From positions 1 to 39,131 of IMG/VR virus record IMGVR_UViG_3300048592_000629: a DNA stretch of 39,131 nucleotides; one strand, given 5' to 3'. The translations under genes and the position numbers were made by a program. The DNA is from a virus. This document shows, one piece after another, positions 1 to 39,131 of this stretch; the stretch's first letter is position 1; each line of letters begins with the position of its first letter. A model generated the notes under the pieces. That model saw only the letters and a list, made by a program, of their open reading frames with translations. It searched no databases and had not been told where the DNA came from.

Positions 1-63
1 TCGGGGGCTGCCTCCCGCTTGCGGTATCTATGTGATAGTCGCGTGAGCTTCCAGGTTTTCCTC

Positions 64-86
64 TCGCCGGTCGTCAGGACCGGCGA
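64..86. other. Perfect 9-bp hairpin in the repeat spacer
   Basis: TCGCCGGTC (64-72) pairs perfectly with GACCGGCGA (78-86) around a GTCAG loop. No T-run follows, so it does not look like a simple Rho-independent terminator. Lying between two copies of the 40-bp element, it may be part of an origin or of a structured RNA. Confidence 0.7.
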
Positions 87-104
87 CTGCCTTCGATCTG
101 CTGG

Positions 105-144
105 TCGGGGGCTGCCTCCCGCTTGCGGTATCTATGTGATAGTC
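105..144. repeat. Second copy of the 40-bp element
   Basis: This stretch is an exact copy of bases 1-40, beginning TCGGGGGCTGCC and ending GTGATAGTC. It contains short inverted segments (CCGC-TT-GCGG, and TATC-N5-GATA). Two further copies lie in the right-end repeat. The spacing start to start is 104 bp. Spaced direct copies beside hairpins suit an origin or a protein-binding region. No gene covers it. Confidence 0.9.
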
Positions 145-317
145 CGCGTCAGAAAAAATTAAAAAGAAATGGGATGGAAAGATTTTGTTCTAAGTTGCCA
201 ACCTTATACCCAGGTATAAGTTGGTCTTGAAGTAAAAATGGACACTTTTCTTTGGATTGCCAAGGCAGATTCTTTGGTTTTTTATGAGAGCATCAAATCT
301 CATACGGAAGGCAAAAA
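145..317. other. Non-coding leader ahead of the recombination genes
   Basis: No convincing gene lies here; with the repeat at 1-144 the gene-free stretch is 317 bases. It starts A-rich (about 150-180) and then holds the palindrome described separately. A reading frame from 238 overlaps the Sak4-like gene out of frame and lacks a good ribosome site. I could not identify a clear -35/-10 pair, although transcription of the genes from 318 must start here or further left. Confidence 0.55.
198..224. promoter_or_regulatory. Operator-like palindrome upstream of the early genes
   Basis: CTTATACC (203-210) and GGTATAAG (213-220) are exact inverted copies separated by CA. Outside them CCAA and TTGG continue the symmetry with one extra base on the left. 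The near-27-bp dyad sits about 95 bp ahead of the first gene and resembles a repressor or activator site. Its sequence differs from the GATAGCTAT operators of the immunity region, so a different regulator is likely. Confidence 0.55.
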
Positions 318-1043
318 ATGCTTATCGAACCAAGGAAAAAGCAGGCGCAAAACTTTCATAGCTTGCACAAGCTCATTTATGGTCCAGCAAAATCAGGGAA
401 AACAAAGCTCGCGTCTGAATTTGTTGTAGAGAGAAAGCCGCCGTTGTTCATCCTCACAGAAGATGGTGACAAAGCCCTTTCTCTTTGCGCCATGCGCGTC
501 AAATGCTGGAAGTCATTTATTGCAGCTAAGGACCGCATACTGAAGTCAATCGAACAGGTGCGGCGTGAATACAGCTGCATCGTAATTGATCTTGTAGCAG
601 AGGTTGATGAAATGGCTTCGCGGCATATTTGCAATGAATATAGCGTAGCTTATATCGGAGACATCCCGCATGGCAAAGGCTGGACCATTCAGAAGAACAT
701 GGTCAGGGAAGCGATTCAGGAACTACTTGATGTCATGCCTGTCACATTCATCGCTCATGCAAAGGACCGAGAAGTCATGATTGATGGCCAAAGCAAAAAG
801 CAGGTTGCGCCAGCAATGTCGTCGGGTGCATTTGAGTTCATAAATGGGAAAGTGGATGCCATTGCCTATCTGCGACCGTTGAAGGGTGATACCGCTAAAG
901 TCAGTCTCAGCATGAAGCCAAGTGAGTCTTTGTACGCTGGTTGCCGGTTCGCAGCGGTTGCCAAGGAATTCCTTATCGACCTAAGAAACGTCCTGGAAAG
1001 CTTTACGAAGATTGACCAGGAGCTGGCCAATGACATTTCTTAA
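318..1043 (+). CDS. Sak4-like RecA-fold ATPase, phage recombination
   Basis: A protein of 241 residues with a P-loop near the N terminus (GPAKSGKT, residues 22-29) and a hydrophobic Walker B strand ending in Asp (CIVID, about 87-91). Size, layout and the neighbouring SSB-like gene fit the Sak4 family of phage single-strand annealing ATPases (AAA_24 type), which pair DNA strands together with a phage SSB. The start ATG has a good ribosome site (GGAAGG, 6 bases away). The stop overlaps the next gene by 14 bases, which suggests coupled translation. Assignment rests on motifs and context, not a search. Confidence 0.75.
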   Translation: MLIEPRKKQAQNFHSLHKLIYGPAKSGKTKLASEFVVERKPPLFILTEDGDKALSLCAMRVKCWKSFIAAKDRILKSIEQVRREYSCIVIDLVAEVDEMASRHICNEYSVAYIGDIPHGKGWTIQKNMVREAIQELLDVMPVTFIAHAKDREVMIDGQSKKQVAPAMSSGAFEFINGKVDAIAYLRPLKGDTAKVSLSMKPSESLYAGCRFAAVAKEFLIDLRNVLESFTKIDQELANDIS

Positions 1044-1410
1044 TTTTGTCTACACAAGCGAAGTACCGCAAAACCTGGAGTTTCAAGATAACGAGGTAGT
1101 CAGGTTCTATGTTGATTCTGCTTCTGTTACAGACCACGGCTTTTGTCTTAATGCGAAAGTTCTATCGGGACGACACGAGGATCGAATCCATGTCCTCTAC
1201 TTTTCCTCCCACATCAAGAGTGGTGAGTACAACCCGGCTACCAGAGAGTTTTGTTCAAAGTTCTTTTCCCCTGAAGAGATGAAGAACGGCATGAGCATTG
1301 ACAGTCTGGTTGGACGAACTTTTGAAGCCAAGTGCAAGGTGAAGGTATCCAATGGCAAGAGGTTCCAAAATTTTGGAGGGTTTAGGGTTCAGACTCCCGA
1401 GTCGTGGTGA
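1030..1410 (+). CDS. Probable phage single-stranded DNA-binding protein
   Basis: A protein of 126 residues rich in beta-type alternation (VRFYVDSASV, FCLNAKVLSG, FEAKCKVKVS) that fits a single OB-fold, as in small phage SSB-like proteins next to Sak4 recombinases. The ATG at 1030 is preferred over an upstream TTG because AGGAG lies 7 bases before it. The gene overlaps the ATPase upstream by 14 bases and the RusA-like gene downstream. No acidic SSB-type tail is evident; the C terminus is FRVQTPESW. Function is inferred from context and composition. Confidence 0.55.
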   Translation: MTFLNFVYTSEVPQNLEFQDNEVVRFYVDSASVTDHGFCLNAKVLSGRHEDRIHVLYFSSHIKSGEYNPATREFCSKFFSPEEMKNGMSIDSLVGRTFEAKCKVKVSNGKRFQNFGGFRVQTPESW

Positions 1411-1783
1411 GTTGCTGCACGAGGTTTCCATTCCGGTACGTGTGGCCCCAATGGCAAGGCCGCGCAGGTCAAGGCAGGGACATTTCTATGTCCCGAAGGA
1501 AAACCAGAAGCCTCTCCTGTGCTCTATTAAGCGTCAGACAAGCTGCCTAAATGAACCGCTGATACTGGATGTTTATATTGCTTTTGACTGTCAGGGATTT
1601 CCCGTTGCGCCGTCGTTCGGGGATGAAGACAACCTGCGAAAGTCTGTAGCCGATGCCCTTGTCCATGCCGGATATGTGGCCAACGATCGGTGGATTCTAG
1701 GAGGTGAGACATACAAGTTTGGTGCTGATCGGGATTTCCTTGTTGCAAAAATTTGGAGGGTTTTCAATGAAAGAGGACAGTAA
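1352..1783 (+). CDS. RusA-like Holliday junction resolvase
   Basis: The family pattern is visible: an N-terminal strand followed by a basic PMARPRRSRQG segment (about 34-43), the acidic core DEDNLRKSVADAL (91-103) and a second acidic turn ND (111-112). RusA enzymes are small metal-dependent nucleases that resolve four-way junctions in replicating phage DNA. The ATG at 1352 has GAAGG 6 bases upstream but overlaps the SSB-like gene by 59 bases; a TTG at 1412 just after that gene's stop is the alternative start and would keep all conserved parts. It closes a Sak4-SSB-RusA cassette. Confidence 0.8.
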   Translation: MARGSKILEGLGFRLPSRGELLHEVSIPVRVAPMARPRRSRQGHFYVPKENQKPLLCSIKRQTSCLNEPLILDVYIAFDCQGFPVAPSFGDEDNLRKSVADALVHAGYVANDRWILGGETYKFGADRDFLVAKIWRVFNERGQ

Positions 1784-1958
1784 ATCAGTGGCGTATATGC
1801 TTACGGGTTCTGTTCCAGTAGCGATCTGGATGCAGCTAACATTAGGCAGCCTCAATACCCGTATTGAAGATCTGTCCGCACAGATCAAACGCATGGACCA
1901 GCAGCTCACTACTCTACAACTGGACCGGGAGCACTACAAGACACTAGGCAAGAAATGA
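1767..1958 (+). CDS. Small membrane/coiled-coil protein
   Basis: A protein of 63 residues. A hydrophobic stretch (residues 8-29, VAYMLTGSVPVAIWMQLTLG) is followed by a heptad-like helix (IEDLSAQIKRMDQQLTTLQ). GGAGGG lies 6 bases before the ATG at 1767, which decides the start. It overlaps the RusA-like gene by 17 bases and shares ATGA with the next gene. The layout, one membrane span then a coiled coil, resembles small phage XhlA- or holin-associated proteins, but I do not recognise the family. Confidence 0.65.
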   Translation: MKEDSKSVAYMLTGSVPVAIWMQLTLGSLNTRIEDLSAQIKRMDQQLTTLQLDREHYKTLGKK

Positions 1959-2644
1959 CCAGCGGTTGCGGGTTATCCTTACCTGGGGAGGTGCGCGAAT
2001 TGAACAAGCTGGAAGAAACCCCGCAACGCAGTCTCTTGGACGTTCTTCCCGTGGGTAGCAGGCTGGCAGAGTTGGTCAAGGCTCTCCCAGATCGCTATCA
2101 CGAGATGGACGAGTCACAGTTGATTGCAGAGGCGAAGCCTACAAATAACGATTGGGGCTTGCGTCACTATTTTTGGAAAGCGGTCTGGAAGCAAATCCAT
2201 TCTGTGGATGCCAGTTCTTCCCGTATTTGTATGGCTGACATATATCGGGACGTATGCAGCTCAAAAGCCTTTCAGATCACTATTGCCAAACCTCACAAGT
2301 TGGCTTTCATGATAAAGCCACTGCGTCAATACCAGGATGAGCTGGACGTACAGACCTCCATAGCGATGAACAGGGTAACTCAGATTACCCAGCTGGACAT
2401 TGCAAACGACGCTGACTGGTGCCCAAAGCGGGCATCCGTTATTCTTCGCGCCGCTCACATGGTTTTTGAACGGCAGCTTGGTCAGACAATCCAGCGGTCC
2501 ATAAATGTAAATGTCAACAGCAACACAGCGGATACGCAGAAGTACAAAACAGCCCAGGACATTGATCAGGAGATTGCGACCCTTACAGCGAAGCTTGGCA
2601 AACCCGCCATCACCATAGACACGGACAAGAAAGAGGATGTCTGA
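1955..2644 (+). CDS. Probable terminase small subunit
   Basis: A protein of 229 residues directly before and overlapping the large terminase by 8 bases, the usual place for the DNA-recognition subunit of the packaging motor. The sequence is mainly helical with a charged C-terminal part (ending DTDKKEDV). No family motif stands out, so the call is positional. The start ATG overlaps the previous stop (ATGA). The small subunit would bind the packaging site and feed DNA to the large subunit. Confidence 0.55.
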   Translation: MTSGCGLSLPGEVRELNKLEETPQRSLLDVLPVGSRLAELVKALPDRYHEMDESQLIAEAKPTNNDWGLRHYFWKAVWKQIHSVDASSSRICMADIYRDVCSSKAFQITIAKPHKLAFMIKPLRQYQDELDVQTSIAMNRVTQITQLDIANDADWCPKRASVILRAAHMVFERQLGQTIQRSINVNVNSNTADTQKYKTAQDIDQEIATLTAKLGKPAITIDTDKKEDV

Positions 2645-4166
2645 ACTGGAAAGTAAAATGAAGCTGCTGAAGCTCCTGCGACTGCAGGACGGGCTTCCGC
2701 ATCTTTATGCGCATCCTCTTTATGAGTGGCAATTGGCTTTTATCGAAGCCATCTACCGCATGATTTTTATCACCGCTGCGAACCAAGCTGGAAAATCCTC
2801 CGGCATGATTATCAAGCTTATTCGCTGGGCCACTGAGCCTGAATTATGGGAAAAGCTTTGGCGAAGGAAGCCCATTCAAATCTGGTATTTCTATCCCACC
2901 AGAGAGGTCGCTGATAAGGAATTCCGCACCAAATGGGTTCCGCTCTATCTCCCGCGCAATGAATATAAGCAGTCTCTACAGTATGGGTGGGAAGAGTTTG
3001 AAGAAGACGGCAAGATAGCTGGCATTCAGTTTAAGAACGGACTCATAGTTTACTTCATGACCTATGAGCAAAAGCCCAAAAACCTGCAGGCCAGTACCCT
3101 GGATGCCGTGTTTTTTGATGAGGAACCGCCAGAAGCCCATTTCAACGAGATGGTTCCACGTACTTCAACTAACGGCTATCTGGTAAGCGCGTTCACCGCG
3201 ACGCTGGGCCAGGAATATTTGCGTCTGACTATGGAAGAAAAGGGGCCTGAAGAAAAGTTCCCTAACGCATGGAAGCGCCAGATCAGCCTTTGGGATTGCC
3301 TTGTCTATGCGGACGGATCACCAAGCCGCGTTTGGACTATTGAGAAGATCGAAGCGGAAACAAAAAACTATACTTCGGAAGCAGAGATTCAGCGCAGGAT
3401 TCACGGCAAGTTTGTGAAGAGTGAATCTGTGATGTTTCAAACCTTCTCACGCAATTTGAATGTCATTAGGCCAACGACTCTTGGACCTGAATTTCTTTAT
3501 TGGGCAGGCGTGGACGCAGGCAGTGGTGGTGCATTGAACCATCCTGCAGCAATTGTGATTGTCGCTGTGCACAAATCATTTCTCTACGGGCATGTGGTCA
3601 AATGCTGGCGCGGCGATGGAATCGTAACCACGTCGCAGGACATCATCAAGCGATATGTGGAAATGGCAGCTGATCTTCCTATTATCCAATGCTCCTATGA
3701 CTATGCAGGCAGCGGCGCGGACGTGGGCATCACAGGGGGAAGGCTTGGCCTTCCCTTTGTAAAGGCTATCAAGGATCGGGCCAGTGGGATCTCCACGCTC
3801 AATACCCTTTTTAAAAGCCGGATGCTTACGATTTTCTATGATGAGAAGAACGATCCCGATGCAGCGGACAAAGCCAAGCTGATCAGTGAGCTCGCGTCCG
3901 TTACTGTTGATGTGAAAAAGACCAAGGCCAAGGATGACCTGACAGACGCTCTGCGCTACTGCGTGGGAGAAATCCCATGGCATTTCCGGTTGAACGAGCT
4001 TCAAGCTCCAATCGGGCCAGCAGAGGAAATCACAGAGGTACTGGATGATTCGGAGCGCAGGCGCAGAAGCTACCGAATGCCCGAGTATTCAGATCTGGAA
4101 CTGGAATTGATGGAGGCAGCGGAACTTTATGAAGGATGGGGGGGAACAGGCGATGTTGAGTGGTGA
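2637..4166 (+). CDS. terL: Terminase large subunit (packaging ATPase/nuclease)
   Basis: A protein of 509 residues with both domains. In the ATPase part the Walker A motif is AANQAGKSS (about 47-55) and the Walker B motif is DAVFFDEEPP (about 155-164), with the catalytic Glu following Asp. The RNase H-like nuclease part shows its first acidic residue in WAGVDAGSGG (about 289-298), YDYAGSGAD in the middle, and DDLTDALRY near 434-442. TerL pumps DNA into the prohead and cuts it. The AANQ-type Walker A is common in podovirus and related terminases. It overlaps the genes on both sides, as in a tight packaging operon. Confidence 0.95.
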   Translation: MSELESKMKLLKLLRLQDGLPHLYAHPLYEWQLAFIEAIYRMIFITAANQAGKSSGMIIKLIRWATEPELWEKLWRRKPIQIWYFYPTREVADKEFRTKWVPLYLPRNEYKQSLQYGWEEFEEDGKIAGIQFKNGLIVYFMTYEQKPKNLQASTLDAVFFDEEPPEAHFNEMVPRTSTNGYLVSAFTATLGQEYLRLTMEEKGPEEKFPNAWKRQISLWDCLVYADGSPSRVWTIEKIEAETKNYTSEAEIQRRIHGKFVKSESVMFQTFSRNLNVIRPTTLGPEFLYWAGVDAGSGGALNHPAAIVIVAVHKSFLYGHVVKCWRGDGIVTTSQDIIKRYVEMAADLPIIQCSYDYAGSGADVGITGGRLGLPFVKAIKDRASGISTLNTLFKSRMLTIFYDEKNDPDAADKAKLISELASVTVDVKKTKAKDDLTDALRYCVGEIPWHFRLNELQAPIGPAEEITEVLDDSERRRRSYRMPEYSDLELELMEAAELYEGWGGTGDVEW

Positions 4167-4419
4167 TGACGTTGCAACGATTCTGGCCGCAGCTGCCAGC
4201 GCAAAGGTGAAGCGCATTCGCTTTGGTGATCTTTATGTTGAATTTGACAGCTACGTGGAGCTGCCGCTGCCAACTGCCTATGAACCAGCGAAGCTTGACC
4301 CGCAGCAGGCAGCCTTGCGCGAGGAACTGGCCAGGGAAAACGAACTCTCGGAATTGGTCTTCACAGACATGGCCGAGTTTGAAAGACGGGCTGGCGCGGT
4401 CGGCGACAGTCAGAAATAG
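4153..4419 (+). CDS. Small protein between terminase and portal
   Basis: A protein of 88 residues overlapping the end of terL by 14 bases. The N-terminal half is short helix plus strand (DDVATILAAAASAKVKRIRFGDLYVEF). The C-terminal half is acidic and helical (REELARENELSELVF). I do not recognise it. An in-frame ATG at 4129 would add 8 residues, but the G-rich ribosome site at about 4137-4144 favours 4153. Its position suggests a virion assembly or neck accessory protein. Confidence 0.6.
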   Translation: MLSGDDVATILAAAASAKVKRIRFGDLYVEFDSYVELPLPTAYEPAKLDPQQAALREELARENELSELVFTDMAEFERRAGAVGDSQK

Positions 4420-4458
4420 GTCTGGAATCGACGAAAGCCTGGGGGCGCGACCAAAACC

Positions 4459-4487
4459 CCTTCTGAAAAGAAAAACGATTCAGAAGG
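4459..4487. other. 9-bp inverted repeat before the portal gene
   Basis: CCTTCTGAA (4459-4467) and TTCAGAAGG (4479-4487) are exact inverted copies with an 11-base A-rich loop. It lies in the only sizeable gap (4420-4510) between packaging genes. There is no downstream T-run, so an RNA-stability or processing hairpin is more likely than a terminator. Confidence 0.5.
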
Positions 4488-4510
4488 CAATTTAGAAGGC
4501 ATGGAACGGA

Positions 4511-6568
4511 ATGGACTTTAAAACCCGCAAAAAATGGGTTGATGACAACCTGACTCACTGGGACCCATTGTTCCAGGAGCAGCGCCAGTCCATACTTCTG
4601 GACAAAGGCTTTCACTATCATAACCCCAAAAGCCGCGTCCGTAAACTCATTGAAAACAGCGATAAATTGCCTGACCGCGCAAAGGTACGAATTACAAAGA
4701 ACCACCTGAACTACATAGGCCGCCGTTACAGAAACTACCTTCTGGACAAGGCTCCTGGGGCTGGCATCTTTCCGCAGAATGAGAAAGAGCTTCATGACCA
4801 AAAGACAGCTGAACTGAACAGGCTTGTCTGGGGTGATATCGTAAACCGGCATAGGCTTTCGGCCCAGCTCAACGACTGGACGTATCAGTATGTGATCCCT
4901 GGTGAGATAGCCGTCTTCATCAGCTGGGATTTTGATAAAGGCCGGTATCTCGGAGTGGATCAGGAATACGATCCTTCGGGAAAACCTCTTGGATCGCCGG
5001 TCAATGTCTTCACCGGGGATTTTGTTTTTAAGGTGATCGACGGATACAACCTGGTCCTCGATCGTGGCCAACGGCGTTTTGATGATTCGGACGTGGCTTT
5101 CCGGGAATTCATTGACCATGAAAAGCTCAAGGCCAGATACGCCGATGACCCGGAAAAGCTCGCAAAGCTCCAGGAAGCCAAGGAAGAAATCTACAACACA
5201 TTCGACAGCAGTACCGGGCGTTACGATCGGGATACGAGTGGAAAAATTCTGGTCTGGTATTTCTTCAAGCGGCCCTGCCGCGACTACCCGATGGGGCATT
5301 ACTGGATCTTTACCCCGGTCGGCGATCTTGAGGATGCGGACATTCCCGAGGGTATCTGGCCCATCATCTATGAAAATTGGGAATCTTCCGGTGATTCCTG
5401 CCGAGGCCCTGGCGCGTTTCGTCATTTGAAGACGTGGCAAAACAATTTGAATCGTCTAGCGTCGAAGGCCCTGGAAAACAGCATTGTGATGAGCGGTGAC
5501 AAGTTCATTACCCAAAAAGGCTCAACAATCAGGCAAGCACCGGCTTTGCCAGGCACCGGGACATCGGTCTTTGAGTACATTGGCCAGAAGCCTGACTTTG
5601 TGCAAGGCTCTGCTGGTGAACAGTTCCTTGCCCAGTCCCAGGCTGAGCTCAATGAAATGTATGCCTTTGCCGGTCTGCGCGATGAAGAAATCGACAAGAT
5701 GCCTACCGAGGCCATGGCCACACTTTTCCGTAGCGTAAGCCAGAAAGCCAAGTTTGACCTGACAACCAAAAAGTATGAAGACTTTGTTGTCCGCTTCTGT
5801 CAGACGACGCTTGAACTTGCCAAGGTTTATTACACGGACGAGATGCTGGCCGCTGCCGTTGGTTCCAATGAAATTGTGAACATTGCGGAATTCAGATCGA
5901 GCGATCCTTTGAGATACCGGGTCAAGGTTGAGCCCCAGGGCGACGACGCCAACACTATCATGGGCAAGTCTCTTCAGATAACCCAGATCCTGCAATATGC
6001 CGGTCAATACCTTGACAAGGATAGCATTGGCGTTCTCGCCAGAAATCTTCCCTATCTTAACAAGGAACCGATCTTCAAGGAGTTTACCCTTAAGTCGGAC
6101 ATCACCAACAACATAATTCTGGCGCTCAACCGTGGTGAATGGGTCGAGCTATACGACCGTGATCCCAACGACTACATCATCCCGCGCTTGATTGCCCGGA
6201 CTCTTGAGCCAGACTTTAGAACGCTTCACCCGCTCTTTCAGGAAATGTTTCGATACCAGATCATGCAGCGCGAGGCGATGGAGCAGCAGAAAATCAAACT
6301 GCAGTCCATGGCGGAGTCAGGCGCTGTCCCAACCAGTGGGGATGTTGTCAGAGTGAATATGTATGAGATAGGGGAAGACGGTCAGCCGCACCGCATCTGG
6401 CTGCCTAGCGAAGCCGTCAAGTGGCTGAAAGACAAGCTGGATCAGCAAGGTGTTGCCCAGCAAATCCTGGCTCAAATGGACCCATCGACCGTTGCCAACA
6501 TCGGTCGCGCGAATCTTAGTGAACAGCAACAAATGGCACCAGCCATGATGCCAAGCTTGGGAGGTTAA
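4511..6568 (+). CDS. Phage portal protein
   Basis: A protein of 685 residues at the portal position after terL and before the scaffold and capsid genes. The length matches large podovirus portals of the P22 type. Early residues are charged and helical; a central domain (about 300-400) and a Gln/Met-rich helical C terminus (QQQMAPAMM) are typical of a portal barrel. The portal forms the twelve-subunit ring at one capsid vertex through which DNA enters and leaves and to which the adaptor binds. It is called from order, length and overall character. Confidence 0.85.
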   Translation: MDFKTRKKWVDDNLTHWDPLFQEQRQSILLDKGFHYHNPKSRVRKLIENSDKLPDRAKVRITKNHLNYIGRRYRNYLLDKAPGAGIFPQNEKELHDQKTAELNRLVWGDIVNRHRLSAQLNDWTYQYVIPGEIAVFISWDFDKGRYLGVDQEYDPSGKPLGSPVNVFTGDFVFKVIDGYNLVLDRGQRRFDDSDVAFREFIDHEKLKARYADDPEKLAKLQEAKEEIYNTFDSSTGRYDRDTSGKILVWYFFKRPCRDYPMGHYWIFTPVGDLEDADIPEGIWPIIYENWESSGDSCRGPGAFRHLKTWQNNLNRLASKALENSIVMSGDKFITQKGSTIRQAPALPGTGTSVFEYIGQKPDFVQGSAGEQFLAQSQAELNEMYAFAGLRDEEIDKMPTEAMATLFRSVSQKAKFDLTTKKYEDFVVRFCQTTLELAKVYYTDEMLAAAVGSNEIVNIAEFRSSDPLRYRVKVEPQGDDANTIMGKSLQITQILQYAGQYLDKDSIGVLARNLPYLNKEPIFKEFTLKSDITNNIILALNRGEWVELYDRDPNDYIIPRLIARTLEPDFRTLHPLFQEMFRYQIMQREAMEQQKIKLQSMAESGAVPTSGDVVRVNMYEIGEDGQPHRIWLPSEAVKWLKDKLDQQGVAQQILAQMDPSTVANIGRANLSEQQQMAPAMMPSLGG

Positions 6569-6571
6569 GCA

Positions 6572-7633
6572 ATGAAATTCAAGAGCATCAAAGACCTGGA
6601 AGAAAGGGCTGCCTCCCTTGGCGGTGGCGAAGATGAACAGGACATTTTTCCTGAAGCCAGCGAGCAGGAGGCCAGTGCCAGTGGTGGCAATGCTGAAGCC
6701 GCCGGCGCTGGTGGTGAGAACAGGGCGACAGCTCCGGAGCCCGCTGTGCCTTCCGACCAGCCCGGCGCTGAAACGGAAGTTCCTTCCTACGTTCCAAGCT
6801 ATAAATTCAAATTCGGCGAGTCAGAGGTTGAGGTTGATGAAAGGCTTCGTCCCGTAATCAAGGACAAGGATACTGAAGAATTCGTGCGTGGCCTTTATCA
6901 AAGGTATCACGAATTCGATCCTATCAAGACAGAGCGGGATCGGCTGTCCCAGCATTATGCCCAGATCCAGGATTCACTTAACAACCTGGTGACGTGGCGT
7001 TCCTCCAATCCTCTTGGCTTTTTGAAAGCGGCTGGATTCAGCGAGCAGGATATTGTTCAGGTTGCTCAAAGCATCGTCAACTTTAAATCTCTGCCACCTG
7101 AGCAGCAGAAAGCCTATGCTGACCAGGTCAAACAGAGGGATGAATACACCAGCCTTCAAAGCCAATTTCAGCAGCTTCAGAAGACCAACATGGCCACCGC
7201 AGCTCAGCTGCTCGATCTTGAGTTTGATCAGATCATGTCCCAGCCCGACGTTACTTCGGCGGCCAGGTCTTATGATGAAAGGGTCGGGAAAACCGGCGCT
7301 TTCAAGCATATTTTCTTTCTGCATGGATCTCAGTTGAGCAATGCCCAAGGTACAACCGTTCCGCCGCGAATGGTTCTGGACTCCCTTAGGTCAGCCTACC
7401 CGGGTCTGTTTGCTCAGGCCCAAACCTCCGTGGCAGCTCCCGCTCCGGTAGCTGCTGCACCCTTGTCCACCCAGAAAGGAGCCACTGCTGCGCCAGCGAC
7501 ATCGCAAAAGAAACCCGCAAACGTGATACCAAATCTTGGCGGTTCATCGGCTGCACCCGTGGCCCGTCGGCGGTTCAACTCCATCGCTGAGATGGAAGAG
7601 TACAACCGCAAAATGGCTGAAAGCGAAGAGTAA
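6572..7633 (+). CDS. Probable scaffolding protein
   Basis: A protein of 353 residues between portal and major capsid genes. It has a low-complexity Ala/Gly/Glu/Pro N-terminal region (about 15-70), a helical, Gln-rich middle (about 100-230), an Ala/Pro linker (about 285-335) and a short basic-then-acidic helical tail (RRRFNSIAEMEEYNRKMAE). Scaffolding proteins guide capsid assembly and bind the capsid protein through a small charged C-terminal helix, which this layout matches. No protease motif was seen. Confidence 0.75.
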   Translation: MKFKSIKDLEERAASLGGGEDEQDIFPEASEQEASASGGNAEAAGAGGENRATAPEPAVPSDQPGAETEVPSYVPSYKFKFGESEVEVDERLRPVIKDKDTEEFVRGLYQRYHEFDPIKTERDRLSQHYAQIQDSLNNLVTWRSSNPLGFLKAAGFSEQDIVQVAQSIVNFKSLPPEQQKAYADQVKQRDEYTSLQSQFQQLQKTNMATAAQLLDLEFDQIMSQPDVTSAARSYDERVGKTGAFKHIFFLHGSQLSNAQGTTVPPRMVLDSLRSAYPGLFAQAQTSVAAPAPVAAAPLSTQKGATAAPATSQKKPANVIPNLGGSSAAPVARRRFNSIAEMEEYNRKMAESEE

Positions 7634-7664
7634 CATTTTTTGAAATAAGGAAGGGAACTGAACC

Positions 7665-9071
7665 ATGACCAGTCTTAGTGAATTCAATGCGCTTCTCGGG
7701 GAATCCACGCACTATGGGCTTTTGCGAAACGAGTTCAAGGAACGCTGCTACGTCTACGACAAAGCCAAGAAAGACATGAAATGGCGAGGCGATGCGCTGA
7801 CCATTCGCTTTGAAGCAGCATCAGCCAGCTCGATTCGCTATGGGAAGCTGACAAAATCCAGCGAAGTAAACAACTTCTCGTATGCCAAGGGAGTTGTGAA
7901 GGAGCAGAAGGAAATCTGGGGCTCCATCAAATGGAAGTCCGCTGACATCCGTCTGACTGATGATGCCCCAATCAATCTCAGGTTTGTTGAAGCCCAGATG
8001 CCGAATCAGCTCAAGTCGTTCATGAATACCATGAAGAACGCATTCTGCATGAACGTATTGAATTCCAACAGTATTACGAAAGTGCGCGGCGCTGGTGATA
8101 ACAAAGGCCATATCTACATCAAAAATCCTGAGCGCCTTATGCTGAACCAAAAGCTTGTGCTGCGCGATCCCACCAGCGGAACGACCGCCACGGGCTGGAT
8201 TCAGGAAATCGACATGAACCGCGGTCAGATCCGATTGATAAAGAATATGTCGGACCTGATGTCATCTGATCCTGCTGGCGTGGATCTTTCCGGGTTTACG
8301 GTTGGCAGTACCCTTCATTGGGACGGTGCTGAAGACAAGAGCAAAACCTTCGCCAGTATTGTCGAACAGCTTGATGTCGATGTTCCTGACATTTTTGGGG
8401 AAAGCAAAAGAAAATATCCCTACCTGCAGGCAATCAATTTTGATGCCACCACGCTTGGGATCAATGAGCAAAACTTCCTCGAAAAACTTTTCGACATGCT
8501 GTCAGTGGCACGCATGAAGGGCTGTGCAGGCGTAGACACGTTCCTAATGAGCATGAAATGGAAAAACCTCTGCGTGAAGATTCTGGAACGCGGATCGGGT
8601 GCTTACAGACATATCAGCTCCAAGGCTTCCCCATTTAACTATGAGGAAATCACCATCGGCGGGCCGGATGGAGGTCAGGCAAAAATCGTCGGACTCTTCG
8701 AAAAGGATGACGACACGATCATAGGCCCGGACTGGTCAGGCATCACCATCCATAGTAACAACGGTTTCCGCCGTGAGATGACCCCGGATGGAAACTACTT
8801 TTACACAGAGCGGACCGAGGACGGCCACGAGTATATCACTGATATCGCTCTGATTGGTGAGCTGGTGGTTTCCGCTCCGAGCAAATGCTTTCTGATTAAA
8901 AACCTTGATCAGGTGAATATCACAGACGGGTTTGACAAGGCCATGTACTACGGCACTGGCGATGGTACAAGGAATGCAATCGTTCAGCCCCAGAGCGCCA
9001 CAACGGGCGCGAATGTCGGCAGCTCGATCATGGATGCTATCAAAAAGTTTACCGATTCAGAAGGCAAGTAA
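7665..9071 (+). CDS. Major capsid protein
   Basis: A protein of 468 residues in the capsid slot after the scaffold gene, with a strong ribosome site (AAGGAAGGG) suited to the most abundant virion protein. The composition is mixed alpha/beta, as for HK97-fold shells, and the insertion-like region near 170-240 could be an I-domain, as in P22-type capsids. The stop codon shares a base with the next start (TAATG). There is no sign of a processed N-terminal delta domain. Fold assignment is inferred from order and length. Confidence 0.85.
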   Translation: MTSLSEFNALLGESTHYGLLRNEFKERCYVYDKAKKDMKWRGDALTIRFEAASASSIRYGKLTKSSEVNNFSYAKGVVKEQKEIWGSIKWKSADIRLTDDAPINLRFVEAQMPNQLKSFMNTMKNAFCMNVLNSNSITKVRGAGDNKGHIYIKNPERLMLNQKLVLRDPTSGTTATGWIQEIDMNRGQIRLIKNMSDLMSSDPAGVDLSGFTVGSTLHWDGAEDKSKTFASIVEQLDVDVPDIFGESKRKYPYLQAINFDATTLGINEQNFLEKLFDMLSVARMKGCAGVDTFLMSMKWKNLCVKILERGSGAYRHISSKASPFNYEEITIGGPDGGQAKIVGLFEKDDDTIIGPDWSGITIHSNNGFRREMTPDGNYFYTERTEDGHEYITDIALIGELVVSAPSKCFLIKNLDQVNITDGFDKAMYYGTGDGTRNAIVQPQSATTGANVGSSIMDAIKKFTDSEGK

Positions 9072-11263
9072 TGGCTGGTCTGGAAATTATTGATATTCAG
9101 CAGTTTCGCGGGGGGATCAACACCAACAGCGATGACGCCCCCTTGCAAACTGCTGAAGAACTTATCAATTTTATTCCGCAGCCAGACGGTTCACTTGTGA
9201 CAAGGCCCCCTATGGGGCCTGCCTCCGGTCTATCTTTGCCGGACTTCCCTACAGACGCAGGGAAGTTCTTTCAGTCCATTTCCTTTGATGACCGCATTTT
9301 TATCTTCACCCAGCGTGGAATCTACTTCGCAGACAATGGAGCGTGGCAGTATGTGACTCCCGTTTCATCGCCAAGGATTTCTGAACTTAAAAGAGTCCTG
9401 GAATTTTCCACTGAAATCTTTATTCTCTCGTATTTTCCTTTCGCGTTTTTTGGCGATTATACGGGAGTTTTTGGCGTAAATGAACCTGTGATATATGACA
9501 GTCATATCCTATTCAGCGTGGATTTTAAGTTTGCCACAGCCGATGAATTGGAATCGCCACTGCTGAAAATGTCGTTTGCTCTTTTCAAATCCGGACCCGA
9601 TCAATATGCTGTGCGTCCCGCACTTCACACGTATATAAGCAGCCTGCATTCTGCTCTGGATCTTTCATCAAAGTTTGAAACCGCCACCGTTAAAGTACCC
9701 AGGCGTCTGTTTACAGTGCTCGAACACAAGTACACATATTTCGATATTGCCACCAAAGGCGAAAAAATAAAGCAGGTCAACAGCAGGCCTTTGGAGTTTG
9801 ACTTTGTCTTCACGAGCAGAGTTGTAGAAATCAAACTGCCTTTAGTTATCAATGTCCGCAGCATTGTAAAATATTCTGGAATCAAAAGCTATTGGCTTGT
9901 TCCACAGGCTATTTATGCTCTGATTGCTACGCTTATCCCAGACTACAAACTTTCATTTGGGATGGTTCAGGCCGACCAGAGCCAGCCCGCCAAGGCTCTT
10001 GCCATTGGGGAAACCACTGCATCAGACCCAAATCCACAGACGTTCTTTAGCCTGGATACATTTAATTTTGACAGAGTAAAAGAGCTTATCGAAAAGTTTT
10101 TTCAGTGGACGGGCGGAGTTTCCAAAAGGGAATTGGAAAATCTAATTGCTACTACCGATGAAGCCGACATCAATGCTGCAATCATCAGCCTTCCGATATT
10201 CAGACGATTCAATGAAGACACGCAGCCCAAGCTTCCTAGGAGCTACGCGGATTACTCGAACACTGGCTTCTTTATCCGCGATTTTGGAACACGCTATATC
10301 ACAACTCAGGACTATCTGTTCATTGCATCCAGTTCCTTCCTCTACTACTCGGTGAATGGTGCTTATGATTTTTTTGATCCACTTAAACGAATCACCTTGG
10401 ACAGCCAGTTTTGCGATATTCAGTACATACAGCAGGTGTCTGTTATTTTTACAGAAAATTCTCTATTCCGGGTGGAAGGTGAGATAGGCGGAGCCATCCC
10501 ATTTCTGATCCGAATTTTTGATATTGGAATCCCTTTTGGCAGCAAGACGTTCCAATTGAACGATCGGGTTTTTTTTGCGGGCACAGATGGGAGACTCTAT
10601 GCAGCAAACCGCTTCAATGCCGATGCCTCCTTTGGTCTGCCGGTCCAGGGTCTGGCTGATGATTTTGCTGGGCAGCGGTATAAGCCTATCGAACTTCCCG
10701 AGTACAATGCGTTCGGACTGGTCTTTGAAGACTCCTTTGTGATCTGCTATCGCTGGGACATTGGCGCGTTTTTCTCCCTGACCTTGCCATTCTATGCAAC
10801 CCCTTCAACCCTTGTTACCGTGGATGATCAGTATCTTTTCCTGGGGCCTGATACGGATAGGCTGTCCTATTATAAGATCGGAGGCACTGGCTTTAGTGTG
10901 GTAAAAGATACATCCCGCGTATCCTACCTTTCGCCGGTTATTTATCCTGCGCTCCAGGCTGAGAGACAAACAGCTCAGATCACCGATAGCGACCTTGTAA
11001 GCATTCAAAGCATCGACGTTACTGAGAAGAGAGAGAATAACTTTTTCTTATCGCTGCGCCTGGACACTTCAGACCAGCCTATCCTTATTCGGTACAGGAG
11101 CCCTGAACCTCGCGGAAGACGCGCGGTAGGCATGGCCCGCTGCCGGGAATTCCGCATTTCAATAACCGGATATCTTGATTCCGGTTCGCTGGTCATACGC
11201 AGAATACGGGTCTACTTTATGAGACATTCAAACTCAGGATATAGCAAAAATGAATATAGATAA
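9071..11263 (+). CDS. Tail nozzle/tubular protein B-like structural protein
   Basis: A protein of 730 residues that begins IIDIQQFRGGINTNSDDAPLQTAEELINF, cited here only for its pattern: a GG[VI]N motif followed by a 'leave nothing but a few residues then N/F' segment. This opening is typical of podovirus nozzle proteins (P22 gp10, T7 gp12), which are beta-propeller rings under the portal. The rest is rich in aromatic beta-strands (FDDRIFIFTQRGIYF, FFAGTDGRLYAANRF). It overlaps the small gene downstream by 14 bases. As no tail fibre is visible, this protein may also carry host-contact loops. Confidence 0.7.
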   Translation: MAGLEIIDIQQFRGGINTNSDDAPLQTAEELINFIPQPDGSLVTRPPMGPASGLSLPDFPTDAGKFFQSISFDDRIFIFTQRGIYFADNGAWQYVTPVSSPRISELKRVLEFSTEIFILSYFPFAFFGDYTGVFGVNEPVIYDSHILFSVDFKFATADELESPLLKMSFALFKSGPDQYAVRPALHTYISSLHSALDLSSKFETATVKVPRRLFTVLEHKYTYFDIATKGEKIKQVNSRPLEFDFVFTSRVVEIKLPLVINVRSIVKYSGIKSYWLVPQAIYALIATLIPDYKLSFGMVQADQSQPAKALAIGETTASDPNPQTFFSLDTFNFDRVKELIEKFFQWTGGVSKRELENLIATTDEADINAAIISLPIFRRFNEDTQPKLPRSYADYSNTGFFIRDFGTRYITTQDYLFIASSSFLYYSVNGAYDFFDPLKRITLDSQFCDIQYIQQVSVIFTENSLFRVEGEIGGAIPFLIRIFDIGIPFGSKTFQLNDRVFFAGTDGRLYAANRFNADASFGLPVQGLADDFAGQRYKPIELPEYNAFGLVFEDSFVICYRWDIGAFFSLTLPFYATPSTLVTVDDQYLFLGPDTDRLSYYKIGGTGFSVVKDTSRVSYLSPVIYPALQAERQTAQITDSDLVSIQSIDVTEKRENNFFLSLRLDTSDQPILIRYRSPEPRGRRAVGMARCREFRISITGYLDSGSLVIRRIRVYFMRHSNSGYSKNEYR

Positions 11264-11399
11264 GGCGTTTGCATACTTGAATGACATTCCTGACCAAGCA
11301 ACCCGGGAAGTGGTGCAGCTGATACTTACGTTCATCAAGCAGGATCTTGCTGATATCGGAATTAGAAAGAAGGCGGAAAGTGATGAAAACCCTGGATGA
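11250..11399 (+). CDS. 49-residue small protein between nozzle and adaptor
   Basis: An ATG at 11250 opens a 49-codon frame ending at TGA 11397-11399. It overlaps the nozzle gene by 14 bases and the adaptor gene by 17. The product is helical and charged (DQATREVVQLILTFIKQDLADIGIRKK). The gap-free fit between two structural genes, which would otherwise be over 110 bases apart, supports it as real. The upstream ribosome site is weak (AGGATATAGC). Function unknown; a small neck or assembly factor is possible. Confidence 0.55.
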   Translation: MNIDKAFAYLNDIPDQATREVVQLILTFIKQDLADIGIRKKAESDENPG

Positions 11400-12003
11400 C
11401 ATTATCTCAAGACTTAAGCTCGAAATGCCCATGCTGAACATTGAATCCATGAAGGATAAGATTGCCCTTTATGTGAACGACAGTCAGGACAATTTTGCAA
11501 GAGAGGTTGTAAAGAGCTCACCCTTCCGACTCTTGAAAACCGCTGCTTTTGAGTACAAAGGGGTTGCCGTTCCGCTAGCTGATCTTCAGTTTGAACACAT
11601 CAACAGGGTACGGCTTAACGGTCAAAATCTGGAACCGGCTTCGGACAGATCGTTTGCTGAATGCAACGTCCATACTTACTCAATCGAGCGCAACGCGGGA
11701 TTAAAGACTCTTGTTCTCCATCCTGAATTGGAGCCTGGGAAGCTGCGACTGACCTATTTCAAGACTCTAAAGCCTATCGCTGGCACAGAGCCCATGGAGT
11801 ATGACGAAATCTTTCTCTATCTGGTCCTATGGACCAAGGCGCGGCTTCTGGCCGATGACGGCTTTCCCCAGGCTGAGTTTTGGATGGGCGCGGCCAACCA
11901 GGAACTGGCTTCCGTTCTCGAGTCGTTCATTTATGTGGCTGACTCTTCTGTCAACAACCTGGCTTCACAGGATGACCTCGAAATCTGGGAGGATATGACC
12001 TGA
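11383..12003 (+). CDS. Probable head-to-tail adaptor
   Basis: A protein of 206 residues with an N-terminal helical half and strands in the middle (RVRLNGQNLEP, LRLTYFKTLKP). A C-terminal helix pair follows (YDEIFLYLVLWTKARLLADD, then AANQELASVLESF). This resembles ring adaptors such as P22 gp4 or T7 gp11, which bind beneath the portal. The ATG at 11383 is chosen because GGAAAG lies just before it; an earlier in-frame start at 11347 would lie deeper within the small upstream gene. The call rests on order and fold character. Confidence 0.55.
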   Translation: MKTLDDIISRLKLEMPMLNIESMKDKIALYVNDSQDNFAREVVKSSPFRLLKTAAFEYKGVAVPLADLQFEHINRVRLNGQNLEPASDRSFAECNVHTYSIERNAGLKTLVLHPELEPGKLRLTYFKTLKPIAGTEPMEYDEIFLYLVLWTKARLLADDGFPQAEFWMGAANQELASVLESFIYVADSSVNNLASQDDLEIWEDMT

Positions 12004-12755
12004 TGAATTTTTACGATCAAAAGCTGATGCAGCAGAAACTTAAGCAGATGCCCGGCGGTTATGTCATGAAAAACCCCGACCCGCCCGCACCATACCCGGA
12101 CACGCCACCTGGACCAAATACGGCCGGTTGGCCTGTGTATCCCAAACTCAATGAGATACCCAAATACAATCCCATGATGACCCCGGACAGAAACCTTGCT
12201 CCACAGGCCATGGCGAAGTTCAACGCCATCAATGGTCAGATGAGTGCAAATAATTTGCTTAAGGCTTTTGATCTCAACAAAGGGCTGGCCGAGCAGGAAC
12301 TGAAAAACAACATGAATCAGAACCGTACCAACTCCCTGAGCCCCCTTCTCAGCCGTGGAGTCAGCGCGGATTCATTGGCTGAACTTACCGATCGAATGAA
12401 CAAGACCGATAGCCAGCAGCTCAGTAACTTCTATCAGCAGGCGCTCGCTCAGAGGTTTGGCCTTGAAGACCAGAACGCAGCCCGCAACATGGATCTGGCT
12501 AAGTTCAACGCTCAGAATTCTCTGGCGGCTGATCAGTTCAATGCTGGGAACCTTTTGCAAGAGAATAGGTTTGGTCAGCAGGCTGCCATGAGTAGCGCGG
12601 CCATGGAGCAGCAGGACAACAAGAATTACACCGATTACTGGCTTGAAAAGTACAAAACCGACAAGGGCCTTGAAGGTGCCCAGGCCAATGCGGATGCGAT
12701 TAAGAAGCAGAAGAAGGGCGGTCTTCTGGGTCTGGGAATCGGCGGAATATTATAA
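12003..12755 (+). CDS. Candidate ejection (internal virion) protein 1
   Basis: A protein of 250 residues. The Pro-rich N-terminal third (PDPPAPYPDTPPGP) is followed by long Asn/Gln/Ala-rich helices and a hydrophobic Gly-rich tail (KKGGLLGLGIGGIL). Such Gln/Ala helices with a membrane-seeking tail are typical of podovirus ejection proteins such as P22 gp7/gp20 and T7 gp14, which leave the capsid first and form a channel across the envelope. It is the first of four consecutive genes of this kind. Family not recognised. Confidence 0.55.
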   Translation: MNFYDQKLMQQKLKQMPGGYVMKNPDPPAPYPDTPPGPNTAGWPVYPKLNEIPKYNPMMTPDRNLAPQAMAKFNAINGQMSANNLLKAFDLNKGLAEQELKNNMNQNRTNSLSPLLSRGVSADSLAELTDRMNKTDSQQLSNFYQQALAQRFGLEDQNAARNMDLAKFNAQNSLAADQFNAGNLLQENRFGQQAAMSSAAMEQQDNKNYTDYWLEKYKTDKGLEGAQANADAIKKQKKGGLLGLGIGGIL

Positions 12756-12767
12756 GGAGGTATTGCC

Positions 12768-13118
12768 ATGGAACCGATGGAATGGATCGCGCTCGCAACA
12801 CTGGCATCTGGCCTGCTTAAGACTATGAACGAAAACAATAGCTATAACAATCAAGTCAAGGCAGCTGCAGAAGCCGAGAGATGGTCGCCTTATACGGGCA
12901 GACATGGGAATGTCCCTCAGCAGCAGCCGGATGGTCTTGGCAACATGATGCAATCAGCTCTTTCTGCTTTCATGCTGACACAAGGCGGACAGGCTAACAA
13001 AGCCATACCGGGATCGGAAGGCCCAACAGTAACTGCGGCCAGTTCGCAAACCATGAATCCATACGATTACATGATAAATCCTCAGTTCTCTTACGCAGGC
13101 GGCAAAACCTATGGCTGA
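12768..13118 (+). CDS. Candidate ejection (internal virion) protein 2
   Basis: A protein of 116 residues preceded by a near-perfect ribosome site (AAGGAGG, about 7 bases before ATG), so high expression is likely. It has a short hydrophobic N terminus (WIALATLASGLLK) followed by Asn/Gln/Ala-rich low-complexity helix and a Ser/Thr/Tyr/Gly tail. The 8-base overlap with the next gene and the position inside the ejection block suggest a minor internal virion protein. Family not recognised. Confidence 0.55.
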   Translation: MEPMEWIALATLASGLLKTMNENNSYNNQVKAAAEAERWSPYTGRHGNVPQQQPDGLGNMMQSALSAFMLTQGGQANKAIPGSEGPTVTAASSQTMNPYDYMINPQFSYAGGKTYG

Positions 13119-14151
13119 TATGAGGGATAAGCTTTTTGTCGATACCAGACCAGTTGTTGCAAAAGCAATACAGGACGGTGACAGGATGTATTCTGCCGTG
13201 GCACGTTTCCTCGGCATGAACGGCGACGCCCAAGCCGCTCCTTATGAATTGCCTGCCGTCAAGCGCCAGCCCACCCTTTGGGGTGACAATGCCCCAGAGA
13301 TTAAGCCGGTGGAGTATCCGCAGGTCAACTTTGAGCAGCAGCAGTCTGCTGCCGATGCTGACAACGCGGCATTCATGGATCTTTTTCAAAGGGCCTTGAA
13401 ATCGAATGTAACTGCGCCGCAGGCTTCATATAGAAATCCCGGCGTAAGCACAGAGGCCGCTGAACTTTTGAGAAACGAGCTGGCAGCCATGCAGGTGCCC
13501 GAAAAAAAGGAATGGGCTCCAAAAGCCACTGGCGCGGATATTTCCCCGCTGGTCAAACTTATCGACACGTGGACAGGATCAAACTTTTCATCTGTATATA
13601 AATCTCCTGCCCAGAAGGAGCGCGAGGAAGCTGTCACTCAGATCCAGATGAATCAGGCTCTGAATGCTGATCGGGACAAGACTCAGGCGACCCGGCTCAA
13701 TATGATCAAGGATTTATCCAACAGCCTTGGCAACATTGACAACAACAGGCTGCAAGGCGCTTACAATCAGGCTCAGATTTCCCTTGGCAATGCGGGGAAC
13801 TCGGTTCGTGCCCAGGATTCCAACAATGATAACCTTGTCCGAGCCATGCAGATCCTTGGCGCAATGGTTCAGAACAAGGAAAGGATCGAGGCCCGCCAAC
13901 TCGCGGGTATGGCTTCCAAGCCTGGTCAAGACCCTCTTAAATACGCATTGGATTATTCGCGTGACGCGACAAGAGATGCCAGCGGCATGTCAAATCCCAC
14001 AAATCTGAACAAAGCCATCTGGAATCTTTACAACGCATACCCTGACAATCCATACGCTTATAATGTCGCCATCGCCCAAGGGCTTTTGAATCAACCGCCT
14101 CCTGCTCAGAGCCCTACCGCAGCTGGCCGCGCAACTCCAAAGGGTCGATAA
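13111..14151 (+). CDS. Candidate ejection (internal virion) protein 3
   Basis: A protein of 346 residues, largely helical, rich in Asn, Gln and Ala (NQALNADRDKTQATRLNMIK), without membrane spans or recognisable enzyme motifs. It overlaps the gene upstream and abuts the 1055-residue protein downstream (TAA immediately followed by ATG). That position and composition match the middle member of a podovirus ejection set. It could also be a tail-needle or neck protein. Confidence 0.5.
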   Translation: MADMRDKLFVDTRPVVAKAIQDGDRMYSAVARFLGMNGDAQAAPYELPAVKRQPTLWGDNAPEIKPVEYPQVNFEQQQSAADADNAAFMDLFQRALKSNVTAPQASYRNPGVSTEAAELLRNELAAMQVPEKKEWAPKATGADISPLVKLIDTWTGSNFSSVYKSPAQKEREEAVTQIQMNQALNADRDKTQATRLNMIKDLSNSLGNIDNNRLQGAYNQAQISLGNAGNSVRAQDSNNDNLVRAMQILGAMVQNKERIEARQLAGMASKPGQDPLKYALDYSRDATRDASGMSNPTNLNKAIWNLYNAYPDNPYAYNVAIAQGLLNQPPPAQSPTAAGRATPKGR

Positions 14152-17100
14152 ATGGCTGATGAAAAACCGCTGGGAACGCCCGAACCCAATATGCTTCAAA
14201 AATTCCTGACTGCCCTGGATTGGGCCAATAACGTCGGGCGCACAGCCACCTATGCGGCGATGGATGAAAATTCCAATGTCTGGAACGATATCAAGCGGGC
14301 TGCCAGCGGAGAGCTTGAGACACCGGCCTGGATGATCCGGGACAAGCTTGATTCAATGGGCATGCCTGGGATGAAAGACATCGGGCTGAACGATGGAAAG
14401 TTTCAGTGGGGTGATGTCGCGGATGTGGGAAGGGATGTGCTGGTCGATGTGGCAACCGACCCTCTGACCTACCTTACGTTTGGACTTGGCACTGCTGCGA
14501 ATGCTGCAGGAAAAAGCTTGCTGGCCGCACGTGGCATTGCAGGATCTGCCGGTGCAGCCAAGACAGCAGCGGCTATTGGCAAAGCTTCTGAGATTCTGAA
14601 CACTGCAAACAAAGCAGGGGTTGCAGCTCCAGCAATTGCAGGCGGCATGATCGGCGCTGGCACAATTGACCAGGGCGATTCCGCTTTTGAGGGGCTAACA
14701 AAGGTTTTGGGCGGCGCTGCCGCAGGAGGGCTGACAAAGTATGGCGGTTCCAAAATCGTCGATTCTCTGGCCAATTCCGCCGCTCTGACAAAGGCTCTCG
14801 GTGCATCCGCTCCAGTTCTGAAAACAGTATCCAAAGCCGGTGAAGTTGCAGCACCTGCCGCCGTCGGTGGACTCCTGGGTGCCGGGACCATAAACCCCGA
14901 GGATTCGTTTGGCGAGGGCCTTCTGAAAACCGCGCTTGGCGCTGGGGCAGCAATGGGCCTCAAATCCGCCAAGCCACTGGTTGAAGACAGGCTGAGTATC
15001 TTTGCCAAGGAACTTACCGACAAAATAGGACAATCAAAGCTCCATAACCTGACCAATCCCGACGAAGGGATCAAGCTTGGTGCGCAGGTCATGCAGCGGA
15101 AGGAAGAGATTCGCAACTGGATTGCCGACGGAAATCTCCAGGCTCTCGAAGGTCTGGACTCAACCCAGCAAACCCTTGTAAGCGATCTGCTGACAGAGTT
15201 TAAAAACAAGATCAATGACAAGCGCATTGATCTTGTCCAAACGCGCTTGGCTGGAATTCCCAAGGGGAACCAGACAGAAGATCTTCTTGTCCAGCTGAAT
15301 AACGAGGCAACCAGGGATGCAACGCTTCTGGTGCAGCCAGAGATTGATAACCGTCTGAATCAGTTTGTGGCTCAAGGCCAGAAGGATGTTGTTGACTCCA
15401 TCAATACCTTTGTTGATTTTGGGGCTGAGTATAGAAAGCGCATCAATACCGAAGCCAGAAAAATCGCCAACTATGTTGACCCACTATCAACAAATGTCGG
15501 CGACCCTCTGCCCAAGGATGCCTTTGTGGGCTTCAAATACTACTGGCCTAACATTCAACCCAAAGACCCTATGCTGGATGACATTGACGAAATCAATTTC
15601 ACATTCAAGCAGTACCAGAATCAGAAACAGAATGCTGTTCTTGATCCCAAGAAGGCCTGGGATATCTATGCAATTAAAAATTCCAAAATGCTTTTGACCC
15701 CTCCTGAGCAACAAATTTATGAGGATTACGTCAAATACAAAGGCAACAGCAGCGTCCTTGCTGACATCACACGGCGCTATGATGATCTTCTGAACTTCAC
15801 GAAGAAGAATCTTCTTTTTGCATCCATGACCTGGCACGCTTCAAACTTCGCCGACAACATGATGAAATCTTATTTGGAGCTTGGCTTTGACAATATCCTG
15901 AAAGGCAATACGCTTAAAAACCTTTTGAATGGCAACGCCAAGGATTTTTTCAATCTAGCTCGAGGCAAGAATATAGCCACGAAAAATGCTGATCTGATTG
16001 AAGCCGCAGAGATGGGGCTGGTTGACAGCAATATGTTCAAGTTCTTTGATGACGCCAGCTCCAAGAGCTTCATGGAAGGCAAACCTCTTGACCCTCGCAT
16101 GGGGAAGACTTCAGTTGATCCGACTACCGGAACCATTACCCAAAACACGGCGGGCCTTTCCAGCTCAGTGGTGAAGGATCGGCTGACCGATGAGGATATC
16201 ACCAAATTCATTACAGGACCCCAGCGTCCTGACTTTGTAGATCAGGCTTTGACAGGCATCAAGGATGCGGCAGGCAAAGCTTTTGGCGGCACCATTTCCA
16301 ATGCAGCAAGATCCGCAGTGGATATGGCCAAGCCTATTCTGGAGCGAGGAAACAAAGTCTATGAGGAAATTCTGAATATCAGCCAGGGGCTCGGCAGCTC
16401 GATTGAAAACACCGGCAAACTTTCTTTTTACGTCCGAGCCCGTGAGAAGCTTATGGGAAGTCCTACCTATAAACAAATTGCTGCCGATCAGTCCGAGGAT
16501 GCCGCGCGGGAATGGGCCAAGAAATCCGCTGCCGACTGGACCAAAAAGACTTTCTTTGATTATACGGAAAAGCCTTACGTTGATATTGTAGCCAGCAGAG
16601 CGGTTCCCTTCTTTCGGTTCTATCGAAAGAATTTGAGTTACTGGCTGGACGCATTCACAGATCCAGCAAAGATGAGTCGTCTTGCTTCCCTGGATTCAAT
16701 TCGCCAGAATATCGGTTCCCCGCTGGAACCATCGGACGAATTCACAGCCAGCAAGCGCATTCTGGATAATGCACCGCGCAGTCTCGGTGAGGATGAGACC
16801 GGAACGCGGCGCTACCTGATCAGCCCCAAACTGTCATACGTCGATGCCTTGAACGTTCTGGATTTTGGTGGCGGCGAGTCCGGGTCACGAGCTGCCCCGC
16901 TGATCCGGGGCCTTATGGATCTTATGCAGGGGTACGACTCATTCAGCAAGAAGCCGCTTTACCCCTCTGACTACCCCGGCGGAATCAAGGATATGTATGG
17001 GCGCGGCCTGCAATATACACTCTTCCCCGGCTTCACTACGGACACGGAAGGCAACCCGGTTGCCACGAGCGACTTTGGAGTTGCCCTGGACAAGATTCGC

Positions 17101-17319
17101 CAAAGCACCATGCCGACGCCAGTTCTTGATCAGCTTTCAAGTCTCGTAAATAAAGTCGTCACCGATCGCATGGGACCAGGTCAGGCCACGGCAAACCTTC
17201 TTTTGCCTCTGCAGCAGGTTGATGTCACGCCGCTTCAGGCTTCCCGCACGGCGCGGAGAAATGTGAAGGACGTGCGAAACAGTGCCAGACAAAAACTACG
17301 AATTGAAGAACAGGAATAA
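14152..17319 (+). CDS. Large internal virion / DNA ejection protein
   Basis: A protein of 1055 residues, the largest in the window. Residues 100-275 are Ala/Gly-rich and membrane-like and contain a tandem duplication: 154-196 and 228-272 both run KAG..AAPA..GG..GAGTI and then .GL.K.LG.GAA.GL. The remainder is helical and charged, with an aromatic segment near 820-840 (RAVPFFRFYRKNLSYW). Long proteins at this position in podoviruses (T7 gp16, P22 gp16 and relatives) enter the host with the DNA. A lytic transglycosylase motif was looked for and not seen. Confidence 0.65.
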   Translation: MADEKPLGTPEPNMLQKFLTALDWANNVGRTATYAAMDENSNVWNDIKRAASGELETPAWMIRDKLDSMGMPGMKDIGLNDGKFQWGDVADVGRDVLVDVATDPLTYLTFGLGTAANAAGKSLLAARGIAGSAGAAKTAAAIGKASEILNTANKAGVAAPAIAGGMIGAGTIDQGDSAFEGLTKVLGGAAAGGLTKYGGSKIVDSLANSAALTKALGASAPVLKTVSKAGEVAAPAAVGGLLGAGTINPEDSFGEGLLKTALGAGAAMGLKSAKPLVEDRLSIFAKELTDKIGQSKLHNLTNPDEGIKLGAQVMQRKEEIRNWIADGNLQALEGLDSTQQTLVSDLLTEFKNKINDKRIDLVQTRLAGIPKGNQTEDLLVQLNNEATRDATLLVQPEIDNRLNQFVAQGQKDVVDSINTFVDFGAEYRKRINTEARKIANYVDPLSTNVGDPLPKDAFVGFKYYWPNIQPKDPMLDDIDEINFTFKQYQNQKQNAVLDPKKAWDIYAIKNSKMLLTPPEQQIYEDYVKYKGNSSVLADITRRYDDLLNFTKKNLLFASMTWHASNFADNMMKSYLELGFDNILKGNTLKNLLNGNAKDFFNLARGKNIATKNADLIEAAEMGLVDSNMFKFFDDASSKSFMEGKPLDPRMGKTSVDPTTGTITQNTAGLSSSVVKDRLTDEDITKFITGPQRPDFVDQALTGIKDAAGKAFGGTISNAARSAVDMAKPILERGNKVYEEILNISQGLGSSIENTGKLSFYVRAREKLMGSPTYKQIAADQSEDAAREWAKKSAADWTKKTFFDYTEKPYVDIVASRAVPFFRFYRKNLSYWLDAFTDPAKMSRLASLDSIRQNIGSPLEPSDEFTASKRILDNAPRSLGEDETGTRRYLISPKLSYVDALNVLDFGGGESGSRAAPLIRGLMDLMQGYDSFSKKPLYPSDYPGGIKDMYGRGLQYTLFPGFTTDTEGNPVATSDFGVALDKIRQSTMPTPVLDQLSSLVNKVVTDRMGPGQATANLLLPLQQVDVTPLQASRTARRNVKDVRNSARQKLRIEEQE

Positions 17320-17333
17320 CCCAAGGGGGCTTT

Positions 17334-17783
17334 ATGATTGACTTGCGCGAATTGATCGAAGCATTGCCAGGACCATGCAGCACAGAGGATATGCCCGTCA
17401 TGCTGGATGAAGTTGAGCTGGTCGTGAGGAAAATTTTCCATACGCTCGGCACCCATTCAACCTTTGAGGCCCTGGCGATCGTGCAGAAATTCACGGGGGC
17501 GGACAACACGGCAAACCTTAATGCGTTCCTTGATGAAGTTTCATCAGGCCTGGATACAGTCAGCACCCGGATTACCCGGCCCAAGGTGGGTCGGGTTGCC
17601 AATGTGCTTTTCGGTGTGATGGAAAATCTTCCGGCTCAGGATCTGCCCCTCCTTTGCTTCCAGCTCTTTGAGTACGGGGCAGAGCTGAAAGTTGGGATCG
17701 CCGAGAAGGATAAGGAGAGCGAACCCAACACGCTTAAGAATGCCATTGAAAAGGCGTCAAAGAAGAAAAAACAGGATCACTGA
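17334..17783 (+). CDS. Hypothetical protein ending the virion block
   Basis: A protein of 149 residues with a strong ribosome site (AAGGGGG). It is helical, with Leu-rich segments (VELVVRKIFHTLG) and a Lys-rich tail (ASKKKKQDH). It ends 7 bases inside the convergent exported-protein gene. No family is recognised. Being last in the late operon, it may be a virion or assembly accessory protein. Confidence 0.65.
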   Translation: MIDLRELIEALPGPCSTEDMPVMLDEVELVVRKIFHTLGTHSTFEALAIVQKFTGADNTANLNAFLDEVSSGLDTVSTRITRPKVGRVANVLFGVMENLPAQDLPLLCFQLFEYGAELKVGIAEKDKESEPNTLKNAIEKASKKKKQDH

Positions 17784-18049
17784 TCCTGCCCATTCTCCGG
17801 GCTTTCAACGGCTGGCGGTGTTCCGCCGCCGCCATTGCCTCCGCTTCGCTCCTGTTCTTCAGGAGTCAATTCAGGCTGCAGGACGCTGACAGGGATCGTA
17901 CCTGGAAGCGTTGTCATTTGGATTGTTCCAATGAACCTTGCCATTTCAAGGCCAAGGCTTTCCTTTGCAGGTGGGGTTCCACCGCCACCAAAACCACCAG
18001 CGAAGCTGCTCTCAGCGATCAAAGCCGCCATTAGAAATATTTTTGGCAT
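17777..18049 (-). CDS. Small exported protein behind the repressor
   Basis: A protein of 90 residues with an N-terminal signal-like sequence (MPKIFLMAALIAESSFAGG) and a low-complexity body. A GGGGTPPAxES motif appears twice, just after the signal and near the C terminus. GAGGATAGG precedes the start, and the repressor gene ends only about 12 bases upstream, so the two are probably co-transcribed. Being expressed with the repressor suggests a lysogenic-conversion or superinfection-exclusion role in the envelope, which is inference. Low complexity leaves some doubt that it is coding. Confidence 0.55.
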   Translation of the reverse strand: MPKIFLMAALIAESSFAGGFGGGGTPPAKESLGLEMARFIGTIQMTTLPGTIPVSVLQPELTPEEQERSGGNGGGGTPPAVESPENGQDQ

Positions 18050-18061
18050 TATCCTATCCTC

Positions 18062-18763
18062 TCAAATTTTTGTCATACCAAGAGTTACAACGACTTTGTT
18101 CGATCCCTTGTTGCCAGAGTCTTTCATGACCTGCATGATCTGTTCGTTCGCATTTTTAATTATGTCGTAAATTTTAATTTCCGCCTGCTCATTCACACCT
18201 TCAAACCCGACATGGAGCTGGTTGGTTGCCTGTGTCGTGTCGATACTCTCAACTGTATAACCTGCAATCTGCTTTTGCATTGTAGAAGATAATACATACA
18301 CGACTTCATTCGTCCGTACCACCTGACCTTCGACACTTTTCATAACGCCTTGCTCAACCAGCTTTTCAAGCTGTCTGGCACCGCTGGTGCCCAGTATATC
18401 AGCAGCACGGTTTTCTGTGATTCCTTCCGGGCTGCAGGCAACTTCCAGGAAAAGCCGCATCCCGACCGGGGTAAGCTCTGGCAACTCAATCCCTCGTGTG
18501 TTGGCGTCTACAAGAGATTGTGTATATGCTGTCAGCTCAGGGTAGAACTCTAATATAAATCGGTGAACCGCCGCTATATTAGATTGATAAATGTACAGCA
18601 GAATGCGCAAGGCTGTCTCACCATTTGGATCTGACTTGCCTTCGGTCAATGCGCGAATTGTGGAATATCCCAGCTCAGTCTTCTGAGCCAGCTGATTCAG
18701 GCTTTTTCCAGACTCTTCCTTCCAGCGATTTATCACGGCTGCCAGTGCTTCTGATCTTTCCAA
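18062..18763 (-). CDS. XRE-type HTH repressor (CI-like)
   Basis: A helix-turn-helix near the N terminus (SLNQLAQKTELGYSTIRALTEGKSDP) is followed by a long C-terminal region. That region has a winged-helix-like part (ITENRAADILGTSGARQLEKLVEQGVMKS) and probably a self-association part. It would repress lytic transcription. A TTG start at 18763 is preferred, with GGGAG 7 bases upstream. The in-frame ATG at 18817 would add 18 residues that lie over the operator palindromes and has no clear ribosome site. No Ser-Lys self-cleavage pair of the LexA type was identified. Confidence 0.75.
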   Translation of the reverse strand: MERSEALAAVINRWKEESGKSLNQLAQKTELGYSTIRALTEGKSDPNGETALRILLYIYQSNIAAVHRFILEFYPELTAYTQSLVDANTRGIELPELTPVGMRLFLEVACSPEGITENRAADILGTSGARQLEKLVEQGVMKSVEGQVVRTNEVVYVLSSTMQKQIAGYTVESIDTTQATNQLHVGFEGVNEQAEIKIYDIIKNANEQIMQVMKDSGNKGSNKVVVTLGMTKI

Positions 18764-18797
18764 TCTCTTTCTCCCATCATCGCATGTGTTAACGGCC

Positions 18798-18829
18798 GAT
18801 AGCTGTATAGCTATCATCCGATAGCTATT
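18798..18829. promoter_or_regulatory. Operator sites of the immunity switch
   Basis: GATAGCT-GTAT-AGCTATC (18798-18815) is a perfect dyad. A second copy, GATAGCTATT, follows at 18820-18829. They lie between the divergent repressor and Cro-like genes, just where a repressor would control both promoters. The half-site GATAGCTAT is self-complementary, so symmetrical binding by an HTH dimer is expected. No other copies were noticed in the window. Confidence 0.75.
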
Positions 18830-18912
18830 TGTTCAGCATGATTTTTTTTTATTTATTCTTTGAGTCACGGTGGATAAGATCGCTGCAAAAGGCTGTCATA
18901 TAAGAGGTTCCA

Positions 18913-19239
18913 ATGTATCTCGATCTTAATTTGATTCGCATGCTCTCGCGTAGTCAGGTTGACGAAAAGCTGATTGAGCAATACCTGTTTGAGCCCGCGA
19001 GCGTTGCTGCACTTGTGCAGGCACACGCAGACCAGCTCGGGACAACAGTGGCCGCGATCGTGAGGGATGCACGGATATCACACAACATGGTTACGATGTG
19101 GCGAAGAGGAATCAACGCACCAAATACGGCTACGCTTAGAAAGCTCAGTGAAACAATTGGCAGGATGAAGCAGCAGAAAAAAAGGGCTGAAAATGTTGAT
19201 ACCCAAGCAGTTGGAGCTGCCTGGGTACCGAACATTTAA
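18913..19239 (+). CDS. Cro-like HTH regulator
   Basis: A protein of 108 residues with an XRE-type HTH (TTVAAIVRDARISHNMVTMWRRGINAPNTATLRKLSE, motif positions about 50-85). AGAGG precedes the ATG. It is divergent from the repressor across the GATAGCTAT operators, the standard arrangement for Cro. It would shut off the repressor and favour replication. The N-terminal 40 residues are an extension not usual for minimal Cro proteins. Confidence 0.75.
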   Translation: MYLDLNLIRMLSRSQVDEKLIEQYLFEPASVAALVQAHADQLGTTVAAIVRDARISHNMVTMWRRGINAPNTATLRKLSETIGRMKQQKKRAENVDTQAVGAAWVPNI

Positions 19240-19250
19240 AGACTTATTGA

Positions 19251-19436
19251 TTAAATCAAAGGGCTTGGTTTATCATCTTTACTTGTGGTGACTTCAACTT
19301 GCCGGTCGGGTTGCCACAAATAAACGTCCACTTCCGCGCCCATTTTTATTTTGGGTGAGCGGTGGGGTTTTGTCAAGAAAGTTTCAAGGATGAAACTGGA
19401 AACCGCAAGCCTGAAGCGATCTACAGCAGCAGTCAT
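19251..19436 (-). CDS. Possible small protein opposite the primase promoter region
   Basis: A protein of 61 residues from an ATG at 19436 with GGAAGG 8 bases upstream; an in-frame GTG at 19445 is an alternative. The second half has strand-like alternation (GAEVDVYLWQPDRQVEV). It fills the 266-base gap between the Cro-like and replication genes on the opposite strand. It is not recognised and could be spurious; the ribosome site is the main support. Confidence 0.4.
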   Translation of the reverse strand: MTAAVDRFRLAVSSFILETFLTKPHRSPKIKMGAEVDVYLWQPDRQVEVTTSKDDKPSPLI

Positions 19437-19505
19437 TTCTGACACCTTCCTGATTTTTTCCTTTTACATAGCCATTTTATATAGTGTTTATGCGGGGTGC
19501 GCCGC

Positions 19506-22500
19506 ATGAACATAAATGCGTCGCTTGTTGAAGCTTCGTCTGAAATCGCTGCACTGGCTGCGGAATGCGGGATCGACTGGTATCAGGTATCCAACCTCAA
19601 CCTTGGGATCAATAAGCACCCTCCGGTCATAGACAAAAGGTACAAGGGAAAATGCAGCTTTTGGGTTGAAGAGAGCGGCGAGCGCACGCGCATCACATTT
19701 CACACTCATAAGCACGGCGGCCTTTCCAGAGTCTGGTCCAGCGATAGAAAGCAGGCTGGGCTGCGCCTGCTCACGCGAAACAACTCCACCAATGAGCAGC
19801 GCGAGAGGGAACGCCGTAAGGCTATCTATCAAGGCTATCAGAACGCATTCAATCGCGCTTCCCGAGTTGAAAGCTTTGCGTATCTTGAACGCAAAGGCAT
19901 TGCGGATATCGTGAAATACTTTGACCTCCGCATCACCAGCGACTCTGCCGCCATGAACGGCAGAGGCCCCATCAAATATTTCATCTGCTATCCTCTGCAT
20001 AACGTCAATGGTACTTACGTCGGTTTGCAGCGCATCTATGCAGACGGTGCAAAGAAACTAACCAGCAGCCTGGCCGAAGGCCAATACAAAGGGGCCTTCG
20101 CCGTTATCGGTGATCTCGCGGCATCGGAGACTGTGTACGTCGCCGAAGGCTTTGCGACTGCCGCCAGTATCTTCCTGGCGACCGGAAAGCCTGTTGTGAT
20201 CGTATATAGCGCAGGCAACATTGAAGCCGTTTGCAGCCAGCTGACAGCCCGGTATGAAGACCATACTTTCATCATCTGTGCAGATAACGATGCCTCGCCG
20301 AGCGGTAACACCGGGGTATTCAAGGCGTTCGAGGCAGCCAAGAAACTTGGACTATCGGTACTTGTCCCTCCAACCTTGGGCCAGGCGGATTTTAACGACT
20401 GGCACCTGGATGCCGGTCTGCATGAATTGCGGCATTTCTTCGACACTGAAAAGCCGCAACGGCCCAAAGCCAAGCAATGCGATCACCTGCTTTTCCTTTT
20501 GCAGTATGCGCACCGCCAGCAAATTCCTGACCTGGTAAAAAGGCTGGCTGTTGTCTCCAAGGTTCCGCATTACATTTCAGGTGATGACCTTGCGAAATCA
20601 GTCAAGCAAGTCCTGGGCAATCGGTACGATGCGGGATCTGTTGTCAAAGCGATTCGGTCAGTGATTGCTGCCAGCACTTTCAGAGCCCGCGAAATATCTG
20701 ATATTTCAGCCAAGAGCGTGGACAAAAAGCTGAGTTTTGAAACAGAGCTTTCCCCGGAAGGTCATAGCGTTATCAGCGATTCTGCAGTCTTTGCCATGCT
20801 CTCGGAACTGGACGAAGGCGCTCTCGTGATTCTGAAGTCTCCCATGGGCACCGGGAAAACAGAGCGGGCCATAAAGCTGGCTATCAACAGCGCGAACCGC
20901 GCAGCCCATATTCTGCCCCGCATCTCTGTCTGTGATGACGCCGCCACACGCCTGAATATTGAGCATTATAAACACGTCGATAACATTGTCGCGCTCTACA
21001 CGAACAAGATGGTTTCCTGTGTAAACTCGATGGGTGCGGATCGGTTCAGCAAGGATCAGGTATCCTGGTTTGAAAACTTGGATGTGCTTTGCCTGGATGA
21101 AGCCAGCCAGATCCTGCCTCAGATTACCCAGCTTGGCCGCGCCCAAAGAAGGAAGGCCAACTATGAGTCGATGTGCAAAGCCATACGCACAGCCCATTGT
21201 GTTCTTGTGGCTGATGCGGACGCTAACGAGTACTTGGTCGAAGAACTGCGCAAAATCAATCCCGAGCGCAAGATCGTGCTGATTGATGTCAAACACAATG
21301 TAAGCGTGAACAAAAGATGGGGCATCAATTTCACCGACAATACAAAATTGAATATCGAGCATATTATCCGCTCTGCTGCGCAAGGCGAGCGTTGTCTGGT
21401 TGCGACCGACAACCGAACCCGCGCCCTTGAAATTGAAGAGGCGATACGGACCATTCAGCCTAATGCCAGCATTCTGAACGTCCACCGGGAGCCGACAGCG
21501 GAAGCAAAGGAAAGGATCGACCGTTTCTATAAAGATCCCAATGCCGAGGTTGTCCAGTACGATGTGCTGATCTATTCACCGGCGATTACCTCCGGTGTCT
21601 CCATTACTGTCCAGCATTTTCAAAAACACTTTGGCGTTTTCACTGGCATAGTCAAAGCCAACGATATCTTCCAGATGCTTGGACGCGACCGAACCGCCAG
21701 GGAATGGCTGCTGTCTGTCACCTCGAGAAAGGTCAACCGCATGATCTTTGATGCCTCTGCTGGCATGGAAGCCATTGGGGAAAAGCTCACTCCTTTTGGT
21801 GCGCTTAAGTTTGCAAATGACGACTATGAGGAAAAAGCGAGGGATAACCTGGATGTCCTTATCTTGACCATGCTCAAGCTGAAAGGCCATACGGTCAACA
21901 TAATTTCCAGCGGAAAAGATGATCTGAACAAAGAACTTGGCGCGGTAATGAAACACGTGTCCGAGCAGATCTACAGCAGAAGGCTGGATACCATACTGAG
22001 CCAGCCGGATATTACAGAAGGCGAATTCCTCGCCATTTGCCAGAAATGCTTCCCTACGGCGGAGGACGCCGCAGCAATCAGCGCATATCGCATTCGTCAC
22101 CAGCTCGGCATGGATCTGACCGAGGAAAGCGTGAAGTTTCTGGACCGTGGGGGAATGCAGAAGGTTCGGCTCTTGGAAACTGTCATGGCTTCTGAAGAAG
22201 CTGTGGCCAGATTTGACCAGGAACAAAAGCAAACACATGACCCAGCCTTGCGTTACTACGCTGGAGAGAAGCGGGCCATGATCATCGAGGCCATCAAACT
22301 TCTGAAGATTGATACCCCGACCTTTAAAGGCGAGTTCAGGCAACGGGATTGCGAGAAGGTTGTGGAATTCTTTCTGCAGAATGCCTTGAAGGCTAACATT
22401 CTGTTTGACCGTATCATTGACCCCAGAAATCCACCCAAAGGCGCAACAAGATTTGTCATGAAACTTTTCGCCCGTCTTGGCTTCAAGGTCGGCAAGCGCA

Positions 22501-22634
22501 AGTCTCATGGCAACATGGTTCGATTCCTGGATGCTGAATCCGTTGCGCAAATGCTTTCGATCCTCGATCGCCGTAAATCACTGAATCAGAATGAGCTTCA
22601 GCAGCAGGGAGAGGACACCTCCCGCGTTGCGTAG
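19506..22634 (+). CDS. TOPRIM primase-helicase, CyRepA1/OBP-like replication protein
   Basis: A protein of 1042 residues from the ATG at 19506, with GGGGTG 6 bases upstream. The N-terminal half carries a TOPRIM domain: the glutamate strand VAEGFATA at about 210-217 and the Asp pair in CADNDAS at about 257-263. The second half is an SF2-type helicase: Walker A SPMGTGKTE near 443-451, a DEAD-like box CLDEASQ near 529-535, then SPAITSGVS and QMLGRDR near 690-728. This C-terminal pattern is that of origin-binding/CyRepA1 plasmid replication proteins. No polymerase gene accompanies it, so host polymerases must do synthesis. Confidence 0.8.
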   Translation: MNINASLVEASSEIAALAAECGIDWYQVSNLNLGINKHPPVIDKRYKGKCSFWVEESGERTRITFHTHKHGGLSRVWSSDRKQAGLRLLTRNNSTNEQRERERRKAIYQGYQNAFNRASRVESFAYLERKGIADIVKYFDLRITSDSAAMNGRGPIKYFICYPLHNVNGTYVGLQRIYADGAKKLTSSLAEGQYKGAFAVIGDLAASETVYVAEGFATAASIFLATGKPVVIVYSAGNIEAVCSQLTARYEDHTFIICADNDASPSGNTGVFKAFEAAKKLGLSVLVPPTLGQADFNDWHLDAGLHELRHFFDTEKPQRPKAKQCDHLLFLLQYAHRQQIPDLVKRLAVVSKVPHYISGDDLAKSVKQVLGNRYDAGSVVKAIRSVIAASTFRAREISDISAKSVDKKLSFETELSPEGHSVISDSAVFAMLSELDEGALVILKSPMGTGKTERAIKLAINSANRAAHILPRISVCDDAATRLNIEHYKHVDNIVALYTNKMVSCVNSMGADRFSKDQVSWFENLDVLCLDEASQILPQITQLGRAQRRKANYESMCKAIRTAHCVLVADADANEYLVEELRKINPERKIVLIDVKHNVSVNKRWGINFTDNTKLNIEHIIRSAAQGERCLVATDNRTRALEIEEAIRTIQPNASILNVHREPTAEAKERIDRFYKDPNAEVVQYDVLIYSPAITSGVSITVQHFQKHFGVFTGIVKANDIFQMLGRDRTAREWLLSVTSRKVNRMIFDASAGMEAIGEKLTPFGALKFANDDYEEKARDNLDVLILTMLKLKGHTVNIISSGKDDLNKELGAVMKHVSEQIYSRRLDTILSQPDITEGEFLAICQKCFPTAEDAAAISAYRIRHQLGMDLTEESVKFLDRGGMQKVRLLETVMASEEAVARFDQEQKQTHDPALRYYAGEKRAMIIEAIKLLKIDTPTFKGEFRQRDCEKVVEFFLQNALKANILFDRIIDPRNPPKGATRFVMKLFARLGFKVGKRKSHGNMVRFLDAESVAQMLSILDRRKSLNQNELQQQGEDTSRVA

Positions 22635-22654
22635 ACGCGAAAGCGCCGGACTTC

Positions 22655-22684
22655 AGCCAGGGTTTCGATAAGGAAGCCCTGGCT
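22655..22684 (+). terminator. 12-bp hairpin after the replication gene
   Basis: AGCCAGGGTTTC (22655-22666) pairs with GAAGCCCTGGCT (22673-22684), 11 Watson-Crick pairs plus one U-G, around the loop GATAAG. It begins about 20 bases after the stop of the replication gene and is followed by CTTTG rather than a full T-run. It could be a terminator or the 3' stability hairpin of the transcript. Confidence 0.5.
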
Positions 22685-22694
22685 CTTTGCGTTC

Positions 22695-22819
22695 AAAGCT
22701 GGAATTTCACGCGGAATTGCAGCCTGGTCGGTGGAGTTTGCCGGCTAATGGGGTAACTCATGGCTGAAACGGTGAGCTTAACCGTCTTTCTGCCGCGCAC
22801 CAGGGGAGTTTCCAGCTTT
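22695..22819 (+). ncRNA. Candidate structured RNA of about 125 nt
   Basis: AAAGCTGGAA (about 22695-22704) and TTCCAGCTTT (about 22810-22819) form a perfect 10-bp closing stem. Nested inside, CCTGGT pairs with ACCAGG, GCGG/GCAG with CTGCCGC across an AATT bulge, GAGTT with AACTC, and ACGGT with ACCGT. The order of these helices is consistent with a multi-branched fold. It resembles no RNA family I know. Strand is assumed from the upstream gene, and neither strand has a good reading frame. A double-strand origin or inverted-repeat signal is the alternative. Confidence 0.4.
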
Positions 22820-22864
22820 CAAATATATAACTGAACGGTGGATCTTCCCCCTGGCCATAGTGCA

Positions 22865-23095
22865 TCACTTGTCAGACGTTTCAGGGCCTGGTTTTGGTGG
22901 CTCCGCTCCTTTGGAGTTCTTGTCCACGATGGTCACGCACACGCCGCCGTTGCAGACTTCAATGACACCAGGGCCTTTGGTTGTGATCTCGCATCCATTT
23001 GTGCAGGTCCAGCTTCCATCGGGGTTTACTGTCACGGTTCCGAGAGCAATCGAGGCGAACAGCGCAGCGGATAACGGTCCCAAAGTTTTCTTCAT
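22865..23095 (-). CDS. Small exported Cys-containing protein
   Basis: A protein of 76 residues with an N-terminal signal-like segment (MKKTLGPLSAALFASIALG) and four Cys in two close pairs (CTNGC, CNGGVC), suggesting two disulphides in the periplasm or outside. AAGGAG lies 6 bases before the ATG. It starts 3 bases after the previous gene stops, so the two are an operon. The C terminus is Pro/Gly-rich. Family not recognised. Confidence 0.65.
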   Translation of the reverse strand: MKKTLGPLSAALFASIALGTVTVNPDGSWTCTNGCEITTKGPGVIEVCNGGVCVTIVDKNSKGAEPPKPGPETSDK

Positions 23096-23098
23096 CGT

Positions 23099-23677
23099 TC
23101 ACTCCTTGAGAAAGGTGATACTGGCAACGCCTGGCTCATTGTCCGGCGTTTTCATTTTGATCTTGTTTCCGAGCCAGGGGTTCTTTTCGAGCTGGGCCGC
23201 CATGCTCATCTGGAATCGGGCAGGGCTTTCCTTGGCTGTGGCTTCGATGGTGCAGGTCTTGCCTTTGCAAACTATGGAATGGACTTCCACGTACTTTTCC
23301 AGATCAGACCCTTCCGTTGTCATGAGCTCGCGTATCCTCTCTTCCCTGGCCTCATTGACCAGAGACTCTGACTGATCAGGGTTCTGTGGATTTGATGGAG
23401 AAATTGTTTGATCGTTTTGCTGTTGAGCCTGATTGGACTCAATCGGTTGAACTGCATTATGGTCAAGGCTTTCGCTTACTGGCACCGCAGAGTTTCCACC
23501 TACGGCCGTATTTGGTGGATCCACCTTGGTCATGCTTTGAATGTCTTCAGGTTTATGGTCTTGCGGGTTTTCCAGCTTCGATGTGTGAGCGGGTGATGAT
23601 TCGGGGTTTTTCTTTGCAGTCCATATCCAGACTGCCGTTGCGAGGAAGATCCCGAGAGGGATAAGTGATTTCTTCAT
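23099..23677 (-). CDS. Membrane-anchored exported protein
   Basis: A protein of 192 residues from the ATG at 23677. The N terminus (KKSLIPLGIFLATAVWIW) looks like a membrane anchor or signal. A long Pro/Asn/Gln/Ser-rich linker (about 25-105) follows, then a compact C-terminal domain with CKGKTC. The layout resembles periplasmic proteins tethered to the inner membrane. It is upstream gene of an operon with the 76-residue protein. GGAG is 10 bases from the start, slightly far. Family not recognised. Confidence 0.65.
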   Translation of the reverse strand: MKKSLIPLGIFLATAVWIWTAKKNPESSPAHTSKLENPQDHKPEDIQSMTKVDPPNTAVGGNSAVPVSESLDHNAVQPIESNQAQQQNDQTISPSNPQNPDQSESLVNEAREERIRELMTTEGSDLEKYVEVHSIVCKGKTCTIEATAKESPARFQMSMAAQLEKNPWLGNKIKMKTPDNEPGVASITFLKE

Positions 23678-23685
23678 TGCGCGTT

Positions 23686-23713
23686 GACTCCAATTTAATT
23701 TGGAGTCTTTATA
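23686..23713 (-). promoter_or_regulatory. Inverted repeat and -10-like box before the exported-protein operon
   Basis: GACTCCAA (23686-23693) and TTGGAGTC (23700-23707) are exact inverted copies 6 bases apart. On the - strand a TATAAA box (23713 to 23708) directly precedes them, so the dyad would sit at the transcription start, a typical operator position. No convincing -35 was found. Confidence 0.45.
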
Positions 23714-24011
23714 CCGCGCCGCCGTGCGCAATAGAAGCTGGCCTCATGGCGCTGGGTAATGCGTACTAATGTCGGAGCGATGTGACTGGGCCGAGTGAAT
23801 TTATTCCAGATGGAATAAATTGGTGGCGAAAAAAGTGATCTAAAAACCCCCCTTCAAAACTGGATCCGAAAAATTTTATGCACCGCATCCAGAGCGGTTT
23901 ATGCACGTAATCGGAAAAGGTTATTTTGATCACGGGAACGGATTCAATAATCCAGTCTTTTCTGATCATGTGATAATCTGGATGATATACCACAATTTAG
24001 GTAGAGCACTC
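23714..24011. other. Divergent intergenic region
   Basis: About 300 bases between two divergent genes with no reading frame I support. It contains the 24-bp palindrome listed next, direct copies of TTATGCAC about 25-30 bases apart (both within about 23875-23925), and two TGATCA-like sites (near 23927 and 23961) beside AT-rich GATAATC and GATATAC stretches. These look like promoters with regulator sites for the + strand gene from 24012. Confidence 0.45.
23798..23821. promoter_or_regulatory. Perfect 10-bp-arm palindrome
   Basis: AATTTATTCC (23798-23807) and GGAATAAATT (23812-23821) are exact inverted copies around AGAT. It lies in the divergent intergenic region; without G-C richness or a T-run it reads as an operator rather than a terminator. 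Confidence 0.5.
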
Positions 24012-24278
24012 ATGCTGCCCCCTCCTGCTGGTCCTGCAGACCCCACTGTCATCTATGCGCTTTTGCAGATCTCATTAGCCTTGGGCTGTACCCTTGTCAT
24101 TCAATGGTTCTGGTTCCAAAGAGAGCGAAAGGAATGGGTCAAGGCATTGGCAGATCTTGATTCCGAGTGGAAAAGAAATATCGAATTGCTCAAACAAAAG
24201 CACCAGCAGGATCTTGAAACGATCCAAAAAGCGATGCAGGCCCGCCAGTCCCATCCAAGGCCAGACATCATCAACTAG
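24012..24278 (+). CDS. Holin-like single-span membrane protein
   Basis: A protein of 88 residues from an ATG at 24012. A Pro-rich N terminus is followed by one membrane span (VIYALLQISLALGCTLVIQWFWF, about 12-34) and a charged helix (RERKEWVKALADLDSEWKRNIELLKQ). This layout occurs in class III holins and in XhlA- or spanin-like proteins. The ribosome site is weak, and a longer frame opens at 23901. No endolysin lies beside it, so the holin reading is tentative. Confidence 0.5.
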   Translation: MLPPPAGPADPTVIYALLQISLALGCTLVIQWFWFQRERKEWVKALADLDSEWKRNIELLKQKHQQDLETIQKAMQARQSHPRPDIIN

Positions 24279-24320
24279 GGCAAGCCGAAAGAAAAGGACT
24301 TGAGCAGCGGCCTAAGTAAA

Positions 24321-24346
24321 GTTAAATTCGGACAAGTAAATTTAAC
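24321..24346. promoter_or_regulatory. 26-bp dyad, copy 1
   Basis: GTTAAATTCG-N6-TAAATTTAAC, the left arm matching the consensus exactly and the right arm 8 of 10. It lies 20 bases before the start of the HTH gene, an autoregulation position. The same dyad recurs at 24842, 37231 and 37559. Confidence 0.7.
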
Positions 24347-24366
24347 ATTAGCAGGAGCTGGCAACC

Positions 24367-24834
24367 GTGCAAGTTTTGAGAACCAACAGGGGTGGATATG
24401 GTCGACCGCCAGCGGAATGGCTGCGCAGTGAAAGCCTAAAAGCCTTTTCTGATAAAGAGTTGACGTATAAGGAAATTGCAGAATCCACCAACGCAAGCTT
24501 TGAAGGCGTGAGCAGGATTTGCGAAAAATATAGCCGTTTCCTCCGCATCAAATACTCAATTACTGATAGCGGAAAGAGTCTTGCCCGCGTGAAGATCAAG
24601 CGGCTTGGCCTGTTGCATCGCTGTCTGGCAGCTGAGTATAGCCTGAAGATGGAATGGCGACGTGCAACGGATGGTAGGCCAAACCATTTGCCAACAGCCA
24701 TCGCTCACTTCATTAGCGCCGCGCGTTCTGCAGGCTTCAAAGGACTTCAGGGATTTGAACAAGGATCTCTGCCGCGCGATCTATCGAGAGTTGAAAACTG
24801 CTGGGCAGAAGTCTGTAGCGAATTGGGCCTATGA
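24367..24834 (+). CDS. HTH protein flanked by dyad sites
   Basis: A protein of 155 residues from GTG with AGGAG upstream. Residues 32-58 form a probable helix-turn-helix (LTYKEIAESTNASFEGVSRICEKYSR), with basic residues following (RVKIKRLGLLHR). The body has no known domain. The 26-bp dyad stands just before its start and again just after its stop, so this protein is the leading candidate to bind the dyads (inference). It may be a transcription regulator or a partition- or replication-type DNA-binding protein. Confidence 0.6.
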   Translation: MQVLRTNRGGYGRPPAEWLRSESLKAFSDKELTYKEIAESTNASFEGVSRICEKYSRFLRIKYSITDSGKSLARVKIKRLGLLHRCLAAEYSLKMEWRRATDGRPNHLPTAIAHFISAARSAGFKGLQGFEQGSLPRDLSRVENCWAEVCSELGL

Positions 24835-24841
24835 TAAACGA

Positions 24842-24867
24842 GTTAAATTCGATTATCCGAATTTAAC
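24842..24867. promoter_or_regulatory. 26-bp dyad, copy 2 (perfect)
   Basis: GTTAAATTCG-ATTATC-CGAATTTAAC with both 10-base arms exact inverted copies. It lies 7 bases after the HTH gene stop and about 80 bases before the lipoprotein gene. Confidence 0.8.
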
Positions 24868-24945
24868 ATCATGTTTTTGTACCATTGTCGCACCAGATTT
24901 CCTAGAATCCTGGCGGGAAAACTGCCTAATGGAGGGAACAGTATC

Positions 24946-25392
24946 ATGAGAATTTATGCCTTACCTTTAGTCCTGGTGTTCATCGGATGCCAGTCAAATG
25001 AAAGCGGGAAGACGCATCCAGAGCCTGATAGCAATTGCGTTGGCGAGACAAATGCAAGCTATATCGAATCTGAAGACGCAGAGGCAAACGCATTGGCGCT
25101 GGAAAACTTTTCGGAAACAAGGCTGGAAATCGTTCCATCCTTTGACAAAACAAAACCATCCAACCTTGACTGGAGAATAATTTCCGGAAAAGTGAGCTTG
25201 GATCGTAAGGAATATTCTCTTGCTTATTCTGATACGGCATCCAGCTGGACCGTCTTGAATTCAAATGGGGCCATGGTTGGAAACCTGACCCCATATCGAA
25301 CGGCTGGATGCGCGGCTGTTGTTCAGCTGAAGCTGACAATGTTCATCCCGGAGGAAGAGGCCTCAGCCTATATTACGTTCAATTCCCTGTAG
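24946..25392 (+). CDS. Probable lipoprotein
   Basis: A protein of 148 residues from the ATG at 24946, with GGAGG about 10 bases upstream. The N terminus is MRIYALPLVLVFIGC, giving a likely lipobox and lipidated Cys15. The body has beta-type alternation and no recognised domain. It starts 78 bases after the second dyad, whose regulator could control it. Lipoproteins encoded by temperate phages often exclude other phages, but nothing here proves that. Confidence 0.6.
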   Translation: MRIYALPLVLVFIGCQSNESGKTHPEPDSNCVGETNASYIESEDAEANALALENFSETRLEIVPSFDKTKPSNLDWRIISGKVSLDRKEYSLAYSDTASSWTVLNSNGAMVGNLTPYRTAGCAAVVQLKLTMFIPEEEASAYITFNSL

Positions 25393-25399
25393 GCAGGCA

Positions 25400-26341
25400 T
25401 TATTCATAGACTGAGAGCTTAGAGTTGGGATCAAATTCCGGCATGGCTTGTTTGGTAATGCAGTCACTGAATGCAACCATGAATGTGCTTTTGTATTTTT
25501 TGACATTCTCCGGGTCATCATAGTTTACGTCCGGGTGCGTTGCGCCGATGGTATGTAAAATCTCATGGGCAATGGTTCCAGCCCAATAGCCTGGATGCCC
25601 ATAGGCTGGAACGGGTACAATGTTGCCATCCCGGTCACGGCCATATCCTTTGAGATGGTTCCAGTTCAAGGCAATCACCGGCCTGGCCACCGAAGCATCT
25701 CCAAGGTAAGCACGTCCAAGGATATTATCTTTCCATACCTTCACGATACGCAGGTCGTACTTCACACCTGGAAAGCCGGGAATGTATGGCCAGGAAGGCT
25801 CGCGTGATTCCCGCCAGATATTGGCATGACCATAGGTGTTAACATTCCAAAAATTCAAACCCCAAAAGTCTGCCATCTCAAAATGGTCATAATTCAGACC
25901 TGATGTACATTTGCCCAAGCCGCTATTCATGGGGTCTTTCAAGAAAAAAACGCCCAACTGCTCGACCGCAGTTTCCAGAGATTCCTTGATCAGCTGTCGG
26001 TCCTGGGGTGTGAAGCTCGGTTCCACGTAGGCTCTGAATGTGTCGGTTTGGTAAACCAATACGTTCGCAAGATCAGGCTTATCAAGGTTGTCGCCGCTGC
26101 CATAGATCCACGGATATGGTGTAGCGTCACGGCATTGGAGCTTTGCCTTTAAATCTATACAGGCATAGATGCAATCCACGTAGTTTCCATTATTGATGTC
26201 TGGCGAAGACGGCAAAGGCTGTTCACCGATCACCGAATCTGGATCAGTGCATTGCTGGGTACAGGTTCCAAGTTCGCAAATGAAGCCATACGACTGTGTA
26301 GAATAAAGAGCGGCTGCAAGAAAGATGGTCTTTAAATTCAT
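25400..26341 (-). CDS. Secreted metzincin-type metalloprotease
   Basis: A protein of 313 residues with a signal peptide (MNLKTIFLAAALYSTQSYG). The zinc motif is HEILHTIGATH (259-269), which matches HExxHxxGxxH of the metzincin clan, and a downstream Met lies in STFMVAFSD as a possible Met-turn. The N-terminal part of the mature protein has several Cys, suggesting disulphides. The start at 26341 has GGAG upstream. Export would place it outside the cytoplasm or in the envelope. Such a protease is rare in phages. It is convergent with the lipoprotein gene, with only 7 bases between them. Confidence 0.8.
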   Translation of the reverse strand: MNLKTIFLAAALYSTQSYGFICELGTCTQQCTDPDSVIGEQPLPSSPDINNGNYVDCIYACIDLKAKLQCRDATPYPWIYGSGDNLDKPDLANVLVYQTDTFRAYVEPSFTPQDRQLIKESLETAVEQLGVFFLKDPMNSGLGKCTSGLNYDHFEMADFWGLNFWNVNTYGHANIWRESREPSWPYIPGFPGVKYDLRIVKVWKDNILGRAYLGDASVARPVIALNWNHLKGYGRDRDGNIVPVPAYGHPGYWAGTIAHEILHTIGATHPDVNYDDPENVKKYKSTFMVAFSDCITKQAMPEFDPNSKLSVYE

Positions 26342-26642
26342 GTTCACTCCAAGTTTATTTATAATCATTTTTCCTTCAAAACCAGAACAGAACTGGATTG
26401 TGCGGGATCTTATCATGAGGGATGGAAAGTCGAATGAACGATCAACTCGATAGAATCTGAATAAAATGGAAGTTTCATGGGGGCTATGGATTCCAAAAAA
26501 ATATGGAGTAAGGTCTGGCAAGGCCTTGATAGATGCGGCGTTTGCGTGTAAAGACACACAATTGAAAGCGCCGCCACTTAGGTCATCTCATAGGTGGACT
26601 TTAAAAGCTGCGCCTTAAATCAGAACAGACCAGGAGCGTTAC
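26342..26642. other. Divergent intergenic region, 301 bases
   Basis: No supported gene. It holds a leader ahead of the membrane-protein cassette with short inverted segments: GGCG...CGCC enclosing GTGT-AAAG-ACAC (about 26537-26573), and CCACTTA with TAGGTGG (about 26574-26597, one G-U type mismatch). The promoters of the protease and of the cassette must lie here, but I could not define their boxes. Confidence 0.45.
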
Positions 26643-26909
26643 GTGGCCAATTTTACTGACAAAAACATCTCCTGGACTCTGCCAATCATAACAGTGGTTC
26701 GGTACGTATTCATGGCATTGACTATAATTGGGTTTACTGTTTGGAGCTTTGATGCTCAGAACACGTTGCTAGGAGCGTATTTTAGCGATCGCCTGACAGA
26801 CTCATTTTTCAAAACCTATGTCATTTTTGAGGCCTGTTACTGGGCACTGAAATACAAAAAACTTCTCAATTCCATGAAGACAACAACCAAATGCCTCGTT
26901 TGTCACTGA
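26643..26909 (+). CDS. Small two-span membrane protein, paralogue A
   Basis: A protein of 88 residues from GTG with GGAG 6 bases upstream. It has hydrophobic spans at about 13-35 and 62-72 separated by an aromatic, polar loop. It is clearly related to the next gene product: SFDAQ versus SFDYQ, and YVIFEACYWALKYKKL versus WLVLEAIYWHAKYKDL. Tandem duplication followed by divergence is the simple explanation. The C terminus ends CLVCH. Function unknown. Confidence 0.65.
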   Translation: MANFTDKNISWTLPIITVVRYVFMALTIIGFTVWSFDAQNTLLGAYFSDRLTDSFFKTYVIFEACYWALKYKKLLNSMKTTTKCLVCH

Positions 26910-26932
26910 TCACTTCCTTGGGAGTAACCAAT

Positions 26933-27148
26933 ATGGGAATGAAGATTCTATTAGCTTTGCGTCTTGCATGGCTTGCCATCGTTGTAATTGCTTTGCTTGC
27001 AAGCTCATTCGATTACCAAGGCCCACTTTCTGATCCGTATTTGACGTCACATTATCTTGACCTCTTCATCCGCACGTGGCTGGTGCTTGAAGCTATATAC
27101 TGGCACGCAAAATACAAAGACTTAAAAAAGAGCGGGGTATTAGCGTGA
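26933..27148 (+). CDS. Small membrane protein, paralogue B
   Basis: A protein of 71 residues from the ATG at 26933, with GGGAG 8 bases upstream. It shares the loop and C-terminal pattern of the previous gene product (SFD.Q, then LE..YW..KYK.L). It keeps a span at about 8-25 and a second at about 48-60. Its stop overlaps the next gene start (GTGA), so translation is likely coupled. Confidence 0.65.
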   Translation: MGMKILLALRLAWLAIVVIALLASSFDYQGPLSDPYLTSHYLDLFIRTWLVLEAIYWHAKYKDLKKSGVLA

Positions 27149-27912
27149 GAAAATTCGTAACTGCATTACTGCTATTCGGTAGCTTTTCATTTGTAGAGAA
27201 AGCATCAGCTGCTGTTCAAATTGGAAATTCTTTCTTTACTGAAATGTGTGTGGACAACAGAGAATTTTGCTCAGTCCTTGTCATCAACCCAGTTAAAGGC
27301 GAAGTGTCTGTGAATGTGTATCCTCATCTGGGCTACAACGTTCCTACTGGAGTTGATTTTGAAGGGATACGTGTCGGACCAGCAAGTGCTGCAAGTTATA
27401 ACAGTCTCAAAGCTTTAGGACTTGAAACTCTCGATACTACGATAGAAGAACTTCTTTCAGTCTACCAGGCACGACAAGCCGAATTGGATCAAATCGACGG
27501 CAAAATCGCAGCTGAAGAAGAAAAGTGCCTTTGGTCGGCTACCTCCTGTGGTTCAGGTCTTGTAGGTGCCGTGGCCTCAAGAAGATTTTGGGGTCTGATT
27601 CCAGCAGCGATAAACTGCAGAAGAGAACGTATGTCTTGTCAGGATGCACAGGCAATCAAATCAGAATTGAGACGACAAAGACAAGTCCTGTTGGAAGAAA
27701 TTAAAAAGGAAGAGGAAGAAAAGGCCAAGGCAGAAAAAGAAGCTGCTAAAAAAGATGGTGGTGGTGGCGGTGAGAGAGAAGGTGGAAGGCCTAGTGATAC
27801 CCGTGCCCCTGGCAGTAGAGAAGCAGTTCCTACCAGAGGGAGTGAAGTAACCATTAGAGAGTCGAGGCCCACTGGTGGGGTTCCGCTTGGACGCCGACCG
27901 GTTTTATTCTAA
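27145..27912 (+). CDS. Exported coiled-coil protein of the membrane cassette
   Basis: A protein of 255 residues. Signal peptide MRKFVTALLLFGSFSFVEKASA is followed by a beta-type domain with two Cys (CVDNREFC), a helical middle with further Cys (EEKCLWSATSC, NCRRERMSC), a Lys/Glu-rich coiled coil (about 178-202), and a Gly/Arg/Pro-rich tail. The GTG start overlaps the stop of the membrane protein before it. Together the three genes look like one unit, an exported protein with two membrane partners. Family not recognised. Confidence 0.65.
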   Translation: MRKFVTALLLFGSFSFVEKASAAVQIGNSFFTEMCVDNREFCSVLVINPVKGEVSVNVYPHLGYNVPTGVDFEGIRVGPASAASYNSLKALGLETLDTTIEELLSVYQARQAELDQIDGKIAAEEEKCLWSATSCGSGLVGAVASRRFWGLIPAAINCRRERMSCQDAQAIKSELRRQRQVLLEEIKKEEEEKAKAEKEAAKKDGGGGGEREGGRPSDTRAPGSREAVPTRGSEVTIRESRPTGGVPLGRRPVLF

Positions 27913-27923
27913 GGATTTCCTGG

Positions 27924-27954
27924 GGGGATCAGAGTGGAATAATCTCTTGTCCCC
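27924..27954. terminator. Hairpin between convergent genes
   Basis: GGGGATCAGAG (27924-27934) and CTCTTGTCCCC (27944-27954) pair at 9 of 11 positions around a 9-base loop, in a 62-base gap between convergent genes. It probably ends transcription from one or both sides. No strong T-run is present. Confidence 0.45.
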
Positions 27955-27974
27955 TTGGATCAGGTTATGCGGCT

Positions 27975-29357
27975 TCACGCTTTCAAAATGCGCGGTTGCA
28001 CGCCTGACAGCATGAGCGGACCAAGAATTACGAGCGCTAGACAGGTGAACTGAATGAAAAAGTTACCATTGGTTTGGCTTGAAACTATTGCTGGTATTGA
28101 ACTTTGAACGCCAGATTTTATTTCTGCATACCTTGATTCCATTTCCTTTCTCATTGCTTTCATGTCATCAATAGCTTTCGTTATTTCCTCATTCATTCGA
28201 CGGCCTGCAGTGATTCTGCCATCTGCATACGCTGCTTGCTGCTGGGATCGCAGATTTCTGATTTGTTCCTCTACAAAAACAATCTCGGTTTTGATTTTTG
28301 TCAATACGTTATCTGATTCAGCAGCGGCATCGGCCTTGCTGTTTAGCTCACGCTCATATTCAGATGCAGCCTTTGCTTTCTTTGCATCAAGACCGTTAGC
28401 AACTACCTGCCCATTAACGTAAATCAAGCCGCCGATGCCGGCTACGCAGATCAGCATTGCAAGCTTTGTGCGGCAGTGAGGAAGCAGGAGCCCTGATGCG
28501 AACAGTACGCTTTCTACAAGGAGAGCTTGGGTCATGCCGATCAAGTCAGTCCCAAAAAACTGGATGTTGTTGTGAATGAGCAAGCCGTATGCGGCGACCA
28601 TTCCCAATTGAAAGAGTAAGACGCCTGGGCTGATCTCTTTTAGCCAGGCGGTTATGTCGTCTATCGCCGATTTCTTTGGTGTTACTTTTTTCGTATCAGT
28701 CTCATAGCAGGTAGGATTTGCCTGTATCACGGTACGGTCATCCAATTTATTGATACGAATTTCCCGTACCATTTCCGAAACGGACTTCAAATGTTCAAGC
28801 TGTTCCTGTCTGATTGTCTGGAAAGCAGCAGCCATTTCCGTTCTGATTTCTTCACGCAGGGCAGGCACGTCAAGGTTTGTCGCTGCCAATTTTCGGAAGG
28901 CTTGCAGCTCGGTCTTGATTGATTCAATGGACTCTTTTATAGAACCAAGATCATCTTGCATCTGGGATTGCTCGGAATCAAGACTCTTAAGGCCTCGTTG
29001 GAAAGCGGATACAGCCGTTTCAAGTTCAGCAATCTTTGATGCTGTAGGATGTGGGATGACATTCGACTTATCCATTCCTAGCTTCTCCCGTAACGTATCG
29101 AAATCTTTTTCTGCTACCAGTTCACGCAGTTTACTGAAAGCGTAACGTTTTTGACGACAATAATCCTGGATATCCTCCGGCCATCGGCCTATAGAAGCCA
29201 GAGCTGAAACATATTGAGCTGACTTGATCCCCAGTGTGTGCAGATCATGGATGATATTCTCACGGGTTGCCTCAGTATTCTCACGCATATATTGAACTAC
29301 TTTTATTGATACTTCGATAGGATTGTTTCGTAACGTTAAAGAAGGTGATACGTGCAT
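27975..29357 (-). CDS. ParB/KorB-like HTH fused to coiled coils and four membrane spans
   Basis: A protein of 460 residues from the ATG at 29357 (GAGGT upstream). Residues 30-80 follow the KorB/ParB HTH pattern (TRENIIHDLHTLGIKSAQYVS then ALASIGRWPEDIQDY). Residues 105-200 are coiled coil. Spans lie at about 244-262, 272-292, 298-320 and 433-453, with a second coiled coil at about 330-415. No ParB CTPase motif (GERR-type) was seen. It is divergent from parA and its promoter region holds CGTAACGT repeats. I infer a membrane-bound DNA-binding protein, possibly a plasmid tether. The HTH call needs a profile check. Confidence 0.6.
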   Translation of the reverse strand: MHVSPSLTLRNNPIEVSIKVVQYMRENTEATRENIIHDLHTLGIKSAQYVSALASIGRWPEDIQDYCRQKRYAFSKLRELVAEKDFDTLREKLGMDKSNVIPHPTASKIAELETAVSAFQRGLKSLDSEQSQMQDDLGSIKESIESIKTELQAFRKLAATNLDVPALREEIRTEMAAAFQTIRQEQLEHLKSVSEMVREIRINKLDDRTVIQANPTCYETDTKKVTPKKSAIDDITAWLKEISPGVLLFQLGMVAAYGLLIHNNIQFFGTDLIGMTQALLVESVLFASGLLLPHCRTKLAMLICVAGIGGLIYVNGQVVANGLDAKKAKAASEYERELNSKADAAAESDNVLTKIKTEIVFVEEQIRNLRSQQQAAYADGRITAGRRMNEEITKAIDDMKAMRKEMESRYAEIKSGVQSSIPAIVSSQTNGNFFIQFTCLALVILGPLMLSGVQPRILKA

Positions 29358-29388
29358 GGAATACCTCGATACGATTTTTCGTAACACA

Positions 29389-29417
29389 ATAATATCGAGA
29401 GGATATCTAAGTGTCAA
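29389..29417 (-). promoter_or_regulatory. Strong sigma70-type promoter of the membrane-HTH gene
   Basis: On the - strand, TTGACA (29417-29412), a 17-base spacer, and TATTAT (29394-29389) give a near-consensus promoter. It points at the gene starting at 29357. The half repeat CGTAAC at 29380 falls at the expected transcription start, which suits autorepression. Confidence 0.7.
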
Positions 29418-29420
29418 TTT

Positions 29421-29448
29421 TTTACAGTCCCATACGTTACACTATTAA
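29421..29448 (+). promoter_or_regulatory. Probable parA promoter
   Basis: TTTACA (29421-29426) and TATTAA (29443-29448) are separated by 16 bases on the + strand. The inverted repeat copy (29432-29441) lies in the spacer and another copy immediately downstream, so a repeat-binding protein would repress parA. Confidence 0.45.
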
Positions 29449-29519
29449 CGTAACGTATAAAGCAGTTCATGATTGCGCGACAAAATTACAGCGGCTATAA
29501 TCTAATGATGGAGATAAAT

Positions 29520-30284
29520 ATGAGTGCCAAAATTATTGCAGTATGCAACTTCAAAGGCGGCGTCGGCAAAACCGTAACGGCCCTTGAATTAGCCTATGAG
29601 CTGGCTCAGACCAGCAAGGTTGGTTTTGTGGATCTTGATGGTCAGGCAAATGCCACAAAGCATCTTCTGGGTCATATTCCTGAAAAGGGTATCTATGATC
29701 TCTTCGATGATCCCGAGCAGGCGACCAGTGACTTTGTGGTGGGGCTTGATGCAAAGTGGGGGCAGATGGTTCTGCTGCCAGGTACGCGGGATCTGAATGT
29801 CGTTGACCGGATGATATCTGACCGCTTCCAGCGGGAGATGATACTTGCTGAAATTCTGGCTCCCCTCAGAAAGCACCTTGACTACATAGTAATAGATACG
29901 CCGCCATCGCTCGATTCGAGAGTGGTGAATGCTCTATGCGCTGCTGACCTTTACCTGATACCCACGACCAGCAGCGCCTATTCCATGGACGGTATAAAAT
30001 CCATAACGACCATGGCGGATAGGATTAAGGCAAAGATCAATCCGCATCTGGAGCTGCTTGGTGTACTCGTGACCCAGTTCGACAAGGCAAACTCTCTGGC
30101 AATTCGGGCCATGATTCGGGAAATTAAGGAAGCCCACCCGGATCGTTACCTGGGAGAGATTTATCATTCTGTTAAGGTTCTCGAAGCTGGCTTGGTCAAA
30201 GACTCAATCCAGCATTTGGATGTGAATAACCGCGTGGCTGTCAGGTATAGAGAGCTGGCGAAGAAAGTTAAGGAGTTGGTATGA
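29520..30284 (+). CDS. parA: ParA-type partition ATPase
   Basis: A protein of 254 residues with the deviant Walker A motif KGGVGKT (12-18), FVDLDGQAN (36-43) and DYIVIDTPPS (121-130). ParA ATPases move plasmid copies apart over the nucleoid. There is no N-terminal HTH, so it is of the short type Ib class (ParF-like), whose partner is a small ribbon-helix-helix protein, as found immediately downstream. The start is taken at 29520 with GGAG upstream. Without an integrase in the window, this gene is the main sign of plasmid-like maintenance. Confidence 0.92.
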   Translation: MSAKIIAVCNFKGGVGKTVTALELAYELAQTSKVGFVDLDGQANATKHLLGHIPEKGIYDLFDDPEQATSDFVVGLDAKWGQMVLLPGTRDLNVVDRMISDRFQREMILAEILAPLRKHLDYIVIDTPPSLDSRVVNALCAADLYLIPTTSSAYSMDGIKSITTMADRIKAKINPHLELLGVLVTQFDKANSLAIRAMIREIKEAHPDRYLGEIYHSVKVLEAGLVKDSIQHLDVNNRVAVRYRELAKKVKELV

Positions 30285-30589
30285 GCGATCTTTTGAACAA
30301 CATTAAGAACGATGCGGACGGAAATTTTGCCGAAAAGACTCTGGGAAAAAATAAAAAGAAAGTGGCTGGAGCCCAGGCGGAAGACGTGATGTCCAAGCTC
30401 CTGACAAAAAAGGTTCCCAAAAAAATTCAGGTGCCAAGTTACCTGGACGAGCAGACTGTGCTTGACCTTGACGCCTGGTGTATGAAAATGACTTTTGAGA
30501 ATCGGAAGATTGAGCCAACCAGCAAACCCATCTCCCGAGCTGGCGCGATTGAAGCAATTGTGCAACAATTTCTTGAGAACAATAAGTAA
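30281..30589 (+). CDS. Probable ribbon-helix-helix partition partner
   Basis: A protein of 102 residues with start overlapping the parA stop (ATGA). A basic, flexible N terminus (about 1-45, with KKKVAGAQ) is followed by KIQVPSYLDEQTVLDLDAW, a strand and helix of RHH type, and SRAGAIEAIVQQFLE, the second helix. Type Ib partners such as ParG have this plan: a mobile tail that stimulates the ATPase and an RHH dimer that binds the centromere. It is the expected binder of CGTAACGT repeats. Assigned from position and pattern. Confidence 0.65.
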   Translation: MSDLLNNIKNDADGNFAEKTLGKNKKKVAGAQAEDVMSKLLTKKVPKKIQVPSYLDEQTVLDLDAWCMKMTFENRKIEPTSKPISRAGAIEAIVQQFLENNK

Positions 30590-30592
30590 ATG

Positions 30593-30617
30593 GAATGGGG
30601 CAACCCCCATTCTTTTT
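30593..30617 (+). terminator. Rho-independent terminator after the par operon
   Basis: GAATGGGG (30593-30600) and CCCCATTC (30605-30612) form an 8-bp stem with a CAAC loop, followed at once by TTTTT (30613-30617). It starts 4 bases after the stop of the RHH gene. Its sequence overlaps a second, mutually exclusive hairpin listed next. Confidence 0.8.
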
Positions 30618-30626
30618 GGGGTTGCC
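30599..30626 (+). promoter_or_regulatory. Alternative hairpin hiding the next ribosome site
   Basis: GGCAACCCC (30599-30607) pairs perfectly with GGGGTTGCC (30618-30626), 9 bp with a 10-base loop. The right arm contains the GGGG ribosome site of the gene starting at 30627, and the left arm overlaps the terminator stem. The two folds cannot exist together: one ends transcription, the other blocks translation of read-through RNA. Confidence 0.6.
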
Positions 30627-31172
30627 ATGGCAGACAAACCACTGGATCTTGTCAAGTGCCCGCCCGAGATTGCCACCAAGATTGACGCCTATATCAGCCT
30701 GCAACAAGAGCTTAAGCGCCGCGAGCGGGAGCTCCAGCATCTGCGCGAAATGATCCTTGATTATGGTAAGAAGGTGCGAGCCGACCGGATTGCCACAGGG
30801 TTGCCGGATCTTTCCTTCAAGATGGAAGGGTATCGGTACGCAGTCTCATACGTTTGCGCCGAAACCAGCGGCAGCATTTCCCATTCAGAATTTGAAAAGC
30901 TTAATCAGGAGTTTGGCGGGCTGGCCCGCCAGCTCGTTGAGCTTGACTATTATGCGTTCCGGTTTGATGCGGATGTCATGAGAGAAAACTTTCGCACAAT
31001 CCTTGGCGCTATTGAGTCACTGCCGAAGGAGATTGGGCGCGATGTCCTGCGGCCAGTGCCGCTAACCCTTAAGAAAGGTTGGGTTGACCATCTGCGAGGA
31101 ATAAAGGACACAGCCTTTATCATAAGGGTTCTGGAGAAATTCAAAGCAACAGTGAAACTGCAGGAAGGTTGA
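30627..31172 (+). CDS. Coiled-coil hypothetical protein
   Basis: A protein of 181 residues from the ATG at 30627. The N-terminal part is a coiled coil (SLQQELKRRERELQHLREMILDYG, about 24-47). The rest is mixed and includes a Tyr-rich segment (EGYRYAVSYVC). The stop overlaps the patatin gene start (TGATG), so translation is coupled. It does not match a family I recognise. The switch-like leader suggests its expression is controlled after the par operon. Confidence 0.65.
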   Translation: MADKPLDLVKCPPEIATKIDAYISLQQELKRRERELQHLREMILDYGKKVRADRIATGLPDLSFKMEGYRYAVSYVCAETSGSISHSEFEKLNQEFGGLARQLVELDYYAFRFDADVMRENFRTILGAIESLPKEIGRDVLRPVPLTLKKGWVDHLRGIKDTAFIIRVLEKFKATVKLQEG

Positions 31173-32077
31173 TGTTCTATAGAATCCTGGCATTGGATGG
31201 TGGTGGGCTCCGCTCGATTTACTCTGCACAGATTCTCTTTAGGCTGCATGACCAGTACAGAATATTGGATAAGGTGGATATGCTGGCCGGTGTCAGCGGT
31301 GGCGCGATCGTGGCGGCAGGGCTGGCTTGCGGCTGGTCGCCGTCGCAGATAGTGGACTTCTTTTTCCAGGATGGTCCAGACATTTTTGAGCGCACAGTCT
31401 ATCCAGGTGTCATTGACGAGTTAGCCTATCTGCGCCGCAGCAAATACGGCACTGGCCGGTACACGTACTTCAAAAAATATTTTGGTGATAAGCGGCTTGA
31501 GGACTACCGTAAAAGAATTGTGATTCCCAGCTTTGATACCCGGCATAAATCCGGCCTATGGCAACCGATATCATTTAGCAACTTCCCAGGCTCGCCGCTT
31601 CGGTCTGAAAGATTCCTTGATGCTGTGATGTCCAGCACTGCCGCGCCCATCTATTTTCCAGTAAATCAATTTGGGGAAACAAAGTATATCGACGGCGGAC
31701 TCTGGGCCAATAACCCTGCAGACGCGGCATTGGCAGAGGCTTTGCGCTCGGACCATGGCGGTGTCCCGTTCGATAAAATCTGCATCCTTAGTATTGGAAC
31801 CACGCAGGGTAAGATGATTCTGGATTCTCCCAAGAATAACATGGGGCTTCTGGACTGGTTCCAGTCTGGCGTTGTGGATCTGCTTACCGACGCAGGGGCA
31901 AAGCTGGCCATAGACTACAAGCTGCGCAGTGCGCTTGGTCCCAGATACTGCAGGGTGGACGAGATAATTGATAACCCGATTGATCTTGACGAAATATCTG
32001 CAATACCGCGTTTGGTAAGGCTGGCGAACGAATACGATATCGAGCCAGTTGGGGCTTGGCTTCAAGGCTTTTGGTAA
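31172..32077 (+). CDS. Patatin-like phospholipase
   Basis: A protein of 301 residues. Oxyanion loop DGGGLR (9-14), nucleophile elbow GVSGG with Ser42 (40-44) and catalytic dyad Asp174 in YIDGGLW (172-178) are all present, so the enzyme should be active on acyl lipids. It has no signal peptide, hence a cytoplasmic product unless released by a holin. It lies in a run with the endolysin, so a lysis role in membrane breakdown is possible; a defence or exclusion effector is the alternative. No CD-NTase partner is seen nearby. Confidence 0.9.
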   Translation: MFYRILALDGGGLRSIYSAQILFRLHDQYRILDKVDMLAGVSGGAIVAAGLACGWSPSQIVDFFFQDGPDIFERTVYPGVIDELAYLRRSKYGTGRYTYFKKYFGDKRLEDYRKRIVIPSFDTRHKSGLWQPISFSNFPGSPLRSERFLDAVMSSTAAPIYFPVNQFGETKYIDGGLWANNPADAALAEALRSDHGGVPFDKICILSIGTTQGKMILDSPKNNMGLLDWFQSGVVDLLTDAGAKLAIDYKLRSALGPRYCRVDEIIDNPIDLDEISAIPRLVRLANEYDIEPVGAWLQGFW

Positions 32078-32087
32078 GGAGAAAGGT

Positions 32088-32363
32088 ATGCTTGGAAACT
32101 TTTATCACAAGGACGGCTGGTCATTCTCAAAGTCTGATTTTACGAAAGCCATGAATAGCGAGAGCTTTAAGGCTCATGTCGAATTTATGGAAAAGTCAGG
32201 TACAAACTTTGTGGATGTGGTTATTTGCAGCTGTGATCCCGTATGTGGGCCTGCTTTGCTTAAGCCAAATGGCGAAAGCATGGGCGCGATCTGCTCAAGG
32301 TATGAGCCGGAATACCTGAGCGCCAAACACTTTGCTGGAGGCGTTTGGACAGATGACCTTTGA
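32088..32363 (+). CDS. Small Cys-containing protein
   Basis: A protein of 91 residues, from the ATG at 32088 with GGAG upstream, between the patatin and endolysin genes and overlapping the latter by 11 bases. A central CSCDPVCG motif and a later CSRYEPE suggest metal binding or disulphides. Without a signal peptide the metal site is likelier. Family not recognised. Being tucked between two lytic enzymes, it may control one of them (inference). Confidence 0.6.
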   Translation: MLGNFYHKDGWSFSKSDFTKAMNSESFKAHVEFMEKSGTNFVDVVICSCDPVCGPALLKPNGESMGAICSRYEPEYLSAKHFAGGVWTDDL

Positions 32364-32850
32364 TAAGGTGATGACAGTTATTCTGGAGCTTGAAGGCGGC
32401 GACAAGGTTGTGGAAGACCCGCGCGATCCGGGCGGGTTGACCCGATGGGGTATTGCCCTGAACGCCAACCCGGAGCTGGGGCGGGAAGGAATTCTTAACT
32501 TGACGCGAGCGAAAGCCGTCAAGATTTACCGCGAAAAGTATTGGCTTCCAGGAAAGGTGTCCAGCTTTCCTGCTCGATTGCGCCTGGCGATTATGGATGG
32601 TCATGTCAATCATGGCATTCAGGGCAACTCGCGCATCATTCAAAAGGCTGCGAATGCGATGGGGCAAAGCCTGCTCGTGGATGGTGTGATAGGACCCAAG
32701 ACGTTGGCAGCGGTTAGGTTATTGGATGCAGGCCAGTTCCTTCTGCATTACCTGGAACAGAGACAGGCGTTATATAGAGGGCTCCCAGCGTATGACAGAT
32801 TTGGCCGCGGCTGGGAGCGGCGGGTTCTGACAGTGGCCATTGCATCCTGA
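32353..32850 (+). CDS. GH108-family endolysin (muramidase)
   Basis: A protein of 165 residues with the GH108 pattern: the catalytic Glu in LELEGGDKVVEDPRDPGG (about 12-29) followed by LTRWGI, and a C-terminal half like the peptidoglycan-binding 3 domain (DGVIGPKTLAAV). It would cut the glycan chain of the cell wall at lysis. There is no signal peptide, so a holin is needed; candidates are the 40-residue protein at 35807 and the membrane proteins at 24012-27148. It overlaps the upstream gene by 11 bases. Confidence 0.88.
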   Translation: MTFDKVMTVILELEGGDKVVEDPRDPGGLTRWGIALNANPELGREGILNLTRAKAVKIYREKYWLPGKVSSFPARLRLAIMDGHVNHGIQGNSRIIQKAANAMGQSLLVDGVIGPKTLAAVRLLDAGQFLLHYLEQRQALYRGLPAYDRFGRGWERRVLTVAIAS

Positions 32851-32870
32851 TTATATCATGTCGCGCACTG

Positions 32871-33623
32871 CTAGCGAATGAGCCAGAAGTCGTCCGAAAG
32901 ATCGGGGTTCTCTATGAATTCATAGGGAAGAAACCCATATCCGTTTTGGCCCCAGGCTGTACCCCAGGAATTCCTTATGATTAAAGCTTTTCTGCTGTCG
33001 CTGTAGCCAACAGCAAGCACCGCATGACCTCCCTCAAGCTTCTCTTTTCGCTTGGGCAAGGGGATCATCCCCGTCTTTTCAACCTTTCCCTGATAGATGG
33101 ATTCATAGACCGAGAAGCCAAGAGCGATTGGAAACCCGTCTATAAGGGCTTTTCTGAAGTGGCTTATCTCGCGTGATACCCGTTCGTACTTTCTGATTTT
33201 TTCGGTGCTGGCGATCTTGAATGCTTTGGCTGGCGGCTTTTTGCTGAACCGGCTTGTCAGATACGGCCAGGATTCCTCGGGAGGATAACCGAATTTGACC
33301 ACGGATTTGATCGCGTTGCGGATCTCTGCGCCTGCATCCGTGTCCGTAGTCCCTTCTATGGATCTGGTCGCGTAGTAAATGAATAGGCGGGATGGGACCA
33401 CGATGGAATTATCGCGGTCAAAGACATCCCTGAAAAGGCAGGCTGCCGCGACTGTCTGAGCCGTGCAGCTGCCGAGGCTTCCCTGCTGCCAGCACCGGAA
33501 GAAGCGGTCGCGCAGGTCGAATTCCCTGGCCTGCCGTCCCATGTTCCTCGGTTTAAAACGTAGATCCCTTTGGTCAGGTACGTCTGGCTTCCAGCCTTTT
33601 ATGGCTGCTGGCTTTGGCTGCAT
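32871..33623 (-). CDS. Papain-like cysteine protease (C1A type)
   Basis: A protein of 250 residues from the ATG at 33623. All active-site parts are visible: QQGSLGSC (Cys53), EGGHAVLAVGY (His200) and IIRNSWGTAWGQNGYG (Asn218), matching papain. The Trp that follows the Cys in papain is replaced by Thr. The propeptide is very short and no signal peptide is seen, so it acts in the cytoplasm or is released by lysis. Papain-like enzymes are uncommon in phages of this size. It follows a 75-residue gene that ends just before it. Confidence 0.9.
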   Translation of the reverse strand: MQPKPAAIKGWKPDVPDQRDLRFKPRNMGRQAREFDLRDRFFRCWQQGSLGSCTAQTVAAACLFRDVFDRDNSIVVPSRLFIYYATRSIEGTTDTDAGAEIRNAIKSVVKFGYPPEESWPYLTSRFSKKPPAKAFKIASTEKIRKYERVSREISHFRKALIDGFPIALGFSVYESIYQGKVEKTGMIPLPKRKEKLEGGHAVLAVGYSDSRKALIIRNSWGTAWGQNGYGFLPYEFIENPDLSDDFWLIR

Positions 33624-33630
33624 GGGAGTC

Positions 33631-33858
33631 TCACTTCTTGCGGGGCTTAAGACCGGCGGTGCCTTTTCTCTCGTTTGTTTTCGCGGCCTGCTGAATCCCC
33701 TTGTTGATGAGCTCCAGGGCAACAGGAGCTGGGAGAGCAGCAAGAATGCGGAACGTAACGGACAGAATGCGCGTGACATCCGTTGCTGTCACGTGTGAAT
33801 GCTTAGGGCTGGTATCCGCCACACGCTGAACTTGAGTGATAAGGTCTTTGAGCTTCAT
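33631..33858 (-). CDS. Small helical protein upstream of the cysteine protease
   Basis: A protein of 75 residues with a strong ribosome site (GGAGG, 7 bases from ATG). It has a helical body with an Ala/Pro/Leu-rich hydrophobic segment (ILAALPAPVALELI) and a basic Lys/Arg tail (GTAGLKPRKK). Its stop lies 8 bases before the protease start, so the two are co-transcribed. An inhibitor or chaperone of the protease is possible, but nothing in the sequence shows it. Confidence 0.6.
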   Translation of the reverse strand: MKLKDLITQVQRVADTSPKHSHVTATDVTRILSVTFRILAALPAPVALELINKGIQQAAKTNERKGTAGLKPRKK

Positions 33859-34001
33859 GCGTTTTCCTCCATGGTTTTATCATAGCTTGCCGTCCAGATT
33901 TTGAACACTTACTCAAGGTAAACATCCTGAAAATACTAAGAATTTCTTTGGCCTGGAAACTGCAGATCCAATCTTTGGCAATTTTTTGGAGGCCGGATAA
34001 G
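33859..34001. other. Divergent promoter region
   Basis: 143 bases between the divergent protease operon and the Hsp70 gene. No gene or clear repeat is seen. The ribosome site GGAGG at the right edge belongs to Hsp70. Confidence 0.5.
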
Positions 34002-35810
34002 ATGCTGAAGTTCCTTAAAAAGATGATCGGATCGCATGATGCTGTTGGGATTGACCTTGGTACTACAAATAGTTTGATAGCCGTATTACAGGATGGATCT
34101 CCTGTTGTCATTCAGAGCGAGGAAGGCCGAAACCTTACTCCATCTGTTGTTGCTTATACCAGTAAAGGTGAGGTTCTGGTTGGTGATGCTGCAGCGCGGC
34201 AGTTTGTTTTGAATGGACATGGAACCTTGTTCGATACAAAGCGCCTGATAGGACGCTCCTTCGAGCAGTGCAAACAGACCGCTTTCAGCGTGCCATACAC
34301 GGTGCGGCCAGGTCTGGATAAAATCAAAGCTGTGGCTGAGGTACATGGACGCCTTATCACACCAGAGGAAGCGGCTGCAGAAGTTCTTGGGAAGCTTAAG
34401 CGCAGCGCCGAGGCTTTCCTTGGCCGATCAATTTCCAAATGCGTGATCACCGTACCCGCGTACTTTGATCAGCCCATGCGCGAGGCCACCATGCTGGCTG
34501 GCAAGCTCGCTGGCTTCGATGTGCAGGCGCTCCTTAATGAGCCCACGGCGGCAGCCTTGGCCTATGCCCAGGATCTTGAAGGCACCGAAAAGGTGGCCGT
34601 CTATGACCTCGGTGGTGGTACGTTTGATATCAGTATTCTGGATATCAGTGGCGAATCTGAAGACGCAAATGCCGCTGTTAAAGTCATGGCCGTGGGCGGT
34701 GATCCCAACCTGGGCGGGTCAAATTTTGATGAGCTTTTGATAGCGAAGCTGGTATCCAAGTTTGCAGCAGAGTCTGGAGTCAACATCACAGAGAACAAGG
34801 AAGCCATGCAGCGCCTGCGGGATGCTGCGCAGAAGGCCAAGATTGAATTGTCCACCCTTAAGCAGGTGGATATTAACCTGCCTTTCCTTACCGTGGATCA
34901 GTCTGGCCCAAAACATTTCAGTTATTCGATTACCCGCCAGGAGTTTGAAGCCCTTATCAAGCCGCTGGTTGATAAGTCGATTGCGATTATGAAGAAGACC
35001 ATTGAAGAGTCCGGGCTTTCCACAAAAGACTTAAAGGTTTTGCTGGTAGGTGGTTCAACCCGTGTACCATTGGTGCAAAAGATGGTGGCTGATCTGGGCT
35101 GCAAGGTGCTTGCCAACCAGCGCATTGATGAGTTGGTTGCGCTCGGTGCTGCCTTGTTCGCCGGGATTGTAAAGGGAGACGTGCAAACGGAATTCCAGGA
35201 CGTGACCAGTCTTGACCTTGGCGTTCAAACCATCGGCGATGTAATGAGCGTTATCATTCCAAAGAATACCGATGTGCCTTGCGAGAAAAAGGATTTCTTT
35301 TCCCCGGTCCAGGATTACCAGACCCATTGCAAAATCAATATCTATCAAGGGCAGGATCGAAAGGCGTCGGCCAATACGCTCCTGGGTTCCGTGCTCTTGG
35401 AGATATCGAAGCCTGGTCCCATGAAGGACATCAAAGTTACCATAACCTACGCGATCGACGGCAACGGAATCCTGCACGTGTCAGCCGTTGACCAGGAAGG
35501 CGCAGAGCAGAAAGTCACTTTTGAGAATGTCCATAAGATGGATAAGCGGGAAATCAAGCGGATTGAAAAAGAGCAGGCCATGCCTTCGGAGCAGCGGCAG
35601 GAGCTTAACCTGCAGCGCATTGCGCTGAGTGAAGAGATTAAGCGTATCGAAGAAGCAGCAGAAGAAGCCGGGCCAAAGGAAAAACAGAAGCTGCTGGCTA
35701 CGATTGAAGAAGCAGAGCAGAAGCTTCAGGAAGAAGTATCTGCCAGGCTTTTGACCGGCGCAGTGCAAGATATCAAACGGCTGGCTGACAAGCTGGAGGA
35801 TGCGCAATGA
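34002..35810 (+). CDS. dnaK: Hsp70 chaperone (DnaK family)
   Basis: A protein of 602 residues, nearly full length for DnaK. The nucleotide domain has GIDLGTTNS (16-24), VYDLGGGTFDISI (about 199-211) and LLVGGSTRVPLVQ (about 347-359). The hydrophobic linker region TSLDLGVQTIGDVM leads to a complete beta substrate domain with DGNGILHVSA, and a helical lid ends at LEDAQ. It should fold proteins with ATP. No dnaJ or grpE is in the window, so it must use host co-chaperones. An upstream in-frame start at 33948 lacks a ribosome site; GGAGG precedes 34002. An Hsp70 gene in a phage genome of this size is unusual. Confidence 0.95.
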   Translation: MLKFLKKMIGSHDAVGIDLGTTNSLIAVLQDGSPVVIQSEEGRNLTPSVVAYTSKGEVLVGDAAARQFVLNGHGTLFDTKRLIGRSFEQCKQTAFSVPYTVRPGLDKIKAVAEVHGRLITPEEAAAEVLGKLKRSAEAFLGRSISKCVITVPAYFDQPMREATMLAGKLAGFDVQALLNEPTAAALAYAQDLEGTEKVAVYDLGGGTFDISILDISGESEDANAAVKVMAVGGDPNLGGSNFDELLIAKLVSKFAAESGVNITENKEAMQRLRDAAQKAKIELSTLKQVDINLPFLTVDQSGPKHFSYSITRQEFEALIKPLVDKSIAIMKKTIEESGLSTKDLKVLLVGGSTRVPLVQKMVADLGCKVLANQRIDELVALGAALFAGIVKGDVQTEFQDVTSLDLGVQTIGDVMSVIIPKNTDVPCEKKDFFSPVQDYQTHCKINIYQGQDRKASANTLLGSVLLEISKPGPMKDIKVTITYAIDGNGILHVSAVDQEGAEQKVTFENVHKMDKREIKRIEKEQAMPSEQRQELNLQRIALSEEIKRIEEAAEEAGPKEKQKLLATIEEAEQKLQEEVSARLLTGAVQDIKRLADKLEDAQ

Positions 35811-35929
35811 AAGGCCTGGTTAACTGGAGACAGCTTTTGCTATGGCTTTTTCAGGGTTTCTTTATGACCTTGGGATATCTCATAGCTTCTAACGCGGTCT
35901 ACCCTTGGGTGGTAAAGAAATTTTTCTGA
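35807..35929 (+). CDS. 40-residue membrane peptide coupled to Hsp70
   Basis: ATG at 35807 shares ATGA with the Hsp70 stop. The product has one strongly hydrophobic span (WRQLLLWLFQGFFMTLGYLI, about 7-26) and a Lys-containing C terminus ending in KKFF. Direct coupling means equal expression with Hsp70. It may be a small holin, a pinholin, or a membrane anchor for the chaperone. No family is recognised. Confidence 0.6.
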   Translation: MKGLVNWRQLLLWLFQGFFMTLGYLIASNAVYPWVVKKFF

Positions 35930-35951
35930 TTGCCCGAGGAATTGCCAATAT

Positions 35952-35979
35952 GAGGCGCAGCAAAGTATTGCTGCGTCTC
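35952..35979. terminator. 12-bp hairpin between convergent units
   Basis: GAGGCGCAGCAA (35952-35963) pairs with TTGCTGCGTCTC (35968-35979), 11 Watson-Crick pairs plus one G-U, around AGTA. It lies in the gap between the + strand Hsp70 unit and the convergent - strand genes, as expected for a two-way terminator, although the T-run is short. Confidence 0.6.
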
Positions 35980-36039
35980 GCTTTGTAGACGGTGACGCTG
36001 GCTGACAATCCCGCCAGGAAGAGACTCTGATAGTCACGG

Positions 36040-36477
36040 TCACGGCGCATTCTTGATAAGATCCTTCGATGCGGCAATAGCTGTGCGCTGGGTGTTGACC
36101 AGGGTAACAATTGCAGCTGCTGCGTTGGTTATCTTCGTTAGTTCCGCGTTCCTGCCAGCTTCGTCGGCTGCAGATTTTACGGCAGCAATCGCAGTATTGA
36201 TTGCAGCTATCTGTTCCGCCACTGTTCCGGCTGTTGATCCGGCGCTGTCGGTCTTCAGCTTTCCTAATGCAGTTTCAATCTTGGGGATCTCGGTCAGGGC
36301 AACGGTTCGGACATTGGAATATTTTACCAGCGCACAGACATATTCCGGGGTTCCAATATTTTCCTGCATGAATTGCCATGGTGTCCAGCCATCCGCCAAG
36401 GCTTTGTTAGTTTCGGTTTGAAGCTGATTTAGAGTTTCGGTTTTGACAAAAAGAATTTGTGATGCAACGTCTGCCAT
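36040..36477 (-). CDS. Ala-rich coiled-coil hypothetical protein
   Basis: A protein of 145 residues with GGAGG upstream of the ATG. The C-terminal two-thirds is Ala/Thr-rich helix (TVAEQIAAINTAIAAVKSAADEAG), as in fibrous or chemoreceptor-like helical bundles. The N-terminal part has a short conserved-looking block (TPWQFMQENIGTPEYVCALVKYSN). It could be a virion fibre-like or structural helper protein; no membrane span or enzyme motif is seen. Confidence 0.6.
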   Translation of the reverse strand: MADVASQILFVKTETLNQLQTETNKALADGWTPWQFMQENIGTPEYVCALVKYSNVRTVALTEIPKIETALGKLKTDSAGSTAGTVAEQIAAINTAIAAVKSAADEAGRNAELTKITNAAAAIVTLVNTQRTAIAASKDLIKNAP

Positions 36478-36512
36478 GCTTATCCTCCAATGGGTTGGCA
36501 GCTATGATTATA

Positions 36513-36866
36513 CTAGGCGCAAACCTCATCGGCAAATTTCTTTGCGGCTGAAAGCGCGGATTCCCAGTTTATTTGATCGGGGTCCAGCGCCTTGGCTTCA
36601 ACGTGTGCCTCAATTAGTTCCCTGTCGTCGGTGTCATTCAGTATGGATTCCAGGGCAAAGAGAATAATTTCGGGCGTATAGTTTCTTGATCCCTTCTTGC
36701 CTTTGTCCCAGCGGCGCAGTGTCTTTGCAAATCCCCTAAGTTCGCCAGCCCAATGCGCTGCGGCATCGTTTTTGGGGAAGCTTTCAGCCAGTACTAGGTG
36801 CATACAGATAACCATGGCGATCTCTTCCAAGCCCGTGATTGCATGGCCTCTCGGGAATGCGTTCAT
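36513..36866 (-). CDS. Hypothetical helical protein
   Basis: A protein of 117 residues with GAGG upstream. It has a hydrophobic N-terminal helix (TGLEEIAMVICMHLVLAESF), a basic middle (LRRWDKGKKGSRNY) and an acidic C-terminal half. Its start lies 3 bases past the stop of the gene before it, so they are an operon. Not recognised. Confidence 0.6.
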   Translation of the reverse strand: MNAFPRGHAITGLEEIAMVICMHLVLAESFPKNDAAAHWAGELRGFAKTLRRWDKGKKGSRNYTPEIILFALESILNDTDDRELIEAHVEAKALDPDQINWESALSAAKKFADEVCA

Positions 36867-36869
36867 TGC

Positions 36870-37160
36870 TTAATCCTCCTGAGTTTCTGCCCGATAGCGG
36901 TTGCCATTGTTGTACATTTTCCCAAGTTCGCGCAGCTCATCGGTGCTATAAAGGTGGATTTTGTACGGTCCAATATATTCAACGGGACCGATGATGGAGC
37001 GCAGCACCTCGCGCATGGATTTTACAGACATGCCCGTATAGTCGGAAAGGTCTTCCATGGTGTAACCGTCGGTTCTTCTGGGCAGGCTTTCCAATTCGCT
37101 GATCCAATCGGGCAGGGGTCGGCCCTGTGCTGTGCTAACTAGTTTGGTCAATATGGCCAC
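36870..37160 (-). CDS. Small protein with probable HTH
   Basis: A protein of 96 residues from GTG with GAGGTGATGC upstream. Residues 30-56 fit a helix-turn-helix (GYTMEDLSDYTGMSVKSMREVLRSI), followed by a hairpin-like stretch (GPVEYIGPYKIHLY) as in a winged helix. It is probably a DNA-binding regulator. It begins about 70 bases after dyad copy 3 in the direction of transcription, so that dyad may control it. Confidence 0.55.
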   Translation of the reverse strand: MAILTKLVSTAQGRPLPDWISELESLPRRTDGYTMEDLSDYTGMSVKSMREVLRSIIGPVEYIGPYKIHLYSTDELRELGKMYNNGNRYRAETQED

Positions 37161-37201
37161 GCATCACCTCATATTATACTGGTTCAGGCCAATAAATACC
37201 C

Positions 37202-37220
37202 CGACTCTGCAGGAGAGTCG
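37202..37220. terminator. Short hairpin after the DUF4942-like gene
   Basis: CGACTCT (37202-37208) and AGAGTCG (37214-37220) pair perfectly around GCAGG. It lies between the stop of the DUF4942-like gene and the HTH gene on the - strand. No T-run follows, so the terminator reading is weak. Confidence 0.4.
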
Positions 37221-37230
37221 AGGTACTTAT

Positions 37231-37256
37231 GTTAAACTCGTATGTCCGAATTTAAC
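37231..37256. promoter_or_regulatory. 26-bp dyad, copy 3
   Basis: GTTAAACTCG-TATGTC-CGAATTTAAC, one mismatch to the perfect dyad. The stop codon of the DUF4942-like gene lies inside the right arm, and the site also lies upstream of the small HTH gene on the - strand. Confidence 0.75.
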
Positions 37257-38460
37257 ATGCGGTCTGGGCGTTGTTGGCGATGTTCAACCGAATTTTGCAG
37301 CCCGCTGCAGCCAGAGCTTTTACCATGTTCTCAACCCGAACACGTTCCCAGCTGCCAAGCTCCTTTTCGCGGCTGCCCCAAATGTACCAGCAGCTTTTTT
37401 CCCGGAGCCAGCGCAGGCCGTGGGACTTGATAGTATCCTTAAAGGGTTTCGTATCGCCGAAGACCAGTACCCCTTTTTCTTTGGAGTAATGCACGACAAT
37501 TTCAGGCTGCGCCTTGGGCGCTTCCTCCTGCGGCGCAGGTTGTGGCAGCTCACAGCATGATAAATTCGCATCACCGAATTTAACAGCCGGAAAGGCTTCG
37601 CTGGTTTGTAGTTCCGTAGTCACTGTTTCACCTGCGGAGAACGGCCCAGGTGCCTTTTGTTCATCGTTAGTGGCGGCGATCGCTGGCGCTGCCGTATCCA
37701 TCGGGCGGCGACGTTTGGTCAGGATCTCCAGGGCCTCGGTTGTCAGGGTTAGCTGGCCGTTGCCATTCTTATAGATGACGACTTGGAAAAATGGGAATTT
37801 GAATGTGTCATTTACCAAATCGTGATGCGTTCTGGAGTCGCTAAATGCCGAATCGTTAACGACCTGACCCGCGAGCGTTTCGGGCAGCGGCTTGTTGCCA
37901 AAGAAATGGCAGACCATATCCAGATTGTCGAGTAAATCCAGTGCGTATTGGCTATAGTTTGGTGTTGCGTGGGAACTATAGGCCCAGCTTTTTTTCCATT
38001 CGGGAGCGCACCGAATTTTAAGCTTGAGTGGCAAAGTTTTATGGTTTGTCTGCTCCGTCTTCTGGCCTTTGTTGTATTTGCCTTGCAGCAGTTCCGCCAG
38101 AACGTAATCTTTTGTATCAAGCATTCGCGCCAGGCGAGCGTCAAAGCTATCCATTTTCTCGGCTTCTGCCGTGTGATCCCAAAAGTTTTTTATGTTACGG
38201 TATCCGTCGCAGTATTCCCGCTGCATGTCGCGCCGCCATGAGCTGCTGGCCCAGGGAATATGGTCAAAGAACTGATACCACATGGTCTTTGATAATGTTT
38301 CCTCATCTGTTGTGCGCTCTGCTCCACTGACCCGCGTTGTTCCAGCGAGGCACGCGCCGTAGCCGATGCCTTCAAAAACTTCGGATGCTTCTGCAATTTT
38401 TTCTTTGATGGACCGGTATTTGTCGAGTGCTGTCAGTGCGTTTGCGATGTATGCTTTCAT
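37252..38460 (-). CDS. DUF4942-like protein with C-terminal KDxIK..GxRW domain
   Basis: A protein of 402 residues. The N-terminal two-thirds resembles DUF4942 (FFDHIPWASSSWRRDMQREY, then LPLKLKI), known mostly from plasmid and phage proteins, sometimes linked to methyltransferases. A Pro/Glu/Ala linker follows (about 255-325). The C-terminal block (GVLVFGDTKPFKDTIKSHGLRW) is a small domain pattern seen in DUF3560-like and antirestriction-type proteins. No methyltransferase motif is present. Dyad copies 3 and 4 lie at its 3' end, one within the coding sequence. Confidence 0.6.
   Translation of the reverse strand: MKAYIANALTALDKYRSIKEKIAEASEVFEGIGYGACLAGTTRVSGAERTTDEETLSKTMWYQFFDHIPWASSSWRRDMQREYCDGYRNIKNFWDHTAEAEKMDSFDARLARMLDTKDYVLAELLQGKYNKGQKTEQTNHKTLPLKLKIRCAPEWKKSWAYSSHATPNYSQYALDLLDNLDMVCHFFGNKPLPETLAGQVVNDSAFSDSRTHHDLVNDTFKFPFFQVVIYKNGNGQLTLTTEALEILTKRRRPMDTAAPAIAATNDEQKAPGPFSAGETVTTELQTSEAFPAVKFGDANLSCCELPQPAPQEEAPKAQPEIVVHYSKEKGVLVFGDTKPFKDTIKSHGLRWLREKSCWYIWGSREKELGSWERVRVENMVKALAAAGCKIRLNIANNAQTAC
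37559..37584. promoter_or_regulatory. 26-bp dyad, copy 4 (inside a gene)
   Basis: GATAAATTCG-CATCAC-CGAATTTAAC; the right arm is exact and the left arm 8 of 10. It falls in the linker part of the DUF4942-like gene. An intact dyad inside coding sequence is more like a partition, recombination or spreading site than a simple operator. Confidence 0.7.
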
Positions 38461-38485
38461 AGTTTTATACCTTTTTTTGTTAGGG

Positions 38486-38510
38486 GACCGGCAGCGATTT
38501 GCTGCGGGTC
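38486..38510 (-). promoter_or_regulatory. Leader hairpin of the DUF4942-like gene
   Basis: GACCGGCAGC (38486-38495) and GCTGCGGGTC (38501-38510) pair with one mismatch around GATTT. On the - strand it stands in the untranslated leader, 25 bases before the start codon. It may be an RNA stability or regulatory hairpin. Read on the + strand the following TTTGTTTG looks terminator-like, but no + strand gene lies before it. Confidence 0.45.
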
Positions 38511-38593
38511 TTTGTTTGTGAGTGTCGAAGTAAAGATTAGTTTGCCAGCCTTATCTGAAGCCAGCTGTGTGGCTTTTGTCTTGAGTTATTTAG

Positions 38594-38622
38594 TTGTCAA
38601 AGAACCGCCTACAAGAAATACT
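38594..38622 (+). promoter_or_regulatory. Possible promoter of a structured transcript
   Basis: TTGTCA (38594-38599) and AATACT (38617-38622) are 17 bases apart, matching the sigma70 consensus at 5 of 6 and 4 of 6 positions. Transcription would run through the hairpin block towards the repeats and, on the circle, the genes from 318. Confidence 0.3.
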
Positions 38623-38727
38623 TTAATGGACCAGACCAATAAAGTCAAAGGAAAAGTCTGTGCTTGCTGAGGAATTTTGCGATTTTCTTGGCACCGCAGG
38701 TCAAAAAATCTCCCATCTATCCTGGGT

Positions 38728-38898
38728 CTGGGGCGGAAGCGCCCCAGCAAAGCGGCGAACGCCGCGCAGGGATTTAAACGGGTGTGGCTGGTGTCTCGAA
38801 GTCAAAAAGTTTACGGCGCATTGAAGGCGAATCTGGACGCGCCGACATTCGCCCCACTCTGGGGCGGGCTCCCGTTTTCGCAAGCCAGCGGCTTGCGA
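38728..38898. ncRNA. Hairpin-cluster element
   Basis: Four perfect hairpins in 171 bases: CTGGGGCG-GAAG-CGCCCCAG (38728-38747), GCGGCG-AA-CGCCGC (38752-38765), CGCCCCA-CTC-TGGGGCG (38850-38866), and TCGCAAGCC-AGC-GGCTTGCGA (38878-38898). Between them CGGCGC (38814) matches GCGCCG (38839), and GGCGAAT (38826) matches ATTCGCC (38847); these cross each other as in a pseudoknot, while the last also competes with the third hairpin. The tetraloop and multiple GC stems look like an RNA or a single-strand DNA origin. Confidence 0.4.
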
Positions 38899-38987
38899 TG
38901 GATCGAGCACCGCAGGTCAACAGGTTTCTCTCTATCAATTTCCTTGGATTTCTTTTTTGCGCTGTTTGTACTACTTAGGTGTTGTAC

Positions 38988-39131
38988 TCGGGGGCTGCCT
39001 CCCGCTTGCGGTATCTATGTGATAGTCGCGTGAGCTTCCAGGTTTTCCTCTCGCCGGTCGTCAGGACCGGCGACTGCCTTCGATCTGCTGGTCGGGGGCT
39101 GCCTCCCGCTTGCGGTATCTATGTGATAGTC
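38988..39131. repeat. 144-bp terminal direct repeat (right copy)
   Basis: It is identical to 1-144, including both 40-bp elements (38988-39027 and 39092-39131) and the 9-bp hairpin of the spacer. It marks the same place on the circle as the left copy. Confidence 0.95.

Follow-up and report, generated by a model that had tools for sequence, protein, structure and literature searches.

Divergently from parA (29520-30284), the IMG/VR virus record IMGVR_UViG_3300048592_000629 carries a gene whose predicted product joins a DNA-binding-like head to hydrophobic spans, which raises the question of whether such a protein could bind phage DNA at the membrane and take part in partition. We analysed the entire record (39,131 bp, hereafter the window); its relevant features are collected in Table 1. 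The back-to-back arrangement with parA described in an earlier, sequence-only reading of this DNA is correct, and the frame itself is real. It comprises 460 codons from an ATG at 29357, and the open frame spans 488 codons, whereas no frame exceeded 207 codons when the region was shuffled 500 times. Its promoter comes from a scan in which chance predicts 1.4 sites with at least 9 of the 12 consensus bases in the stretch.

Table 1. Features of the window that bear on the membrane-protein gene and its surroundings
Feature	Position	Strand	Basis
RepA primase-helicase, N15/VP882/phiHAP-1 type	19497-22634	+	tblastn to VP882: 29% identity across 97% of the protein, E 4e-112; NF042913 above cut-off
460-aa predicted membrane protein with DNA-binding-like head	27975-29357	-	long open frame; GAGG ribosome-site-like sequence before ATG
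Hydrophobic span 4, residues 431-453	27999-28067	-	hydrophobicity rule
Second helical, possibly coiled-coil region, residues 322-427 (106 residues)	28077-28394	-	model and heptad test
Hydrophobic span 3, residues 297-321	28395-28469	-	hydrophobicity rule
Hydrophobic span 2, residues 272-293	28479-28544	-	hydrophobicity rule
Hydrophobic span 1, residues 243-263	28569-28631	-	hydrophobicity rule
First coiled-coil/helical region, residues 105-205	28743-29045	-	periodicity significant for 105-160 only
CGTAACGT copy 1, inside membrane-protein gene	29089-29096	+	
Residues 45-80, in register with second half of ParB/KorB HTH	29118-29225	-	8.7 bits, 1/5000 shuffles
CGTAACGT copy 2, inside membrane-protein gene, 52 bp from copy 1	29141-29148	+	
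Predicted helix-turn-helix, residues 32-56	29190-29264	-	AlphaFold2 single-sequence model, helices 32-41 and 46-56, pLDDT about 70
CGTAACGT copy 3, codons 8-10 of membrane-protein gene	29329-29336	+	
Partial copy TTTCGTAAC, at inferred start of membrane-protein transcript	29377-29385	+	
Sigma-70-like promoter TTGACA-17-TATTAT of membrane-protein gene	29389-29417	-	11/12 consensus bases
Inverted repeat ATACGTTAC-N9-GTAACGTAT between membrane-protein gene and parA	29432-29458		perfect 9-bp arms
CGTAACGT copy 4, within inverted repeat	29449-29456	+	
Possible parA promoter TTGCGC-17-TATAAT	29473-29501	+	read from sequence; under the scan's threshold
parA, 254 aa, no N-terminal HTH, Walker KGGVGKT	29520-30284	+	PF13614 E 2e-39, phrog_164
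102-aa gene overlapping parA end, candidate ribbon-helix-helix-like centromere-binding ParB	30281-30589	+	arrangement as in phiHAP-1 and VP882

The termini of the window (1-144 and 38988-39131) are identical, and its first 40 bp recur after 104 bp. The record is probably circular, an assembly repeat being the other possible origin of the identical ends. Since the record carries genes for terminase, portal and SU10-type adaptor, a repA of the N15/VP882/phiHAP-1 type, a divergent repressor-like HTH gene preceding repA, and parA, it is likely to represent a phage-plasmid. RepA, ParA and the direct terminal repeats thus support the phage-plasmid assignment made previously. Neighbours anchored on RepA have no clear gene in common with the window except RepA and a distant ParA, so synteny is of no help.

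Several other genes were observed in the window. A full-length DnaK/Hsp70 (620 aa, 33948-35810, + strand) has its best phage match in Pseudomonas phage Y6 (42% identical), where no further gene clearly corresponds to one of the window. A patatin phospholipase (31169-32077, +) matches CBASS effector models, with no adjoining nucleotidyltransferase noticed, and a papain-family cysteine protease is encoded at 32871-33779 (-). The product of 25400-26557 (-) has a secreted look and a metzincin-like motif, HEILHTIGATH. Two overlapping genes (26643-26909 and 26891-27148, +) encode small paralogous membrane proteins, 34% identical over 65 aa, and the product of 27145-27912 (+) looks exported, with a charged coil, a glycine-rich tail and no family match.

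The closest matches of the ParA are chromosomal Soj loci. Its gene overlaps the 102-aa gene by four bases, and a similar overlapping pair is found in phiHAP-1 and VP882. No family match was found for the 102-aa protein itself; the small protein of phiHAP-1 has a sub-threshold match to RHH_3 (E 0.0096). Because of these pairs in phiHAP-1 and VP882, the 102-aa protein, on which the sequence-only reading is silent, is more likely than the membrane protein to be the centromere-binding ParB partner, and the membrane protein would be a third component. The gene divergent before parA encodes a protelomerase in phiHAP-1 and VP882 and the membrane protein here. The stretch 29432-29520 differs from phiHAP-1, where a protelomerase gene and a repeat region precede parA; here the membrane-protein gene takes their place, together with an inverted repeat that is unrelated.

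The 460-aa protein opens with the DNA-binding-like head (residues 1-95). A coiled coil (105-160) comes next, then three hydrophobic spans close together, the second helical region and, at the end, the last span. The sequence-only reading had proposed two coiled-coil regions and four membrane spans. The first coil holds, with heptad periodicity at residues 105-160 above all 2,000 shuffles and absent at 160-210, but the signal at residues 322-427 is weak and only suggestive, with 116 of 2,000 shuffles as good. Family matches of the protein at E 1e-5 to 1e-2 coincide with the coiled-coil regions; we attributed them to composition and set them aside. All four hydrophobic segments were recovered, and the same rule found none in the parA, portal, terminase and Hsp70 products; at a looser cut-off, composition alone yielded four segments in 22 of 1,000 shuffles. 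We take the segments as a good sign, short of proof, of membrane insertion. With a cytoplasmic head and all four inserted, the second helical region would lie outside the cytoplasm, as three spans separate it from the head.

The head was compared with our own profile of 16 ParB and KorB HTH regions, on which it scores 8.7 bits, with 1 of 5,000 shuffles as good. We also scored 6,783 segments of 94 aa taken from long reading frames; leaving aside pieces of ParB or SopB, no more than a handful reach this score. The stretch KSAQYVSALASIGRWPEDIQ aligns to KSRSAVTNLLRLLELPEEVK of the profile and keeps the register of its recognition helix and of the one that follows, but the first HTH helix of the profile is unmatched. 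Pfam, NCBIfam and PDB sequence searches found no HTH in the protein, which is below every curated threshold, and neither PF17762 nor PF08535 matches in the record. A SopB-type HTH was not found either (2.1 bits on the SopB profile, 164 of 5,000 shuffles as good). Modelling the fold, a check suggested by the sequence-only reading, gave a mixed answer: five helices cover residues 13-92 and an HTH-like pair is placed in two models, but the mean AlphaFold2 pLDDT is low (63), and Foldseek with this low-confidence model found nothing in the PDB better than E 1. All structural matches listed (Pex14, winged helices, homeodomains and KorB among them) have Z under 5, with KorB 1r71 at Z 2.7, so no fold is named for the head. 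The proposed resemblance to the KorB/ParB HTH thus survives as a half-motif above chance, below all curated thresholds and lacking a fold match, and a ParB-like HTH in the head is plausible.

The claim that the usual CTPase motif is missing is borne out: GxRR and ENxQR of the ParB/Srx domain were not found in the 460-aa protein, about 12 residues precede the first helix, and no Pfam match was obtained. ParB and KorB are soluble with a C-terminal dimerisation domain, and here four spans and a second helical region are predicted instead. Compared with KorB/ParB of the Spo0J type, the protein is alike in the in-register alignment of residues 45-80, and differs in being a predicted membrane protein without a CTPase domain or a significant family score.

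Repeats link the gene to parA, as the sequence-only reading had noticed. The four copies of CGTAACGT in the 39-kb record all lie at 29089-29456, that is, within 370 bp covering the membrane-protein gene and the parA promoter region, and no other 8-mer in the window has four copies inside 400 bp. The partial copy TTTCGTAAC extends a repeat of 19 nt that is present at 29309-29327 and 29361-29379 with a spacing of 52. If partial copies are counted, neighbouring copies show a spacing of 51-52 bp twice, which is close to five turns of the helix. The centre of the inverted repeat is about 63 bp from the inferred transcription starts of both genes. The three copies inside the gene might be positioned as centromere or autoregulatory sites.

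No relative of the protein was retrieved from plasmids and phages by tblastn, with either the full sequence or the head alone. Scans of GTDB genomes and IMG/VR seeded with 8-mers from the whole protein, the head and the C-terminal part, which detect close relatives only, were empty, as was the search of 13 virus records with a related RepA. In 398 genomes of the phylum of Methylovulum, only coil-level matches appeared. Matches to a degenerate WP[ED][ED][IV]Q pattern were attributed to chance. The protein is a singleton within the databases searched and, with no relative found, conservation cannot back any part of the model, be it head, spans or neighbourhood.

We tentatively prefer to read the protein as an accessory of partition in the phage-plasmid, integral to the membrane and DNA-binding, with both properties predicted. 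The cytoplasmic head (residues 1-95), through its putative ParB-like HTH, would bind the CGTAACGT repeats both within the gene itself and in the promoter region shared with parA. The first coiled coil would assemble the protein into a dimer or higher oligomer, and the spans would keep the protein-DNA complex at the inner membrane. Binding may control parA and, by autoregulation, the gene of the protein itself, and the extrachromosomal prophage could be positioned or stabilised together with ParA and the 102-aa ParB-like protein. This reading is suggested by the above-chance, in-register HTH likeness with rightly placed helices in two models, the confinement of the repeats to the gene and the divergent promoter region, the strong promoter with a partial repeat at the start, and the adjoining parA in a record with a phage-plasmid RepA. 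It is further suggested by TubY (PMC7762940), RocS (PMC11500499) and KfrA of RA3 (PMC7783346), which work likewise. Against it stand the HTH score under all curated thresholds, the pLDDT of 63, the Foldseek search with nothing better than E 1 and the empty searches for relatives; the 102-aa protein or another protein could also bind the repeats, and TubY and RocS reach the membrane by an amphipathic helix, not spans.

TubY, which belongs to type III partition systems of plasmids and phages, resembles our protein in its HTH DNA-binding head, coiled-coil oligomerisation and membrane association, and in being a regulator and segrosome component encoded near yet separate from the partition operon, but it has a MerR-type head and an amphipathic tail and works with TubZ/TubR, not ParA (PMC7762940). 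RocS of Streptococcus pneumoniae likewise combines an HTH head, a coiled coil, a membrane end and a role in segregation, whereas it is a chromosomal protein of a Gram-positive host with a MerR-type winged HTH and an amphipathic helix (PMC11500499). No MerR or DUF536 Pfam match, as expected of the TubY/RocS/pSK1 Par type, was found in our protein, which has hydrophobic spans rather than an amphipathic helix. KfrA of IncP-1/IncU plasmids has an N-terminal DNA-binding head and a coiled coil, is autoregulated and contacts the ParA/ParB homologues IncC and KorB, but is without membrane spans (PMC7783346, PMC7821693); for our protein, Pfam gave no match to KfrA (KfrA_N being its DNA-binding domain) even at E 10, and only coil-like pieces aligned by BLASTP to R751 KfrA. 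As TubY and RocS rely on amphipathic helices and spans are missing from all three, the proposed likeness to them is one of working, not of descent. The phage-encoded integral membrane protein p16.7 of phi29 binds phage DNA at the membrane, but its ligands during lytic replication are single-stranded DNA and terminal protein, and its layout differs (PMC4974454).

The main rival, unlikely in our estimate but serious, is a transmembrane transcription regulator in the manner of ToxR/CadC, with an HTH head in the cytoplasm, spans and an outer helical region that would sense envelope state and control the protein's own gene as well as parA; maintenance or induction of the prophage would thereby respond to membrane stress. 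CadC and ToxR have winged-helix heads and usually one span, and are not known to have a long coiled coil before it, so a long coil followed by four spans would be unusual for them; moreover, three of the four exact CGTAACGT copies lie in the coding region, not at promoters. On the other side, the order of head, span and outer region fits, the inverted-repeat centre is about equidistant from both inferred promoters, and transmembrane regulators, with a cytoplasmic DNA-binding head, a membrane span and an outer region, are common and mostly have HTH heads (PMC10269533). Of these elements, the spans are predicted in our protein and the DNA-binding domain is weakly indicated (8.7 bits, low-confidence model).

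Rather unlikely, too, is an ordinary partition system of ParA, the 102-aa protein and a CGTAACGT centromere, the membrane protein being an unrelated accessory (in exclusion or host interaction, for example) whose head does not bind DNA and whose gene merely overlaps the centromere. The gene pairs of phiHAP-1 and VP882, the sub-threshold RHH_3 match, several nearby genes of host-interaction type and the lack of a significant database match for the head favour this explanation, but the rarity of the ParB-HTH score among shuffles and the HTH-like helices of the model speak against it. That the membrane protein itself binds the centromere for ParA, as a CTPase-less ParB comparable to ParT of SCP2 yet anchored in the membrane, is highly improbable. 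In its favour, the putative ParB-like HTH comes without a CTPase domain and CTP is not essential, judging by ParT (PMC12260392), but a small candidate ParB already overlaps parA, a membrane-fixed partner would not track the nucleoid-bound ParA gradient in the usual way, and a clearly basic, ParA-activating N-terminal tail is absent.

It is improbable, though conceivable, that a four-span protein with a ParB-derived head fixes the phage-plasmid genome to the inner membrane in a three-part partition system (ParA, small ParB and anchor), with the outer helical region of the anchor reporting envelope state to prophage maintenance. TubY and RocS, the membrane-bound partition factors found in the literature, are peripheral, and an integral one beside parA would differ from them; the protein described here is plausibly a new form of membrane-linked partition accessory protein. 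If the preferred reading is true, an integral membrane protein with a ParB-like head beside parA would make it possible to test directly whether a phage-plasmid is kept at the membrane or controlled from there.
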